Below, piece after piece: positions 1-64,000 of a DNA stretch of 64,000 bases (positions within the stretch are counted from its first letter, which is position 1; the number at the start of each line of letters is the position of its first letter). The stretch comes from Natrinema sp. SYSU A 869 (GTDB lineage: Archaea > Halobacteriota > Halobacteria > Halobacteriales > Natrialbaceae). Location of the stretch: positions 3,348,001 through 3,412,000 of the forward strand of contig NZ_CP082249.1 of the NCBI RefSeq assembly GCF_019879105.1, in the 5' to 3' direction. The notes under the pieces were generated by a model. The model ran no database searches, was not told where the DNA came from, and saw only the letters and a list, made by a program, of their open reading frames with translations. Made by a program: the position numbers and the translations under genes.

Positions 1-103
1 TCTCCTCGTCGATCTCGACGTTGACGACGTCGTGACCGAGGTCTGCGAGGCAGGCGGCGACGGTGGTGCCGACGTAGCCGCTTCCGATGATGGAAACGTT
101 CAT
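1..103 (-). CDS. UDP-glucose/UDP-sugar 6-dehydrogenase, N-terminal fragment
   Basis: The first 34 residues of a protein that runs off the window edge. It opens with a Rossmann dinucleotide fold, GSGYVGTTVAA, and an acidic residue at the end of the second strand (NVEIDEE), typical of the UDP-glucose/GDP-mannose dehydrogenase family, which oxidises a UDP-hexose to the UDP-hexuronate with NAD. In haloarchaea a member (AglM) supplies glucuronic acid for N-glycans. It lies 95 bases downstream of the nucleotidyltransferase gene on the same strand, so the two could make and then oxidise the same UDP-sugar. The start is an ATG. The substrate cannot be read from the fragment. Confidence 0.8.
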   Translation of the reverse strand, partial: MNVSIIGSGYVGTTVAACLADLGHDVVNVEIDEE

Positions 104-198
104 GACATCTGCAAGGGAGGGCGGTGATTAGTCGCTTTTGGGTCGCCCTCGAGTCGGCAACCGACTCGAGAACGGACTCGTCGATCGAGAGGCAGCCA

Positions 199-933
199 CT
201 ACTGTTCGATCGGTTCGGCTTCCCGCTCCGTGATCCGTTCTTCGGCGCGGTCTCGGTCGTCGGGGTAGCCAACGTCGATGCGCCAGCCGTCCATCCGGAT
301 CGCATCGATGGTCCGACCGGACTGGATGAGCAGGTCGATCGCGTCCGGCAGTTCGTACTCGCCGCGGTCCGAGGGCTGGACGAGGTGACATGCATGGAAG
401 ATCTCCGGCGTGAACGTGTAGAATCCGGTCATAACAAGGTTTGACGGCGGATCTTCTGGTTTCTCCGTCACTTCGATGATCTCCCCGTACTCGTTGGTGT
501 CGAGGACGCCGTATCTCGAGGCCTCCTCGTAGGGGACTTCCTCGACCAGGAACGCGGCGTCAGCGCGTTCCTCCTGCTGGCGGTTGATCACGTCGCCGAG
601 GTTCGCCCGGAAGACGTTGTCGCCCAGCATGAGCATGAAGTCGTCGTCGATGTGTGGTTCCGCCTGCAGGATGGCGTGAGCGAGCCCGAGCTGTTCGCGC
701 TGATGGGCGTAGGTGATCGGGACGCCCTCGTACTCATCGCCATAGCGCTCGATGATCTTCTCTTTCATGTAGCCGACGACGAGGACGAATTCGGTCGCGC
801 CGACCTCGATGAGGTTGTCCATGACGTCCTCGACGAGGGGTTTGTCGTCAACTTCGACGAGGACCTTCGGTTTGTCTTCAGTGAGCGGCCGGAGGCGGGT
901 TCCTTTGCCAGCTGCTAAAACAACTGCTTGCAT
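199..933 (-). CDS. aglF: Sugar-1-phosphate nucleotidyltransferase (AglF-like)
   Basis: A 244-residue nucleotidyltransferase that joins a nucleoside triphosphate to a sugar-1-phosphate, releasing pyrophosphate. The N-terminal signature AAGKGTRLRPLTEDKPK (about residues 7-23) is the nucleotide-binding loop. The LMLGDNVF segment near residue 105 carries the catalytic metal-binding Asp, and VTEKPEDP lies near residue 155. It resembles Haloferax AglF (glucose-1-phosphate uridylyltransferase), but thymidylyl and uridylyl enzymes are hard to tell apart by eye. It precedes the UDP-sugar dehydrogenase, which fits UDP-glucose then UDP-glucuronate supply to N-glycosylation. An inverted repeat lies about 80 bases upstream. 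Confidence 0.85.
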   Translation of the reverse strand: MQAVVLAAGKGTRLRPLTEDKPKVLVEVDDKPLVEDVMDNLIEVGATEFVLVVGYMKEKIIERYGDEYEGVPITYAHQREQLGLAHAILQAEPHIDDDFMLMLGDNVFRANLGDVINRQQEERADAAFLVEEVPYEEASRYGVLDTNEYGEIIEVTEKPEDPPSNLVMTGFYTFTPEIFHACHLVQPSDRGEYELPDAIDLLIQSGRTIDAIRMDGWRIDVGYPDDRDRAEERITEREAEPIEQ

Positions 934-1011
934 ATGCCAACCGATTACACTTGAGTATTATATGTCTTCGGGGATAGTCGGTCTCGAAATACCGACGAAA
1001 ATCCGATATCA

Positions 1012-1053
1012 ATGGGCCTCAAAATAGTGTCAGAACCGGTAATTGAGGCCCAT
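1012..1053. promoter_or_regulatory. Perfect 11-bp inverted repeat with 20-nt loop
   Basis: ATGGGCCTCAA (1012-1022) is repeated in perfect inversion as TTGAGGCCCAT (1043-1053). It lies just downstream of the flippase stop and about 80 bases upstream of the aglF start, both read leftwards. No T-tract follows, so it could be an operator for aglF, a processing hairpin, or part of a termination signal. Function unknown. Confidence 0.5.
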
Positions 1054-1099
1054 TTATTTCATAGACGTTGGACCAGAATAGTGTTTATTGTCCTTTCTA

Positions 1100-2548
1100 T
1101 CAGGCTTTAAGGAGCGGGATATTATAAGGTAGGTTTTGATTAACAGTAGTCCGAAAGTGCGTCGATATGAGGAGTAACGTACCGAAATAAACGACTGTAC
1201 CGAAGAAGACGAGTACTAGTACTAGAACGATATTCCGGACGTCACCGTATGTCGATTCGAGTTGAAGCCCGGCGTAAATGGTTGCTCCCATCACACCAGC
1301 TGCAACCCACTGTCTTCCGATTTCTCCGATTGGGATAGAGAATTCGATCAACGCCGAGAGTGACCCGTAGGCGACCAGAAGGCTAACCAGAACGGAAGAG
1401 GCAGTAGCCACAGCTGCGCCTCGAATCCCAAAATAGGGTATTAGAATGATGTTGAAAATCACGTTTATGATGATAAACACAGCATTAACCCGAAACGACA
1501 TATCGGGCCTGTCGATAGCATTGAGCGTTGTCGTGAACTGTCGCTGATATCCTTGAATCAATGTCGCAACGATGAGAACTGTGAGAACGACTGATCCCTG
1601 CGTGAATTCTTCACCATATACTCGAAGTAGGCGTTCCCCAAGTAGTACGCCACCAACTAGCCCTGGGATAAGTACTAATCCGCCATAGGAGAGTGCAGTT
1701 TCGAACAGATCCGCTACCGATTGTGGGTCTTCGTCAGCCGAAAGTGAACTCATCTCGGGGAATAGCGTCTGGCTCAATGATCCACCGAACAGTATCAAGA
1801 ACACGGAGATATTCCAAGCTGCCGTATAGATTCCAACGAGAGACGACGACACGAAGAACCCGAGGACAGCTACGTCAACCCAATTGAACGCACGCGTACG
1901 GATTTCACTGAGCCAAGAATACTCCGCATAGGAGATAATTTTCCGATAGTGCGATACTTTCGGTGTAGTAATAGCATCGAACTGACGGACGACTATCCAG
2001 AGACCGAGTACGGAGACGAGTATGTAACCGACAGTATATCCAACAAAGAGGCCTACGATTTTGAATCCAGCGAGGATAGCACCGATCTGAATGAGGCTCC
2101 GTGTTCCGGTACGAATTGGAGTTAAGACACCCGATATATGAACGAGATGCTGTCCCTTCAGTACTGAATTGACGATCGCCTGAGTGAGAGTAACGAACAA
2201 AAACAACACCACGACTTTCGCAGCTGGATAGCCGAGATAGGTATTAACCTGATTTCGGAATAACAAGACGAAGAAAGATACTGCGAAGAAGAGACCAAGA
2301 ACGATCGTTCCACCGGCAATCAGATAGGCCGCTTCATCATTTCCTTCGCTGACCCGTTTGGTGAGCGCGCTCGGGACCCCCATTTTCACGGCGATGCTTA
2401 ACCAGGCAACCGTCGAGAGCACGAGATAATAGGTCCCAAGGGTTTCGGAGCCGAGGTATCTCGCAATAAATATCGTTGCAAGGAAACCTAGTAGAGAGGC
2501 TGAAAACCGAGAGGCGAAATGTATTATCGATGTCTGGCCCAGCCGCAT
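1100..2548 (-). CDS. Polysaccharide/oligosaccharide flippase (Wzx/AglR-like)
   Basis: A 482-residue membrane protein with about 14 predicted hydrophobic helices spread over its length, typical of the MOP/Wzx flippase family that turns lipid-linked glycans across the membrane. The N-terminal region shows the family pattern FASRFSASLLGFLATIFIAR followed by YLGSETLGTYYLV. Length matches the family (about 450-500). In a locus with AglB, the expected cargo is a dolichol-linked N-glycan. It lies about 90 bases after the frameshifted sulfatase-like gene on the same strand. Its base use is AT-richer than the genes past 9 kb, suggesting a variable or acquired part of the cluster. Confidence 0.85.
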   Translation of the reverse strand: MRLGQTSIIHFASRFSASLLGFLATIFIARYLGSETLGTYYLVLSTVAWLSIAVKMGVPSALTKRVSEGNDEAAYLIAGGTIVLGLFFAVSFFVLLFRNQVNTYLGYPAAKVVVLFLFVTLTQAIVNSVLKGQHLVHISGVLTPIRTGTRSLIQIGAILAGFKIVGLFVGYTVGYILVSVLGLWIVVRQFDAITTPKVSHYRKIISYAEYSWLSEIRTRAFNWVDVAVLGFFVSSSLVGIYTAAWNISVFLILFGGSLSQTLFPEMSSLSADEDPQSVADLFETALSYGGLVLIPGLVGGVLLGERLLRVYGEEFTQGSVVLTVLIVATLIQGYQRQFTTTLNAIDRPDMSFRVNAVFIIINVIFNIILIPYFGIRGAAVATASSVLVSLLVAYGSLSALIEFSIPIGEIGRQWVAAGVMGATIYAGLQLESTYGDVRNIVLVLVLVFFGTVVYFGTLLLISTHFRTTVNQNLPYNIPLLKA

Positions 2549-2639
2549 ACGCCTATCGGCGAGTGGGAAGCTAATAAGGCCTCCTTTTTATTATTGCGCC
2601 GACCATCGCAATGGTGTGTTCCCACGGCGTTAGTTCGAT

Positions 2640-4060
2640 TTATGCCCTGTAGCCGAGTTCGTGTAATCGTTGCTCGACCTCAGCGCCAATATCTTCCTCG
2701 ATGCCCGTCACATCGACAGTATCTAGATCATCAACAGTCAATTCGACGAACTCACGGTCCCCACGATCCCTCATTACTTGCCGGTCGGGAACCGAAGTCT
2801 CGTACCGAACCTGATCGTCACGACGAATGGCGTCAACGATCACGGCATCGTCCAGTTTGCGACAGACCGCATGCCACGGACCGAAGTATGGTTCTCGCTC
2901 GGCCTCCGGTAACGGTAATCCGTCGCCGGGTTCCTCGATTCGATACGAGCTCGTAATTACATGACCTCCCTCGGGAACGAAGCTTTCCCTTTCACCGTCG
3001 ATTAGGTTTCTGACGACTAGCGGAAATCGAGTCAGCGACGCGGGTTCGGTTACGGTTTTCGCTTTCGACTGTTCGGGGTACTTCACGACTAACGGGACAT
3101 GCGAGACTTCGTCGCCGATTCCCCAACTGTGATCGATCAGACGTACTGCCTTGTTCACGACGCTATACTCGCCGAACCCCTCTCCGTGATCGCTCGTTAT
3201 GACAACTAGTGTCTCCTCGAGTTCATTTGCTGCATCTAGTCGCTCGAGCAACTCGGCAACGTAAGCGTCGGCCTGCCTGATACAGCCATCATACAGGTTT
3301 TCGGATGCTCTGAGTTCCCAGAATGGTCGCTCGCCGAGATACTGTGTCGTAAGCGGCCCCCCCATCGCCTCTCGGTGGAGGTTTTGCAGCTGGTCGTCTC
3401 CCCACAGGTCGTACGAATCCTGTGGGAGGTACGGATAGTGTGCATCCATGAGATTTACACACGCTGCCCAGGGCCAGAACTTGATTCTCGCCATTCCAAG
3501 AAATCCCGTACGTATTCACCGCCGTGTTCCTTTTCGGGGTCGTGCGTTGCGGTCGAACTGCCGAACTCGCGTCCTAGTCCGTTTACAATAGCTTTCGCTG
3601 GTGAATCGCTTTGGAGACATGCTCGGAGAAACTCCCCGTAACTCGGATTACCGGATACATTTCCGGGACCGAGCGCGTCCGGGAATATCAACTCTTGACG
3701 TTTTGGACCCTCTACATGGTCGAAAAACGACGCGAGATTTGAAGATTCAGAAACAACAGCGTTTGACGTGAAAAGGCCAGTCCGGTATCCGTTATCGTTT
3801 AATTCTTCCCAGATGGTGTGTCCAGGAGTCAACGTTGCGGTATGTGAGGTCGCACGGTGCTGGGCCACATGATACCCTGTGAAGATGCTGACGTGACTCG
3901 ATATACTGTGAATACCAGGTGCCTTTGCAGTCGTATAGTTCGTTGCTTGATTCGTGAACTCGTCCAGCCGTGGTGTCGTGTTTCGGGGATAGCCAAGGTG
4001 GCCCACGTTTTGGGCACGAACACTATCAAGAATCACTAGAAGAACATTCGGCTGATCCAT
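2640..4060 (-). pseudogene. Sulfatase-like alkaline-phosphatase-superfamily protein, single frameshift
   Basis: Two frames together make one sulfatase-fold protein. The N-terminal half starts MDQPNVLLVILDSVRA (metal-binding Asp) and carries SISSHVSIFTG where a true sulfatase has the Cys-x-Pro-x-Arg formylglycine motif. The C-terminal half has PWAACVNLMDAHYPYLP and VITSDHGEGFGEY (metal-binding DH) and ends HELGYRA. The frames switch at the GGG run at 3471-3473; adding one base joins SSSGP to WAACVNLMDAH and gives 473 residues. The nucleophile position is Ser, not Cys, so phosphate-ester or phosphotransfer chemistry is as likely as sulfate release. Start chosen at the ATG directly before the first beta strand; another ATG lies five codons upstream. 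Confidence 0.75.
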
Positions 4061-4188
4061 ACATAGGGGTCCCAATCAGTGTATTTGTATACTTCGATAA
4101 ATAACTCGTCCAAGGACGATGGTATGCAGAACGCTAGTTCGGCGTCTATCCAGACCAGCTAATTTAGATACTAATAGGTATTACCCAG

Positions 4189-4222
<34 letters not shown>

Positions 4223-4307
4223 AAATTGGATGATGTCCGAACTGATCATCTCGTTCTCTGGACATCTATTTGAATGAGTGACCTGACAGCTTTTTCAGTT
4301 CAGCTAC

Positions 4308-5510
4308 CTAGATAGTACTGAGTTGGTCGTCGACTGTTTTCAGTAGATTATCGGTGTCGACGACCAGATCAGAACCATGGCCATCACAATATACTGGTTC
4401 ATATCCAAACCCGAGCGCCGTCGCAAGTCTCTGATAGGTATTGAGCCGCTTTTGGCCGAATAATTCGATGACAGTAGTATCATTCGAATAGATGATATTT
4501 GCAAATCCGGCTCCATGTGGTCCAACTACAGCGCTTGAATTTGAGAATAGTCTCACTTGTTCAGAAACGGAGAGACTTTCAAGAGCATACGGTTCGAATC
4601 CCCTCGTCCGAAGCGCAGTGATGACTTCTCCCTCGTTCCTTACCCGTCGTTTTGTGGCTTTTCTCCGTGTAATGTAAATGCGCTTGTCTTCCTGTTCAGT
4701 CACTTCTACTGAATCTGATATCCGGTCACGTAACCAATTCACATGTGCTGGAATTGGCTCTATTTGCGACGGAATCAGCAATTCGTTCACAATAATTTTC
4801 CGGGATTCAGCAGATATGTAGTCGCTCTCATCATATCCGAGTAAAGACAAGGATTCGTGCATCCATGATGACAGCGTTCTCGGAACGATGATTTTTACGT
4901 TATCGCTCGACGTTTTCCTGTACCGCTCGAGCCAATGGAGTTTCAATAAGCACTCAACGGTCCAATGGAAATAGTTTGACCAAAGAGGAATGAGAACAAT
5001 TGCCTTGTCGACCGTTCTATCCGGTTGGAGATCCTGCTCTGTTGAAGGTAATACCGCACGGAGTTGGGCGAATCCGTGCTGATATCCGAACATAGAAAGA
5101 GCAACACTGACCCTGCGCGATGCAAGATGAACAGGCCCGACGGAGTCCGCAACGAATCTTCCGTCGGGCAGAGAGACGATTCCAGACGAAGCAAGAACAG
5201 TGGCTCCGTTAACGATTCCACATACTTGTGGGCAGGGTTCATCTGCTTGAATATCCGTGATCTGCTCGTCACTTTTGACGGACTCTTTACGAGGTATCTC
5301 GTGTAAATCTGTTTCAATACAATCACGAGATATCAGATGACCAGAGTTTGAGATTTCGTTTACTGTAGTAATATCCGTTTCTTCGTCTATTTTTCCACCT
5401 GTATAGTGGCGTAATATATTGTCTTGGACGACTTCCTCCTTTGCTTGTTTACAAAATTGGTAAACACCGTCTCGGCGTACTTTCCGAAGTCCGTGTCGAA
5501 AGAGGGTCAT
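4308..5510 (-). CDS. Glycosyltransferase family 61 protein
   Basis: A 400-residue protein whose C-terminal half fits the GT61 (DUF563) family: LWSNYFHWTVECLLKLHWL (about residues 170-190), IYITRRKATKRRV, then SSAVVGPHGAGFANIIYS and the IELFGQ segment. The HWTVE and GPHGAG motifs are the family's hallmarks. GT61 enzymes transfer pentoses or N-acetylhexosamines from nucleotide sugars. The first 110 residues are not recognisable. It is divergent from the acyltransferase gene and stands among glycan genes, so it probably adds a branch sugar to a surface glycan. Donor and acceptor are unknown. Confidence 0.8.
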   Translation of the reverse strand: MTLFRHGLRKVRRDGVYQFCKQAKEEVVQDNILRHYTGGKIDEETDITTVNEISNSGHLISRDCIETDLHEIPRKESVKSDEQITDIQADEPCPQVCGIVNGATVLASSGIVSLPDGRFVADSVGPVHLASRRVSVALSMFGYQHGFAQLRAVLPSTEQDLQPDRTVDKAIVLIPLWSNYFHWTVECLLKLHWLERYRKTSSDNVKIIVPRTLSSWMHESLSLLGYDESDYISAESRKIIVNELLIPSQIEPIPAHVNWLRDRISDSVEVTEQEDKRIYITRRKATKRRVRNEGEVITALRTRGFEPYALESLSVSEQVRLFSNSSAVVGPHGAGFANIIYSNDTTVIELFGQKRLNTYQRLATALGFGYEPVYCDGHGSDLVVDTDNLLKTVDDQLSTI

Positions 5511-5624
5511 TACGGTATAACTATCCTTACTTACAGGCCGTCAATTACTTCTACCTCACGCATCCCACTTCTTACAAATAGCTGACCGAAAGGACCATAC
5601 TTGTTCTACAAGAGGTACAAGAAA

Positions 5625-6332
5625 ATGGTCGGAGATGCTATTCGAAAAGTTGGGATGGGTATTTTACGCCGAACACGGTATTCGAAACCACTCGTAACGA
5701 TAGTAAACCGTGCCCCTGTCGACACTATTCTAGATTTCGATAACTCAGCTACGATCGAGCGAGGCTGCAAGTTTATTGGAGAAATATCCCTCGAGCATGA
5801 CGTAGTAATCGGTGCCGGAAGTCATCTTGAGGGAGAAGTTCGGGTCGGACGAGGAACGTATCTCGTGCGCAACGATGAGCTCATTGGAGAGATATCAGTT
5901 GGGAACTTCTGTGCGATTGCCCGAAACGTAACTGTTCAGGCACGGGACCATCTAATGACCCGTCCAAGCATCCAAATGCGTTTCTACGACAACTATCTCG
6001 ATTCGACACTTCCACATGTGACAAAAGGTCCAACACAGATTGGGAGTGACGTATGGATCGGAACAGATGTTGTGATCCTCTCTGGAGTTGAGATCGGACA
6101 CGGTGCAATTATCGGAGCAGGATCCATCGTAACGCGAGACGTCGATCCGTACGCTGTTGTCGCTGGCGTTCCCGCTGAACGGAAAAGTTGGCGGTTCTCC
6201 GAGACGATTCGGAATCAACTTCTCGACATTCAGTGGTGGGAATGGAGTGACGAGGAAATCTCTCGAAATAAGAAATTCTTCGAAAGTAACCTCGAAAATT
6301 GTGATGATATTTACCGATTGGTATCTGATTAA
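5625..6332 (+). CDS. Left-handed beta-helix (hexapeptide) acyltransferase
   Basis: A 235-residue acyltransferase of the hexapeptide-repeat type. Repeats of the form [IV]GxGxx run from about residue 50 to 195, with DVVIGAGSHLEGEVRVG, SDVWIGTDVVILSGVEIG and AIIGAGSIVTRDVDPYAVVAG. An ARDHLMTRPS segment supplies the likely catalytic His of the xenobiotic/maltose-type acetyltransferases. It probably acetylates a glycan sugar using acetyl-CoA. The ATG at 5625 is preferred over the upstream TTG at 5601 because a GAGGT ribosome-binding sequence lies about 10 bases before it. The gene overlaps the next one by 29 bases, forming a three-gene plus-strand unit. Confidence 0.8.
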   Translation: MVGDAIRKVGMGILRRTRYSKPLVTIVNRAPVDTILDFDNSATIERGCKFIGEISLEHDVVIGAGSHLEGEVRVGRGTYLVRNDELIGEISVGNFCAIARNVTVQARDHLMTRPSIQMRFYDNYLDSTLPHVTKGPTQIGSDVWIGTDVVILSGVEIGHGAIIGAGSIVTRDVDPYAVVAGVPAERKSWRFSETIRNQLLDIQWWEWSDEEISRNKKFFESNLENCDDIYRLVSD

Positions 6333-7314
6333 GCCAGGTCGAAAAACATATATACTCCTTAGGTTATTCAACGGATATGTCGTTAGAGAAGTTTTCTCTA
6401 CGGAATTTTTTCGCGTAATAGATAATCCTCGCATCCTTCGGGGAGAGGCCGCCAAGTCTCTGATTAGTTTCAATAAGAAGCTACACAAGCGAGATTCTGA
6501 CGAGAATATATCACATATAATGGAAGAAGATTGGGATAATTTACTCCTCCTTGATGGCTGTCGGTACGATTCGTTTTCCCGACAAAATACGATCGATGGT
6601 CAATTGGAGAAGCGGATTTCCGCCGGATCTCAGAGTCTTGAATTCATGAAAGAGAATTTTTTCGGGAAAGAATTTGAAGATGCCGTGTATATTACGGCAA
6701 ATCCGTTCTCTCCCCAAATAAATCATGGAACATTTCATGACACCATAAATTTACTCCCCGAGTGGAATGAAGAACACCAGACGGTGATGCCAGAAACTGT
6801 CGTTAAGGCGACTGAGAGAGCTATTTCGGAATACCCAAACAAGCGGTTACTCGTACACTTTATGCAACCACACTACCCGTTTATCGGACCGAAAGGTCAG
6901 TCTCTTGATCACCGCGGTTACCAGCCAACAAGTGAGAAAGATGGTCTGTCGTTCTCAGTGTGGGACGAATTACAGTATGGGGTTGCTGAGTATAAACTCG
7001 AAGACGTGGTCGAAGCCTATGAAGAGAACCTGGATATCGTATTGAACCACGTGTCGGAATTGGTCCCTAAATTGCCCGGTCGAACGGTTATTAGCTCGGA
7101 CCATGGGAACTTGTTCGGCGAACGAATGAACCCAATACCAGTGAGAGCATATGGACACCCGTCAGGACTCCGGAGTCGGGAACTCGTAGAAGTGCCTTGG
7201 TTGATTATTGACGGTGAGCGGAAGAAAATAACTGCGGAAGAACCAAACAGCTACGAAGCCGTAGACGATTCCATCGTTGAGGACCGACTCACAGCGCTTG
7301 GTTATGCTGAGTGA
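6304..7314 (+). CDS. Sulfatase-like alkaline-phosphatase-superfamily protein
   Basis: A protein of about 336 residues with a degenerate sulfatase fold: WDNLLLLDGCRYDSF near residue 75 stands for the first metal-binding Asp, RLLVHFMQPHYPFIGP is the core segment, and TVISSDHGNLFGER (near residue 260) the second metal site. It ends EDRLTALGYAE. There is no formylglycine motif. The reading frame is open upstream to 6157, but that part overlaps the acyltransferase; the ATG at 6304 gives a 29-base overlap and a good family fit. Such proteins are common in haloarchaeal glycan clusters, where their chemistry is untested. Transfer or hydrolysis of phosphate-linked groups is possible. Confidence 0.7.
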   Translation: MIFTDWYLIKPGRKTYILLRLFNGYVVREVFSTEFFRVIDNPRILRGEAAKSLISFNKKLHKRDSDENISHIMEEDWDNLLLLDGCRYDSFSRQNTIDGQLEKRISAGSQSLEFMKENFFGKEFEDAVYITANPFSPQINHGTFHDTINLLPEWNEEHQTVMPETVVKATERAISEYPNKRLLVHFMQPHYPFIGPKGQSLDHRGYQPTSEKDGLSFSVWDELQYGVAEYKLEDVVEAYEENLDIVLNHVSELVPKLPGRTVISSDHGNLFGERMNPIPVRAYGHPSGLRSRELVEVPWLIIDGERKKITAEEPNSYEAVDDSIVEDRLTALGYAE

Positions 7315-8233
7315 AAACCAGTCGATCGACGGATCCAACCCGGATGTCTCGATAATCATCCCGGTCTATAACGACCCAGAAGGAATTCGAGCAACGCTTT
7401 CATCCTTGATTGGACAAACAGTCTCCAGCGAACGGTTCGAGATTCTTCCGGTAGATAATGGTTCAACCGATCATACTCGAACAGTAGTCGAAGAAATTGA
7501 GCAAAGAAACGAACAGGTAAGATCAGCTACCGAAGACGAGATATCTGGATCGTACGCTGCCCGAAATGAGGGTATAAAGGAATCTACCGGTGATGTTTGC
7601 GTGTTCATCGACGCCGATATGACTGTCCCCGACGGGTGGCTCGAGTCAGCACTTCGAACGTTCCAATCAACGAATACGGACTACATGGGCTGCAGCGTCG
7701 AACTCATTCTTCCTGACGACCCGACAGTAGCAGCCCGCTACGATCGCCACACCGGTTTCCCGGTCGAACAGTACCTTGAACATCAACAATTCACACCAAC
7801 CTGCTGCCTCGTGACTCGAAGAGATGTGTTCGAAACCGTCGGCCTCTTTGACCATCGACTCGTCTCCGGCGGCGACAAAGAGTTCGGAAACCGCGTTCAC
7901 GAGGCGGGCTACGACATGCACTACGCCGAAAACGTCACTATATACCATCCAACACGTAACTCGATCCCCGAGCTTATCAACAAAGACCGCCGCGTTGGCC
8001 GCGGGCTCTGCCAACTCCAACGCTATCACCCCGACCGTTACGGCGCACCCGGTATCCCGCCGCGGCCGAGTGGCGTCAAATCCCCCAATCCTGACCTCGG
8101 GACGAGCGATCGACTCGCCTTCGGGGCACTCTCGAAGATCCTCACAGGGGTCCGTGCGCAGGGTTACTATCAGGAGTATCTGACTGGCGAGCAACGGAAC
8201 GACCTCGGGGACATTCCACGACTAGACCAGTAA
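7304..8233 (+). CDS. Family 2 glycosyltransferase
   Basis: A 309-residue GT2 enzyme. The GT-A fold is seen in PDVSIIIPVYNDPEGIRATL (residues 14 on), PVDNGSTDHTR, and the metal-binding CVFIDADMTVPDGW (DAD). A VSGGDKEFGNRVHEAGY segment carries the acceptor-side acidic residues. There is no obvious membrane helix, unlike the dolichol-linked GT2s. The ATG at 7304 overlaps the end of the sulfatase-like gene by 11 bases, so it is probably translated by coupling. It likely builds the lipid-linked surface glycan; donor unknown. It converges with the following minus-strand GT2 gene. Confidence 0.85.
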   Translation: MLSENQSIDGSNPDVSIIIPVYNDPEGIRATLSSLIGQTVSSERFEILPVDNGSTDHTRTVVEEIEQRNEQVRSATEDEISGSYAARNEGIKESTGDVCVFIDADMTVPDGWLESALRTFQSTNTDYMGCSVELILPDDPTVAARYDRHTGFPVEQYLEHQQFTPTCCLVTRRDVFETVGLFDHRLVSGGDKEFGNRVHEAGYDMHYAENVTIYHPTRNSIPELINKDRRVGRGLCQLQRYHPDRYGAPGIPPRPSGVKSPNPDLGTSDRLAFGALSKILTGVRAQGYYQEYLTGEQRNDLGDIPRLDQ

Positions 8234-8317
8234 CCAGATCCGTCTGATACCAAACCTCGATGGGAACGAGTCCCGTTTCGTTCGACTGTTACGACCTTGT
8301 TGAATGCCATTGACTCG

Positions 8318-9277
8318 TCAGGTACTTGTGGGGCCCTCACGATCGGCCATCAGTGTCGACCGGTTCACGTCAAGCAAGCCGTAGAGGTAGCCAAAACCGA
8401 CTGCCGCAGTAAAGACGAAGATCGTCACGAGCTGCTTTGCCTTCGGTATCGATGGCTGGTAGACACCCTCCGAAAGCCGCCTTGGAACGAAATCGAGCAT
8501 GAGCTGACCCAAATACTCGTTTTTGTCCCCCGCCGCCTCGGGCAACAACAGGTCCATGATCCGCTTCGAGTACCCCTGCCAGAAGGAGCGGAACACGAGC
8601 CACTGGAAATCACCACGATAATCAAATAATTTGTGGTGAACCACCGCATCTGTATTATAAATCACGCCCTTCCCGTACTCGTTCGCCATTCGGATGCAAA
8701 CGGGCGCTTCGTGGGCCTGGATGTGGCGGTCGCCCTTTCGCCCCGTGTTCTCGTCGTAGCCGCCGACGTTTAGGAACACGTTCCGCCGGAATGAGATGTT
8801 CGAGCCGTACGTGTTCCGCAACTCCGACATGTGCTCGCCCATCCCGCGTTCGTCACAGCCGACGAGCCAGTAGAATTCCTCAGGAAAGAAGTCGGGCTTT
8901 TCGGTCACCCAGTCCGCGGCGACGTGACCGCCGACCGCGATCGCATCCGTCTCGTCGTAGACGCGAGCCAGCTCCGCCACCCAGTCGTCCTCGGCGACGG
9001 CATCGTCGTCGATGAATGCGACGACATCCCCGGTCGCAATCTTCGCACCTCGAGTCCGACTGTAGGAAATGCCCTGGTTCTCATCGTTACAGTGGATGAC
9101 GACATCGTCGAGGTCGCCGTAGTCTTCCTGAACGCGCTCGAAAACCGGCTCGTTGCCGTCGACAACGAGGACGACCTCGAGCGACTCGTAGGTCTGTGCG
9201 AGGACGCTGTCGACACACTCCGAAAAGATGTCGTAACGATCCATCGCATAGGTACAGACGATGACAGAGACCTTCAT
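8318..9277 (-). CDS. Dolichyl-phosphate-linked hexose glycosyltransferase, family 2 (AglG/AglI-like)
   Basis: A 319-residue GT2 enzyme that opens MKVSVIVCTYAMDRYDIF, has the metal-binding VAFIDDDAVAEDDW near residue 90, a GGYDENTGRKGDRHIQAHE acceptor segment, and a C-terminal hydrophobic helix (VTIFVFTAAVGFGYLYGLL). This layout matches the Haloferax AglG/AglI glucuronosyltransferases acting on charged dolichol phosphate. A UDP-sugar dehydrogenase at the left edge makes UDP-glucuronate a reasonable donor. It is divergent from aglB, with a shared promoter gap of about 170 bases. The frame is open upstream, but the ATG at 9277 sits exactly before the first strand. Confidence 0.85.
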   Translation of the reverse strand: MKVSVIVCTYAMDRYDIFSECVDSVLAQTYESLEVVLVVDGNEPVFERVQEDYGDLDDVVIHCNDENQGISYSRTRGAKIATGDVVAFIDDDAVAEDDWVAELARVYDETDAIAVGGHVAADWVTEKPDFFPEEFYWLVGCDERGMGEHMSELRNTYGSNISFRRNVFLNVGGYDENTGRKGDRHIQAHEAPVCIRMANEYGKGVIYNTDAVVHHKLFDYRGDFQWLVFRSFWQGYSKRIMDLLLPEAAGDKNEYLGQLMLDFVPRRLSEGVYQPSIPKAKQLVTIFVFTAAVGFGYLYGLLDVNRSTLMADREGPTST

Positions 9278-9448
9278 TGCGGACGGCTTTCGGTGAAGCC
9301 TGAATAAGCTTTTTCGTTCGCACGGACCTGCTGCTATGATGCTCACGGACAAAAGATACTTCACAGATTGACCTAGTTTCAGGATCGAATATCAATCCGG
9401 ACGAGTATATAACAAGACTTATTCTTGGCTTGGGTCTGGTGCAACCTA

Positions 9449-12373
9449 ATGAGCACTGATACCGAACGTGTCGAGGACGGGACCGAAACGTCCCTCCTCG
9501 AGTCGTTCCGAGACTGGTATCACCTCCCCGTAATCGGGGTCGTGATGCTGTTTATGGTCTGGTTGCGAACCCAGTCATACGAGCGGTTCGTCACCGAGGA
9601 TGGAACGCCCGCGCTGGCTGGGATTGACTCGTGGTATCATTGGCGGACGATCAACTGGACGGCCGAGAACTATCCACACACGATGCCCTACGAGGCCTGG
9701 ACCGGGTTCCCGACCGGAAATTACGTCGGCCAGTTCGGGACGCTATTCGACCAGCTCATCGTCACCGCGGCGATGATCGTCGGCCTCGGTGATCCGTCCG
9801 GCGAAACGCTGTACGCGGTCTCCTTGCTCTCGATCCCGATCATGGCCGCACTCGTGGCGATTCCGGTCTTCTACGCCGGTCGGCGGCTCGGAGGAACGAT
9901 CGGCGGGATCGTCTCTGTGCTGGTGCTCGCCCTCTCGCGGGGACAGTTCTTGAACCGATCGACGGTAGGCCAGCTCGACCACCACGTCGCCGAGGTCCTG
10001 TTCATGGGCCTCGCAATCCTCGCGATGATGGTCGCACTCACCGTCGCCGAACGCGAAAAGCCGATCTACGAACTCGTCGGCGATCGGAATTGGGACGCGC
10101 TTCGAACGCCCACGATCTACAGTGGGCTAGCGGGACTCGCACTCACACTGTACATCTGGATCTGGCCGTCGGCGGTCCTGCTAATCGGTATCCTTGCGGT
10201 CTTCTTTACCGTACAGCTCTCTCTCGACTACCTACGAGGGATCTCTCCGGACCACGTCGCCTTCGTGGGCGCGGTGAGTCTCGGCGTGACTGCGGTGCTC
10301 ACAGCACTGCTCATCGAGCAACCGGGCAACACTGGGTCGACGAGTTTCGGCATTCTCCAGCCGCTTACCGCCTTCCTCGTGGCTGCCGGCTGTGTCTTCA
10401 TGGCCTGGCTCGCTCGGCAGTGGAACAATCGAGACCTCGAGCGACAGTACTATCCCGTCGCGGTCGGTGGGCTCATCGCCACGACGTTCCTGCTGATGTG
10501 GCTCGCCGTGCCCGATCTGTTCGATACGATTATCGGTAACGCGACGCGGCGCATGGTCCCCTTCGGTGGGACGACCACTGACGTCACCATTCAGGAAGCG
10601 TCCGCGCCGGATAGTTTCCTAAATCACGTCTTCAATGAGTTCGGAACTGCGTTCTACACGATGCTCGCCGGGTTAGTCTTCCTCGCGATCCGGCCGCTCC
10701 TGGGTCGCAAGTTCCGTGCTGAACACGCGCTCGTCCTCGTCTGGTCGGTGTTCCTGATCAGTATGGCGGCGACGCAGATCCGCTTCTCGTACTACCTCCT
10801 GCTCGCGGTCGCAATCGTCAACGCCGCGTTCGTTGCGGAGCTCGTGCAGTTCTTCAGTCTGGACCTGACGGGAAGTCTCGAGTCGCTTCGGTCGATCGAG
10901 ACCTATCAGGTCATCGTCGTCGCGCTCGTCGTCTTACTCCTGTTCGCTCCACTGTTGCCGCCATTGGCCACTGCGACGGCCTGGGGGCAAGCTGAACAGA
11001 CCGCTCCGCAGTCGAGTTCGGTGAAGTGGGAGGGGTCCAACGAGTGGCTGCAGGAGAACACGCCCGCGGTCGGAAACTACGGTGGTGCAGACAATGCTAG
11101 TCAGCTCGATTACTACGGCACGTACAACCCTGGGGACGGCGATTACGACTATCCGGAGGGTTCGTACGGGGTCATGTCTTGGTGGGACTACGGCCACCTA
11201 ATAACGACTCAGGCCGAGCGGATCCCCCACTCGAACCCGTTCCAGCAGAACGCACATTCGTCGTCGGCGTATCTGACCGCACAGTCCGAGGAGCGAGCGG
11301 AACTGATCCTCGACGGGATCGCCGCCGGCGGCTCCGTCGCCGATAAGTCCAATGAGGAACTCGAGGCAATCACTCAGGGCAACGAGACCGACGAGGAGAT
11401 CCGGTACGTCATGATCGACGATCAGATGGCCGGTGGGAAGTTCGGGGCGATCACGCAGTGGTCGGGCCCCGATTACGGATCGTACATCGAAAATCAACAG
11501 TTCCAGATCGGTAACGAGACAGGAGAGGTACCGACTGTGAACGACAACTACGACAACACGACGATGTCGTCACTGTACCTCCAGGACGCTGCGGGGATGG
11601 AACAGTACCGGCTCGTTCACGAGAGCGACGACTACTCGATCGTCGGTGGAATGAGAACGAGTGGCGGTCTGGCCCCGCGGAGTTCCGTATCGCTCCGTGA
11701 GTCTGGATGGACCAATCAAACGCGAGCGATCCAGAACCAACTCGCGGCGGCTCGCAGCAACGATCAGATCTATAGCGGGCTCGGCAGGCCAGTCTGGGAC
11801 GCGCACGTCGTCTCGTCGGTGAAGACGTTCGAGCGCGTCGAGGGCGCGACGATTACCGGAAGCATCGACACGAGCGGGATCGACGCCGCCAACGCGACGG
11901 TCGGGACCTCGGTCGAACTCGAGACCGACACCGGCCGAACGTTCACCTACACGCAGCGGGCGGACCTCGCTGAGGATGGCAGCTTCGAGGTGACGGTTCC
12001 GTACGCGACCAACGACGAACTCGGCGTTGACGACGGCTACACCGACAGCAGCGTCGAAGCGACCGGCAACTACACCGTCGGCGCGGCGGTGCCGGGCGAC
12101 GACGGCATGACTCAGTACAACGGCGAGGCGACTGTCTCCGAGACCGCTGTCGTCGACGGCGAGACGGTCGACGTCAGTCTCGAGGAAGTTGAGAATCAAG
12201 AGCAGACCGACGGCAACGAAACGACCGGAAACGAGAGTAACGAGACCTCCGGTAATGAAAGCGACACTGACGGTGGAAACGCGGAATCGGGCGATTCCGG
12301 GTCGACGGACGGAACGGCCGACAACGAAACGGCCGCGTCGATCACCCCGGTTGCAGCCGAATCGGCCCACTGA
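9449..12373 (+). CDS. aglB: Oligosaccharyltransferase AglB (STT3 family)
   Basis: A 974-residue oligosaccharyltransferase that moves a dolichol-linked glycan to Asn-x-Ser/Thr on exported proteins. It has about 13 membrane helices, then a large outer domain. Key motifs: GIDSWYHWR in the first loop, the LDHHVAE acidic pair, TIQE (residues 380-383, the TIxE loop), WWDYG (578-582), and a DDQMAGGKF segment (657-665) that fits the DxxMxxxK-type helix. The tail is acidic and disordered with several Asn-Glu-Thr/Ser sequons. The ATG at 9449 (MSTDTERV) is preferred over an upstream one. It is the end-step enzyme of the locus and would modify S-layer and archaellin proteins. Confidence 0.97.
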   Translation: MSTDTERVEDGTETSLLESFRDWYHLPVIGVVMLFMVWLRTQSYERFVTEDGTPALAGIDSWYHWRTINWTAENYPHTMPYEAWTGFPTGNYVGQFGTLFDQLIVTAAMIVGLGDPSGETLYAVSLLSIPIMAALVAIPVFYAGRRLGGTIGGIVSVLVLALSRGQFLNRSTVGQLDHHVAEVLFMGLAILAMMVALTVAEREKPIYELVGDRNWDALRTPTIYSGLAGLALTLYIWIWPSAVLLIGILAVFFTVQLSLDYLRGISPDHVAFVGAVSLGVTAVLTALLIEQPGNTGSTSFGILQPLTAFLVAAGCVFMAWLARQWNNRDLERQYYPVAVGGLIATTFLLMWLAVPDLFDTIIGNATRRMVPFGGTTTDVTIQEASAPDSFLNHVFNEFGTAFYTMLAGLVFLAIRPLLGRKFRAEHALVLVWSVFLISMAATQIRFSYYLLLAVAIVNAAFVAELVQFFSLDLTGSLESLRSIETYQVIVVALVVLLLFAPLLPPLATATAWGQAEQTAPQSSSVKWEGSNEWLQENTPAVGNYGGADNASQLDYYGTYNPGDGDYDYPEGSYGVMSWWDYGHLITTQAERIPHSNPFQQNAHSSSAYLTAQSEERAELILDGIAAGGSVADKSNEELEAITQGNETDEEIRYVMIDDQMAGGKFGAITQWSGPDYGSYIENQQFQIGNETGEVPTVNDNYDNTTMSSLYLQDAAGMEQYRLVHESDDYSIVGGMRTSGGLAPRSSVSLRESGWTNQTRAIQNQLAAARSNDQIYSGLGRPVWDAHVVSSVKTFERVEGATITGSIDTSGIDAANATVGTSVELETDTGRTFTYTQRADLAEDGSFEVTVPYATNDELGVDDGYTDSSVEATGNYTVGAAVPGDDGMTQYNGEATVSETAVVDGETVDVSLEEVENQEQTDGNETTGNESNETSGNESDTDGGNAESGDSGSTDGTADNETAASITPVAAESAH

Positions 12374-12931
12374 GCCGCCGAAAACGGCCATCATCAATAT
12401 TCCCGTTTGGGTCTGTGAGGCGTTTTTTGGTATTGCAACTCCCTCTCGAGCGATGAGAAGGCTTCTCGTCGCTACTGCAGAGGTCTCGATGGGATCGGTC
12501 AGTGGTATCCCCTGAGCCTCGAGAGCGACGATCGATTCGAGCGGTTACGTCGATCAACCCCATCATTCGGGCCGGGATTTCGTGTACACGAGGTGGCTGG
12601 ATAGACCGCGTTTCGTTCGGCACTCGAGCGCTGACGCTCACCGTTCTTGTGACTGTGATGCTGGGGCGCTTCGGGTACCGGTCGGAGCAGTCACGACGAC
12701 CTCAGAGCAACAGTAGCGGAGCGTCTGACGACTGCCATAGTCGAACCGTCGGGGTCTACGTCGTCGTATTCTTCGGCCGATACGCTGTTGACTCTGCGTA
12801 CGACGGATCCGGTCAATAGCACTGGATCGTCGGTTCTGCCGCATCGCTTCGAACCTATGTTGTTTTATAATTAGTACTATGTGTAAGTATAAGATAACTT
12901 TATTGCGGTTGGTGACAACCATTGGAATGTA
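12374..12931. other. Intergenic region without a convincing gene
   Basis: About 560 bases between aglB and the small DUF7503 gene. Open frames on both strands have arginine-rich, low-complexity translations and no family signature. The last 80 bases are AT-rich, with a TATA-like TTTATAATTA near 12862 that could serve the small gene. Confidence 0.5.
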
Positions 12932-13066
12932 ATGTCCGTGAAAGACAGCATGACAGATTACCTCGCACAGCACCCACGAATGATCGGCGCCCTGTTCACC
13001 ATGTTCGTCCTGCTCAGTCAGGCCGGGTCGGTCGTGGCAACGAGTTCATCCCAGGTTGGCCCGTAA
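12932..13066 (+). CDS. Small haloarchaeal membrane or exported protein, DUF7503-like, 44 aa
   Basis: A 44-residue protein, MSVKDSMTDYLAQHPRMIG and onward: a short polar N-terminus, a conserved-looking HPRMIGALFTMFVLLSQAG core that forms one hydrophobic helix, and a short Ser-rich tail ending QVGP. I recognise this pattern from small haloarchaeal proteins grouped as DUF7503; the function is unknown. It is preceded by an AT-rich promoter-like stretch and stands alone, converging with the CHAT gene. The single helix followed by VVAT could be a membrane anchor or a cleaved signal peptide. Confidence 0.8.
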   Translation: MSVKDSMTDYLAQHPRMIGALFTMFVLLSQAGSVVATSSSQVGP

Positions 13067-13142
13067 ATACGGATCAGTACTTCGATCAGCCTTTTTGAGA
13101 AGAGACGAGGGGTCGGACGCGAAACGGTAAAAGAAAAACGGT

Positions 13143-15232
13143 CTACCGATACAGGTCGTCTACCATCTGCACATTGACGTCCTCGTTCCACTGTAACGTA
13201 CCGTCGCTTCGAATTGGTGCCTCGCTCCAAATGAGGTACTCCTGTACGGCTTCCCAATCCACACGCGAGAACGACGTATTGCCGGGACTGAGGTGGCGAT
13301 CCGCGACAGACGGGAGCGTCGATTCCGTCGATGTTCCGAGCTTGAACTCCTTGGTAGAATACGATTGAACGGCGAAGTCGAACTGGCCGTCCCCACATTG
13401 TTCGAGGTCGACCACCATCGGCGCACCGCCGTCGGACTGTGCGATATCTGCCGACCCGTCGCCAACGATGAGATACTGATCGCCCAAGGCCGAGTTCGTT
13501 CGAGCAATCTCGAGTGCGGCCCGAAGCGGAAATCCACAGTTGAGCAGTCGAGCCATCGTCTCGCCGGCCTCGATGGCCTTGTCGTTGACGACGTCGGCGT
13601 ACGTACTGACGCCCCCGAACGCCCCGCGTCGAGTGAGTGCGAGACCCTGTTCGTAGGAGCGGCAGGCGTTCAGGAAGAAGACGCCTAGATCGACCGACTC
13701 GAGCGTACGGATATCGAGCTCGCCGTTGGGACAACGGATGCCGTCCTCGGTCGCGTGACCGATGTAGTGGACGAAGTCGTAACCGCCGTCGGTGAACAGC
13801 TGGGCGAGCCGGTCGGTATCGACCCCGAACTCCGAGTGAATCTCGAAGGGGAGGACCTCTCGGCTCCCGTAGGTACCGTCGAGGAGATCGTGTTCGTCGA
13901 TCATCCGAGCGTCGTTACAGACGAGCAGGATCTCGATTGACTCGTTTCTGGCGTCGCGAGAGAGCTGGTTCCGGTACGCCTCAAGCGTCGCCTTCGAGGC
14001 GTGCTGGGGGATGTCGTCATCGAACCAGGCGTGTTCGACGGATTCGTCGGTCACGTTGGGGACGACAACGACGTTCGGTCGGCACCTGATGGCTGTGTCG
14101 ATCCCCGGGCTCGGCTCGCAGACCGAACCAGCCCCGACGTCTCGTCAGGGCGCGGTACCGTTTCCGGTGGTCGTCCATCCGAATCGCGAACGACACCGAG
14201 TTCGTTGATTATATATGGTAACAGTTCAATGGTGTCCGGATCGGCCGGCACGTGTGCGGTCAGCGGCCAGCGCGGCATGTGGGGCTTGAGTCGCTCGTAC
14301 GGGACGTCGAGATACTGCTCGAGTCGTTCCGGAAGGTCCGCCTCGTAGATCTCCGCGAGGTCGTATGGCAACTCGTCCTCAAGCACCTGCCGCTCGTGGA
14401 GTTCGTATCGGAATATGCCCTCCGTTCTCGTCAAACATTCGAGGAAGAAGAAACGCTTCAATAGCCTTGCGACCGTATTCTCGAACTCTTCACCGGTCGG
14501 CAAGGCCCGCTCGAACCGACTCGTTTCGAGCATCGGCTGGGAGCCCGGCCGAACCGTTGCGTCAAGGAAGAACGCGAGGGGCGCAGCCTGGTAGAGCAAC
14601 GGATGCTCCGGCGGGACGGTGAGTGTTACGTCACTCGTCGGCTGCTCGACGACGTCCGGAATGTCGAGCCGATCTCCCAGTTCGATCAGCGGCGGGTGGC
14701 CGCGCAACGTCGGCCACGTCCGTTCGGCCGTGATCGTCTTCAGCGCAGACGGCAGTGCGGAGACGGCCTCCATCATGGATTCGACGTCAGCCGAGGTCGT
14801 AATCGTCGCAGCCGGTCGCTCATGGAGTGATCGAATCCCTAATTCGACTCGAGACTCCCGATCGAGGGAGATTCGGATCGAGGTCAGGCCGACACTGATC
14901 GTTCCCGGGGAATCGATCCGACAATAGAGTTTGATACGACCGCTCAATCCGACGAACTGGGTTCGTTCTTCGAGTTGGACCGTTTCACCGGCATCTAAGT
15001 TCGCTTCCGTCTGGCCCGTTTGTTCGTGAATCGTGACGGAGTAGAGTTGGTCCAGAACGATTTCGTCCGTCTTGATTATGCACTTCTCGTCGATAGGAAA
15101 ACAGAATCCTCCGGGTTCGACCGCAGTAGGCGAGACAGTGCCCGCCGTTTCGATCTGCAATCGGCGCTGCTCGATCGAGTCGTACACCTCCAGTCCGGTC
15201 GGCTCGGTCGTTTCCTCGATCTCGATCGTCAT
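13143..15232 (-). pseudogene. CHAT-domain (caspase-like) protein, split by a frameshift or two coupled ORFs
   Basis: The two halves read as a 393-residue N-terminal ORF and a 303-residue C-terminal ORF that starts GTG at 14054 and overlaps its stop as GTGA. The C-terminal part is a CHAT protease domain: YDFVHYIGHATEDGI holds the catalytic His and GVFFLNACRSYEQG the catalytic Cys. The N-terminal part is beta-rich, then helical, and not a known catalytic domain. From memory, haloarchaeal homologues are single proteins of about 700 residues. Adding one base in the GGGG run at 14058-14061 fuses the frames (SLSSPN to VTDESVEHAW) into 696 residues. It follows the Orc1-like ATPase by 68 bases. CHAT proteases are often triggered by partner sensors. 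Confidence 0.75.
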
Positions 15233-15300
15233 ATCTCACCCGTTAGTGTCACAACTATTCGCCCGCACGGTCAAAAAGGATTGTATCGGCCGGACCAGAT

Positions 15301-16473
15301 CTAGGAATCAGCGTTAGCCGCCGTCACGGCCGCAAGTGCTCGAAACGCGATCGTCGGAAACCGTGGCTCGACCGTGCTCGGCTGCCGACCGCTGCCGTTG
15401 TCGGTAGCCGGTAACGGGACTCGGTCGATGACGCCGCGATCCGCGAGTTCGTACAGGAATCGCTTGACCGTCCCGGCGGTCAGCGATGACCGATCGGCGA
15501 TCGCTGTCGCGATCTCGCGAATCGGCCGCTCGCCCGACTCGAGATCGACTAGCGCCAGCAGCACCCGCTGGCGGGTCTCCGAAAGTGCGAGCGCCCGGCT
15601 CACGTGAACGCCATCATCGGGCACGTCGTCCCGCGCTCGCTCGAGGTGGCCCGGTTCGATCCGATCCGCGTCGGCCTCGCTCGCGAGGACGGCCGCCCCG
15701 AACAGGGCTGCGAGCGCGTCGTGTGCGTTCCCGTCCGCCCAGCCGGCGAGTTCGCGAACGGCGTCGTGATCGAGCGCGCCGGCGGCGAGGCCCGTCGAGG
15801 CGCGGTCTGTCACGACATCGACGAGTTCGTGATCGCGGTAGGCTGGAACGGTGACGGTGGGTCCCCGATGATCGTCGGGCGCTCGCTGTCCGACGGCGAC
15901 AGTGGCGATGCAGTCCTCGACCGGGGCCAACAGTTCGCGGACGCGCTCGGCACCGAGTGTCTCCGGTTCGTCGTGGTGGTCGATCGCGACGATCGCGCGA
16001 CGGTCGGGGCGAGCGAGCGTGTCGGATAGCCGCTCACGCAGGTCGTCGGTGCCGACGCCGCTCTCGGGAACCTGTTCCCTCGAGAGTTCCGACAGCACGG
16101 CTCGGTAGAACGCGAACGGGCTCTCGACGTGGCGGCCGTCGACAGTGACGAACCACGTCACCGGGCCGGTGTTCCCGCCTCGCGTTGTCGTGGCGATCGT
16201 TCGGTTCGAGCCGCCGAACTCCTGATTTAGTGCGTCGAACAGCGCCGTCACGATCGCGGACGTTCCCGATCCCGCCGGCCCGACCACTGCGACCGGCGGC
16301 GGTAGCTCGCCGTCGAAGATCGGCTCGAGCGCGTCGAGCAGTTGCTCCAGAACGGGGCCGCGACCGACTGGCTCCGGCCGGTGGACAAGCGGGCTGAGCC
16401 CCTCGCGGTCGACGACGACACGCGGTCCCTGCCGTGCCGATCGGCGGCGGGCAATACGCTCCTGTAAGTCCAT
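15301..16473 (-). CDS. Orc1/Cdc6-like AAA ATPase with degenerate P-loop
   Basis: A 390-residue protein with an Orc1/Cdc6-like layout: an AAA core (about residues 35-240) and a C-terminal winged-helix region (RQRVLLALVDLES through LYELADRGVIDRV). The P-loop reads GPAGSGTSA, with Thr where the ATP-binding Lys should be, and the Walker B region reads RRAIVAIDHHDE instead of the usual DE pair, so ATP hydrolysis is doubtful. Its ATG overlaps the glpC stop by one base (TAATG), and the CHAT gene follows. It is not the origin-linked Orc1 of this window. A regulator or a sensor for the CHAT protein is possible; neither is shown. Confidence 0.75.
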   Translation of the reverse strand: MDLQERIARRRSARQGPRVVVDREGLSPLVHRPEPVGRGPVLEQLLDALEPIFDGELPPPVAVVGPAGSGTSAIVTALFDALNQEFGGSNRTIATTTRGGNTGPVTWFVTVDGRHVESPFAFYRAVLSELSREQVPESGVGTDDLRERLSDTLARPDRRAIVAIDHHDEPETLGAERVRELLAPVEDCIATVAVGQRAPDDHRGPTVTVPAYRDHELVDVVTDRASTGLAAGALDHDAVRELAGWADGNAHDALAALFGAAVLASEADADRIEPGHLERARDDVPDDGVHVSRALALSETRQRVLLALVDLESGERPIREIATAIADRSSLTAGTVKRFLYELADRGVIDRVPLPATDNGSGRQPSTVEPRFPTIAFRALAAVTAANADS

Positions 16474-17805
16474 TACTGCGCGGCCGCCTCCGTTATCTCC
16501 CCGACGAGCGCTGCCTCAAGCACCTCGAGTGTATGGGAAATTTCGTAGCCAGTTCCGTGTTCCATCTGCATCGAGCAAGTCGGACACTCTGTGAGCCCCG
16601 TTTCCGCCTCCGAATCTTCCATGTGGTCGAACATTTCGTCCCCGATTTTCATGGAGGTTTCGTAGTTCTCCGCCTTCCAGCCATATGTACCGGAAATGCC
16701 CGAGCAGGAGTCGCCAACGTCGTGGGCATCGACGCCGTCGATGGCGGCCAGTACTTCGGTCGTCTGGCCGTCAAGTCCCTGATTCCGAGCGTGACAGGGC
16801 GCGTGGTAGGCGAAGTCGTCGAACTCGTCGCCAACCGAGGTGCCCTCGAGTTCGGCTTCGAGGTCCTCGTGAACCCGAAGGTACTCGACGGCGTCCCAGG
16901 TGTTTTCGGCGACCTCCTCGGTCCCTCGAAGTCGAACAGTTCGGGGTACTCCTGACGCAGCGACATCGAACAAGAGCTACAGGAGGCGACGACGTCCGCG
17001 CCATCCCGGATAGCCGCACCGAGTTCGCGGACGTTCGTCTCGGCCGATCGGCGCGCGTCCTCGAGCATGCCGTTTGCGAACATCGGTGTCCCCGAACAGT
17101 GCTGGTCGGGAACCATGATTTCGTAGCCGAAGTGTTCGTAGACGTGGACCAGCGCCTTCGCGACCTCGGGAGTGTTGTAGTTCGAATAGCAGCCGTGGAA
17201 GTACGCGATCCGCTTTTCGTCGCTCTGGACCTGTGCGCCACCGCGTGCTGTCCACCACTCGCGGAACGTCTCCGTCGCGAACTCAGGGAACTCCCGCTCG
17301 CCCGTGATCCCGAGCATCTTCTCGCCGAGCCACTGCGTCGCTGAGAGCCCCATCACGAAGTTCGTCGTCCGCGGAAACATCGATCCCAGGGGGCGAGCCG
17401 CCGGTAGTTAGCGAGAATCCGATTGCGGATGTACTCCCGCGAGAGTTTCTCCATCTGTTCTTCAACGAACTCCCCTCGAGCGGTGTTGTGCATCTGCGAG
17501 AGCGGCACGTCGGAGGGACAGGCGCTGTCACAGCGCATGCAATTCGAGCACTTCATCACCGAGTCGTCGATGTCCTGATCGTCTTGGCGCTTGAGTCGCC
17601 ACTGCTCGGGCCCCTGAAACTTCGGTCCGGGGAACTCGTCGTCGACCTCGGCGACGGGACAGTTGGTGTCGCAGGTCGAGCACTTGTAGCAGTTATCGGC
17701 TCCCGGCCGGAGGTCCATCTCCTCGGCCTCGGGGAAGACCTGAATCGGCTCGAATTCGTCGTCGCCCGATACGCCGTCGTCGGTCGGCTGTTCTGCGTCG
17801 CTCAT
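16473..17805 (-). pseudogene. glpC: Anaerobic glycerol-3-phosphate dehydrogenase subunit C, two frameshifts
   Basis: Three frames together give the iron-sulfur subunit that passes electrons from GlpA to the membrane quinone pool. The first part has two 4Fe-4S clusters (CYKCSTCDTNCPV and CSNCMRCDSACPS), the second the CCG-type segment with FHGCYSNYNTPE and ASCSSCSMSLRQEYPEL, the third HAPCHARNQG and TECPTCSMQMEHG. Breaks lie in the GGGGG run at 17389-17393 and the CCC run at 16923-16925. One added base at each restores LAPLGSMFPR and DFEGTEEVAE and gives 444 residues. All cluster cysteines remain, so the intact gene would be functional. It is the last gene of glpABC. Confidence 0.9.
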
Positions 17806-17919
17806 GGGATTACGTAGGTCGGTCCGTCGCTGTCGCTCGCGTCGGTCGTTCGTCCGTTGGTTGTTCGTCCGTCGGTCGTTCGTCGACCGATACCCTCCAC
17901 AAGCGGGCCGATACGGCCG

Positions 17920-19235
17920 TCATCGGCTCCCCTCCGCGGCGCGCTGACCGGCGACATAGCCCGTCGCCAGCGAGACGCCGCTCCCGGACTTCTCCGCGGC
18001 GAAGTCGTAGCCGCCGAGTACCGCACCCGCCGCGTGCAGGTTCAAAAATTCGGGATCGTCGCCGGCGTCGAGCGGTCTGAGGTCTCGGTCGACCGGCAGG
18101 CCGAACCGCGCGTAGGGCTGGTCGCCGAAAACGTCGTCGACGAACCAGTCGTAGCGGTCCGTCGCGTGAGGGACGTGACAGTCGAAGATCGGTTCGAACA
18201 CCCGTTCGCGATCCGACTGTACCCCCTTGCCGACCAGTCCGCCCGTCGCGAGCACATACTGTTCGGCGCGGTGGGGAACCTCGGCCCCGTTTCGGTCGAC
18301 GATGACGTGATCGATCCGTTCGGACCCGTTCGCGCTCGGCCCGTCACTGTCGGTCTCGTAGTCGACCACGGGGACGCCCGTGGTCACGCGAACGCCCGCC
18401 TCCTCGAGTGCCTCGTAGAGCAGGTCCTCGAGCCGGATTCCGGGTAGGCTCGGTGGACCCATTGGGACCTCGAAGACCTCGACGCCGAGCCGGTCCGCGA
18501 GGTCGGCCCTGACCTCGTCGGCGCGGTCGTCGCCGAGTATCGCGGGGAAGCCGACGCGGGACTCGCCCTCGAGATGCGCTCGGATAGTCTCGGCAAGGGC
18601 TGTGCGAGCAGTCGTCTCACCCGCTGATGTTCCGTCTGTCGTCTCGACGGCTTCGTCGTGGTCGAGCAAGTGTGCGTACCGCGTGATCTTCGCGTCGTCC
18701 CGGACGATGCCGGGGAACCGAACCGTCACGCCACGGGCCGTGAAGGGGCACCGGCCGCCTCGAGATGAGACGCCGCCAGCGGGGCCTCGAAGTCCGGTAG
18801 CGTCTCGAAGCCGACGAGCAGGGTATCGCGGTCGTCGCTCGCCAGCCCGGCCGCGGTTGACGTCGGATACCGCGCGGTCGGCTTAACGGTGCCGCCGTGG
18901 GTCGGGACAAGCGCGTTCGCGTCCGTATGCGACCCCGCGTAAGCGTCGCCTGCGATGTCATCGAAGAACGAGAGGGCGTCGCGGACCACCTCGCTCCCGA
19001 CCCGCTCGTAGGGGTGCCCCTCGGGGAGGGTCTCGAGTGCCTCGAAGGGATCCACGAGTGGCCCGTCGCCCGCCGGCGTATAGCCCAGCACGTCGATCAA
19101 TCCGCTGGCGTTGCGGAGCGTACTCTGCTTATACGAGACGAGTCGCACTTGCACGTCCCGCTCTGCAGCGGCGAGCGCGGCGGTCGCCCCGGCGAGTCCG
19201 CCGCCGATGACGAGCACGTCGTCCTCGATCGCCAT
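17920..19235 (-). pseudogene. glpB: Anaerobic glycerol-3-phosphate dehydrogenase subunit B, single frameshift
   Basis: GlpB is the FAD/FMN-binding subunit of the three-part glycerol-3-phosphate dehydrogenase. The N-terminal frame has the dinucleotide fold VLVIGGGLAGATAALAAAE and SGLIDVLGYTPAG; the C-terminal frame has VRFPGIVRDDAKITRYAHLL and ends with the FAD-domain stretch LNLHAAGAVLGGYDFAAEK. The frames switch at the GGGG run at 18745-18748. One added base restores the join AAGAPFTARGVTVRF and a length of 438. Its ATG directly follows the glpA stop (TGAATG), so the subunits are made together. A gap of about 115 bases separates it from glpC. Confidence 0.9.
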
Positions 19236-20945
19236 TCAGTCGGCCCTCCGAGAGCCGTCGACGCGATTCCGATCGCTTCGGCCGCCGTCGAAGGCCGCGA
19301 AGTCGATGTCTCCGCTCGCGCTCGCGGGATCCCGATCCCGGTTCATCGTCGTCGCATGGAGCGCGTAGTTGAGCATCGCCTGCGAGAGCTGTTCGCCCCA
19401 CAGCGCGTGGCGTTCGCCCTTCCAGCGTTCCTGAAAGAGTTCGTCCAGCGCCTCGCGGACCGTCTCCTCGTCGTACGTCGGGTGAAGCTCGTTCGCCATG
19501 TTCTGACAGCAAAAGCCGCCCTGACAGTTCCCCATCGAGGCGCGTGTCCGGAGGCGAACCGCGTTCAGGTCCGAGCCAGATTGCGAGATCCCGTCCCGGA
19601 TCTCCGCGCGGGTCACGCCCTCGCACTGGCAGATGACCGGGTTCGGCTCGTCCGTCTCGAGCACCTCGCTCGCCCGGCTTCCCAGTCGTTGCTTGCTCCG
19701 GCGGGCCACCGGCGAACGAAGGCCGAAGTCGTCCATTCCCGCCTCGAGCGTTTCGATGTTCTCGCTACCGGGGAGAGGTTCGTCGGCGGTTGCACAGGCA
19801 GCGTTCACGCCCAGTTTCTCGCAGACGTGATCAGAGATCTCCTCGGCCATCGCCCGGTAGGTGGTGAACTTGCCGCCGACGATGCTGGACATCCCCGACA
19901 CGCCGTCTCGGTCGGCGTGATCGAGCAGGAAGAAGTCCCGCGTGATGTCCGTTGGGTCCTGTGTGCCGGTTCCCGGCGGTTCGTAGAGGGGACGGACGCC
20001 CCAGAATGAGCGGATCGTTCGGGCTTCCTCGAGGATCGGAACCAGTTCCGAGAGGGTATCGATCATCTGGTCGACCTCCCACCCCGCCTCGGGGTAGTCG
20101 TCCGGGTCGTCGACCTCCTCGTCGGTCGTCCCGAGGATGGCCGTCGTCTCGTGGGGCACGACGATATCCGCGTCGCCCTTCGGTCGGCAGCGGTTGATCA
20201 CGGTGTCGACCTGCCTGACGTTCATGATCGTCATCACGCCCTTGGAGGGTCGGACTTCGATCTCGAGGTCCGCCATCGCGCCGATCTGCCCGGCCCACGC
20301 GCCGGTCGCGTTGACCACGTAGTCGGCGGTGATCTCCTCGGTGGTGCCGGGCGCGGCGTGCGTGCGCTTACCGGGACCGGACTCATGGCGCACCTCGACC
20401 CCATAGATGTCGTCGCCGTCACGCAAGAGGTCGACCACCTCGGCGTGGGTCTCGACCCGCGCGCCGTGGTTCTCTGCGTCGATCGCGTTCGCGACGCAGA
20501 GCCGGAACGGGTCGACCGCGCCATCGGGGACCTCGATCGCTCGTTTGACATCATCCGCGAGGTACGGTTCGACCTCGCGGGCTTCCGTCCCGGAGAGTAC
20601 GCGGGCGGGAATCCCACACTCTCGACAGCCCTCGAGTTTCTCCCGAAAGTAGTCGTCCGAGTCTTCCGGCCGCTGGACGAACAGGCCGCCGGTCAACTCG
20701 ACGCAGTGACCGGCGATCTCCCGAAGGATCTCGTTTTCCTCGATACACTCCGTCGCGCTGGCCTGGTCGGAGACGGCGTACCGCCCACCGCTGTGTAAGA
20801 GACCGTGCATCCGACCGGTCGTTCCGTCCGTGAGGTTCCCCCGCTCGACGAGTGTGACCTCGAGGCCGCGCATCGCCAGGTCGCGGGCGATGCCACAGCC
20901 AGTCGAGCCACCGCCGAGAACGAGGACCTCGGTATCCCGTGCCAT
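19236..20945 (-). CDS. glpA: Anaerobic glycerol-3-phosphate dehydrogenase subunit A
   Basis: A 569-residue FAD-dependent subunit that oxidises glycerol-3-phosphate to dihydroxyacetone phosphate. Features: FAD-binding [19 protein letters not shown] at the N-terminus, the [17 protein letters not shown] motif of GlpA/Glp[14 protein letters not shown] near residue 335, and a C-terminal BFD-type 2Fe-2S domain with [11 protein letters not shown] and [11 protein letters not shown]. The frame is open far upstream; the ATG at 20945 ([12 protein letters not shown]) puts the FAD fold at the usual distance. Haloarchaea use glycerol released by Dunaliella, and this complex feeds it to the respiratory chain. 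It is divergent from glpK, suggesting joint control. Confidence 0.95.
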
Positions 20946-21249
20946 TCTGTCAGTAGCCCCTACGGACACCTCCATCTTTATTTTATCGGCGATGCGACAA
21001 CGGCCATAACAATTGACTGGTTTCGAAGATTGTCCGTCTCGGTCAATCGGCCGAATGGCCGACGGCGCTGTATATGATGCCGAAATTCTGCCGAAAACCG
21101 CACTTCTAGCTGCCGATGGAGAGACCACTTCACAACCCTATATGAACTATGAATTATGATTTTGAAAACATTTATAATGATCGTCGGAATGTTTACCAGT
21201 AGCACGCTTCCACTAGTAAAACAGTCTGTGGGAGTGCGGGTGACTACCT
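20946..21249. promoter_or_regulatory. Divergent glpA / glpK promoter region
   Basis: An AT-richer gap between the two divergent glycerol transcripts. A TATA-like TTTATAA (21171-21177) lies 73 bases before the glpK ATG, with an A-rich stretch upstream that could act as BRE. Just before it are near-repeated TATGAAC, TATGAAT and TATGATT words, a possible operator. The minus-strand promoter for glpA is less clear. Confidence 0.5.
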
Positions 21250-22791
21250 ATGACAGATAATACCTATGTCGGTGCGGTAGACCAGGGGACGACCGGCACG
21301 CGCTTCATCGTGTTCGATCACGAGGGGCAAGTCGTCGCGAACGCCTACGAGAAACACGAACAGATCTATCCGGAACCCGGCTGGGTCGAGCACGATCCGA
21401 TGGAAATCTGGGACAACACCAAAGACGTCATTCGACAGGCGCTCGGACAGGCAGGGATCAGCCCCAACCAGCTCGAGGCCATCGGCGTGACCAACCAGCG
21501 CGAGACCACGCTCCTGTGGGATGCCGACTCCGGCCGCCCGGTTCACAACGCCATCGTCTGGCAGGACCGGCGGACGACCGACCGCGTCGAGCAACTCGAG
21601 GACGACGAACTGGTCGAGACGATTCGCGACAAGACCGGCCTCGAAGCCGATGCCTATTTCTCGGCGACGAAAGCCGAGTGGCTGCTCGACAACGCCGATC
21701 CGATCAAACTCGAGCGCTCCCGGCCCGAGGATATCCGCGACCGCGCGGAGAAAGGCGACGTCCTCTTTGGTACCATCGACACGTGGCTGATTTACAACCT
21801 CACCGGCGAGCACATCACCGAAGTCACGAACGCCTCGCGGACGATGCTGTACAACATCCACGACCTCGAATGGGACGACGACCTCCTCGCGGAGTTCGAC
21901 ATCCCCGAAGAAATGCTGCCCGAGGTCCGCCCGTCTAGCGACGACGCGACCTACGGATCGACCGATCCGGAGGGCTTCCTCGAGGCCGAGGTGCCGGTCG
22001 CGGGCGCGCTCGGTGATCAACAGGCGGCGCTGTTCGGTCAGACCTGTTTCGACGCCGGTGACGCGAAGAACACCTACGGCACCGGTTCGTTCTTCCTGAT
22101 GAACACCGGGAGCGAGGCCGTCGAATCCGATCACGGCCTCCTGACGACGATCGGCTTCCAGCGCTCGGGCGAGGACGTCCAATATGCGCTCGAGGGGTCG
22201 ATCTTCATCACCGGCGCGGCGATCGAGTGGCTCGAGGACATGTCGCTGATCGACAATCCCGCCCAGACGGCGGAACTCGCCCGCAGCGTCGACTCGACGG
22301 ACGGCGTCTACGTCGTCCCTGCGTTTACGGGACTGGGAGCACCCCACTGGGACCAGCGCGCACGCGGTACTATCGTCGGGATGACGCGGGGCACGCGGAA
22401 GGAACACGTCGTTCGGGCGACCCTCGAGTCGATCGCGTACCAGACCCGGGACGTGGCGGAGGCCATGGAGGCCGACTCGGGCATCGAGATGACGTCGTTG
22501 AAGGTCGACGGCGGCGCGGTCAAGAACAACTTCCTCTGTCAGCTCCAGTCGGACATCATCGGCTCGGGGATCGTTCGGCCCGTGGTCGACGAGACGACGG
22601 CGCTGGGCTCGGCGTACGCGGCCGGACTCGCCGTCGGTTACTGGAGCGATCCCGACGAGTTGCGGAGCAACTGGCAAGTCGACGCGGAGTTCGAACCGTC
22701 GATGAATCCCGAGACGGCCGACCGGCGGTACGACCGCTGGTCGGACGCCGTCGAACGATCTCGCGACTGGGCACGGGACGGAGAGGAGTGA
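21250..22791 (+). CDS. glpK: Glycerol kinase
   Basis: A 513-residue kinase that phosphorylates glycerol to sn-glycerol-3-phosphate with ATP. It carries the FGGY-family motifs: YVGAVDQGTTGTRFIVFDH at the N-terminus (phosphate 1), the GVTNQRETTLLWD and VWQDRRTTD segments, GALGDQQAALFGQ (adenosine), NTYGTGSFFLMNTG, and the C-terminal LKVDGGAVKNNFLCQLQSD signature. Length matches bacterial and haloarchaeal GlpK. It works with the divergent glpABC products to send glycerol to dihydroxyacetone phosphate. The membrane protein gene follows after only 3 bases. Confidence 0.98.
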   Translation: MTDNTYVGAVDQGTTGTRFIVFDHEGQVVANAYEKHEQIYPEPGWVEHDPMEIWDNTKDVIRQALGQAGISPNQLEAIGVTNQRETTLLWDADSGRPVHNAIVWQDRRTTDRVEQLEDDELVETIRDKTGLEADAYFSATKAEWLLDNADPIKLERSRPEDIRDRAEKGDVLFGTIDTWLIYNLTGEHITEVTNASRTMLYNIHDLEWDDDLLAEFDIPEEMLPEVRPSSDDATYGSTDPEGFLEAEVPVAGALGDQQAALFGQTCFDAGDAKNTYGTGSFFLMNTGSEAVESDHGLLTTIGFQRSGEDVQYALEGSIFITGAAIEWLEDMSLIDNPAQTAELARSVDSTDGVYVVPAFTGLGAPHWDQRARGTIVGMTRGTRKEHVVRATLESIAYQTRDVAEAMEADSGIEMTSLKVDGGAVKNNFLCQLQSDIIGSGIVRPVVDETTALGSAYAAGLAVGYWSDPDELRSNWQVDAEFEPSMNPETADRRYDRWSDAVERSRDWARDGEE

Positions 22792-22794
22792 GCC

Positions 22795-23868
22795 ATGATA
22801 CAGGTGCTACTGCAGGTTCCCGTCATCGGCATGGAGTTCGAAGCGTTCGCCGTCCTGCTCATCGCCGCGCTCGCCGGCGGTGCGTTCGGCGCGGCGCTCG
22901 GCGCGCTGCCCTCGTTCGTCTTCACGGGTTTCGTCGTCTTCCTCGGCGAGGGGATCGCTGTTCTCCAGCGAGAGGTCGGAGGGCTTGAGGCCGTCTCGTC
23001 GGGAGAACTCGCGACTGGCATAACCGACACGATCGGCTTCGGCGCGGTGACCGGTCCCCACATCGCCTTCGCCGGCGGCGTCGCCGCGACGGCGTACGCT
23101 GGGCGGAAGTACCCCGAGATGGAGCCCGACGACTGGGACTACCACTTCGGGAAGAACATCCTGTACGCGTTCGGGACCAAACCCGACATCCTCGCGGTCG
23201 GGGCGATCTTCGGCGCGCTCGGAATGCTCATCACCCGTGTGATGGCCGGGATCGGGTTTCCGACCGACAACATCGCGCTCTCGGTCGTCGCGACGGCGCT
23301 GCTGGCTCGAGTCGTGTTCGGCTACCCGCTCGTAGGCAGGATCAGTGGCTCGAACATTCTCGACATGTCGCCGTTCGAGCGTGAGGAGAAACGCATGGTG
23401 GCCGACGGCGGTACCGAGACCGATCGGTTGGCGACCGAGCCCTGGCTCCCCCACCAGTATGAGTGGTCCGGCGTCACTGCGATCGGAATCGTCGGCGGAA
23501 TCCTCGGCGGCTTCATCTGGCTCGAGACGGGGAGTATCTTCATGGGCTATGCCATCTCCGCGATGAGCCTGCTGTTTCTCAACCTCGGCGTCGAGAAGAT
23601 TCCGGTCACTCACCACATTACGCTCCTGGGCGCTGTGGGCGCAGTGATCGCGATGCCAGCCATCGGCAGCGAGCCGGCTGCCTTGCTCGTCGCCGGTGCG
23701 TTCGGTGCGATCAGCGGCCTCATCGGCGAGGTAAGTCAGCGCGTATTCTACTCGCACTCTGGGACGCACGTCGACCCGCCGGCAATGGCCATCGCGGCGT
23801 TCATGTTGATTCTGGGCGTCCTCTATCTGGCCGGTCTGTTGCCCAACGCGGGCTACCTCGGTCTCTGA
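22795..23868 (+). CDS. Multi-pass membrane protein co-transcribed with glpK (candidate glycerol uptake protein)
   Basis: A 357-residue protein with about 8-9 hydrophobic helices, many Gly/Ala-rich (for example VLLIAALAGGAFGAALGALPSF). A middle loop (SPFEREEKRMVADGG) is polar, and a conserved-looking ITDTIGFGAVTGPHIAFAGG lies near residue 80. It is not a GlpF aquaporin: no NPA boxes are seen. Haloarchaeal glpK genes are usually followed by a gene of this kind, often named glpX, proposed to help glycerol entry; I infer the same here from position. No ptsH-like gene follows. The gene starts 3 bases after glpK, so it is in the same operon. Confidence 0.65.
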   Translation: MIQVLLQVPVIGMEFEAFAVLLIAALAGGAFGAALGALPSFVFTGFVVFLGEGIAVLQREVGGLEAVSSGELATGITDTIGFGAVTGPHIAFAGGVAATAYAGRKYPEMEPDDWDYHFGKNILYAFGTKPDILAVGAIFGALGMLITRVMAGIGFPTDNIALSVVATALLARVVFGYPLVGRISGSNILDMSPFEREEKRMVADGGTETDRLATEPWLPHQYEWSGVTAIGIVGGILGGFIWLETGSIFMGYAISAMSLLFLNLGVEKIPVTHHITLLGAVGAVIAMPAIGSEPAALLVAGAFGAISGLIGEVSQRVFYSHSGTHVDPPAMAIAAFMLILGVLYLAGLLPNAGYLGL

Positions 23869-24068
23869 ACGAGCGCATCGATTCCGCGATTTCGCCCTCT
23901 CTCAGACGGCCACTATTGCGGTATTTTACACTACGAGACAATCTCAATACTCGAGTAATCGTATATAATTTGAACTCCGAATGCCTCTTTCCAGCGGTCT
24001 TGAGTACTGAATCGATAATAAACGTACGGTGGCAATTCACCTCGTGTAACTGATGAGACGATTTATTC

Positions 24069-24299
24069 GGCACTGTCTAGTTACTCGATTCCGACGTAGA
24101 GGAGCGTTTCAGAGCCTGTTACATCGTTACCGGTGAGATCTGAAATCGTCACTGATTATGGGAAGTTTGCTGAAGCAGCCGAACTATCGCTGCTCGTAGA
24201 ACAGAGTCCCCTATATCAGATCCAAGATGGTAATTTTACAATTGATATCGTCACTTCATTACCTCCCTGTATTGCGGTTTCTCTTATCTAGACAGTGCC
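24069..24299. mobile_element. MITE-like element, 231 bp, IS6-type ends, 8-bp target duplication
   Basis: Perfect 12-bp terminal inverted repeats (GGCACTGTCTAG and CTAGACAGTGCC) are bounded by perfect 8-bp direct repeats ATTTATTC at 24061-24068 and 24300-24307. A GGCACTGT-type end with 8-bp duplication fits IS6-family transposition (family knowledge). The interior holds no transposase; one short frame of about 50 codons shows no similarity I recognise. It fills most of the gap between the glpK-linked membrane gene and the cyclase gene. Confidence 0.9.
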
Positions 24300-24341
24300 A
24301 TTTATTCCCAAGTTTCAAGTCTAGTGGTAGCACGTGACACG

Positions 24342-25589
24342 ATGACTGGACACGATCACGAGACTGGTCCGAGCGGTGACTCGAGCGTCGATCGACGTAA
24401 CTTCATGCGAGGCTGCGGTGCGGTCGCGGCGATGGCAGCGGCCGGACTGAGCGTCGACTCCGTTGCGGCGACGGACGCCGATCTCCGGGCGGTGCTCGCG
24501 GACCTGCCGGACAACTGGGAGCGGTGGGGAGAGGACGACGAACTCGGCGCGCTCAATCTCTTGGGGAGCGAACAGGCGTACAGGGGGATGGAGGCGGCGA
24601 TGCGGCGCGGCCCGAAGGGGATCGAGCGGTTCACGCTCCAGTTGCCAATGACCGGCGACACGATCAACGTTCTCACCGGTGACGCCGACGCGCCGACGAC
24701 GGATACCGGCGATCCGCTGTTCCCGGGTCGGACCCCTGGGCGTCGCGACAACACGCAGGACGCGAAATCCTACGCAGAGGGCGATGTCACGCCCAATCCG
24801 GGCGGTATCAAGTACTCCGACGACCGGTTCGTCACGGAGCTGTTCCTTCACGGCGCGACCCACATGGACGCGCTGGGCCACGCCTGGTACGGCGACGAGG
24901 TCTACAACGGCCACGACGAGACCGTCACGGCCCAGACGAAGGAGTTCGATCGCGCGGTTCCCGGCTGCGTGGACGGCGAACCCGGCGAAGTGAGCGAGAC
25001 GCGGGGCCACTCAGCCGCCGATATCTCCCCGCTGGCCGAGGCCGGCGTCGCGGGTCGGGGCGTCCTCCTCGACGTCGGTCGCATGCGGGGCAACGACCGC
25101 GGCTGGCTCGAGCTCGGCGCGGAAGTGACGCTCGAGGATCTCCGGGCAACGGCCGATGCCCAGGGAGTCGACCTCCGGAAGCGGGACATCATCCTGTTCC
25201 GGACCGGCGCGATCGAGCGCGTGACCGACTCCGAGGCGGAGTGGGACCCGTTGAACGAGCCCGGACTGGCCTTCAGCGAGGACCTCGTCCGCTGGGTGCA
25301 CGACATGGAGATCCCGCTAATCGGCGCGGACAACGTCGCCGTTGAGAAGGTCACCCAGACCATCGACGGCGACCAGTACGTCATCCCGCTGCACGGCGCG
25401 CTCCTTCGCGATCTGGGCGTCTCGCTCAATGAGGTCATGCGCCTCGAAGACCTCGCAGCGCAGTGTGCCGACGACGGAATCTACGACTTCCTCTTCGCGT
25501 CGGCACCGCTACACGTCGAACGGGCCACGGGCGGTCCGGTCAATCCCGTCGCGCTCAAAGCAACCAAGCCCGAGAAGAAGCGGGACTGA
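24342..25589 (+). CDS. Cyclase-family (kynurenine-formamidase-like) hydrolase with Tat signal
   Basis: A 415-residue protein. The N-terminus has a twin-arginine signal: VDRRNFMRGCGAVAAMAAAG, with RR then a hydrophobic stretch, so it is probably exported folded, as most haloarchaeal secreted proteins are. The body fits the cyclase/formamidase family: TELFLHGATHMDALGHAW (near residue 175) gives the metal-binding His/Asp pattern HxxTHxDxxxH, with GRGVLLDVGRMRG and DIILFRTGAIE further on. Family members hydrolyse amides or lactones with Zn or Mn. The substrate is unknown. The ATG at 24342 fits the signal peptide better than the one six codons earlier. It stands alone after the MITE. Confidence 0.8.
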   Translation: MTGHDHETGPSGDSSVDRRNFMRGCGAVAAMAAAGLSVDSVAATDADLRAVLADLPDNWERWGEDDELGALNLLGSEQAYRGMEAAMRRGPKGIERFTLQLPMTGDTINVLTGDADAPTTDTGDPLFPGRTPGRRDNTQDAKSYAEGDVTPNPGGIKYSDDRFVTELFLHGATHMDALGHAWYGDEVYNGHDETVTAQTKEFDRAVPGCVDGEPGEVSETRGHSAADISPLAEAGVAGRGVLLDVGRMRGNDRGWLELGAEVTLEDLRATADAQGVDLRKRDIILFRTGAIERVTDSEAEWDPLNEPGLAFSEDLVRWVHDMEIPLIGADNVAVEKVTQTIDGDQYVIPLHGALLRDLGVSLNEVMRLEDLAAQCADDGIYDFLFASAPLHVERATGGPVNPVALKATKPEKKRD

Positions 25590-25683
25590 TCGACGGGGTG
25601 ACCTCTCGTCGCTGTCGCGAGTCCAGCAGGACGCCGATTCACTGACCCGACCGTTTTAGGTGCCGGACTCCTCATCTGCCGGT

Positions 25684-26370
25684 ATGACAGCCGATCCGCC
25701 GCTCGTCCTCGATATCGACGGCACGCTGACCCGCCCCGAAGGCTGGGGGATCGATCCCCGCGTCTTCGACCCGCTCCGCGAGTGGGACGCGCCCGTCGTG
25801 ATCGCGACCGGGAAGGCCTTCCCCTACCCCGTCGCCCTCTGTCACTTCATCGGCATCCCCGAACTCGTCGTCGCCGAGAACGGCGGCGTTGTTTACACCG
25901 GCGACGATGTCTTCTTTACTGCCGACCGGGAGGCCGCCCGGGCCGTCACCGAGGAGTACCGGGCCGCCGGCTACGACCTTGGCTGGGGCGCAGAAGACAC
26001 CGTCAACCGCTGGCGGGAGACCGAGATCGCCGTCAACCTCGAGCAACCGATCGAACCCCTTCGCGAGATCGCCGCGAAACACGGGCTCGAGGTGATCGAC
26101 ACTGGCTACGCCTACCACGTCAAGGACACCGATCCGAACAAGGGTGAGGGGATCACGACGATCGCCGACCACGTGGGTATCGACCTCGCGGACTGCGTGG
26201 CCGTCGGCGACTCGATCAACGACGTCTCGACCTTCGAGACCGTCGGTCGCGGGTTCGCCGTCGAAAACGCCGACGAGGCGGCGAAAGCGGCCGCCGACGA
26301 GGTGCTCGACGATGTGCACGCCGACGGGACGCTCGCCCTCCTCGAGCGAGTCCGAGGCGGCGGAACGTAA
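25684..26370 (+). CDS. Phosphoglycolate phosphatase, archaeal HAD type
   Basis: A 228-residue HAD-superfamily phosphatase of the archaeal PGP (Thermoplasma TA0175-like) type. Motif I is LVLDIDGTLTRPEGW (nucleophile Asp and acid Asp), motif II VVIATGKAF, and motif III/IV GEGITTIADHVGID followed by VAVGDSINDVSTFE, which binds Mg. The C2 cap sits between motifs II and III. It cleaves 2-phosphoglycolate, a by-product of oxidative damage or Rubisco. The ATG at 25684 places motif I at residue 8. Strength of the name: fold certain, substrate inferred from the family. Confidence 0.85.
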   Translation: MTADPPLVLDIDGTLTRPEGWGIDPRVFDPLREWDAPVVIATGKAFPYPVALCHFIGIPELVVAENGGVVYTGDDVFFTADREAARAVTEEYRAAGYDLGWGAEDTVNRWRETEIAVNLEQPIEPLREIAAKHGLEVIDTGYAYHVKDTDPNKGEGITTIADHVGIDLADCVAVGDSINDVSTFETVGRGFAVENADEAAKAAADEVLDDVHADGTLALLERVRGGGT

Positions 26371-26388
26371 CGGGACGACGACTCGTCG

Positions 26389-27402
26389 CTAGTCCTCGTC
26401 CGCGAGCACATCGTCGAGCCACTGCTCAGGGACGAGCCGGACCTGACTATCTGCCTGCAGCGAATCGGTCGTGAGAAACGTGATGTCGTTGCCTGAGGCG
26501 ACGGCCATCCCGCCGCCCGCGACCGTGTCCCAGTGGTTCAACACGGCGTCGGGAATCGTCAGGCTCCGGTCGCCGTCGATCTCGGTGCTCGCAACGTACC
26601 GGATCCCGTCTCCGTCCTGAATCGGATCGAACTGCTGTGAGACGAAGACGGCGTCGTCGTCGCGAATCCCCCAGAATACTTCGGAGCGAAGCGACAGGAT
26701 GTTCCGGTTGAACGCGCGCTGGGGAACCGGGATCTCGCTGCTGTGTTCGTCGAACGCTGCCGCACCCAGTCGCTCGTACGATTCTGGCTCGGCCGCCGAA
26801 GGCTCGCGTTCTGCCGCCTCAGACTCAGTCTCGGAACCGGCGGACTCGGCGGCCGCATCAGCGAGTCGTTCCTCGTCGGGGCCGCTCCCCGCGACGTCGG
26901 TCTGGTCGATCCCTGCTGCGTCAACATCGCTCTCGGGTTCGGGACTCGAGTCCACGTCCTCGGTGTCAACCGCGCCCTCGATGTCGATAGCGGTACCAGC
27001 GATTTCTCGGGCCTCGTCGCTGCTGGCGTGCTGGCTCCCGCCGGCGTCTCGCCGCTCGAGATCGTCGATGTCGGGGCCGGTGCTGACGACGTCGGTCTGG
27101 TCGATACCGGTTCGACCGTCAGCGCGTTCGCCCGCCGATCGGCGCTGGGCGAGGGCGATCGCGACGAGCACGCCGCCCAGAGCGAGTCGGCCGAAGCCGC
27201 GCTCGGAATTGCCCCGACGGACCGATCGGACGCCCGCGAGGAGACTTACGCCGCCACCGACGCCCACCGGGATACCCGATCCGACACCACCGCGGGCGTA
27301 CTCCAGCGTCCGCGAGGCGTACTCACGGCCGATTCTCGAGCTGTTCTGCACGGTCCTGACGCCGGCATCGTCGCCGGTTTCGGAGGTCTCTGTCTGGGTC
27401 AT
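26389..27402 (-). CDS. Haloarchaeal hypothetical protein with N-terminal membrane segment
   Basis: A 337-residue protein of unknown function. A Gly/Val-rich hydrophobic stretch (about residues 38-85, broken by a few Arg) suggests one or two membrane helices near the N-terminus. A long acidic, Ala/Glu-rich linker follows, with a repeated motif GIDQTDVVSTGPD near residue 98 and GIDQTDVAGSGPD near residue 164. The last 120 residues (from QRAFNRNILSLRSEVFWG) look folded, with alternating strands, and may be a sensor or binding domain. It converges with the phosphatase gene. No catalytic motif is seen. Confidence 0.6.
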   Translation of the reverse strand: MTQTETSETGDDAGVRTVQNSSRIGREYASRTLEYARGGVGSGIPVGVGGGVSLLAGVRSVRRGNSERGFGRLALGGVLVAIALAQRRSAGERADGRTGIDQTDVVSTGPDIDDLERRDAGGSQHASSDEAREIAGTAIDIEGAVDTEDVDSSPEPESDVDAAGIDQTDVAGSGPDEERLADAAAESAGSETESEAAEREPSAAEPESYERLGAAAFDEHSSEIPVPQRAFNRNILSLRSEVFWGIRDDDAVFVSQQFDPIQDGDGIRYVASTEIDGDRSLTIPDAVLNHWDTVAGGGMAVASGNDITFLTTDSLQADSQVRLVPEQWLDDVLADED

Positions 27403-27490
27403 CTGTCTGAATCAGGGACGCCGATTGAGTCTACACGGGAACGCATCACCGCCTCGCGATAGCTGAGTAAGTCCGTGTCTGTGCTGTATG

Positions 27491-27853
27491 TTAGCTCTCG
27501 GCGCTCGAGTCGCTCTCGCCCGCGCTGTCGGCGAACTCGTTGGTTTCCTCTTCGGCCGACGACTGGACGTCGTTCATGTCGAAGGTGGAGCCGACTACCT
27601 CCTCGTTGATCGCCCGATCGAGGGTCCCCTTCTCGGTCACCGCGCCCAGTCCCTTCTCCTCGACCGCGGACTGAATCTCGCCGGCGTCGATCGCCGAGTC
27701 GACGTTCCCGTCGCTCGTCGACGACTTCAGCGCTCGCCGGACGATCAGGTATCCGACCAGCGCCGCGCCGCCCGATGCAACCGCACCCGGCACGCCGTAG
27801 CGTTTGTAGCCGAACGTGACTGCTTTCTTGCCGATCGTGTAGGCTCCAATCAT
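27491..27853 (-). CDS. Small hypothetical protein with one membrane helix
   Basis: A 120-residue protein starting MIGAYTIGKKAVTFGYKRYG. Residues 24-42 (GAVASGGAALVGYLIVRRA) form a single membrane helix, followed by an acidic soluble tail rich in Asp, Glu and Ser. I do not recognise a family. It lies upstream of the 337-residue membrane-anchored protein on the same strand, with a gap of about 90 bases, so the two may be expressed together. The frame is open upstream, but that extension is basic and unlike a haloarchaeal protein, so the ATG at 27853 is preferred. Confidence 0.6.
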   Translation of the reverse strand: MIGAYTIGKKAVTFGYKRYGVPGAVASGGAALVGYLIVRRALKSSTSDGNVDSAIDAGEIQSAVEEKGLGAVTEKGTLDRAINEEVVGSTFDMNDVQSSAEEETNEFADSAGESDSSAES

Positions 27854-28104
27854 GCATGAGTGTTGGACCGGAACGGGGAAGAACGCGAGGCTTTCGTACG
27901 GAAGCGGGCGATCGGTGACGGCGAACCGGATCGAGGCCGATGCTCGGTTCGGTTCCGTCAGCGTCGCTCTCGTCACCAGTGTGCGTCTCAGAACGCGTTT
28001 GCCGTCGTTTCCGTCTACTGCCGGTCGTAACTGGGTGGGCGATCTGCCGCGAACGGTCCGCCGAATCGCTACACTGACTTACGGCCGGCAGTATATCTCG
28101 AGAT

Positions 28105-28440
28105 ATGGTTTCGCTGCAGGTGATCGCCGTCACCGTCATCGGGTTCGCGATTGTCCTCGGCTGTGCCGCCGCCGTCTACCGGGACGCGACCCGGCTCGAG
28201 GTCTCGAGACCGGCACTGTGGGCGGGGCTCGTGGTCGTCACCTGCGGCGGCGGGCTGGCCACGTATCTGGCCCCCCCGGACGTGCCGATTCCCGGGTTGC
28301 TCGTGATAGTGATCGCGGGCCCGGCGCTCTACCTCTTCGAGCGCGACGACGTGAGACACGGCGACGAGCCCGCCGATCCGCACGCGCTGCCGGACGGGCC
28401 CGGCGGCGACTCCGCGAGCGAGCGCCGAAACGAGGAGTAG
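28105..28440 (+). CDS. Small membrane protein, 111 aa
   Basis: Three hydrophobic helices (LQVIAVTVIGFAIVLGCAAAV; LWAGLVVVTCGGGLATYLA; GLLVIVIAGPALYLFER) are followed by a charged tail of about 30 residues ending ERRNEE. The family is unknown to me; small proteins of this form are frequent in haloarchaea. It is 52 bases upstream of the TYW1 gene on the same strand and could be co-transcribed with it, although no functional tie to tRNA modification is evident. Confidence 0.65.
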   Translation: MVSLQVIAVTVIGFAIVLGCAAAVYRDATRLEVSRPALWAGLVVVTCGGGLATYLAPPDVPIPGLLVIVIAGPALYLFERDDVRHGDEPADPHALPDGPGGDSASERRNEE

Positions 28441-28492
28441 TCGGCCCAGACACCACACACCTTTTGCCCGCGCCCGCCCAACGACAGGCAAC

Positions 28493-29545
28493 ATGAGCGA
28501 CTCCGCGAATCCCGGGGCCGACGGAGCGAGCGCCGACGCCACCGCCGAGGCCGACGGCGGCGATGGCGACGGCGACGGTGGCGGACCGGCACAGGTCTCG
28601 AGCCCGGACTACCACAGCGAGAATCACACGGCCGCCCAGACCTGCGGTTGGACGGCCAACGCCATGCGCGGCGAGGGGAAGTGTTACAAGAACATCTTCT
28701 ACGGTATCGAGTCCCACCGTTGCATCCAGATGACCCCGGTCGTCCGGTGTAACGAGCGCTGCGTCTTCTGCTGGCGCGACCACAAGGGCCACTCCTACGA
28801 GATGGACGACGTCCAGTGGGACGACCCCGAGGAAGTCGTCGACGCCTCGATCAAACTCCAGAAGAAACTGCTCTCGGGCTTCGGCGGCAACGAGGAGGTC
28901 CCCCGCGAGGTGTTCGACCAGGCGATGGAGCCCCGCCACGTCGCCATCTCTCTGGACGGCGAGCCGACGCTGTACCCTTACCTGCCCGAACTCATCGAGG
29001 CCTTCCACGACCGCGACATCACCACCTTCCTCGTCTCGAACGGCACTCGACCGGAGATGCTCCGGGATTGCGACCCGACCCAGCTCTACGTCAGCGTCGA
29101 CGCCCCCGAACGCCACACCTTCGATCAGGTCGTCGGCGCGATGGAGGACGACGCCTGGGAGAAGCTCCTCGAGACGATGGAGGTTCTCGCGGACAAGGAC
29201 GAGACCCGGACCGTGCTCCGGACAACGCTCGTCAAGGGCGAGAACATGCACAACCCGGACTGGTACGCCGGCTTCTATCAGCAGGCCGACCCCGACTTTA
29301 TCGAGCTGAAAGCCTACATGCACGTCGGTCACTCGCGAGGTCGACTCGATCGGTCCGCGATGCCCGAGCACGAGGAAGTCATCGAGTTCGCCGAAGAGAT
29401 ACAGGAGTACATGCCCGGCTTCGACGAGGTCATGGGAGTGCCGGCCTCTCGGGTCGCCCTGCTCTCGAAGACCAATGACACGTGGGTGCCGAAATTACAG
29501 AAGGGAAGCGAGTTCTGGGAGCGGGATCCGGTCACCGGCGACTAA
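28493..29545 (+). CDS. taw1: tRNA 4-demethylwyosine synthase (archaeal TYW1)
   Basis: A 350-residue radical-SAM enzyme that uses pyruvate to turn N1-methylguanosine-37 of tRNA-Phe into 4-demethylwyosine. The radical-SAM cluster is C86-x3-C90-x2-C93 (CNERCVFCW). Three further cysteines, C51, C64 and C77, keep the 13-residue spacing known for the second 4Fe-4S cluster of archaeal TYW1. VAISLDGEPTLYPYLPELI and FLVSNGTRPEML are typical of the family. The first 35 residues are an acidic, Gly-rich haloarchaeal extension. Neighbours do not take part in tRNA modification. Confidence 0.95.
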   Translation: MSDSANPGADGASADATAEADGGDGDGDGGGPAQVSSPDYHSENHTAAQTCGWTANAMRGEGKCYKNIFYGIESHRCIQMTPVVRCNERCVFCWRDHKGHSYEMDDVQWDDPEEVVDASIKLQKKLLSGFGGNEEVPREVFDQAMEPRHVAISLDGEPTLYPYLPELIEAFHDRDITTFLVSNGTRPEMLRDCDPTQLYVSVDAPERHTFDQVVGAMEDDAWEKLLETMEVLADKDETRTVLRTTLVKGENMHNPDWYAGFYQQADPDFIELKAYMHVGHSRGRLDRSAMPEHEEVIEFAEEIQEYMPGFDEVMGVPASRVALLSKTNDTWVPKLQKGSEFWERDPVTGD

Positions 29546-29561
29546 CGGTCCCGGCCCACGG

Positions 29562-31043
29562 TTAGTCCATTACACCGTGCTCCGACCACGATCTTGGAAG
29601 CCACCGCTCGAGTCGCGACCCCCGGAGAATGCCGACGATCGTAACGCGGAGTTTTTTGCTGATCGCTAGTAGCACTGTCCCGTAGACCGCCGCGCCCAGC
29701 GCGACGATCGCGAGGAGGTGATACCACTGGTCGACGGTGGCGGCGCGCTCTACGGGGACGATCACGGCGAACATCACGAGGCCGGCCACGAACTGTTCGC
29801 CGAGCGTCCGAGGAAACAGGATGACCGAGGAGAGCTGCCGTTTGATGACGACGGCCGAGAGGGCGTACCGGAGCGTCTCGGCGACGGCCGTCGCGATCAC
29901 GACGCCGATCGCACCGTAGGCGAGCGTCAGCGCGACGCCGAGGACGATGTTGAGGGCGAGCGTCACGGCTGAAATCCGGGTGTTGATGTCCGGCCGGTCG
30001 ATTCCGTAGAGCACGCTCGTGAGCACGCCGGCTTGGGTCTTCGCGATCTGGTAGGCCGCGAGTCCAATGAGGAGCGCTGCGGCCGCGGCGTACTCGGCTC
30101 CGAAGAGCGTTACGACGAGTCGTTCCGGCATCGCGACGGCACCGAAGAACATCGGGATCGCAATGATGCTCGTAAAGGAGAGCGTGTTCGAGATGTCGGC
30201 TCCAAGCGTCTCGCCCTCGCTGTGACGGTGGCTCACGCGGGCCATCAGCCCGCTCGAGGCGGCCATCGTCACGAACGTCGCCGGCACCGTGAGCTTGAGC
30301 GCGACCTCGTAGTGGCCGGCGGCCGCGGGCGCGAGCAGGTAGCCGAGTAGGATGATGTCGAACCGATCGTAGGCCTGCCCGAGAAACGAGTTCGGAATGC
30401 TGTATTTAGCGTACGACCAGAGGCTCGTAACGGTCTCCCGGGCCGGTGCGACCGGCCGCGTCCGGATGAAATACCAAAGGACTGGGACCGTCAGGAACGT
30501 CGCGGCGGCGAGTCCGTACGCCATTCCCGCAGCGCCGAACCCGAGCATGATCAGGCCTAGCTGGAACGGGAAGGTGAGAAGCGATCGGAGCGTATCGGTC
30601 CACATCGAAGCCCCGACGCGGCCGCGCGCTTGCACGATCAGATCCAGCGGTTCGAAGAGCGTGACCGCGAACAGCAAGAGGACGAACAGTACCGGTGCCT
30701 CGGGGAGCCCCGTATAGGAAACGAGCCAGCTCGAGGTGACGACGGCGACTGCGACGGCCAGTGCCGTCCATACCACCGTGAACAGGCCCTGGCTGCCGAT
30801 CAGCTCTCCCGACGGGGCGTCGGCCTCCGAATACCGCTTTTTCACCGCCGTTCCCCATCCGTTGACCGCCCGATCGGCGATCTTCACCAGCGAAAAGAGG
30901 AGATAGTAGCCGCCGAACCCGGTCGGCCCGAGCATCCGTGCGAAGACGATCGTTCCGAGAAACCCGATCGCGGCCATTGCGAACTTCGCGGTCGTCGCCT
31001 TGATCGTCTCGCCGCCGAGACTGACCGATGTCGCGTCACTCAT
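29562..31043 (-). CDS. Polysaccharide/oligosaccharide flippase (second copy in window)
   Basis: A 493-residue membrane protein of the MOP/Wzx family with about 14 helices. The N-terminal TTAKFAMAAIGFLGTIVFARM and LGPTGFGGYYLLFSLVK segments align with the same region of the flippase near 2 kb, but the proteins otherwise differ clearly, so this is not a recent copy. It ends the minus-strand set of sulfatase-like and pyruvyltransferase genes, about 100 bases after the sulfatase-like stop. It likely exports the lipid-linked product of this second glycan locus. It converges with TYW1. Confidence 0.85.
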   Translation of the reverse strand: MSDATSVSLGGETIKATTAKFAMAAIGFLGTIVFARMLGPTGFGGYYLLFSLVKIADRAVNGWGTAVKKRYSEADAPSGELIGSQGLFTVVWTALAVAVAVVTSSWLVSYTGLPEAPVLFVLLLFAVTLFEPLDLIVQARGRVGASMWTDTLRSLLTFPFQLGLIMLGFGAAGMAYGLAAATFLTVPVLWYFIRTRPVAPARETVTSLWSYAKYSIPNSFLGQAYDRFDIILLGYLLAPAAAGHYEVALKLTVPATFVTMAASSGLMARVSHRHSEGETLGADISNTLSFTSIIAIPMFFGAVAMPERLVVTLFGAEYAAAAALLIGLAAYQIAKTQAGVLTSVLYGIDRPDINTRISAVTLALNIVLGVALTLAYGAIGVVIATAVAETLRYALSAVVIKRQLSSVILFPRTLGEQFVAGLVMFAVIVPVERAATVDQWYHLLAIVALGAAVYGTVLLAISKKLRVTIVGILRGSRLERWLPRSWSEHGVMD

Positions 31044-31143
31044 CGCTGCTGGAGACTCGTTCGCAGTCGCTCATTCGGTCGCACTGACAACGGCCGGGCA
31101 GAGCCATTGCCGACTCGGTCGGTCGCTCGCATCGGAACCACGG

Positions 31144-32559
31144 TCACAGATACCCCAGCTCCTCGAGCTGGGATTCGAGGCCGGAGAGGTCCGCCTCCGA
31201 GAGGCCCTCTCGCCGCTCGAGATCGCCGACCTGCCGATCGAGTTCTGACTCGAGGGCAGCTGGGTCGCAGTCGCCGATCGTCCGGGTCTCGGTCAGGTCT
31301 TCGAAGTAGTAACAGTCGGCCGTCGCGAGCCCGTGGCGTTCGGTGTCGACCGGCGCGACCTCGTAGCCGTCTTCCTCGAGCGAGAGCCGCCGCCGTCTGG
31401 AGATGCCGTGGAACTCTGAAAGCGCGTTCGACCGCAGTTCGAGTTCGGGTGCAGCGGGGTTGCTCGAGAGCAGCGGTCGGAACGACTCGCCCCGACGGCG
31501 GTTCGATTCGATTCCGGCGAGGTCGAGCAGCGTCGCGTAGACGTCGAGGTGGTTCACGAGAGCGTCCCGCGTCGCTCGCTCCCCGTTCGCGTCGGGCGTC
31601 CGATGGTCGGCACGCGGCCCGGGTGCGGAGACGACGAGCGGGACCCTCATCACGGGCGGATAGAGCCCGCTGCCGTGTTCCCATGCATCGTACTCGCCGA
31701 GGGCTTCGCCGTGGTCGGCGAGCGTGACGATATAGTCGAAGTCGGTGGCGAGTTCCCGGTAGATGTCCCGGTATATGTCCGACAGATACTGGACGGCGTC
31801 GTCGTACGCGGTCGTGATCCGCTCTGGATCGTGTGGCGGCTCCTCGAGCGTAGCCTTCACGCCGTCGAAATGGGGCGGGTCCTCGTCCGGATAGGTGCGG
31901 TACTCGTCGGGCGGGTCGTAGGGTCGGTGGGCCTCCATGAGATTCGCAAAGAGGAACTCCCGATTTCGGCCCCACGATCGGTCGCGAACGTACGCCAGTA
32001 ATTCCGCCGCGCCGTCGTCGCGGTGGCGTCCCTTGAACCCCATGTCTCGGAGCTTCATCAGGGCCCCCTGTTTCAGCGATTGGGTCGTATCGCAGTCGCC
32101 GTCGACGCAGTGCCAGAGCGCTCTGAGGTAGCGTTCCGGGCCGTCGGACTGGTGTTCGGCGATGAACTCGTCCCAGTCGAAGACGTTCTCGCCGAGGCCG
32201 CGGAGCCGCCAGCCGCCGTCGAACTCGTCGAATCCGTGGTGCCAGCCCAGCCGTTCCGAGATGTTGACGTTACAGCTGAACGCCCGCGTCCGATAGCCCT
32301 GATCTTGGAGCAGTTTAGGGAGGCGAGTCGTGTGTCGGTCGAAGTCCTGCGATTTGATCGTCACGCCGGCCTCGCTCGCGTAGCGACCGGTGAACAGCGA
32401 GGCGTGGGCCGGGGCCGTCCAGTGGCTCGTGCTCCACGCGTTCGTGAACTGCACGCCTGGCAGCCAGTCGAAGTGCTCGTTGAAGGAATCTGCTCGAAGC
32501 GTATCGAGCACGACGAGGGCGATAGATGGCTCGTCTCCCATGGTCGCGTGTCCGCTCAT
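31144..32559 (-). CDS. Sulfatase-like alkaline-phosphatase-superfamily protein
   Basis: A 471-residue protein with the full sulfatase fold. IALVVLDTLRADSF holds the first metal Asp, WTAPAHASLFTGRYASE replaces the formylglycine motif (Thr for Cys, His for Arg), LFANLMEAHRPYDPP is the core His segment, and IVTLADHGEALGEYDAW the second metal site. It ends ESQLEELGYL. With Thr at the nucleophile place it is closer to phosphoglycerol- or phosphoethanolamine-transferases and other Thr-based members than to sulfatases; the real reaction is unknown. Two in-frame ATGs (32559 and 32541) both suit the fold. It is part of the second glycan locus. Confidence 0.8.
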   Translation of the reverse strand: MSGHATMGDEPSIALVVLDTLRADSFNEHFDWLPGVQFTNAWSTSHWTAPAHASLFTGRYASEAGVTIKSQDFDRHTTRLPKLLQDQGYRTRAFSCNVNISERLGWHHGFDEFDGGWRLRGLGENVFDWDEFIAEHQSDGPERYLRALWHCVDGDCDTTQSLKQGALMKLRDMGFKGRHRDDGAAELLAYVRDRSWGRNREFLFANLMEAHRPYDPPDEYRTYPDEDPPHFDGVKATLEEPPHDPERITTAYDDAVQYLSDIYRDIYRELATDFDYIVTLADHGEALGEYDAWEHGSGLYPPVMRVPLVVSAPGPRADHRTPDANGERATRDALVNHLDVYATLLDLAGIESNRRRGESFRPLLSSNPAAPELELRSNALSEFHGISRRRRLSLEEDGYEVAPVDTERHGLATADCYYFEDLTETRTIGDCDPAALESELDRQVGDLERREGLSEADLSGLESQLEELGYL

Positions 32560-32711
32560 CCTACCATACCCCCACAAAGAACCTGTCCCTGGCAATCGAA
32601 CCGAATGCGACACCAGTAGTCGCCGTCGAATGCGGGCCCCAGTCGCTGGCTTCAGCCCCGCCTCTCCACCAGACGGCGACTGTCGGATTCCGGTCGCAGT
32701 TCCGGTCACGC

Positions 32712-33722
32712 TCACAGGACCGTCGCGATCCCCTCTTCGAGCGCCTCGACCTGTGCGTCCTTCTCGCGCTCGAGTTCGTCCATATCGAACCGGACCGGCT
32801 CGCTCGTGACGTCTCCCTCGATCGGGACCCGATCGAAGAGGTTCGCTCGCGGCGTGTCGAAGTAGAACTGCGCCCTGTTGCCGTAGGTCAGGGCTGGGAG
32901 ACAGGCGTGGATCCGATCGGACCGCACCACGTCCGCGTTGGCGTAGAGGAAGAGGTAATCGGTCACGAGATCGGAGACAAACACGTTTTCGGCCTCGAAC
33001 AGCGGCGTCTCGAGGCCGACCAGTTCCCTCGCTCGCTCACCGACCGGGAAGTGGTACGGTTCGTCGAAGGGGGCGTGATCTGGTCGGATGATCGTCGATG
33101 CGCCGTCGATGTCGGGCTCCTCCTGTTTGTCAAACGTGTGGACGTCGAAGGGCTGATTCGCCTCGGGCGGTTGGTGCCGGTCGCCCAGGAACAGCGAACA
33201 GTCGATGCCGTCGTACAGGTACTCGACGAGGTCGCCGTACTCCTCGTAGGCGGTTCGATCCCGCGTGAGCAGGACGTCGATATCGAGCGCGTCGAAGACA
33301 GCTTCGACGTATTTCCGTTCGTCCTCGTCGTACTCTTCACCGCCCCCGCCGATGACGACGATTGGAATGTCTCGCTCCCTGAGCTGCCGAAGCGTGTCGT
33401 AGTACTTCCGGAACGTCGGTCTCGAGAGCACGCAGCCCGGAAGGACGGCTAGGTCGGCGTCGATCAGTTCGCTGATATTCACCGTGTTCCGTCGAATCGG
33501 GTGCGTCGGGGACTCGTAGTCGGATCGATCGTACCCCGTCATCCGCGCGAGCTTCCGGGTACCGCCCCACAGCGCCGCGGTGTCTGCTGCGTGGTTGGGA
33601 TAGCCGCCCGTTTCAACGATCTCCGCGTCGGGGAATGCCCGCTCGAGCATTGCTCTCGCCCCATAGTCGATGAAGCCGTTCCCGATGTTCGTCGTCCACG
33701 TCCGCAAAAGCAGGATTCGCAT
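32712..33722 (-). CDS. Polysaccharide pyruvyl transferase family protein
   Basis: A 336-residue protein of the CsaB/WcaK-type family, which adds ketal pyruvate from phosphoenolpyruvate to a sugar. The start MRILLLRTWTTNIGNGFIDYG is the family's N-terminal strand-loop. DADLAVLPGCVLSR and IPIVVIGGGGEEYDE mark the first Rossmann-like domain, and VVRSDRIHACLPALTYGNR the C-terminal His motif. Some family members act as sulfur or phospho-transfer enzymes, so the pyruvate role is inferred. It lies upstream of the sulfatase-like gene, all on one strand. Pyruvylation would add negative charge to a surface glycan. Confidence 0.75.
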   Translation of the reverse strand: MRILLLRTWTTNIGNGFIDYGARAMLERAFPDAEIVETGGYPNHAADTAALWGGTRKLARMTGYDRSDYESPTHPIRRNTVNISELIDADLAVLPGCVLSRPTFRKYYDTLRQLRERDIPIVVIGGGGEEYDEDERKYVEAVFDALDIDVLLTRDRTAYEEYGDLVEYLYDGIDCSLFLGDRHQPPEANQPFDVHTFDKQEEPDIDGASTIIRPDHAPFDEPYHFPVGERARELVGLETPLFEAENVFVSDLVTDYLFLYANADVVRSDRIHACLPALTYGNRAQFYFDTPRANLFDRVPIEGDVTSEPVRFDMDELEREKDAQVEALEEGIATVL

Positions 33723-34004
33723 TGCGGTCCTCTCCACCGGAACGGGACATAATTATACGGTGGCTACAATCCGCAAGTGACCAGTTCGACATCGGAATGT
33801 CAGTTTACAGACGACGCTCGCGGGTCGAACCGCGGTACATAGACTGTCGCCTGAAACCGTTTCTGAGAGGGTATCGGAGACCGATTCGCACGGTAATACA
33901 CCACTGACGTATCCATAGCGGATCTCACGGGAAGTGATCACCTGTCTTTCAGAAACGGCAAGAGAATACCAACCCTTAATCGTGGCCAGCAGAGAGAGAC
34001 AGAC

Positions 34005-34079
34005 AGCGGGATGGGATAGCCAGGAGATTCCGGCGGGCTCATAACCCGCAGATCGGTAGTTCAAATCTACCTCCCGCTA
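34005..34079 (+). tRNA. Initiator tRNA-Met (anticodon CAT)
   Basis: A complete cloverleaf: acceptor AGCGGGA pairs with TCCCGCT, with A as discriminator; the anticodon stem GCGGG/CCCGC carries three stacked G-C pairs next to the loop CTCATAA (CAT at 34040-34042); the T arm is GGTAG TTCAAAT CTACC. The A1-T72 first pair and the three G-C pairs are marks of archaeal initiator tRNA. CCA is not encoded. No intron. A degenerate copy of its 3' third lies 296 bases downstream. Confidence 0.95.
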
Positions 34080-34116
34080 CTTCTCGACGCGAACAACAAC
34101 GAGGAACAGAGTCGTT

Positions 34117-34292
34117 CGAAACGGCTTCGTCGTTTCGTGACTGAGCGAATCAAAGATTCGCGAGGTCGTCGGCGCGTTGCGCCGACTGCAAGCGATTCCT
34201 CCGGAATCGCCCTGTCCGCGAAACCGGTGGTTTCGCTTGATGACGAAAGATGCTCCGCATCTTTCGAACCATGACGAGTGACGTGAGCGTCA
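34117..34292. repeat. Array of consecutive short perfect hairpins
   Basis: Seven inverted repeats follow each other with few bases between them: stems at 34117-34123/34131-34137 (7 bp), 34145-34151/34155-34161 (7 bp, AAA loop), 34168-34175/34179-34186 (8 bp, GTT loop), 34192-34199/34203-34210 (8 bp, TCC loop), 34218-34225/34229-34236 (8 bp, GGT loop), 34244-34253/34257-34266 (10 bp, TCC loop), and 34279-34283/34288-34292 (5 bp). Five have three-base loops. The sequences differ, so this is not a tandem repeat. It has no clear coding frame. It may be a structured RNA, a barrier, or part of a mobile relic. Confidence 0.85.
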
Positions 34293-34351
34293 AAAGTAGT
34301 TCAGAGTAGATTTGAAGTAGACAACGAGGGAGCGAAGCGACCGACGTTGGC

Positions 34352-34396
34352 GTGGTTCAAATCTCCCTCCCGCTATTTCTCGAGGCGAACACTACC
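34352..34396 (+). repeat. Degenerate second copy of the tRNA-Met 3' end
   Basis: This stretch repeats 34056-34100: the T loop and acceptor end of the tRNA (TTCAAATCT, CCTCCCGCTA) plus about 17 flanking bases, with a few mismatches that break the T stem. An inverted fragment (AGATTTGAA at 34308-34316) lies between the copies. Such duplication of a tRNA end is what integration of an element into a tRNA gene leaves behind. Confidence 0.75.
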
Positions 34397-34815
34397 TCTG
34401 CTATCGTCCAGAAACTCCGGACTCGAGGTGATAACTCTCTGAACTCGGATAATCAGAGGTTTGAACGCGACTACCGTCTGCAAACGGCGGAGACAGCTGC
34501 TGTACACACGTGAGAATAGAGAGACGAAGCGGTACCGGAGAAACGGTGACGATGAGCGGCCTGCTATCGTGGCGACAGGGAATGGCCACGCCCTCCCCAG
34601 CCGATTCACTCACTCGCGACACTCGTTCGCTTATCCCTCGCACGGTATCGTCAGCTGTCCTCACTGTCGTTCGGCCAGCCGACAGCGCGCGCCACCGCAT
34701 GTCGGTTGGTCAGGCGGAGTAACACATCGACCACAGATACGGAGTCTGTAATTCGTCGAGGACAGTCCGACGAATCACGATACTGACTGACAGCCGAGAG
34801 GGTCGGTGCTAGCGG
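34397..34815. other. Intergenic region without a recognisable gene
   Basis: About 420 bases between the repeat and the end of the phosphodiesterase-like gene. Overlapping open frames on both strands have no start context or family similarity. No tRNA, hairpin array or clear terminator is visible. Confidence 0.5.
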
Positions 34816-35732
34816 TCAGTCGAGATAGCCGAGTTCGCGCAGGCGGTCGGTCGGCATATCGATCCCCTCGTCGGTACCGGACGCGCCCGTGCCGGACTCC
34901 GCCGCGCGTTCCTCCGCCCACCGCCGCACGTCGTAGACCGATTTCGGATAGGTATCTGCCGTGGAACTCGCGTACGCGCGCCAGGAGTGACTCGCCGGTT
35001 TCTCGCCCGCGTCGGGCGGATAGAATGCGGCGCGCATGCCGTGATCGCTGACGACGAGGAGTTCGTCGTCCTCACCGAGGGCGGCGACGATTTCATCGAC
35101 GAACCCGCCGACGCGGTCGTAGGCGCGGCCCAATGCGTCCTCGTCGTCGGCGTAGGCATGGCCCGCCGCATCCAACGTGTGGACGTGGACCCCGGCGATC
35201 GAGACCGGGTGTTTGAGCATCTCGCGGGCCCAGCCAAACTGCTGGGCACAGAGGCCGAACAGTTCGCGCTCGAACTCGCTTCGGGACATCCCCTCCGCCA
35301 CGGCATTCATCAGGTCCCAGGCGCGCTGGAGTGGCCGGCCATCGTGGACGCCCGGCCAGTTGTGGACGACCGCGTCGTCGGCGTCGAACATCGACTCGCG
35401 GTCCGTCTCGCCGATGCGCTCGCGCGTGCCGGTCCGTGACCGAACGAGTTGCCGAGCGTCCCCCGAGTCGACTCGTCGAGGCGACCAGTGACCGTCGAGG
35501 CAAGGTCGAGCGCCGGATTCGCCCACTCGCTAGTCCCGCCGCCGGTGATCCCATGTTCGGCCGGCTCGAGCCCGGTCGCGACGGTCGCCCAGACCTCTGG
35601 CGTGTACGGAACGTCCTGCGTGTTCGCGAAGGTCTCGATCTCGCCGCCCGACTCGAGGCGGACGGCGTCGAGGTCGAAGTGGTCGACCAGTCCGGCATCG
35701 AGCGCGTCGAGCGCCAGTACGACAACCGTCAT
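34816..35732 (-). pseudogene. Alkaline-phosphatase-superfamily (phosphodiesterase-like) protein, single frameshift
   Basis: The two frames join into about 305 residues. The N-terminal frame starts MTVVVLALDALDAGLVDHF (metal Asp) and has DVPYTPEVWATVATGLEPAEHG, with Thr at the nucleophile position. The C-terminal frame has IAGVHVHTLDAAGHAY and LLVVSDHGMRAAFYPP, the metal-binding His/Asp sites, and ends TDRLRELGYLD. Layout resembles nucleotide pyrophosphatase/phosphodiesterases rather than long sulfatases. The break lies near 35428-35440; one added base in the short GG run at 35431-35432 joins SFGHGP to GTRERIGETD. Its ATG overlaps the stop of the next sulfatase-like gene as ATGA, so it is the last gene of the coupled operon. 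Confidence 0.75.
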
Positions 35733-36838
35733 GCGTATCCCAGGTCCTCCAGATCTTCCTGCAGTGCGTCTTCCTTGACGACGTAGGCGGGATCGAACCG
35801 CTCGAATTCCCGCTCGAGGCTGGGGTCGTCCACCGGTTCGGTATCCTCGAGTCGATATGTTCCCTCGCCAGTCGTGATGTGATCGGCTGACATCGCGGCC
35901 TTTCGGTCCCCGTAGGCGGCGAAGGCGATTTCGCGATCGAGCGTGCCGACGCCGTGTTCGGAGCCGGTCAGGATTGTCGGAACGTCGACCAGCGAGACGA
36001 CCTCGCCGAGATCGGGGGCGTTCCGCGTGCCGAACGGGACGTTCAGGAGTTCCGGGCGCATCTCGCCAGGATGGCCCCACAGCCCGTCCTCACCGAGCAG
36101 TTCACCGTGGTCGCCACAGAAGACGATGCGCGTCCCGTCCGGGATCGCGTCCCAGAGGGTCTCGAGACGGGCATCGAGGTCGACGACTTCCTGTCGGTAG
36201 AGCTCTCGGACGGCGGTCTCGTCCTCGTCGGATCCGCGGCCTGAGAGCACGCGGCGGGTGAGCCGCTGTGCTGTCGCCCGGTCGATATCCGCGCCGTCCG
36301 GATCGTACGGATGGTGGGGTTCCATGAAGTGCAGCCAGCCGAACCACTCCTCGCGGCCGTCGATCTCGGCCAGGAACTGATCGACGACGGCGTCCGCGGG
36401 CCGGAACGACTTCTCGGTCTCCTCAACGTAGCTCCGGAGCTGCTGGTATCGGTTGTAGCCCCAACTGGCGATCTTGTAGGGGAGCGATCCCCGCTCGAGC
36501 AAGATTGCACCCTTGTCCTTCAGCGACTCGCCGCCGCCTTTCGGCGACGTGAACGAGTCGAAGCCGGCCGCGTAGCCGTACTCCTGGGAGAGCAGATGAT
36601 TTGTCGTGATCCCGACGCAGGGGGCGTCGAACTCGTGGGCGACGCTCGCCGCCGACTCAAGTCCGTTCCCGGCCGGATACTCCCCGCCGATAATCGCCGG
36701 GAAGCTGCCGGGTGTCGCGGTGCTCGTGGCGAAGGCGGCATCGTGGGTGTTGTCCAGAAAGTCCAGAGTTCGGGGCATGTACTGGACGTGATCGGTCCTG
36801 AGTGAATCGACCGTGACTAGCAGGGTAGTATCCGTCAT
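35729..36838 (-). CDS. Sulfatase-like alkaline-phosphatase-superfamily protein
   Basis: A 369-residue intact member. TTLLVTVDSLRTDHV gives the first metal Asp, STATPGSFPAIIGGEYPAG the nucleophile region with Thr and no formylglycine Cys, WFGWLHFMEPHHPYDP the core, and IVFCGDHGELLGEDGLWGH the second metal site. It ends QEDLEDLGYA. It overlaps the phosphodiesterase-like gene by ATGA and follows the 500-residue member after 61 bases. The product probably acts on a phosphate- or sulfate-bearing group of the glycan made here. No signal peptide, so it likely works inside the cell or is membrane-associated. Confidence 0.8.
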   Translation of the reverse strand: MTDTTLLVTVDSLRTDHVQYMPRTLDFLDNTHDAAFATSTATPGSFPAIIGGEYPAGNGLESAASVAHEFDAPCVGITTNHLLSQEYGYAAGFDSFTSPKGGGESLKDKGAILLERGSLPYKIASWGYNRYQQLRSYVEETEKSFRPADAVVDQFLAEIDGREEWFGWLHFMEPHHPYDPDGADIDRATAQRLTRRVLSGRGSDEDETAVRELYRQEVVDLDARLETLWDAIPDGTRIVFCGDHGELLGEDGLWGHPGEMRPELLNVPFGTRNAPDLGEVVSLVDVPTILTGSEHGVGTLDREIAFAAYGDRKAAMSADHITTGEGTYRLEDTEPVDDPSLEREFERFDPAYVVKEDALQEDLEDLGYA

Positions 36839-36899
36839 GGGTTCGTGTTCACCGTCCGAAGCGGACTCGTACTCACAGGTCTCCGCGATCCTCTCGTGC

Positions 36900-38402
36900 T
36901 CATAGATAGCCCAAATCCTCCAGTCGCGCGCGGCTCGCCGCGTCTACCTCTTCGCCGAACGCCTGCTCGTCGTGTTCGTCATCAGTGACCCAGTCGCCGA
37001 AGGTGGACTCGAAGAGGCCGTCCGGGACCGTCTCGTCGGGGCGCTCGACCTGCTTCGACGGCGGCCCGGAGACGTCGTACACCGCCTCGGTGCCGAGTTG
37101 GTCACGGTAGTACTTCCGATCGTCCCGGTAGACGACTCGCTGGCCCCGGTCCCAGTACGATTCGTCGCCGCCCTCCGGGATGCCGGAGCCGGAGCCGACG
37201 ATCTCGGCTCGAGCGCGCTCGCGCTCGAAGGCGAACGGATCGAAGGGGTCCTCGCTCGCGAGCGACCGGATCACGCCCCCGAGATCGGCGTGGGAACTGA
37301 GCCCATCCACGTCGACGGGACGGGCAGTGGTGTCGTCGGATGCGCTCCGCTCGCCGGACCCGGTACGGGTATCAGTGCCGTCAACCGCGAGATCGATGTC
37401 GCGATCACCAGTCGTGATGACGTCGAACGGGACGTGTAACAGCCCCTCGGAGAGGCTGCTCATGTGATTCATGAGATAGCCGTCGGACTCGTAGCCGAGA
37501 TTCTCGCCGTGGTCGGCCGTCACGATCAGAATCGATTCGCGGTCGTCACTGGTCGCCAGTGCAGTCACGAGGTCCGCGACGACCTGATCAAGGTAGTCGA
37601 TCGTCGCCGCGTACAGCTGGCGAACGCGCTCGACATCGGCGGCGTATTCGCCGAGGCCGTCCGCGACGTTCACGTCCGAATCACGGAACGAACTCGAGTG
37701 GAAGTCGGCGGAAACGCCGTGAATCGAGTCGTCTAACCCGCGAAACGGCGTATGCGGGCCGTGGGCGTCCATGAGATTGGCGAAGGCGATCACCGGGCCG
37801 TCGGGCTCAGTGACCTCCCGCTCGAGGGCTCGAGCGATCGAACGACCGCCGAAATCGGTCGGCTTCTCGATCGGCAGCTTCCGGCTCACGTCGTCCAGTT
37901 TGAGGAGGACGCCGTTGCACAGCGACCGCAGCGGATGGTCGTGTGCGAGGGCCTGCCGGACGAAATCAGCGTAGGCTTCCATGCCGTCGGTCGATCGATC
38001 GGAAATGTGTCGCTGGACGTCCATCCCCGCGGGGAGCCTGCGACTCGGCGAGATGGGAACCGTTCGATCGAAGAAACGATCGAACCCGAAGACGGGGCTG
38101 GCGTAGATATTCGACGTGACACAGACAGACTCGTACCCCTGCCGCTCGAGGGGTGCGATCCAGGTGTTCTCGGCGTCGATCGGGTCGAACCGACGCTGGT
38201 GTGCGTGGACGCCCGTTTCCGACGGAACCGAACCCGTCAGGAGTCCGGCGTGGCTCGGGACGCTCCAGCCGCCGAGCGCCCGCATCCCCTCGAAGCGGAC
38301 GGTCGCCATCTCTCGGAGGCGGGTTGCATACCGGTCGTAGACGTCTTTCCTGACGGTGTCCAGACAGAGGACGACGACGTTCGGGCGGGCGTCTCCGGTC
38401 AT
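36900..38402 (-). CDS. Sulfatase-like alkaline-phosphatase-superfamily protein
   Basis: A 500-residue member of the same superfamily. NVVVLCLDTVRKDVYDRY holds the first metal site, GGWSVPSHAGLLTGSVPSE the nucleophile region with Ser and His in place of Cys and Arg, VIAFANLMDAHGPHTPF the core, and ILIVTADHGENLGYES with LMNHM the second metal site. It ends RARLEDLGYL. The C-terminal 150 residues are long and acidic. Its ATG overlaps the upstream glycosyltransferase stop (ATGA), so it is translated by coupling within the glycan operon. The nucleophile change argues against formylglycine chemistry. Confidence 0.8.
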   Translation of the reverse strand: MTGDARPNVVVLCLDTVRKDVYDRYATRLREMATVRFEGMRALGGWSVPSHAGLLTGSVPSETGVHAHQRRFDPIDAENTWIAPLERQGYESVCVTSNIYASPVFGFDRFFDRTVPISPSRRLPAGMDVQRHISDRSTDGMEAYADFVRQALAHDHPLRSLCNGVLLKLDDVSRKLPIEKPTDFGGRSIARALEREVTEPDGPVIAFANLMDAHGPHTPFRGLDDSIHGVSADFHSSSFRDSDVNVADGLGEYAADVERVRQLYAATIDYLDQVVADLVTALATSDDRESILIVTADHGENLGYESDGYLMNHMSSLSEGLLHVPFDVITTGDRDIDLAVDGTDTRTGSGERSASDDTTARPVDVDGLSSHADLGGVIRSLASEDPFDPFAFERERARAEIVGSGSGIPEGGDESYWDRGQRVVYRDDRKYYRDQLGTEAVYDVSGPPSKQVERPDETVPDGLFESTFGDWVTDDEHDEQAFGEEVDAASRARLEDLGYL

Positions 38403-39493
38403 GTGAATTGTGCGAGTGCGGCGCTGAATCGTTCTCCCTGGTTCGTTTCGGTCAGGTCAGTGACGAGGATCCGCTGGTCGCTCGCGATGGACTGCCGCTC
38501 CGCGGGCGACAGGTCGGCGAACGCCACTAGCCCGTCGAACAGGCCCGCCTCGGTCGGCGCGACGACTTGTCGAGACGGCAGTAGCTCCCGGACGCCGGTC
38601 GCCTCGGTGACGACCGTTGGCGTTCCCGAGAGGATTCCTTCGAGCGCTGCGACGGGAAACGCATCGCCCCGCGACGACTGGACGTAGACGCTTGCGCGGT
38701 CGAACCAGTCAGCGAACCCGTCCAGATCGACGAAGCCGGGTGTGACGACGCGGGGCAATGCCGCATACGGCTGCTCGTCGTGGCCGTCCCCAAGGATAAC
38801 CAATTGAACGTCGGCATCGACGGTCCCGGCGAACCGCCCGACCGCTCGAGCCAGCCGATCGTAGCCGTTCGCGGGTTTGGCTTCGCCCGCCGAGAGGATC
38901 GTAAACGGGTCCGCGGGCGAACTTGGGGAGAGCGACACGAGCCGCTCGTACTTCTCGTCGGCGATCGGCGGCCGGACGTACGCGACCGGGACATCGCCGA
39001 TGTAGGGTCGCGCCCAGCGGGAGACGTCTCGGCCGACCGCGATCACGCCGTCGAGTAGTCGGTTCGAGAGCGGCCTGAGTCCGTGCCAGAGGTATCGCGT
39101 CGGCCGCTCGGAGAGCGTATAGAAGGTCTCGTCCGCGGCGAGGTAGACGAGGGTCGTTCCCGGATGGCGCAATTTGTACGCGAGTCCGGTCTGGAGCGGC
39201 GCGCTCCCCTCCGCGATGACCGTCTCGTACGCGGGCAGCGTCCCTGCGGTCCGAAGCCGATCGACGGTCCGGTCGGTGTTGCCGCCCGGTTCGGGCGGTC
39301 GAGTGCCGGTTTCGAAGTGGCGGCGGTCGGCGCTCACGGCATCGGCGAAGACCCGGTGAGCGGGGTGTGCGTCACTGTTCTGATAGAGCAGACACCGATC
39401 GCTCGTCGCCGCTCGCCGCGGACGCGACATCTTGGTTTCCGTCCGAATTGTCGAGTCACTGTCCTGGTCGCGGGCAGTCGTGCTCGCCGTCAC
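38399..39493 (-). CDS. Glycosyltransferase, GT-B fold (family 4-like)
   Basis: A protein of up to 364 residues with a GT-B fold. The C-terminal domain shows DPFTILSAGEAKPANGYDRL, VQLVILGDGHDEQPYAAL, and the donor-binding VYVQSSRGDAFPVAALEGIL followed by GTPTVVTEATGVRELL, typical of GT4. The N-terminal acceptor domain is short. The GTG at 39493 overlaps the upstream stop as GTGA, matching the other couplings of this operon; the ATG at 39430 would also work and gives 343 residues. It probably adds a hexose to the lipid-linked glycan. Donor unknown. Confidence 0.8.
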   Translation of the reverse strand: MTASTTARDQDSDSTIRTETKMSRPRRAATSDRCLLYQNSDAHPAHRVFADAVSADRRHFETGTRPPEPGGNTDRTVDRLRTAGTLPAYETVIAEGSAPLQTGLAYKLRHPGTTLVYLAADETFYTLSERPTRYLWHGLRPLSNRLLDGVIAVGRDVSRWARPYIGDVPVAYVRPPIADEKYERLVSLSPSSPADPFTILSAGEAKPANGYDRLARAVGRFAGTVDADVQLVILGDGHDEQPYAALPRVVTPGFVDLDGFADWFDRASVYVQSSRGDAFPVAALEGILSGTPTVVTEATGVRELLPSRQVVAPTEAGLFDGLVAFADLSPAERQSIASDQRILVTDLTETNQGERFSAALAQFT

Positions 39494-40686
39494 TGATCGA
39501 GCACCCCCTCGGCACGCTGCTGTCCGAATCCTCGAGCGTCGTCCGCGCGGTCCGTTTCTCGGTCCCGTTCCGGTGGAGCGTCGACGGCCGCCGTCTCGGC
39601 GACAACCTCACGTAGTCCCGCCGCGAAGCGATCGTACTCGTAGCGCCGGGCTTCCTCGCGGATCTCGCCGGCGTCGAAGTCATCGGGATCGAACCGCCGA
39701 ACCGTCTCGCGGATCGACGCGACGGTTGGCTCGAAGCACAGCCCGGTCCGTCCCTCCCGGACCTGGTACCGGGTGAACCCCTCGTTGACGCCGAGCAGGG
39801 GCTTGCCGGCCATCATGGCCTCGGCTCCGACGAGGCCGAAGTCCTCCTGTTTTGGCGCGTAGACGACCGCGGTCGCTCGCGCGACGAGCGACTCGATGTC
39901 CTCGACGTAGCCCCGCACCTCGATGTTGTCGTAGTTCGACGCGAACTCCTCGAGTCGCTCGCGCTGTTTCCCGTCGCCGGCGATCACGAGGCGCTCGTCG
40001 AGTCCGGCGAAGGCTTTCGCGATCATGTCAATCCGCTTTTCGGGGGCGAGCCGGGACCACGTGACGAAGTAGCCCTCATCGCCGTCGTTGCGCCAGTCGC
40101 CGGTCACCGGTGGATAGACGACGGTCGCGTCGCGGTCGTAGAACCGCCGAATGCGGTCCCGAACCAGTTCGCTGTTCGCGACGAAGCGGTCGACGTAGTC
40201 GTTCGCCTCCTTGTCCAGCGCCCGCCACGCCTTCGCGTACGCCTTGAGTCCGATCTCGACGAACGGCAATTCGAACGACGAGAGCCGGTCTCGATAGAGG
40301 TCGTAGAGCCATCGTGGCGGGCTGTGGGGATAGTGAACGATCCGCTGGTCGACTTCGGGGACGTAGTACTTCGACAGCGGCGCGCTCTCGAGGACCACGT
40401 CGTACTCCGCGAGGTCCGGGTGGGCGTCGGTCAGGTCCAGCGCCACGTTCAGTGTCTCGAGAGGGTTCATGCCCTCGTTTTTCCACTCGAGGAAGGGCCG
40501 CCACGGCAGCGAGGTGTATTTGGCCTGCTGGAACGGGATCACGTCGACGTCGTCCGGGATCTCCGTGCCCACCGCGACGTAAGTCGTGTAGATCGGTGCG
40601 TCGAGCACCCGGGCGGCCTCGATGGCGAACTCCTCACCGCCGCCGATGCCGGGGAAGCGGTCGTGGAGGATCGCCACGTCGGTCAC
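39490..40686 (-). CDS. Glycosyltransferase family 4 protein
   Basis: A 398-residue GT4 enzyme. It begins MTDVAILHDRFPGIGGGEEF, has VDQRIVHYPHSPPRWLYDLY in the acceptor domain, TWSRLAPEKRIDMIAKAFA at the domain boundary, and VVYAPKQEDFGLVGAEAMMAG with the EX7E-type donor motif. The true start is the GTG at 40686, which overlaps the stop of the upstream GT2 gene as GTGA; a longer frame upstream is only the shadow of that gene. The C-terminal tail (about 35 residues) is charged and variable. Family members include mannosyl- and glucosyltransferases acting on lipid-linked sugars. Confidence 0.85.
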   Translation of the reverse strand: MTDVAILHDRFPGIGGGEEFAIEAARVLDAPIYTTYVAVGTEIPDDVDVIPFQQAKYTSLPWRPFLEWKNEGMNPLETLNVALDLTDAHPDLAEYDVVLESAPLSKYYVPEVDQRIVHYPHSPPRWLYDLYRDRLSSFELPFVEIGLKAYAKAWRALDKEANDYVDRFVANSELVRDRIRRFYDRDATVVYPPVTGDWRNDGDEGYFVTWSRLAPEKRIDMIAKAFAGLDERLVIAGDGKQRERLEEFASNYDNIEVRGYVEDIESLVARATAVVYAPKQEDFGLVGAEAMMAGKPLLGVNEGFTRYQVREGRTGLCFEPTVASIRETVRRFDPDDFDAGEIREEARRYEYDRFAAGLREVVAETAAVDAPPERDRETDRADDARGFGQQRAEGVLDQ

Positions 40687-41846
40687 TGTAACACCTCCCG
40701 GAGCTCTCGGTCGGGCGACCAGGTGCCGTCGTGGGTCTCCTCGTCCCCGTTGGCGCGAGCGCGGACGAGCGAGACGCTCGCGCGAAACAGCGAGATCTGG
40801 CTGTCGAACAGCGAGTACAGCGGTTGGAGCGGGCCGAGGGCATCGCGGGAGCCGAGCGCCGTGAACGTGAGGACGCCGGCGGGAGTCGCTAGTCCGAACG
40901 GCCCGAGGACGGCCAGCGAGCCGACCGTTGCCACGGCGATCCCAGTCGCGACGAGCCACGGCGAGACCACCATGAACCACCAGTTAAAGGGCAGGACGAC
41001 GCGACCGTAGGCCCCATGTCGGCCGAGCGCGTCGCGCTGTCGCCACAGGAGTCGGAGCAGCCCCATCGCGCGCCGGTCCTTCTGCTCGCGGCGCTTGCCG
41101 AACTCGGAGTGAGCCGCTTCCTTGTAGTGAATGTCCGGATCGAAGATGACTCGCCCCCCGTTGCGGCGTATTTTGAGGGCGAGTTCGCTGTCGTCGGCGA
41201 TCGAGTCCTCGTCTATCGGGACGATCGCGTCGCGCTCGAACGCCGAGAACGGCCCGTGGAAGATCAGCGTCGAGTCGATATGTGACTCCAAGACTTGAAT
41301 CATCGTCTGGATGTCGCGGTAGCCTCGCTCAACCTCGCTGTCCCCGATGACTTCGGCGTTGCGTCCGGTCACCGCCGCGACGGACGGATCGTCGAGATTC
41401 GCGGCGGCCTTCCGGATAGCGTCCGGTGCGATCCGGGAGTCGCAGTCGGTCTTGATGACGACCTCGTTCGCCGCGGCGGCGTAGGCCTCGTTCAGCGCGG
41501 GTGCCAACCCCCGCCGCTCGTCCTCGCGGATGAGCGTTAACTTCGGTTCCTGCCGGCCGGCGAAGAAGGCCTCGACCAGATCAGCCGTCCCGTCGTCGCT
41601 CGAGTCGACCACAACGATCTCAACCCGATCCATCGGATAGTCCAGTTCGACGAGTTCCTCGAGTTTCGACTCGACGATCGCCGCCTCGTTGTAGGTCGGC
41701 AAGACGATGCTCACCGACGGCTCTCGGGGCCACGTCTCGGCGGGTGTTCCCGACGGCCGCCTGAGATAGTAGACGCCGAGGTAGATCAGATACGGGAGAC
41801 CGGTCAGCGCAACTAAACCAAACAGTGCCTCGAGGAGACGCTTCAT
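40683..41846 (-). CDS. Membrane-bound family 2 glycosyltransferase
   Basis: A 387-residue enzyme and the first gene of the coupled operon. An N-terminal helix (LLEALFGLVALTGLPYLIYLG) is followed by a GT2 domain: PSVSIVLPTYNEAAIVESKL, IVVVDSSDDGTADL, VVIKTDCDSRIAPDA (the metal-binding DCD) and a DEDSIADDSELALKIRRNGGR region. Two or three helices near residues 275-330 (WWFMVVSPWLVATGIAVATVG) complete the layout of processive or dolichol-phosphate GT2s. It probably starts the lipid-linked glycan or makes a polyisoprenyl-phosphate sugar. The ATG at 41846 directly precedes the helix. Confidence 0.85.
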   Translation of the reverse strand: MKRLLEALFGLVALTGLPYLIYLGVYYLRRPSGTPAETWPREPSVSIVLPTYNEAAIVESKLEELVELDYPMDRVEIVVVDSSDDGTADLVEAFFAGRQEPKLTLIREDERRGLAPALNEAYAAAANEVVIKTDCDSRIAPDAIRKAAANLDDPSVAAVTGRNAEVIGDSEVERGYRDIQTMIQVLESHIDSTLIFHGPFSAFERDAIVPIDEDSIADDSELALKIRRNGGRVIFDPDIHYKEAAHSEFGKRREQKDRRAMGLLRLLWRQRDALGRHGAYGRVVLPFNWWFMVVSPWLVATGIAVATVGSLAVLGPFGLATPAGVLTFTALGSRDALGPLQPLYSLFDSQISLFRASVSLVRARANGDEETHDGTWSPDRELREVLQ

Positions 41847-42550
41847 ACGAGTACGCCTCAACGCTCAACGGTCCGCTGCAAAGCCCGTCGGCTTGCATTG
41901 TGCAAGAGGTTATGACCATTATCCCACCCGTATTGAAAGACCAATAGCTCGCTTCAGAGGCGGACCAATCGGATGAACGGTCGTCGAACGGATTCTAGAA
42001 TACCGTTCGTTGGGTCATTCTCACGTCGGACTGGCCGTGCCCATGGCGCGCTAGGCCGTGAGCTACTGGCGAACCGCGGCCCGAATATGTGCGAGGTCGT
42101 CGCGAGTCGACGAGCGACTGCTTGGAAGACGAAATGCATCTTCCACTGGTTGATACTGTCGGACAGAAGTCACTGCAGAGTCGATCGCGAAAGATCGTCC
42201 GTCGACTGTGGAGACGGACGAATTCAGCGATCGATAGTCAACTAGTTCTGTCCGACAGTATGAGCAAGCGCTGCATGGGGTGAACGGAGTGAACGCCTCG
42301 ATAGCGAGCGAGTCGATTGGAGAGAGCGTGGCAATTCATTGTGCCAGTCGAGCGGAACGTGTGATCGATCTGCATCCTCTCGAAGCACGATCACCCAACC
42401 GGAGCTGAAGCTGCATCTATCTGATCGGTGGCTTTTTCCACCTACTCATCTACCTCCGAGTACGCGATAAACGTTCGTGAACCTCGTCACAGTTTCGTGA
42501 CGCATGCCACATTCGGTATGCTTTTACCAGCTTAGAGAATAGGTGCGTGT
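41847..42550. other. Intergenic region between the glycan operon and rbkR
   Basis: About 700 bases holding one MITE-like element (42154-42260) and otherwise no gene I can support. The last 80 bases before rbkR are AT-richer and contain a probable promoter (GTATGCTTTTACC near 42517). Confidence 0.5.
42154..42260. mobile_element. MITE-like element, 107 bp, 15-bp inverted ends, TGA duplication
   Basis: The ends TACTGTCGGACAGAA (42154-42168) and TTCTGTCCGACAGTA (42246-42260) are a perfect inverted pair. They are flanked on both sides by TGA (42151-42153 and 42261-42263), which fits a 3-bp target duplication. The inner part is also partly inverted (CGATCGC and GCGATCG). No reading frame. The TNA-type target would fit part of the IS5 family, but I cannot name the parent element. 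Confidence 0.8.
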
Positions 42551-43258
42551 ATGTCAGTGATAGCTGAGTCCGCCGTCGGGCACGACGAACTCGCCGTGCT
42601 CAAACTCCTCGCACTCGAGGGCGGGCTCGAGGGCGACGTCAAAATCTCCTGTTCTCACCTCGCGGAACGGCTCGACGCATCGAACCAGACCGCCTCTCGG
42701 CGGCTCCAGCGCCTCGAGAGTGCCGACTTGCTCGATCGCGATACGGTCAGCGACGGCCAGTGGGTCAAGATTACGGAGACCGGCGAGCGAACGCTCCACG
42801 CCGAGTACGAGGACTACCGTCGCATCTTCGAGACGGACTCGCAGGTCGAACTCGAGGGCACCGTCACTAGCGGGATGGGCGAGGGTCGCCACTACATCTC
42901 CCTGTCGGGCTACAAGCACCAGTTCGAGGAACGGCTCGGCTACGAGCCGTTCCCCGGCACGCTGAACGTCGACCTCCGCGAGGACAGCGTCCGCCGGCGC
43001 AGCGCCATGGCCTCGCTCGAGCCCGTCCCCATCGACGGCTGGGAATCGGACGAACGGACCTACGGCCCCGCCGTCTGTTACCCCGCGACGATCGAGACGA
43101 CCGAGGGCGACATCTACGAGAACGCCTACACTATCGCCCCCGAACGCACCCACCACGACGACGACCAACTCGAGGTCATTGCCCCCGACAAACTCCGCGA
43201 GGAACTCGCCCTCGAGGACGGCGATCACGTCACCGTCTCGGTGGGTGATCGGGAATGA
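42551..43258 (+). CDS. rbkR: CTP-dependent riboflavin kinase fused to HTH repressor (RbkR)
   Basis: A 235-residue two-domain protein. Residues 10-85 form a winged helix-turn-helix ([23 protein letters not shown]). Residues 97-235 are the archaeal riboflavin kinase (DUF120), which uses CTP to make [22 protein letters not shown] and [12 protein letters not shown] are the ligand motifs. In euryarchaea this fusion also represses riboflavin genes, with FMN as signal (established for RbkR). It overlaps ribB by ATGA, so kinase, regulator and pathway enzyme are made together. Confidence 0.95.
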
Positions 43259-43977
43259 CTGGTCATCATGCCGGCCCACAGTCAAACGCCGACGGCAGCG
43301 CGGCGGGCTCGAATTCGAAGGCGAACGCGCCGGTGAACTCGTTCGAACACGCCCTCGAGTCGTTGCGCGCGGGTGAGCCGATCCTCGTCCACGACGCGGC
43401 CGACCGCGAGGGCGAGACGGACCTGATCTACCACGCCGACGCCGTCACACCCGAGGCCGTCGCCCGACTGCGCAACGACGCCGGCGGACTGGTCTGCGTC
43501 GCGCTCGGCCACGACATCGCGGAAGCCTTTGATCTGCCTTTCTACTCGGACGTCGTCGACCACCCCGCGACTGACGACCACGAACTCGGCTACGACGAGC
43601 GCTCGTCGTTCTCACTGACGGTCAACCACCGAGACACCTATACCGGAATCACCGACGACGACCGCTCGACGACGATTCGAGCACTGGGGACGGCCGCCGC
43701 GGCACCCGAGGCGACCGATTTCGCCGCCGAGTTTCGGGTCCCCGGCCACGTCCACCTGCTCAAGGCCGCACCCGACCTGCTCGCCCAGCGTGAGGGCCAC
43801 ACCGAACTCGGACTCGCCCTTGCCGACGCTGCAGGCCGCTCGCCCGCCGTCGTCGTCTGCGAGATGCTCGACGACAAAACCGGCGAAGCGCTCTCACCGG
43901 CCGACGCCCGCGCCTACGCCGATCGGAACGGCTTCGCCTATCTCGAGGGTAGCGAGGTCCTCGAGCGCTGTCGATAA
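43255..43977 (+). CDS. ribB: 3,4-dihydroxy-2-butanone-4-phosphate synthase
   Basis: A 240-residue enzyme that makes the four-carbon unit of riboflavin from ribulose-5-phosphate. The metal and substrate loop [16 protein letters not shown] (near residue 42) keeps the DxREGExD acidic motif. [22 protein letters not shown] and [10 protein letters not shown] give the second catalytic part (His and the GxTDxDR loop), and LVCVALGH the core strand. A Ser/Gly/Ala-rich leader of about 25 residues precedes the domain. It overlaps rbkR by 4 bases and is probably under RbkR control. Confidence 0.95.
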
Positions 43978-44155
43978 TCGTCTGTTTTTCGACGCCGGTC
44001 GCGAGCGGACCCACGAATGCGTAGTACAGTCTGGTTCAACATTCTCGATCGTGGGATTCGACGAGATGGACGTCACCACGATATGAATCCTGAGAATTGT
44101 TCATATATACTACATATAGAAAGAAACTATCTAATCCACGTATACTGTAGATTCA

Positions 44156-45262
44156 TTATAAAGCTATTTTGAATATTTCGTCCCGGTAATATCGCTCAAT
44201 ATCCTCATAATACGAGTGAGTGTAATGGTCGATAGCGTCCTGTCCATATGACCCGTGACCAGTACCCGTTTTATCTCCCCGCATGTATTTGACTAACTCT
44301 TCCGGCGCGTCCTTTCGAACCCGGAACCACGTCGTAAAAAAGTGCCGTCCGAAGTGAGACGTGACCGCTCGGTGCTTCTTCGACTCAGCATACTCAGGAT
44401 GCCAATACTGCTTCCAGCGGTCGTTCACTATCGTATCATCTATCTTATGTCCTCGAGACTTCGAGAGGAACAGCCACGGCTCTCCAGGATCCGGTCGGGC
44501 TAACAAGTATTCTAATAACACCGCCCGAACCTCGTCGTCTAAAGGCAAGGTGCGCGACCTCTTTGACTTGTTCCCCTCTCGGTTGTGCGGGATGTAAACC
44601 ACGTTCTCACGCCCGTCAAGAGACGGTGACTTGCCCATCTCATCGTAGTGGTCAAGCAGATATGGCTTGTTAATGTGAGTCTCGGACAGCTTGATGTTAC
44701 ACAGCTCCGATGCTCGAAGACCGAGTTTCAGTTGCAGCAGGATGATTGCCCGATCTCGGATGTGCTTGATCTCACGTAGCTTCTCACCTAACTCCTCCTT
44801 GCTCAGTCGATACGGCTGCTTCTTTTCGCTCTTCTGAGAGAAATCAATCTTCTCTTTAGCCGCGTCGACTGGGTGATATGTCTTGGCGTGTGGGAACCCT
44901 GGCTCGTTCTGGAAATAGTCAAACGCTTTCCCAATGAACAGGAGCTTCTTGTTCACATAGGCCTGGCTATTACCCTTCTCGACCGACCACCGAGCGTACT
45001 TCTCAACATGAGAAATCTTCGGACACGCAGGATGGCGATCGATTACCTTACGCATGAACTCCTGCCACTCTCGGATTGGGAACGTGTAGTTGTTTACCGA
45101 CTGTTCGGTGATGTCTTTTTCCACCACGACTTCATCTATGAATAAATCAAACGGGTTATCATTCACTGCCTCAAACCCATTCTCGAACTCCTGCAATGGA
45201 TCGGTTTCGTTTCCAAACTGTTGTGCGAACTTCCTCTTTTTGCTCTCAGTAGACTCCTGCAT
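44156..45262 (-). CDS. Tyrosine recombinase / site-specific integrase
   Basis: A 368-residue integrase. An N-terminal core-binding helical domain (WQEFMRKVIDRHPACPKISH and following) leads to the catalytic domain with LKLGLRASELCNIKL (first Arg), RSRTLPLDDEVRAVL, TSHFGRHFFTTWFRVRK (HxxR) and the tyrosine region YTHSYYEDIERYY. All core residues seem present, so it may be active. Base use is AT-richer and proteins less acidic than in the neighbours, indicating transfer. It follows a 162-residue gene with a 2-base gap. No tRNA, capsid or plasmid gene is nearby. Confidence 0.9.
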   Translation of the reverse strand: MQESTESKKRKFAQQFGNETDPLQEFENGFEAVNDNPFDLFIDEVVVEKDITEQSVNNYTFPIREWQEFMRKVIDRHPACPKISHVEKYARWSVEKGNSQAYVNKKLLFIGKAFDYFQNEPGFPHAKTYHPVDAAKEKIDFSQKSEKKQPYRLSKEELGEKLREIKHIRDRAIILLQLKLGLRASELCNIKLSETHINKPYLLDHYDEMGKSPSLDGRENVVYIPHNREGNKSKRSRTLPLDDEVRAVLLEYLLARPDPGEPWLFLSKSRGHKIDDTIVNDRWKQYWHPEYAESKKHRAVTSHFGRHFFTTWFRVRKDAPEELVKYMRGDKTGTGHGSYGQDAIDHYTHSYYEDIERYYRDEIFKIAL

Positions 45263-45264
45263 AG

Positions 45265-45753
45265 TTACTTGATCAATTTCTGAACACGATAGTCCCACAT
45301 CTCTCGAGCGGCCCCTCTATTAACAGCGGCCATGAGAACGGGATTGTATACATGGGGATAATCGGCGTGGAACGTCAACCAGTCATAAAACTGATAGATC
45401 TGATCGTATCGATTATTCCACACGGTTTCCTTCTGAACTTGATCTAACTGGTCGGCCAAGAATGATTCCACATCTGATGGGTTCGCAAGCGCATGGTGAC
45501 GCCCCCGATTTTCCATGTGTGACTTCCACAATTTCTCAGCACGACCGTACTTGTACTTCCGGGTGGATTCCGCAAGACCATCCTTTTCGTCCGTCATCCA
45601 CTCCGCCCACACATCACGATCTTCGTACTCCCTGGAGTGCGTTGAAAGATGGTAGAGTTCGGGAACCTCCTCGATGCTCTTGAACACACCGAGATTATCA
45701 AGCGGTTCTTTTCGGATTCCCTTTTTCCGGGCACCGCTATTCAACGTAGCCAT
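45265..45753 (-). CDS. Integrase-like N-terminal (SAM-like core-binding) domain protein
   Basis: A 162-residue protein without a catalytic domain. Its helical part (TRKYKYGRAEKLWKSHMENR, then PSDVESFLADQL and RYDQIYQFYDWL) resembles the SAM-like DNA-binding domain that precedes the catalytic domain of tyrosine recombinases. The C-terminal AVNRGAAREMWDYRVQKLIK is basic. It ends 2 bases before the integrase start, so the two are surely co-translated. It may act as an accessory or regulatory partner that binds the same sites. The family is not named in anything I can recall with certainty. Confidence 0.65.
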   Translation of the reverse strand: MATLNSGARKKGIRKEPLDNLGVFKSIEEVPELYHLSTHSREYEDRDVWAEWMTDEKDGLAESTRKYKYGRAEKLWKSHMENRGRHHALANPSDVESFLADQLDQVQKETVWNNRYDQIYQFYDWLTFHADYPHVYNPVLMAAVNRGAAREMWDYRVQKLIK

Positions 45754-45941
45754 GCCTATTCGACCTCATTGGTCAGTTGTACCGGTCGTCTTCGATGATT
45801 TCTCCCAGTATCTGTTTGGGGAGTATTGTCAAATTGTATAATGATATTATTACTAATATAATGTACTAATTACTAATAAATATTGTGATCAGGTTACGGA
45901 AAGGGTTAAGGGTGATTTGGCGAAAGTTGGGAGTATCAGTC
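45754..45941. promoter_or_regulatory. AT-rich divergent promoter with TACTAAT repeats
   Basis: The gap between the integrase pair and ilvE is very AT-rich. TACTAAT occurs three times at 45851-45857, 45864-45870 and 45871-45877, two of them adjacent. It likely holds the promoter of one or both transcripts; the repeats may be binding sites of an element-encoded regulator. Confidence 0.5.
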
Positions 45942-46880
45942 ATGAGTTTCGATGAAATGGAATCTGTGAATACGATCTGGATGGACGGCGAGTTCGTCGA
46001 CTGGGACGACGCAGAGATCCACGTGCTCACACACGGCCTCCACTACGGGTCGGGCGTCTTCGAAGGGGCGCGCTGTTACGACACCGAAAACGGGCCAGCG
46101 CTCTTCCGCTGGGAGGAACACCTCGATCGTCTCTATCAGTCCGCGAAACCGTACGAGATGGACATCGAGTTCACGAAGGAGGAACTCACCGAGGCGACGA
46201 AAGAACTCATTAAGCGCCAGGAACTCCCCTCCTGTTACGTTCGGCCGATCGCCTACTACGGCTACAACTCACTCGGCGTCAGCCCCAAAGACTGTCCCAC
46301 CCGGACCGCCGTCGCCGTCTGGCCATGGGGTGCCTACCTTGGCGAGGACGCCCTCGAGAACGGCATCGACGTGATGATCTCCTCGTGGCGGAAACACGCC
46401 TCGAGCCAGATTCCGACCAACGCCAAGACCACTGGCCTCTACGTCAACAGCATGCTCGCAGGCGAGGAGGCTCGCCGGAACGGCTACGCGGAAGCGATCG
46501 TCCTCAACAAGGAGGGCAACGTCGCCGAAGGCCCCGGCGAGAACATCTTCCTCGTTCGCGACGACGAGGTTTACACGCCCGGCCTGTCGGAGTCGATCCT
46601 TGACGGCATTACTCGCGACTCCGTGATCCGGATCGCGGAGGAACTGGGCTACACCGTCCACGACAACGTCTCCATCTCGCGCGGCGAACTCAACACCGCC
46701 GACGAGCTGTTCTTCACCGGCTCCGCCGCCGAAGTCACGCCCATCCGAAAGGTCGACAACGTCGTCATCGGGAACGGCTCTCGCGGCCCCGTCACCGAGG
46801 AAATCCAGCAGCAGTTCTTCGACATCGTCGAACAGGCCCCCGAGGAGTACGACGAGTGGTTCGAATACGTCGACGTGTAA
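45942..46880 (+). CDS. ilvE: Branched-chain amino acid aminotransferase
   Basis: A 312-residue fold-type IV PLP enzyme that transfers the amino group in the last step of Val, Leu and Ile synthesis. GLHYGSGVFEGARCYDTENG (near residue 35), SCYVRPIAYYG, NAKTTGLYVNSMLA with the PLP Lys nearby, and the signature EAIVLNKEGNVAEGPGENIF are all present. ADELFFTGSAAEVTPI is the C-terminal motif. Start: ATG at 45942 (MSFDEMESVNTIWMDGEFV); an upstream ATG would add basic residues unlike the family. It is read away from the integrase module. Confidence 0.95.
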   Translation: MSFDEMESVNTIWMDGEFVDWDDAEIHVLTHGLHYGSGVFEGARCYDTENGPALFRWEEHLDRLYQSAKPYEMDIEFTKEELTEATKELIKRQELPSCYVRPIAYYGYNSLGVSPKDCPTRTAVAVWPWGAYLGEDALENGIDVMISSWRKHASSQIPTNAKTTGLYVNSMLAGEEARRNGYAEAIVLNKEGNVAEGPGENIFLVRDDEVYTPGLSESILDGITRDSVIRIAEELGYTVHDNVSISRGELNTADELFFTGSAAEVTPIRKVDNVVIGNGSRGPVTEEIQQQFFDIVEQAPEEYDEWFEYVDV

Positions 46881-47013
46881 GGGCTATTCTTCGGTAAAAC
46901 GAGCCTGATCGGTCTCGAAATTCTATTTGACTCTCTCTTGCCTGCTGTTCTTCGAGAAAGTACTTGTCGTGTCTAGGAGCGCGCCTCGAGCATCGCGAGA
47001 GAGCAAAATTTCG

Positions 47014-47730
47014 TTAGTCGTCGTCAGCCTGGTTCGTCTGCTCGGCTCCGTCCCTACCGTCGGTTCTGGCTTCGTCGACCACGTCGATCGAGATGCCGGC
47101 ATCCATGCCGCGGTGGTTAGCGTCGCCGAAACCGGCGCTCAACACGCGTGTCAGCGCGTCCTCGACGTCCTCGTCGAGTTCGGTGATCCGGTCGGGTTCG
47201 ACCTCGATGACGTAGCCGGTCGTGATGTTCGGCGAGGTCGGCAAGAAGAGCACCTCGCGGCCGTCGTCGGCCACCTTGCCCGTCTTGAACGCCGTCATTC
47301 GGAGCCCTTCCCAGGTCTCGAGTTTGACGGGTTTCTGGAGCGATTCCTGTTCGCCGAAGGCCGTCTCGGCGGCCATCTTCGAGGCATTGTAAACGACGCG
47401 AATCACGGGCACGCGGTTCGCGATGTTGTCGACGAGACGTTCGACGAGTCCCCCGACGGTCGTTCGCATGAGATAGCCTACAGAGAACGTCAGAATGATG
47501 AAGACGGTCAGGGCGACGATCACACGGAGGAACTGCGCGACCTGCTCGCGGGTTTGGACCGCCTGTTCGCCGTCGCCGGGGATGAACGCCTTGAGCGCGT
47601 TTGGATCGAGAATGAGTCCAGGCGTCAGGCCGGCGACGAGGCCGTAGAGCCAATAGATCGCGTAGAGCGTAATGAGGATCGGGACCAGAACGATCAGTCC
47701 GCTCGCGAAATCCCGTTTCCACGAAGCCAT
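47014..47730 (-). CDS. DUF502 family membrane protein
   Basis: A 238-residue membrane protein of the DUF502 family. It has two helices near the N-terminus (SGLIVLVPILITLYAIYWLYG; FLRVIVALTVFIILTFSVGYL), then a soluble part with RVPVIRVVYNASKMAAET and PTSPNITTGYVIEVEP, which are the family's recognisable stretches. The role is unknown; plant relatives are linked to stress responses. A charged tail rich in Asp and Gln closes the protein. Monocistronic as far as spacing shows. Confidence 0.85.
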   Translation of the reverse strand: MASWKRDFASGLIVLVPILITLYAIYWLYGLVAGLTPGLILDPNALKAFIPGDGEQAVQTREQVAQFLRVIVALTVFIILTFSVGYLMRTTVGGLVERLVDNIANRVPVIRVVYNASKMAAETAFGEQESLQKPVKLETWEGLRMTAFKTGKVADDGREVLFLPTSPNITTGYVIEVEPDRITELDEDVEDALTRVLSAGFGDANHRGMDAGISIDVVDEARTDGRDGAEQTNQADDD

Positions 47731-47943
47731 GTGCCGAAACTCACACTACTGGCTAATGAGCGCTTCCCTTTGTCGTATCCGGCCCCCGAACTCGAGTATT
47801 CGGGGACGGCTGTCGGGTGACACCGTCTCGAGTGGGTCATCGAACGGGACGGCCGTCGGTGAACGTCGTTCCGTTCGGAACCAGTCGAGTACGACGCTAC
47901 CGGTGGACCAAATTTCAAGCCCGTTCGCTGCGCACCGAGACGT

Positions 47944-49317
47944 ATGAGCCTCGAACAGGACCAGCCGGACGAAACGGCTGATCCCCTGGACCCGTTTCGA
48001 CAGTTCCTCGCGCTCGAGCGGGACGTGCTCGTCCTCTCAGCGGCGATGTTCGCGTTCAGTCTCGGCTTTCAGATGACGAATCGATACATGGCCGAGTACA
48101 TGTCAGCGCTGGGCGCGTCGGCGGTCGTCATCGGCCTGTTCGGGTCCTTTGGGAATGTTATCAGCGCCGTCTATCCCTATCCCGGCGGGGCGATCTCGGA
48201 CCGGATTGGGTCGCGATACGCTCTGACCGCGTTCGGCCTCTGCTCGACGGTCGGCTTCGCTATCTGGCTGGTCGCGCCCGCGTTCGCAGACGTTTCGATC
48301 GGTCCGGTATCGCTGGCAATCGTCGTGATCTTTCTCGGATTGCTCCTCTCACAGGCCTGGAAATCCTTCGGGCTCGGAGCCACCTTCGCCATCGTCAAAC
48401 AGGCGGTGTCGCCCTCGCAACTGGCTGCCGGCTTCGCGAGCACCGAGACGTTCCGCCGGACGGCATTTCTCGTTGGCCCCCTGTTCGCCGCGGCGCTGTT
48501 CTATCCGTTCGGCTCGAGCGACGGCGAAATCGTCACCGCGTTTCAGCTCATCCTGCTCGTCGCGGTCGTCTTCGGCGCGCTCGGAACGGTCGTCCAGCAC
48601 GTCCTCTATCGGCCCGAGGACGACGTCGGCAAGGCGTTCGAAGGCGTCTCGCAGTTGCTCGCGGATCTCCGGTCGATGCCGGATGAACTCCGGCCCCTGC
48701 TGGTTGGCGATACGTTCGTTCGCTTCGCCAACGGCATGGTCTACGTCTTCTTCGTCATCGTCGTGACTCGCTTTCTCGAGGTGGGGCTCACCCTGTCTCT
48801 GCCGGCGGTCGGCACCGTCTCCCTCTCGCCGCAGTCGTACTTCGGGATCTTACTTGGAATCGAGATGCTCGTCGCCCTCCTGACGATGTTGCCCGTCGCC
48901 AAGGCCGCCGAACGGGTCGGCCTCAAGCCGGTCGTCACGCTCGGCTTCGCCGTCTATGCGATCTTCCCGATCATGTTGATCAACGCGCCCGCCGATGCGA
49001 CCGTCCTTGCGGGACTCTTTGCCTTCTCCGGACTGCGATTTGCTGGCCTGCCGGCGCACAAAGCACTGATCGTCGGCCCAGCAGAGACCGGCGCTGGCGG
49101 CCGGGTGACGGGGGCGTACTACCTCCTGCGGAACCTGATCGTCATTCCGAGCGCCGCGCTCGGTGGATTGCTGTGGAGCGGTGTCTCGAACCCCGTGACC
49201 GGTGGCGAACTGTTCATTGGCGATCCGACGGTTGCCTTCGGTATCGCGACCGCCATCGGGCTGATCGGCACTGCCTACTTCCTATTGTTCGGGAAGGAGT
49301 TCGAGGCGTATCAATAG
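47944..49317 (+). CDS. Major facilitator superfamily transporter
   Basis: A 457-residue transporter with about 12 membrane helices. The loop between helices 2 and 3 reads AVYPYPGGAISDRIGSRYALT, the family's GxxSDRxGRR-type motif. A hydrophilic middle loop (YRPEDDVGKAFEGVSQLLADL) separates the two halves. The substrate cannot be told from sequence. It converges with the SpoIIM-like gene. No regulator gene is adjacent. Confidence 0.85.
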   Translation: MSLEQDQPDETADPLDPFRQFLALERDVLVLSAAMFAFSLGFQMTNRYMAEYMSALGASAVVIGLFGSFGNVISAVYPYPGGAISDRIGSRYALTAFGLCSTVGFAIWLVAPAFADVSIGPVSLAIVVIFLGLLLSQAWKSFGLGATFAIVKQAVSPSQLAAGFASTETFRRTAFLVGPLFAAALFYPFGSSDGEIVTAFQLILLVAVVFGALGTVVQHVLYRPEDDVGKAFEGVSQLLADLRSMPDELRPLLVGDTFVRFANGMVYVFFVIVVTRFLEVGLTLSLPAVGTVSLSPQSYFGILLGIEMLVALLTMLPVAKAAERVGLKPVVTLGFAVYAIFPIMLINAPADATVLAGLFAFSGLRFAGLPAHKALIVGPAETGAGGRVTGAYYLLRNLIVIPSAALGGLLWSGVSNPVTGGELFIGDPTVAFGIATAIGLIGTAYFLLFGKEFEAYQ

Positions 49318-49343
49318 TCGCTCGCGATGCAGTCGTGTGGCGG

Positions 49344-50873
49344 TCAGAGGAACAGCCGATAATAGTACGGACTCACGAATCCCTCGATGACCGCCGCGAT
49401 CGCCAGCAGAATACCGAGGCCGACGAGCACCCAGAACGCCCGCTCGAGCGCGTCCGCGAGGGCCGTCCGTCCGACGTGACCCCGCCACGTCCGCCAGGCG
49501 GTGACACCGATGGAAATTCCGAGCGCGCTGGCGACGAGGATCGCCGGAATCTCGATGATTCCGTGGGGGACGACGAAGGCGGCGAGCTCCAGCGGATCGA
49601 CCTCGAGACGAGCAATGATCCCCAGGGCGACGCCGTTGAACAGCAACGAGACGATCGCCGGGATCGCGAGGGCGACGCCGGCATAGGCTGTCGTGAGCGC
49701 GACCAGCCAGTTGTTGCCGAACAGTTCGACTGCCATCGCCGGCGGGAGCCAGCCCCCGAGTCGGGCCGCGATCGACGTCTCGAACGACCCAACGAAGGAG
49801 CCAGCGGCCGCCCAACCGATCCAGAACCCGAGGATGCCGAGGACGACGACAAGAACGTGTGTTCCCGGTGTCGTCCGAACGAACGACGTCATTTCGGTCC
49901 AGCCGCGGCGGAGTCCGGCCCAGAGTTGGCCGCGAAGCGAACGCGCTGGCGAGTCCGGCGGTGTCAGTCGCCCCCGATAGTCACAGTAGACGGCCGTTTT
50001 CAACAGATCAAGTGCCGGAAGAAGGACCAACACGGAGAGCAGTGACCCAAGCGCGACGATGTCGACGAGTGAGAGCAGACCAGTGACTGTTGTCAGACCG
50101 GCAATCGCCAGGAACGCCACGACGTAGTAGAAGATCGCCTCCACCGGCTGTGCGCGGATGAATCCGCCGGCACTTCGAACTGATCCAAAGACGCCCGCAT
50201 CGTCGATGACGATCGCGACCGGTGCGAACGCGAACAGCGCCCGAACGACGACGAGGATGACGACCGCTACGAGACCCGCAAGCAGGGCGACCAAAACGGA
50301 CCCCAGCGTCGACCCGGTCGCGATCGAAACCGCGCCGGCGAACAGTGCGGCCCCGATACCGGCGGTAACGAGCACGATACTCCAACAGAGGAACTCGAGC
50401 ACGAAGAGCCCGAAAAACCGCAACCAGTAGCGGCGGGCTCCCACGAGTCCGGCCACGAGCCCGCGGTCGTTTCGCAATCGGCCGTAACAGGCCGCGAGTT
50501 GTCCTGCGGAGACGGCGGCCGACAGCAGGACAAATAACACGATGCTTCCGACGACCGTCACCGCAGCGAGGGCAAGGAGCGGCGGTGTCAGTATCTGATC
50601 GAGGATCGGCTCGAGGCCGCTGGCCCACGCGTCGAACTCCTCGGGATCGGTGGTCGGATCAGTCGGCGGGGGATCCAGTTCGGCCAGTTGGGTTCGAATC
50701 GTGTCCAGCCGACCGGTCGTCGCGAGATAGAGGTAGGCGACGCCGATCGCAGTAAACGGGACGACGCGAACGATCGCAGTGATCGCGACGCCGAGGACGT
50801 ACATCGGCAGGAGGTCGCCCGGGCGGCGGCGAAAGACGGCGACGACGGCGGCGACGAAATCGGAGAGAGCCAT
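49344..50873 (-). CDS. SpoIIM-like membrane protein, fused to an N-terminal multi-helix domain
   Basis: A 509-residue membrane protein. The last 190 residues form a stage II sporulation protein M-like (DUF95) domain, seen from LGGWLPPAMAVELFGNNWLV, LFNGVALGIIARLEV and VVPHGIIEIPAILVASALG. The first 300 residues have about six more helices, Gly/Val/Ala-rich, typical of a haloarchaeal domain found beside SpoIIM domains. Archaea do not sporulate; a role in membrane remodelling or envelope biology is only a guess. It is divergent from the rhodanese-MBL gene. Confidence 0.75.
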   Translation of the reverse strand: MALSDFVAAVVAVFRRRPGDLLPMYVLGVAITAIVRVVPFTAIGVAYLYLATTGRLDTIRTQLAELDPPPTDPTTDPEEFDAWASGLEPILDQILTPPLLALAAVTVVGSIVLFVLLSAAVSAGQLAACYGRLRNDRGLVAGLVGARRYWLRFFGLFVLEFLCWSIVLVTAGIGAALFAGAVSIATGSTLGSVLVALLAGLVAVVILVVVRALFAFAPVAIVIDDAGVFGSVRSAGGFIRAQPVEAIFYYVVAFLAIAGLTTVTGLLSLVDIVALGSLLSVLVLLPALDLLKTAVYCDYRGRLTPPDSPARSLRGQLWAGLRRGWTEMTSFVRTTPGTHVLVVVLGILGFWIGWAAAGSFVGSFETSIAARLGGWLPPAMAVELFGNNWLVALTTAYAGVALAIPAIVSLLFNGVALGIIARLEVDPLELAAFVVPHGIIEIPAILVASALGISIGVTAWRTWRGHVGRTALADALERAFWVLVGLGILLAIAAVIEGFVSPYYYRLFL

Positions 50874-50968
50874 ACCGAACCCTTCGTGCCCATATCAGTT
50901 AAATGAACGCTCTGATCTCGCGCACCGTTCGCTCGAGACTTACGTGGATCGAAGGTGTACGGACGCAC

Positions 50969-52162
50969 ATGGTCACCACACTCTCCGCCGATCGGCTCGC
51001 GGAACTGCAGGACGAAGACGCGGAGTTCGTCATCCTCGATACCCGCCCCGCCGACAGCTACGACGCCTGGCACATCCCGGAGGCGGTCAATTTCCCCTTC
51101 GACCCGGAAGCAGAACTCGACGGTCGCCTCGAGGAACTCCGAGACGTCGTTGGCGACACCGAGCGCGTGATCACCGTCTGTGCGAAAGGGCTCTCGTCGG
51201 GAAACCTCGCGACGCGCCTCGAGTCGGCGACCGACGAGTACGACGTGGCGACCGTCGACGGCGGGATGAAGGGCTGGAGCGGCGTCTACGACCACGTTTC
51301 GGTCGACGTCGGGGGCGACCTGACGATCGTTCAACTCCAGCGTCGTGCGAAGGGGTGTCTGGGCTACGTCGTCGGCTGTGGGGCCACGGGCGAGGCCGTT
51401 ATCGTCGATCCGACGGGAGATATCGATGAGTACGCGGTCGCGGCCGAGGAGGCTGGGCTTACGATCACGGGCGTGATCGATACCCACGTCCACGCCGATC
51501 ACATCTCCGGCAGCCGTGACCTCGCCGATGATCTCGAGGTACCGTACTACCTCGGGGAGCGCGCAAGCGAACGCGACGTCGAGTACGAGTATACGCCGCT
51601 CGAGCGCAACGAGGTGCTCGAGGTCGGTGAGCGCGAGATCAAGGCACTGTGTGCTCCGGGCCACACAAGCGAGATGATCAATCTGCTGGTGGATGACCGG
51701 GCGCTGTTGACCGCCGACACGGTACACGTCGATTCGACGGGGCGGACAGAACTCGAGTTCGGGGAGAGCGAGGCACGTAGTGCCTCGGAAGACGCGAGCG
51801 GTGAAACCGCGAGCCACGACGAGGGCGAGAGGGGTGCGAGAATGCTCTACGAGACGCTCCACCGGACGATTCTGGCTGAGCCGGAGAGCCTCGTCGTGCT
51901 GCCTGGTCACGTAACGGTCACCGCCGACGGCGAGTTCGAACACGGCGCGCCCGGCGAGCCGATCCGGACGACCGTCCGCGACGCGCGGCGGGAGATCGAC
52001 CTGCTCGGACTCGCGGAAGACGAGTTCGTCGAACGCATGGCCGACGCCGGCGAGAAGCCGTCGAACTACGAAGAGATCATCGAGTACAATCGCGGCGTGC
52101 GGGAGCTACCGCCAGAGGAACGGGTCGAACTCGAGCTCGGGCCGAACAACTGTTCGGCGTGA
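50969..52162 (+). CDS. Rhodanese domain fused to MBL-fold hydrolase (persulfide dioxygenase-like)
   Basis: A 397-residue fusion. Residues 1-105 form a rhodanese domain with the active Cys in ITVCAKGLSSGN. From about 125 on comes a metallo-beta-lactamase-fold hydrolase with IDTHVHADHISG (HxHxDH), CAPGHTSEMINLL and VVLPGHVTV. Usual persulfide dioxygenase fusions have the MBL part first; here the rhodanese leads. It may oxidise or shuttle sulfane sulfur. The ATG at 50969 is preferred over an upstream one because the rhodanese fold begins directly after it. A charged insert of about 35 residues near 265 is probably a loop. Confidence 0.85.
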   Translation: MVTTLSADRLAELQDEDAEFVILDTRPADSYDAWHIPEAVNFPFDPEAELDGRLEELRDVVGDTERVITVCAKGLSSGNLATRLESATDEYDVATVDGGMKGWSGVYDHVSVDVGGDLTIVQLQRRAKGCLGYVVGCGATGEAVIVDPTGDIDEYAVAAEEAGLTITGVIDTHVHADHISGSRDLADDLEVPYYLGERASERDVEYEYTPLERNEVLEVGEREIKALCAPGHTSEMINLLVDDRALLTADTVHVDSTGRTELEFGESEARSASEDASGETASHDEGERGARMLYETLHRTILAEPESLVVLPGHVTVTADGEFEHGAPGEPIRTTVRDARREIDLLGLAEDEFVERMADAGEKPSNYEEIIEYNRGVRELPPEERVELELGPNNCSA

Positions 52163-52163
52163 G

Positions 52164-52496
52164 TTACCGCGAATACGTCTCGAGGCGGACGACTTGCCCG
52201 TCCTCGATCTCGAAGAAGTCCGCGAATTCGAAGAGAACGGTGGCCTCCTCGATCACGCGGCCACGGACGGCGACGTGACCGCCCTCGGCGATCACTGACT
52301 CGAGTTCGTGGCTGGTGTCCAGGTTCGGCCGCTCGTCGCGCATGAACCCGACGAACGCGTTCCGGTCTTCGAACGTTCGATCCGGGCGGTTCTGGACGAA
52401 CTCAGGAGAGAGGACCGTCTCGAGTGCGTCGTAGTCGTGGTCGTCGATCGCGTCGTAGTATCGCCGGACGAGAGCGGCCGCATCCATACCCGACAT
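52164..52496 (-). CDS. SnoaL-like / NTF2-fold protein
   Basis: A 110-residue protein with a single NTF2-like (SnoaL) fold: MSGMDAAALVRRYYDAIDDHD starts the first helix, then LSPEFVQNRP, DRNAFVGFMRDERPNLD, and strands such as HVAVRGRVIEEATVLFEFADF. Members are small enzymes, isomerases or binding proteins; the function here is unknown. The frame stays open far upstream, but that part is low-complexity and basic, so the ATG at 52496 is chosen. It converges with the fusion gene, with only one base between stops. Confidence 0.8.
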   Translation of the reverse strand: MSGMDAAALVRRYYDAIDDHDYDALETVLSPEFVQNRPDRTFEDRNAFVGFMRDERPNLDTSHELESVIAEGGHVAVRGRVIEEATVLFEFADFFEIEDGQVVRLETYSR

Positions 52497-52649
52497 TTCG
52501 TCGCGACCGACAAAAGCGTGGGACTCTCCCGACGCGGTCGTTGCTCGAGACGCGCGAGCGCGGAGCGCTGCCGTTCGCCCCTTCGAAGCAACGATTAAAT
52601 ACATGTGAGTGGGATAACCAGTCCCGACGGGATATCGGTCGGGAGAGCA

Positions 52650-52928
52650 ATGCTCGACGGACTCGCAAGTGGGATTCACTGGGATCAGATCGGAATCAGC
52701 ATCTTCGTGTCGGCCGTCCTCATCCGTGACGTCCGCGAGCGCCGCGACTCGTGGGCGGCGGCGCGCTCGACCATCGACGGGCTGATCGGCTGTGCGTTCC
52801 TCGCTGCCAACGGTGTGCTCCAGCCGGCCGGGCTCGTCCTGCTTGGTCCCGCCACGCTGCTCTTCAGCAGCAGCCTCGCGATGCACTTGTTGACGCGGGG
52901 GTGGCGGTCCGACGGTAGTCCCGGCTGA
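52650..52928 (+). CDS. Small membrane protein, 92 aa
   Basis: A 92-residue protein with two hydrophobic helices after an amphipathic start: IGISIFVSAVLIRDVRER and LIGCAFLAANGVLQPAGLVLL to LLFSSSLAMHLLT. The loop RERRDSWAAARSTID is charged. I recognise no family. The ATG at 52650 follows an open but less likely upstream extension. It lies before the Tsr3 gene on the same strand with a 90-base gap. Confidence 0.55.
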   Translation: MLDGLASGIHWDQIGISIFVSAVLIRDVRERRDSWAAARSTIDGLIGCAFLAANGVLQPAGLVLLGPATLLFSSSLAMHLLTRGWRSDGSPG

Positions 52929-53018
52929 CGAGTTTCGGAACCGGCGACTGGACGGCCCGCTCTGCCCCTCTGGACGCGGTTCCACATCCTTTTCTCTCGG
53001 CCGTTCCTATCGCCTCGT

Positions 53019-53528
53019 GTGGAGTGTCACGTCTACTACGAGGGCGACGACGACCCCGAGAAGTGCACCGCGCGTCGCCTCGAGAAGTTCGACAAGGCGA
53101 CCCTGTACCGGTCGATGGGGCAGGTGCCCTACGGGGTCGTGCTCAACCCCCACGCCGAGCAAGCGCTCTCGCCGGCCGATCTCGAGGAGGGACTGGGGAC
53201 ACTGGTCGCGCTCGACTGCTCTTGGGAGTCCGCCGAGGAAGCGTCGTTTCAGATGCGCGGGGTCCATCGGGCGCTCCCGTTTCTCGTCGCTGCGAACCCG
53301 ATCAACTATGGTCGCCCGTTCCGGCTGACCACCGTCGAGGCGCTCGCGGGTGCATGTTGCATTTTCGATGAGCAGGAGCGAGCCGAGGAACTGCTCGAGC
53401 CGTTCCGCTGGGGCGAGACCTTCCTGACGCTCAACGAGGAACCGCTCCGGCGGTACAGCGAGTGTGCGGACTCGAGCGAGGTCGTCGCGGTCCAGGAGGA
53501 CTATCTGGCCGACAAGGAAGACGAGTAA
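53019..53528 (+). CDS. tsr3: rRNA aminocarboxypropyltransferase (Tsr3, DUF367)
   Basis: A 169-residue protein of the Tsr3 family, which moves the aminocarboxypropyl group of SAM to N1-methylpseudouridine in the small-subunit rRNA. Family stretches: [47 protein letters not shown], and [20 protein letters not shown], the substrate-side core, followed by [16 protein letters not shown]. The start is a GTG; no ATG fits ahead of VYYEGDDDP. Archaeal Tsr3 is a stand-alone enzyme. Neighbours are unrelated. Confidence 0.9.
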
Positions 53529-53546
53529 CGGGGAAGAACGGATCGT

Positions 53547-54476
53547 CTACCCGTCTGACACGGCGGTGCGGTGCGCGAGCCACGACTCGTAGCCGGCGTA
53601 GCCGAGCATGATGACAGCGAACAGGACGAGGAGCACGACGGGATAGACTGCACGTCCACCGTTCGTCGTCTCCGTCCGGATGACGAGGACGCCGAAGCCG
53701 ACCGCGATCACAAGGAACCCAGTTCCGATAGTTGCTAGAACGATTCGCATCGGCCGCGTCGTCCCCGGCGTTTTCGGCTCCGCGGTCGGGGTCGCTGCGA
53801 GCCCCCGTTCGAGGGCCTGATCGACCGTCTCGATGTGTCGGTCCGGGACCGGGACGAACAGCGTCGAGCCGTAAACCCGGCGGACCACGACGACCCGCCA
53901 GCTGGATAGCGGACCCAGTGGCAGTCGCCGAATGCTGATTACGTTCTCGAGGTTCACGATCAATTTGCCGCCGAACTGCGCGTCGTCGCCGAGCGTCAGC
54001 CGCCACTCATCGGGCTCGAGGTCGACCGCTGTCGCGAGCGGACTGACGAGAACGAGCGATAGTACGACGACAGCGAACAGCAGGGCCAGTAGTTCGGGCA
54101 CGATGGCTATCGAAGTCGCGATGATGATCGCGCCGACAACCGTCGCGATGGCCACGCCCCGTTTCGTGAGTTGGGATGTGACTGCGTACTGTGCGAACCA
54201 CTTCGATCCGTTAGACCCGTACCTCACGAGAGCCCACCAGTAGAGCAGCGACGCTGGCCCACCGACGAGCGCGAATACTAGGGCCACTGCCAGCGCCGAC
54301 CCGTCGAACACCCCGAGCGCGGCGAGCGTCACGCCGCTCAGCACTCCCAAGAGGCCCAGTCCGCCGCCGATCCCGTACGGTGCGTACGTCGCGATCCGAG
54401 AGAGCCAGCTGTTGTGCGGACCGAACGTCCATGCTATCGGATCGGTCGCCATCATCGGGCCGTACGCGTCGCCCAC
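53547..54476 (-). CDS. Hypothetical membrane protein
   Basis: A protein of about 309 residues with four to six hydrophobic helices in two groups. The first group includes GIGGGLGLLGVLSGVTLAALG and the adjacent ALAVALVFALVGG stretch, the last PVVLLVLFAVIMLGYAGYESW. A soluble middle part (LEPDEWRLTLGDDAQFGGKL, then WRVVVVRRVYGSTLFVPV) is strand-rich, like a PH-type domain. I do not recognise the family. The start is uncertain: in-frame ATGs at 54476, 54455 and 54452 all precede the first helix. It converges with Tsr3. Confidence 0.65.
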   Translation of the reverse strand: MGDAYGPMMATDPIAWTFGPHNSWLSRIATYAPYGIGGGLGLLGVLSGVTLAALGVFDGSALAVALVFALVGGPASLLYWWALVRYGSNGSKWFAQYAVTSQLTKRGVAIATVVGAIIIATSIAIVPELLALLFAVVVLSLVLVSPLATAVDLEPDEWRLTLGDDAQFGGKLIVNLENVISIRRLPLGPLSSWRVVVVRRVYGSTLFVPVPDRHIETVDQALERGLAATPTAEPKTPGTTRPMRIVLATIGTGFLVIAVGFGVLVIRTETTNGGRAVYPVVLLVLFAVIMLGYAGYESWLAHRTAVSDG

Positions 54477-54567
54477 TCCTAAGTGTTCGTTCTACAACGT
54501 ATCTCGTGAACACATCGCCCGGCAGCCGGACCATAGCGATTAAATGCACCACGGGCAAAGGCGGGGT

Positions 54568-54717
54568 ATGGCCAAATTCGACGCCGCAGAGAAACGGATG
54601 CTTGAGAAGATGATCTGTATGCGCTGTAACGCTCGCAACTCCAAGCGAGCCACCCGCTGCCGGAAGTGCGGATACAAAAATCTCCGTCCCAAGGCGAAGG
54701 AAGCGCGCGCCGCGTAA
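54568..54717 (+). CDS. rpl40e: Large ribosomal subunit protein eL40 (L40e)
   Basis: A 49-residue basic protein: [20 protein letters not shown] and onward, with a zinc-binding C-x2-C (CMRC) and C-x2-C (CRKC) pair and the ending [11 protein letters not shown]. This is the archaeal L40e, a small zinc-ribbon ribosomal protein. It is one of the few basic proteins in the window. Position of the ATG is unambiguous, and a GC-rich GGCGGGG precedes it. It stands alone. Confidence 0.97.
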
Positions 54718-54808
54718 TCGACTCAACGGATCGCGTCTCGATCCGTCTTCTTTCGGTTGCTACGTTGCAGTGATACCGCTGCCTGGCGGAGAGCGGGAGC
54801 CACGCTCG

Positions 54809-55420
54809 CTACTCGTCGGGGTACTTTGGCTCCCGTTTCTCGGCCCGCTCGAGCGCCGTCGTCACCACGTCGCGGACGTCGCCGTGGAAGACGCCGCCGT
54901 GACCCGCGTACATGTGCTCGATGCTCTCGGGCATGCGCTCGAGCAGGTCCTCGATGCTCTCGATGAGTCGCTCGCGAGACTGGCCGGCCATGTCGGTGCG
55001 GCCGAAGCTGCCGTAGTCGAAGGCCCCGTCATCGTGGACGACGACGTCGCCGGAGAACAGCGATGACTCCGAGACGAACGAAACGTGGTCATCGGCGTGA
55101 CCTGGCGTGTAGACGACGTCGAACTCCTCGTCACCGATCCGAACTGTGTCGCCGTCCTCGATTGCCTGGGTCCGCGTCGGGTGATCGGCGTAGGCATACA
55201 CCTCGGGATCGAAGGCGTCGCAGACGGCCTCGAGCTGGGCGACGTGATCGCCATGCTGGTGGGTCATGACGATGGCCTCGAGGTCGTCAGTGTGTTCGCG
55301 GATTTCCTCGACGACGCCGTCCATCGCACCGGCGTCGACCAGCGTCGTCCGGTCGCCGACGGCGAGGTAGGCGTTGCAGGTGAACGTCTCTGCGTCCTCG
55401 GTGACGTGGTGGACTTCCAT
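54809..55420 (-). CDS. MBL-fold metallo-hydrolase (glyoxalase II-like)
   Basis: A 203-residue metallo-beta-lactamase-fold hydrolase. VMTHQHGDHVAQLEA carries the HxHxDH metal motif, VVYTPGHADDHVSFVSES the second His, SLFSGDVVVHDDG the bridging Asp, and MYAGHGGVF the last His. A glyoxalase II or general thioesterase role is likely, but the substrate cannot be told. The ATG at 55420 (MEVHHVTEDAETFTCNAYL) is the natural start; the frame is open upstream without family likeness. Confidence 0.85.
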   Translation of the reverse strand: MEVHHVTEDAETFTCNAYLAVGDRTTLVDAGAMDGVVEEIREHTDDLEAIVMTHQHGDHVAQLEAVCDAFDPEVYAYADHPTRTQAIEDGDTVRIGDEEFDVVYTPGHADDHVSFVSESSLFSGDVVVHDDGAFDYGSFGRTDMAGQSRERLIESIEDLLERMPESIEHMYAGHGGVFHGDVRDVVTTALERAEKREPKYPDE

Positions 55421-55640
55421 ACGTGGCCACTCGATGGCCGACGGCAAAAACGGTGCTATCGGTAACGAGACGGCCATGGTTTTCGGCAGTATCGACCCGG
55501 TTCTCATCTGACGGATTTCTTCTATTCGATCGATGGACCATCCATACTGGGGACTCTATTGGGAATGTTGACTACCTGGGAAACTATAATAAACTGATAG
55601 CCATGGACTTTTTCAATCGGAACCCTGTAGGTAACATCGT

Positions 55641-55817
55641 ATGGGATTCGGGAGCTACGACGAATCCGAGAAACAGGAAGTCGACGCTGATTTTGACGAT
55701 AATGATGCGGTCAAGTCGGGAGAGAACAGCCACGATGGAACCATCGAGTTCGAAAATGGGGCGTCGAGCGACGAGTTGCTCGACCGGCTCAAAGAGATCA
55801 AAGACGAGAGCGATTGA
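55641..55817 (+). CDS. DUF5786 family protein, 58 aa
   Basis: A 58-residue, very acidic haloarchaeal protein: MGFGSYDESEKQEVDADF, a central acidic stretch, then EFENGASSDELLDRLKEIKD. The MGFGSYDESEQ-type start and the DELLDRLKEIK end are the family's conserved parts. Function unknown. It has its own AT-rich promoter region (AAACTATAATAAACT near 55583) and ends three bases before the DUF99 start, so the two form an operon. Confidence 0.9.
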   Translation: MGFGSYDESEKQEVDADFDDNDAVKSGENSHDGTIEFENGASSDELLDRLKEIKDESD

Positions 55818-55820
55818 CGA

Positions 55821-56399
55821 ATGAAAGCCGGGGTGCGGGCGCTGGGCATCGCCGAATCGTACCGCGGCGACCGCGACTGCAATCGGAACCGGAGTACGCT
55901 CGCCGGTGCCGTCGTTCGTGCCGATCGCATCTGTGACGGACTCGCATACGGCACCTGTCGCATCGGCGGCACCGACGGAACCGACGCCGTCATCGAGATT
56001 ATTGACGAACTCGACCGTCCGGACGCCCGGTACGTCCTGCTCGGTGCTATCGCCCCTGCGTGGTACAACCTTTTTGCACTTTCGCGGATTCACGAGGCAG
56101 TCGATCGGCCGGTCATCGCCGTCACGTTCGAGGCTAGCGACGGCCTCGAGACCGGCCTCCGAGACGCGTTTTCCGGCCCCGAACTCGAGGCACGGCTCGC
56201 GACCTACCGAGCGCTGCCGGACCGACGCGAACTGTCGGTCGACGACGAGACCGTCTACGTGAGGCATGTCGGTCTCGAGCCCGCCGAGGCCGACGATGTC
56301 GTCCGGGCGTTCACGCCCGAAGGCGGCCGTCCAGAGCCGATTCGGGTCGCGAAGATGGCGGCTCGAGCGGCAGATTCGTACGCTCGTTCGTTCGAATGA
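55821..56399 (+). CDS. DUF99 family protein (endonuclease V-related fold)
   Basis: A 192-residue protein of the DUF99 family. MKAGVRALGIAESYRGD starts the fold, with TLAGAVVRADRICDGLAYG and YVLLGAIAPAWYNLFALSRI as recognisable cores, and VIAVTFEASDGLE after. DUF99 shares the fold of endonuclease V, and a member is reported as a dU-specific endonuclease. An action on damaged DNA would fit the uracil-DNA glycosylase gene downstream, but the link is only by position. It follows the DUF5786 gene with a 3-base gap. Confidence 0.8.
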   Translation: MKAGVRALGIAESYRGDRDCNRNRSTLAGAVVRADRICDGLAYGTCRIGGTDGTDAVIEIIDELDRPDARYVLLGAIAPAWYNLFALSRIHEAVDRPVIAVTFEASDGLETGLRDAFSGPELEARLATYRALPDRRELSVDDETVYVRHVGLEPAEADDVVRAFTPEGGRPEPIRVAKMAARAADSYARSFE

Positions 56400-56643
56400 A
56401 CCGGAGTGAGAGTGATCCGTATCGTAAAGCCGACCGCGGAGCTCGACTACCGGAGGCTGGCCAGTAGCTGCCTCGACCGATCACATCTGGGCGGGACTGA
56501 AAGGGGCCTGTGCGCTCAGGGTCTTCGCGAGCGCAAGCCCTTTCACTGTATTCGTCGCTCCGTTACCGACGGGAACCAGCCGTGGATCACGACCGGCATC
56601 TGCGTCCCGAAAGACGTAGGAGGCAACCGCCTGAGCCACCTGT

Positions 56644-57240
56644 ATGGGAGAGATGAAGGATTGCTGTGTCACGGAGTGTACGCGCTGTCCGGCGCTCGTC
56701 GAGTCCCGCAGCCGAATCGTCAACGGTGTCGGTCCCGAGGACGCCGACCTGTTGTTCGTCGGCGAAGGGCCCGGTGCCAACGAGGACGAACAGGGCGAGC
56801 CCTTCGTCGGCCGCAGCGGCACCGTCCTAGACGACGGGCTCCGAATCGTCGGCCTCGAGCGCGGCGACATCCGCATCACCAACTGCGTGCGCTGTCGGCC
56901 CCCGGAGAACCGCGATCCGACGAAAGACGAACTCGCGAACTGCCGGGGCTACCTCGAGCAGGAAATCTCCGCGCTCGATCCGGAAGTGATCGTCACGCTG
57001 GGGAAAGTGCCCAGCGAGCACCTCCTCGAGCGGTCAGTCGCGGTGACTAAGGAGGCGGGTGACTTCGAGGAGATTCGGATCGACGGCGCGCCACAGCGAC
57101 TCCTGATCTGCGTGCATCCGGCGGCGACGCTGTACGACCGCAGCCAGAAGGAAACCTTCGAAAACGCCTTGCAGCGGGCGGCCGATCTCGCGGGCGTCGC
57201 GGACAGCGAGGGCGGACAGTCGCGACTCGACGGGTTTTGA
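56644..57240 (+). CDS. Type-4 uracil-DNA glycosylase
   Basis: A 198-residue glycosylase that removes uracil from DNA. Motif A is LLFVGEGPGANEDEQGEPF, then VGRSGTVLDD; motif B is CVHPAATLYDR. The iron-sulfur cluster ligands are seen in ECTRCPALVES and ITNCVRCRPPENRDP, typical of thermophile and archaeal family 4. A second ATG three codons on (MKDCCVTEC) is equally good. Cytosine deamination is the damage it repairs. The upstream 240 bases show nothing certain. Confidence 0.92.
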   Translation: MGEMKDCCVTECTRCPALVESRSRIVNGVGPEDADLLFVGEGPGANEDEQGEPFVGRSGTVLDDGLRIVGLERGDIRITNCVRCRPPENRDPTKDELANCRGYLEQEISALDPEVIVTLGKVPSEHLLERSVAVTKEAGDFEEIRIDGAPQRLLICVHPAATLYDRSQKETFENALQRAADLAGVADSEGGQSRLDGF

Positions 57241-57368
57241 ACGACCGGGCGTGACCCTGTCGGCGACTTCGGTGACTAATCGCCGAGAGGGTTGCGTCGG
57301 CGAGTATCCGGACGGAGGCGAGAACGTTCACCGAGTATATTAGTATTGGCTGTCAAGAACTGGGACGC

Positions 57369-57827
57369 ATGTCTCCCGTCTCCGAATTCGGTCCCGCTGA
57401 TCCCGCGTGGCGGTACGGTGTGTACCTGTTTCCGATCGCACCGCTCTTGACACTGAGTTCTAACGTTGCACTCCGTCTTTTTGTACTGGCTGCCGACGCA
57501 GAATCCCTCGGTGTCGGACTGGCCTCCTTCGTCGTGACCGTCCTCGCCGGCTGGCTGTCGTACCTGTTCGCCGCTGTCGTGGCGGTCGCGTTGCTCATGG
57601 ACGCGCTCGCGCTACGAGAACAGCCGGCGTGGAATCCGAATCCGTGGCTCGCGGGCGGGCTCGGGCTCAGTCACGTCGCCGGGGCAGTACTGGCGGTTCC
57701 GTACCTGTTCTCGGTTCCAGCGGTCGGCTACTACGTGTACCGGCGACGGCAGCGCCTCGACGGTCGCGACGGCGATGAGGGCCGTGGAACGGCCGAGTCC
57801 TCGAGTGATCAATCGGTACTCGAGTAG
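57369..57827 (+). CDS. Haloarchaeal membrane protein, 152 aa
   Basis: A protein with four hydrophobic helices: RYGVYLFPIAPLLTLSSNVAL, LGVGLASFVVTVLAGWLSYL through FAAVVAVALLMDALAL, then LAGGLGLSHVAGAVLAVPYLF. The C-terminal tail is charged and disordered. Proteins of this type are common in haloarchaea and of unknown role. It precedes hisH on the same strand by about 50 bases, but no link to histidine synthesis is known. Confidence 0.65.
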   Translation: MSPVSEFGPADPAWRYGVYLFPIAPLLTLSSNVALRLFVLAADAESLGVGLASFVVTVLAGWLSYLFAAVVAVALLMDALALREQPAWNPNPWLAGGLGLSHVAGAVLAVPYLFSVPAVGYYVYRRRQRLDGRDGDEGRGTAESSSDQSVLE

Positions 57828-57880
57828 TAGCCGATTGCCCGAATGGCAATTCACTTCAACGCGCCCCACCGAGTACGTGT

Positions 57881-58543
57881 ATGAGCACGGTTTCGTCTCC
57901 ACAGGAGCAGTCCCTCGCCTCCGTCGTCATCGTGGACTACGGGCTGGGGAACCTCCGCAGTGTTACTCGGGGTCTCGAGCGCGCGGGTGCCGACGTCGAG
58001 ATCACCGAAGATCCCGCGGCCTTCGCTGCGGCCGACGGCGTCGTCCTTCCCGGTGTCGGCGCGTTCCGCGAGGGCGTCGAGAACGCGGACCCGCTCCGCG
58101 AGGACCTCCTCGAGGTTGCCGAGAGTGGCACCCCCCTCTTCGGGATCTGTCTCGGCATGCAGATGCTGCTCACGACCAGTGAGGAGGGCGACAACGAGGG
58201 CGAGTCGGCCGTCCAAGGACTGGATCTGATCCCCGGAACGAACGTTCGGTTCGCCGAGGGCCAGAAGGTTCCGCACATGGGCTGGAACGAGCTCCACATC
58301 CAGCGTGACCACCCGCTCGTGGAGGGTGTGGATGGCGACTACGCCTACTTCGTCCACTCCTACTACGCGGCTCCGGACGACGAGCACGCGACGGTCGCGA
58401 CGACGGACTACGAGCGCGAGTTCCCCTCGATCGTGGCCAACGACGAAGGAAATGTCTTCGGCACACAGTTCCACCCCGAGAAGAGCGGTGAGACGGGGCT
58501 ACAGATCCTGCGGAACTTCGTCGAGATCTGCGCCGAAGAGTAG
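57881..58543 (+). CDS. hisH: Imidazole glycerol phosphate synthase, glutamine amidotransferase subunit
   Basis: A 220-residue class I glutaminase that supplies ammonia to HisF in histidine synthesis. VVIVDYGLGNLRSVTRGLE opens the fold; TPLFGICLGMQMLLT carries the nucleophile Cys; VPHMGWNELHIQ is the HisH-specific segment; FGTQFHPEKSGETG supplies the catalytic His and Glu. A leader of about 13 residues is typical for haloarchaea. hisF is not in this window; the other his genes must lie elsewhere. Confidence 0.95.
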   Translation: MSTVSSPQEQSLASVVIVDYGLGNLRSVTRGLERAGADVEITEDPAAFAAADGVVLPGVGAFREGVENADPLREDLLEVAESGTPLFGICLGMQMLLTTSEEGDNEGESAVQGLDLIPGTNVRFAEGQKVPHMGWNELHIQRDHPLVEGVDGDYAYFVHSYYAAPDDEHATVATTDYEREFPSIVANDEGNVFGTQFHPEKSGETGLQILRNFVEICAEE

Positions 58544-58714
58544 TCGCGTCGCGGCGCGATCACTCGGTTTTCGGTCGCTGTTCGGCCCGCAGTGATGCTG
58601 TTCGATCCGCAGTGATGCCGTTCAATCCGTTATTGCTCGATCGGCAGGCGATGCTGGGTCGGTGGACGGAGTGGTTCATGGACGAGGTCGTTCGGGAGTG
58701 GTTCGTGGACAGAT
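58544..58714. other. Left flank of the origin with a doubled 20-bp word
   Basis: CCGCAGTGATGCTGTTCGAT and CCGCAGTGATGCCGTTCAAT lie back to back (about 58588-58627), just after hisH. They share GCAGTG with the inverted origin box and may be decayed boxes. No gene is supported. Confidence 0.45.
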
Positions 58715-58716
58715 GC

Positions 58717-58743
58717 AGACACACCCCGCAGTGCCGCTGTATG
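58717..58743 (-). repeat. Inverted origin recognition box
   Basis: On the minus strand this reads ATACAGCGGCACTGCGGGGT, the same family as the boxes 500-1000 bases to the right but opposite in direction. It marks the left border of the unwinding stretch. Confidence 0.8.
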
Positions 58744-59102
58744 GGCCCGGAAGATAGGTTCTCTCTCGATAAATTACTGGATACCGGTACTAGCGACTGT
58801 TGTGTGACTACCGATCAGAGATCTATCTCTATAAGGGATCATCAATTCTAAATACTAGTTGTGTGTTACCGACCATTGAGTAGCTGGGCGAGGGTGCGCC
58901 GCTCGAGACGAACTTCTCTGTTCCCGGTCGGTGACTATACTCGTCACTTCCACCGCTGTCCCTACCGCTGACGCCGTGATCTCGGCCCGTACTGCTGTCG
59001 ATTCCATCGGTACCTCTATCGTTGGTCCTATCGCCGGTTCTGCCGTTGTTCCCGTCGCGCGCCAACTACCGCTCCGTGAGTTATTACCTGACCGCCGCCC
59101 CA

Positions 59103-59180
59103 CAAGTCACCATCTGATTACCACTCTGCAAGTCACCACCTGACCACCGCTTCGCGAGTCACCACCCAACCACCGCTTCG
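59103..59180 (+). repeat. Three tandem 26-bp repeats
   Basis: Units at 59103-59128, 59129-59154 and 59155-59180 follow AAGTCACCACCTGACCACC with CTTCG at the end; the last two differ at only a few bases. They lie between the AT-rich stretch and the direct origin boxes and do not resemble them. Confidence 0.8.
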
Positions 59181-59201
59181 AGTCGACCCACACCACAGAT
59201 C

Positions 59202-59320
59202 GTTACAGCGGCAACGCGGGGTGTGTGTCTCCGCATACAGCGGCACCGAGGGGTGGAAACCGGACGACTCACTTCCTATGGAAACTCTTTTTATTCGATA
59301 CAGCGGAACTACGGTATCCG
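59202..59320 (+). repeat. Direct origin boxes, left group (three)
   Basis: Boxes at 59202-59227 (TTACAGCGGCAACGCGGGGT), 59234-59256 (ATACAGCGGCACCGAGGGGT) and a decayed one at 59297-59320 (ATACAGCGGAACTACGG). The first two are 32 bases apart. These are likely Orc1 binding sites. Confidence 0.8.
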
Positions 59321-59420
59321 TCCCGTTCACCGGACTGGACCAACCTCTGCCGGAAATAGACGTCTGATCCCGTCGCTACCGTTGGTCGGATTGCTTCTGT
59401 CGTCACGCAGGTGCCGTGCT

Positions 59421-59714
59421 ATACAGCGGCACTCCGGGGTCCGCCGACGAGCGAAGTGGCGAACCGGGAGTGCTATACAGCGGAACCGAAGGGTATGGAC
59501 CCACCGATACAGCGGCACTCCGGGGTTGCCAGTACACGCTATGGTTCCCGGTGTGACTGGTATCACTCGGTGACGGTGCAGCGTGTCCGGATCAGCTATA
59601 CAGCGGCACCGAGGGGTGTGAACCCACCGATACAGCGGCACCGAGGGGTGTGATTATCACATCAACGAAGCTGAATCGTGATATTCTCGAGTATACAGCG
59701 GCACTCCGGTTCCG
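59421..59714 (+). repeat. Direct origin boxes, right group (six)
   Basis: Boxes begin at 59421, 59475, 59507, 59598, 59630 and 59693, each ATACAGCGG followed by CACTCC or (A/C)ACCGA and a G run. Two pairs (59475/59507, 59598/59630) are exactly 32 bases apart, about three helix turns. The last ends about 40 bases before the orc1/cdc6 start, so Orc1 binding may also control its own gene. Confidence 0.88.
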
Positions 59715-59754
59715 AACGGTTAAGTACCCGACCCCGAATGGAATCAGTATCTGA

Positions 59755-60954
59755 ATGTCGGATTCGATGGACTACTTCGGAAGCGAGAACGAGATCTTCC
59801 AGAACAAGGAGCTACTGCAGGTCTCGCATCTTCCCGACGGTGATCGGATCATCGGCCGCGAGGACGAACTGACGAATCTCGCGAACGCGATCAAACCCGC
59901 GATGCGAGGAAATACGCCGAACAACGTCCTCGTCTACGGGAAAACCGGGACCGGAAAGTCGCTGTGCTCGAAGTTCATCACGAATCAGGCCATCGAACGC
60001 GGGAAGGGCAACGAGGTCTCGATCGGCGTCGCCTACGTCGATTGCCTCCAGGAGTCGACCGAAACGCAGGCCGTCCAGTCGGCCGGCCACCAGCTCAACG
60101 ACCAGTCCGTGACGGATGTCTCGATCCCCCATTCTGGACTGAGCACCGCCGAGTACTACCGCCGCCTGTGGCACATCGTTGATACCCGCTACGACGTCGC
60201 GTTGATCATCTTGGACGAGGTCGACAAGATCGAGGACGACGACATCCTGATGCAGCTTTCGCGGGCTGTCGAATCCGGCAAACTTACCGAGAGTACTGTC
60301 GGCGTCATCGGCATTTCGAACAAGATCCGATACAAGGACTCGCTTGACGAGCGGATCAAATCGAGCCTCTGCGAGCGCGAGTACGTCTTCTCGCCGTACG
60401 ACGCGACTCAGATTCGGGAGATCCTTCGCACTCGAGCCGATGCGTTCCACGAGGACGTTCTCGAGGACGGCGTCGTCCCCCGCGTCGCCGCGCTGGCTGC
60501 CCGGGAACACGGCGACGCGCGGAAGGCGATCGATATTCTCCGCTTCGCGGGCGAGATCGCTGAGGAAAACGATCGAGAGCGGGTCACAGAGGCTTGCGTT
60601 GATCAGGCCCACGAGCGCGAGGAGACGAGCCGGCTTGCCGAACTGATCTCCAAGAGCCCCAGTCACGCGAAACTGGTCCTCGAGGCGATGGCGCTGTTGA
60701 CCCAGCAGAAAGCGGACGACAACGCGCCGGTGACGACCAACGAGGCCTACGACCTCTACAAGCGACTCTGTGATCGGGACGGCTCGGAGCACCTGAAACT
60801 ACGCCGGGTTCGGGACATCCTCTCGGAACTCGAGTTCCTCTCGATTATCGATCAGGAGCGCAAGTGGGCCGGCAAGGGGAAGGGTAACTACATGGAGAAT
60901 CGACTGATCGACGATCCCGATGTCATTATCGCCGCCTGTAACGAGTCCGACTAG
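59755..60954 (+). CDS. orc1/cdc6: Origin-binding Orc1/Cdc6 protein
   Basis: A 399-residue initiator that binds origin boxes and loads the MCM helicase. NVLVYGKTGTGKSLCSKFI is an intact Walker A; ALIILDEVDKIEDDDILM the Walker B; VIGISNKIRYKDSLDERI sensor 1; AREHGDARKAIDILRFAGEI sensor 2; the C-terminal winged helix runs from about residue 300 (LVLEAMALLTQQKADD to LEFLSIIDQERKW). It starts immediately after the last origin box, which supports an active origin with its own initiator. Contrast the degenerate Orc-like ATPase near 15-16 kb. Confidence 0.95.
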   Translation: MSDSMDYFGSENEIFQNKELLQVSHLPDGDRIIGREDELTNLANAIKPAMRGNTPNNVLVYGKTGTGKSLCSKFITNQAIERGKGNEVSIGVAYVDCLQESTETQAVQSAGHQLNDQSVTDVSIPHSGLSTAEYYRRLWHIVDTRYDVALIILDEVDKIEDDDILMQLSRAVESGKLTESTVGVIGISNKIRYKDSLDERIKSSLCEREYVFSPYDATQIREILRTRADAFHEDVLEDGVVPRVAALAAREHGDARKAIDILRFAGEIAEENDRERVTEACVDQAHEREETSRLAELISKSPSHAKLVLEAMALLTQQKADDNAPVTTNEAYDLYKRLCDRDGSEHLKLRRVRDILSELEFLSIIDQERKWAGKGKGNYMENRLIDDPDVIIAACNESD

Positions 60955-61165
60955 CGGTACCCTTGATGCCTTCGTTCGTCGTCAATTTTCGGTCCGTGAT
61001 CCGGAGAACGGTTGCGGTCTGAGGGGAGCGACGGAAACCGGAGTTGAGACTCGAAGAAACGACGGAAGGTAGCGTAAAGAAGCGGAAAACAGCGTGTCGT
61101 CCACTTGTGGTGGTCAGGGATAACCACATCCTCCGCACGCTGGTTCCTCGGTCGGGGTGACGTTC

Positions 61166-61522
61166 TCAAATCAGTTCACGGACTTCCGAGTACCACATGT
61201 CGTGGTAGTCGACGTGGCCTACTCGGCGGGCGATCGCGACCGCCAGCGAATGCCAGCAGCGCTCGGTTGGATCGTTGGCGTCCAAGTTGTACTCGCTGTC
61301 CTTGCAGGTACAGCCGCCGTCCTCGACGATGTACTCGTCGTCGTAGCCGACGACGATAGTGAAATCGCGGTAGGACTTCACGCGGTTTTCGCCCACTGCC
61401 TCGATAGCCTGAACCCCACGGTCGCCATGGATCTCCGAGATCTCGCCGACGATCTCCGGCGTGAGTTCGCCGGCCTCCTCGAGAGCGGCTTGCCATTGCT
61501 CGACGGGGTTGGCCTTCGACAC
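61166..61522 (-). CDS. SWIM zinc-finger protein, 118 aa
   Basis: A 118-residue protein with a SWIM zinc finger: CTCKDSEYNLDANDPTERCW followed by H, i.e. CxCx(15)CxH. The N-terminal half (VEQWQAALEEAGELTPEIVG, then IHGDRGVQAIEAVGENRV) is helical. SWIM domains bind DNA or proteins; haloarchaeal members of this size have no fixed function. The GTG at 61522 is the likely start (VSKANPVEQW); the frame is open upstream without similarity. It converges with orc1/cdc6 across about 210 empty bases. Confidence 0.8.
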   Translation of the reverse strand: MSKANPVEQWQAALEEAGELTPEIVGEISEIHGDRGVQAIEAVGENRVKSYRDFTIVVGYDDEYIVEDGGCTCKDSEYNLDANDPTERCWHSLAVAIARRVGHVDYHDMWYSEVRELI

Positions 61523-61726
61523 AACTGAAACTGTGTATCGAACTGTAAAATCGGTTTGGTTGTGTCGCCGTGATAGCGGGACGATCAACGCGCCCTACTC
61601 GATTCCTGCGGATTAAATGATGTCTGATGAGACTGGCCCGTTGGCGATCAAACGCGGGATGTGAACGAAAAACCGAAAATCGAGGTAACTGATCACTAGC
61701 ACAATCCAAAATAGACTCAGTGCAGA

Positions 61727-62932
<1,206 letters not shown>

Positions 62933-63091
62933 CTCGGCGGCTTCGATTTCCCGCCGCCGGTACCCCACCAGGACGATCGCAAACTCGAGTGCCACGCGGG
63001 CCACATGGACGGTCGGCTCGGAACCGACTCCCGATGACTCACGCCCGGTCGAGATCACGACGCTTTTCGACCGTCGCCGTCCAGACGGAGT

Positions 63092-64000
63092 ATGCGCGTC
63101 ACCGAGGGCGGGGTCGAACTCGAGGTCCCCGGCGAACAGACGGAGGGCATCGAGGAGGCGGTCTTCTACAATCCGCGACAGGAACTGAACCGGGATCTGA
63201 CGATCGCGACGCTGCGGGCGTATCGCGAGCGCGAGGACCGTGCCACCTCGTATCTGGACGCGATGACTGCGAGCGGCGTCCGCGGCGTTCGGGCCGCCGC
63301 TGACGGCTGGGACGTGACCTGCTGTGACGTCGACGAGGAGGCGGTCGACCTCGCGCGGGCGAACCTCGATCGAAACGACTGCGACGGTTCGCGGGTCGAG
63401 CACCGCAACGTCAGCGCTCTCATGCACGACGAGCCGTTCGACGTGATCGATCTCGACCCCTATGGGACGCCGATGCCCTTCGCGGACGCCGCGTTCGCGA
63501 ACTGCCGCGACCTCGTCTGTGTCACCGCGACGGACACCGCGCCGCTGTGCGGTGCCCACTTCAACAGCGGCGTCCGCTCGTACTCCGCGATCCCCCAAAA
63601 CACGGATTATCATGCCGAGATGGGCGTTCGAATCCTCATCTCCGCGCTCGCACGTAGCGCCGCCCGGTTCGACGTCGGTATCGAGCCGATCCTGACCCAC
63701 GCGACCAGCCACTACGTCCGGACCTACCTCGAGCTCGAGCACAAGCCCACCGCTTCGGACGCCGCAATAGACGAGTTAGGCCATCTCTATCACTGTGAAG
63801 ACTGTCTCTACCGAGAAGCTGATCTCGGGCTGATCGCCGACCCGCTCGAGAGGTGTCCACACTGCGATGGCAATCGGATGCTCACCGCCGGCCCCGTCTG
63901 GCTCGGGGCCGTCCAGGACCCGGCGTTCATCGGCGCGGTTCGGGACGAAATCCCCTATACGTTCAACACTGCACCGGAGGCCCGCGAACTCTGCGACACG
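63092..64000 (+). CDS. trm1: tRNA (guanine-26-N2)-dimethyltransferase, 3' end beyond window
   Basis: The first 303 codons of Trm1, the SAM-dependent enzyme that dimethylates G26 of t[22 protein letters not shown] starts it, [20 protein letters not shown] is the family signature, [17 protein letters not shown] the SAM-binding loop, [20 protein letters not shown] the catalytic DPPY-like motif, and [10 protein letters not shown] with [10 protein letters not shown] a zinc-binding pair. About 65-70 residues of the usual 370 are missing beyond the edge. The ATG is unambiguous. Confidence 0.95.

Follow-up and report, generated by a model that had tools for sequence, protein, structure and literature searches.

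A hairpin row behind a haloarchaeal initiator tRNA gene, read as a probable copy of a class-wide, non-autonomous mobile repeat

What keeps a row of short, perfect hairpins, each of a different sequence, behind the initiator tRNA gene of a haloarchaeon? The row lies in a 64,000-nucleotide stretch of the 5.67-Mb genome of Natrinema sp. SYSU A 869 (G000:C3:3348001-3412000), which we call the window and in which all positions are counted unless a contig is named. An earlier note had counted seven hairpins here and proposed three explanations for them: a multi-hairpin RNA, a protein-binding DNA array or a non-autonomous mobile element. We dissected the row, searched for its relatives and compared sites with and without it.

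Anatomy of the row and its empty sites

The row is a unit of 160 bp on the forward strand (34112-34271) that runs from TCGTT to AACCA and contains six hairpins. The first, H1 (34117-34137), is preceded by a conserved GTCGTT and has a perfect stem of 7 bp with a nominal loop of 7 nt; allowing one G.T pair extends it to a 9-bp stem with a 3-nt loop, CGAAACGGC ttc GTCGTTTCG. The other five are perfect: H2 (34145-34161), GCGAATC aaa GATTCGC, 7 bp; H3 (34168-34186), GTCGGCGC gtt GCGCCGAC, 8 bp; H4 (34192-34210), GCGATTCC tcc GGAATCGC, 8 bp; H5 (34218-34236), GCGAAACC ggt GGTTTCGC, 8 bp; and H6 (34244-34266), CGAAAGATGC tcc GCATCTTTCG, 10 bp, which is followed by AACCA. Their loops are exactly the AAA, GTT, TCC, GGT and TCC listed in the earlier note. 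All features lie on the forward strand, and the hairpins are separated by the spacers tgactga (34138-34144), gaggtc (34162-34167), tgcaa (34187-34191), cctgtcc (34211-34217) and ttgatga (34237-34243). The first, second and fifth of these are conserved, tgactga in copies from several families of the Halobacteria. The two ends of the unit form short imperfect terminal inverted repeats, TCGTTCGAAA...TTTCGAACCA, with one mismatch in the first five bases.

These hairpins are real and far above chance. On the forward strand the row folds at -95.7 kcal/mol, compared with -70.5 +/- 4.6 in shuffled sequences (z -5.5, 0/200), and the reverse strand reaches a z of -4.9 against its shuffles. In 1.2 Mb of the same chromosome we counted 7 arrays of at least three triloop hairpins and 76 triloop stems of at least 9 bp, compared with 0 and 14, respectively, in a first-order Markov control. 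Inspection ruled out a CRISPR or a tandem repeat, and the listed open reading frames do not reach over the row, which rules out a coding region, in agreement with what the earlier note had said on all three. When the Rfam 15 families were searched over the window at the gathering score, only the tRNA matched, and no family matched the hairpin row.

The host gene is an initiator tRNA-Met (CAT) on the forward strand, which ARAGORN places at 34005-34080 and Rfam RF00005 at 34005-34079. The unit splits a hairpin in the trailer of this tRNA into a 5' part (34080-34111), ending ...AACAGAG^, and a 3' part (34272-34296), beginning ^tGACGAGTGACGTGAGCGTCAAAAG. All seven hairpins of the earlier count exist, six of them making up the unit; the seventh, TGACG tgag CGTCA (about 34279-34292), belongs to the 3' part of the trailer and is a remnant of the interrupted hairpin. 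The homologous trailer is uninterrupted at two other loci (L058 and L059). At one of them, in genome G011 (L059), window positions 34005-34111 and 34273-34370 align to adjacent bases (1498 and 1496), and the empty site is contiguous and exact to one base. Three genomes (G001, G009 and G014) are syntenic without the unit, being collinear from 32705 to about 33796 on one side and from about 34800 to 36000 on the other; collinear flanks without the row are seen at the loci L058, L060 and L063. The pair of empty and filled trailers reveals no target-site duplication.

The surroundings hold other repeats. A partial copy of the tRNA 3' end (34352-34391; 40 bp, 90% identity) lies 296 bp downstream. 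Such partial copies, comprising the T-arm and acceptor strand, are found behind tRNA genes in many species of the genus, where the host tRNAs include initiator Met, Val, Asp, Ser and others; sometimes two or three stand in tandem with hairpins in between (L038 1448-1470 and 1626-1646; L021; L024; L027; L067, L071, L076, L082 and L084). Just downstream, at 34556-34700, is another dispersed palindromic repeat (cctgctatcgtggc...ccacgccctccccagccgattc...), which is shared with the syntenic loci L058 and L063.

A dispersed family and its target

The initiator-tRNA site is only one of many at which the unit is inserted. BLAST with the locus found 28 places in the same genome, mostly matching the row itself and in both orientations, and a second BLAST search gave 25 matches there and copies in most members of the genus; the own-genome counts come from BLAST and from searches by a covariance model (R1), which scores a palindromic place once on each strand. 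The copies follow a common grammar, gtcgtt [H1] tgactga [H2] gaggtc [H3] tgcaa [H4] cctgtcc [H5] ttgatga [H6] aaccac. Four-hairpin copies of 109-113 bp consist of H1, H2, H5 and H6 and lack H3 and H4, and two-hairpin copies, such as one of 54 bp, consist of H1 and H6. The earlier note had been struck by one form in different sequences, and this holds for the family: stems and loops vary among copies, and the 5-7-nt spacers are nearly fixed. Some copies sit in the loop of another hairpin, as in GTCGGCGCGAAG^[TCGTT...]^CGCCGAC (L020 and L026, reverse strand) and GCGGGAGCGAAG^[TCGTT...AACCA]^CTCCCGC (L009); the arrays therefore nest. A second hairpin-array family, gttag[CGCGGAACC...]aaccatgcga[ACGGGCGC...]gagcagaaatcgg, occurs in this genome (L024, C3:733657-733706; C3:85485; C3:786655; C3:1395764) and in at least one other of the genus, and is also represented at L048 2458-2507.

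The R1 model was built from 13 four-hairpin copies. It matches the unit itself at G000:C3:3382111-3382272 (window 34111-34272; E 5e-18), 28 of the 29 genomes of the genus, the exception being G001, and 236 of 292 sampled Halobacteria genomes, which represent 67 of the 77 class genera. When the phylum as a whole was sampled for a control, almost every Halobacteria genome in the sample matched (at least 22 among those listed), and outside the class weak matches appeared in two of roughly 120 genomes (E 1.5e-5 and 7e-5). Copies with the same spacers are present in several other families of the Halobacteria. The exact spacer pattern was found at four places in genome contigs, in Halostagnicola and Halovivax; it matched none of the viral contigs searched, and phage records yielded no copy. 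Named copies occupy unannotated gaps in plasmids of Natronorubrum bangense and Natronosalvus amylolyticus. The earlier note had suggested a covariance-model search and would have given up its reading had there been no relatives with stem-preserving changes and no transcript or recurrence elsewhere; such relatives and recurrence both turned up. As judged by these matches, the unit has apparently spread through nearly all salt-loving archaea and seems to be mobile.

Pairs of empty and filled sites define how the unit sits in its target. An IS605-family tnpA gene of the same genome is empty at GGAG^CGACAG in one copy (L228) and carries a 54-bp two-hairpin unit there in another (L230), inserted without target duplication. 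The IS605 end palindrome CCTCGGGG^CTTGACCCCGAGG is empty in both of these copies and filled at the same point in L195, L199, L190 and others; this CCTCGGGG^...^CTTGACCCCGAGG class of copies occurs in several genera, and most copies of the unit are located elsewhere. A module found at 3' ends of genes, TTTTGCTCTG^CGGGCC, is empty in L015 and filled in L039. At all such sites the ends are TCGTT and AACCA (or GACGA), and target duplication is absent. Insertions were found in the trailers of tRNAs, at 3' ends of genes, in the ends of IS605 elements, in one IS605 tnpA gene and within further copies of the unit; many of the 3'-end copies have their context and orientation in common and possibly spread as larger blocks, and hence do not count as independent insertions.

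Among 54 distinct junctions, G occupies position -1 in 50, C position +1 in 50, and C position -5 in 44, compared with a chromosome background of 0.30 for the last. Collapsing the junctions by eye left about 21 independent sites, 15 of which have C at -5 (p 1e-4). The target is CNNNG^C, in which the first C and the G make up the pair that closes a triloop and the last C is the base after it. At L034, L163, L212 and L213 and at the nested sites, CNNNG^C is the top of a real hairpin. A general folding test on reconstructed empty sites gave no enrichment of hairpin loops (0.30 compared with 0.32 at random G^C sites), and we therefore restrict insertion into hairpin loops to particular sites. Complementary flanks of at least 7 bp were only slightly commoner (22 compared with 13 with mispaired flanks). 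General targeting of hairpin loops is rejected on these two results.

Two kinds of locus deserve separate mention. Long composite hairpin modules stand directly behind stop codons at L011, L012, L013, L015 and L017, with relatives at L039 and L181-L188; they have an outer TTTTGC...GCAAAA stem, the hairpins CAAAAGAGCGC, GCGATTCC and GTCGGGCGGC recur in them, and they end near ...gatgaaaagcactcctccctcc. One of them follows a gene with a GGMGGMM-like tail in two genera (L039 and L183). Furthermore, two genomes contain a 414-nt tnpA match that includes a single internal TGA (G000:C2:335797-336210, L230; G015:C4:156122-156535). The length in G000 is due to the 54-bp hairpin unit, and the interrupted IS copy may therefore have spread or been inherited.

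Upkeep of the arms and movement of the unit

Among 90 non-identical copies, 96.5% of 2871 stem pair cells are Watson-Crick, and changes from the commonest pair comprise 532 compensated double changes, 247 of them of the transversion type, and 71 single-sided ones; the cells are sequences rather than events and many copies are related, so these figures describe a pattern and not independent trials. In RNA helices G-U pairs are normally tolerated. In the same cells G-T mispairs (33) are no commoner than A-C mispairs (24), and the derivation of R1 from well-paired copies biases these statistics towards pairing, not towards A-C over G-T. When near relatives have identical stems and differing loops, the loops are exact reverse complements of each other in 55 of 161 cases. 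GNA or TNC accounts for 70% of the triloops; the d(GCGAAGC) mini-hairpin, which is very stable, has a GNA loop. Because arms change together, G-T does not exceed A-C and loops invert, we infer that the hairpins are maintained at the level of DNA. The pattern points to template switching in DNA rather than to a wobble-tolerant RNA helix. In the parts of the reports drawn on here, template switching is described as homogenising the arms of inverted repeats and inverting their spacers (PMC8604942) and as creating and maintaining hairpins (PMC8794818). The earlier note had seen selection for structure in the row and had proposed to look for compensating changes in the stems. Such stem-preserving changes abound; a DNA process that homogenises arms and flips loops explains them better than selection on an RNA does.

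Taken together, we consider it likely that the row is a copy of a haloarchaeal mobile repeat that is non-coding and non-autonomous, resembles the SMR-A repeats and has its arms kept by template switching. We read the family best as a variant of the SMR-type non-autonomous mobile elements that extends across the class and nests in itself. Among the three original proposals, the mobile element is favoured by the recurrence, the empty sites, the defined ends and the lack of target duplication. Each unit strings together 2, 4, 6 or more short DNA hairpins, starts with TCGTT, ends with AACCA and lies at CNNNG^C with its target unduplicated, at the top of a triloop hairpin where one exists. In the mechanism that we propose, template switching within a DNA hairpin at replication would keep the arms perfect, homogenise them and invert the loops, such that varied sequences in one form could arise with no need for selection on a transcript. 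Movement would proceed through a folded single strand and be catalysed in trans by an enzyme of the host or of an insertion sequence. The leading candidate for the mobiliser may be an IS200/IS605-type Y1 transposase, at which copy numbers hint faintly: across the 29 genomes, the count of Y1 transposase genes rises with that of R1 matches (Spearman 0.50, p 0.006; partial correlation for genome size, 0.47). General mobile-element load explains this correlation equally well. Eight of the 29 genomes have no Y1 transposase gene, and seven of those eight still have 4-24 R1 matches. Two questions thereby become testable: which enzyme moves a hairpin array that carries no transposase, and whether DNA template switching keeps hairpins perfect without selection on RNA.

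A bolder version, which we hold only tentatively, is that the family is ancient and class-wide, contains nothing but linked hairpins, is defined by its fold, nests in itself by targeting the top of triloop mini-hairpins, and is moved by an unrecognised enzyme. Insertion at CNNNG^C, often of the GCGAAGC type, would then create new targets within the hairpins of the element itself, branched arrays would grow, and template switching at replication would keep all arms perfect. If true, what defines this mobile element would be the fold of its DNA and not its sequence.

Other explanations and known systems

The explanation that survives best outside the mobile-element readings, although we regard it as unlikely, is a structured RNA: the row would be part of the tRNA trailer transcript or of the 3' untranslated region of a gene, and its stems kept for an RNA fold serving processing, termination, stability or as a protein-binding scaffold. 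This would account for the strong fold, the plentiful compensatory changes and the many copies that share one orientation right after stop codons and have an outer TTTTGC...GCAAAA stem. However, an excess of G-T is lacking, arms shift together without single-sided intermediates, loops invert, both strands fold well, one copy splits a tnpA gene and tRNA trailers without the unit exist. The multi-hairpin RNA proposed at the outset thus loses ground, above all to the concerted double changes, the similar numbers of G-T and A-C, and the loop inversions. The case carries a warning: new structured RNAs are usually recognised by strong folds and plentiful compensatory changes, and a DNA process can give rise to both.

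Sequence conservation alone would suggest an array serving host DNA architecture or protein binding, in which the spacers would be binding sites and the hairpins would extrude as cruciforms, since the spacers are better conserved than the stems across Halobacteria families. A host scaffold would not be expected at positions that differ erratically between strains, in nested copies or within a coding gene, however, and one member of the genus (G001) has no copy at all; we find this array improbable.

Slightly more improbable still is an ordinary palindrome-associated transposable element (PATE), that is, an IS200/IS605 element that has lost its core and that TnpA moves by way of the element's own palindromes. 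The lack of target duplication, the near-terminal hairpins, the single-strand logic and the correlation with Y1 transposase counts would suit it, and the unit resembles PATEs, as far as they are described in the source consulted, in its palindromes and in carrying no gene. PATEs are IS605 relics whose ends are the IS605 end palindrome and which, by the definition given there, have no terminal inverted repeats (PMC3119063). By contrast, the hairpins and ends of the unit are unlike the CCTCGGGGcttgaCCCCGAGG IS605 end palindromes seen here, the unit inserts into those palindromes, and it bears short imperfect terminal inverted repeats; membership thus fails on two counts. IS605 ends are not supported as the source of the hairpins either: in 22 loci with Y1_Tnp or TnpB genes, strong R1 matches are lacking apart from that to the 54-bp unit within tnpA (E 4e-5).

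We give very little credence to the relic of an integrase-type element (plasmid or pleolipovirus) with 34352-34391 as its second attachment site, for although tRNA genes are classic integration targets and a 40-bp tRNA copy does lie downstream, relatives have one or more partial tRNA 3' copies and no hairpin row, the empty site of G011 among them, which strongly weakens this rival, the row ends at 34112 and 34271 inside the trailer and not at tRNA copies, and it recurs at many places without a tRNA.

The unit was compared with several described systems; the open-access literature searched yielded no description of haloarchaeal hairpin arrays. A MITE of a known transposon with terminal inverted repeats carries that transposon's terminal repeats and, as a rule, generates a target duplication. 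Here, duplication is absent at tnpA and at the initiator tRNA trailer, in a comparison that covered part of the transposons of the genome. REP/BIME elements, which are linked to RAYT transposases, are likewise short extragenic palindromes, mostly behind genes and often grouped, and their palindromes measure 20-40 bp and bear a GTAG or CGTC tag next to the hairpin (PMC3733652); the unit differs in that it has 2 to 6 or more different hairpins and is archaeal, and its five spacers are not these tags, so it is not a REP. Mitochondrial repetitive and double-hairpin elements are also dispersed, probably selfish units that merge into larger clusters (PMC2800124). Their stems are conserved and their loops vary by substitution, whereas in the unit stems vary in concert and loops invert. 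Template switching at quasipalindromes, as described in the parts of the two reports cited above (PMC8604942 and PMC8794818), leaves the same signature of arm homogenisation and spacer inversion; being a mutational process and not a mobile element, it would explain the upkeep of the hairpins but not their spread.

The closest likeness is to the SMR-A repeats HqIRS42, HqIRS43 and HqIRS55 of Haloquadratum walsbyi (Dyall-Smith et al. 2011, PMC3119063). According to the passages on them, these are about 110 bp long, have terminal inverted repeats, cause no target duplication and insert into palindromes close to the ends of IS605 elements and PATEs, their mobilisation being called 'enigmatic'. Four-hairpin copies of the unit have a matching length, with variants of 54 and 160 bp, and carry no transposase gene; terminal inverted repeats are present (TCGTTCGAAA...TTTCGAACCA), and duplication is absent in the pairs at the initiator tRNA trailer, tnpA and the IS605 palindrome. 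Near-terminal palindromes of IS605 and PATEs are targets of only a minority of copies; SMR-A, as described there, go mostly to such targets, whereas the unit also enters tRNA trailers, 3' ends of genes and its own kind. The same descriptions mention no hairpin arrays with conserved spacers. Haloquadratum plasmid PL47 holds no copy of the unit, and no Haloquadratum genomes were identified among the 391 sampled. Likened by description and not by sequence, the unit works like SMR-A in all the features compared, and we claim no identity with the three named repeats. On this likeness, a type of haloarchaeal mobile repeat whose movement was enigmatic in 2011 now has an anatomy, defined ends, a target rule and a class-wide distribution.
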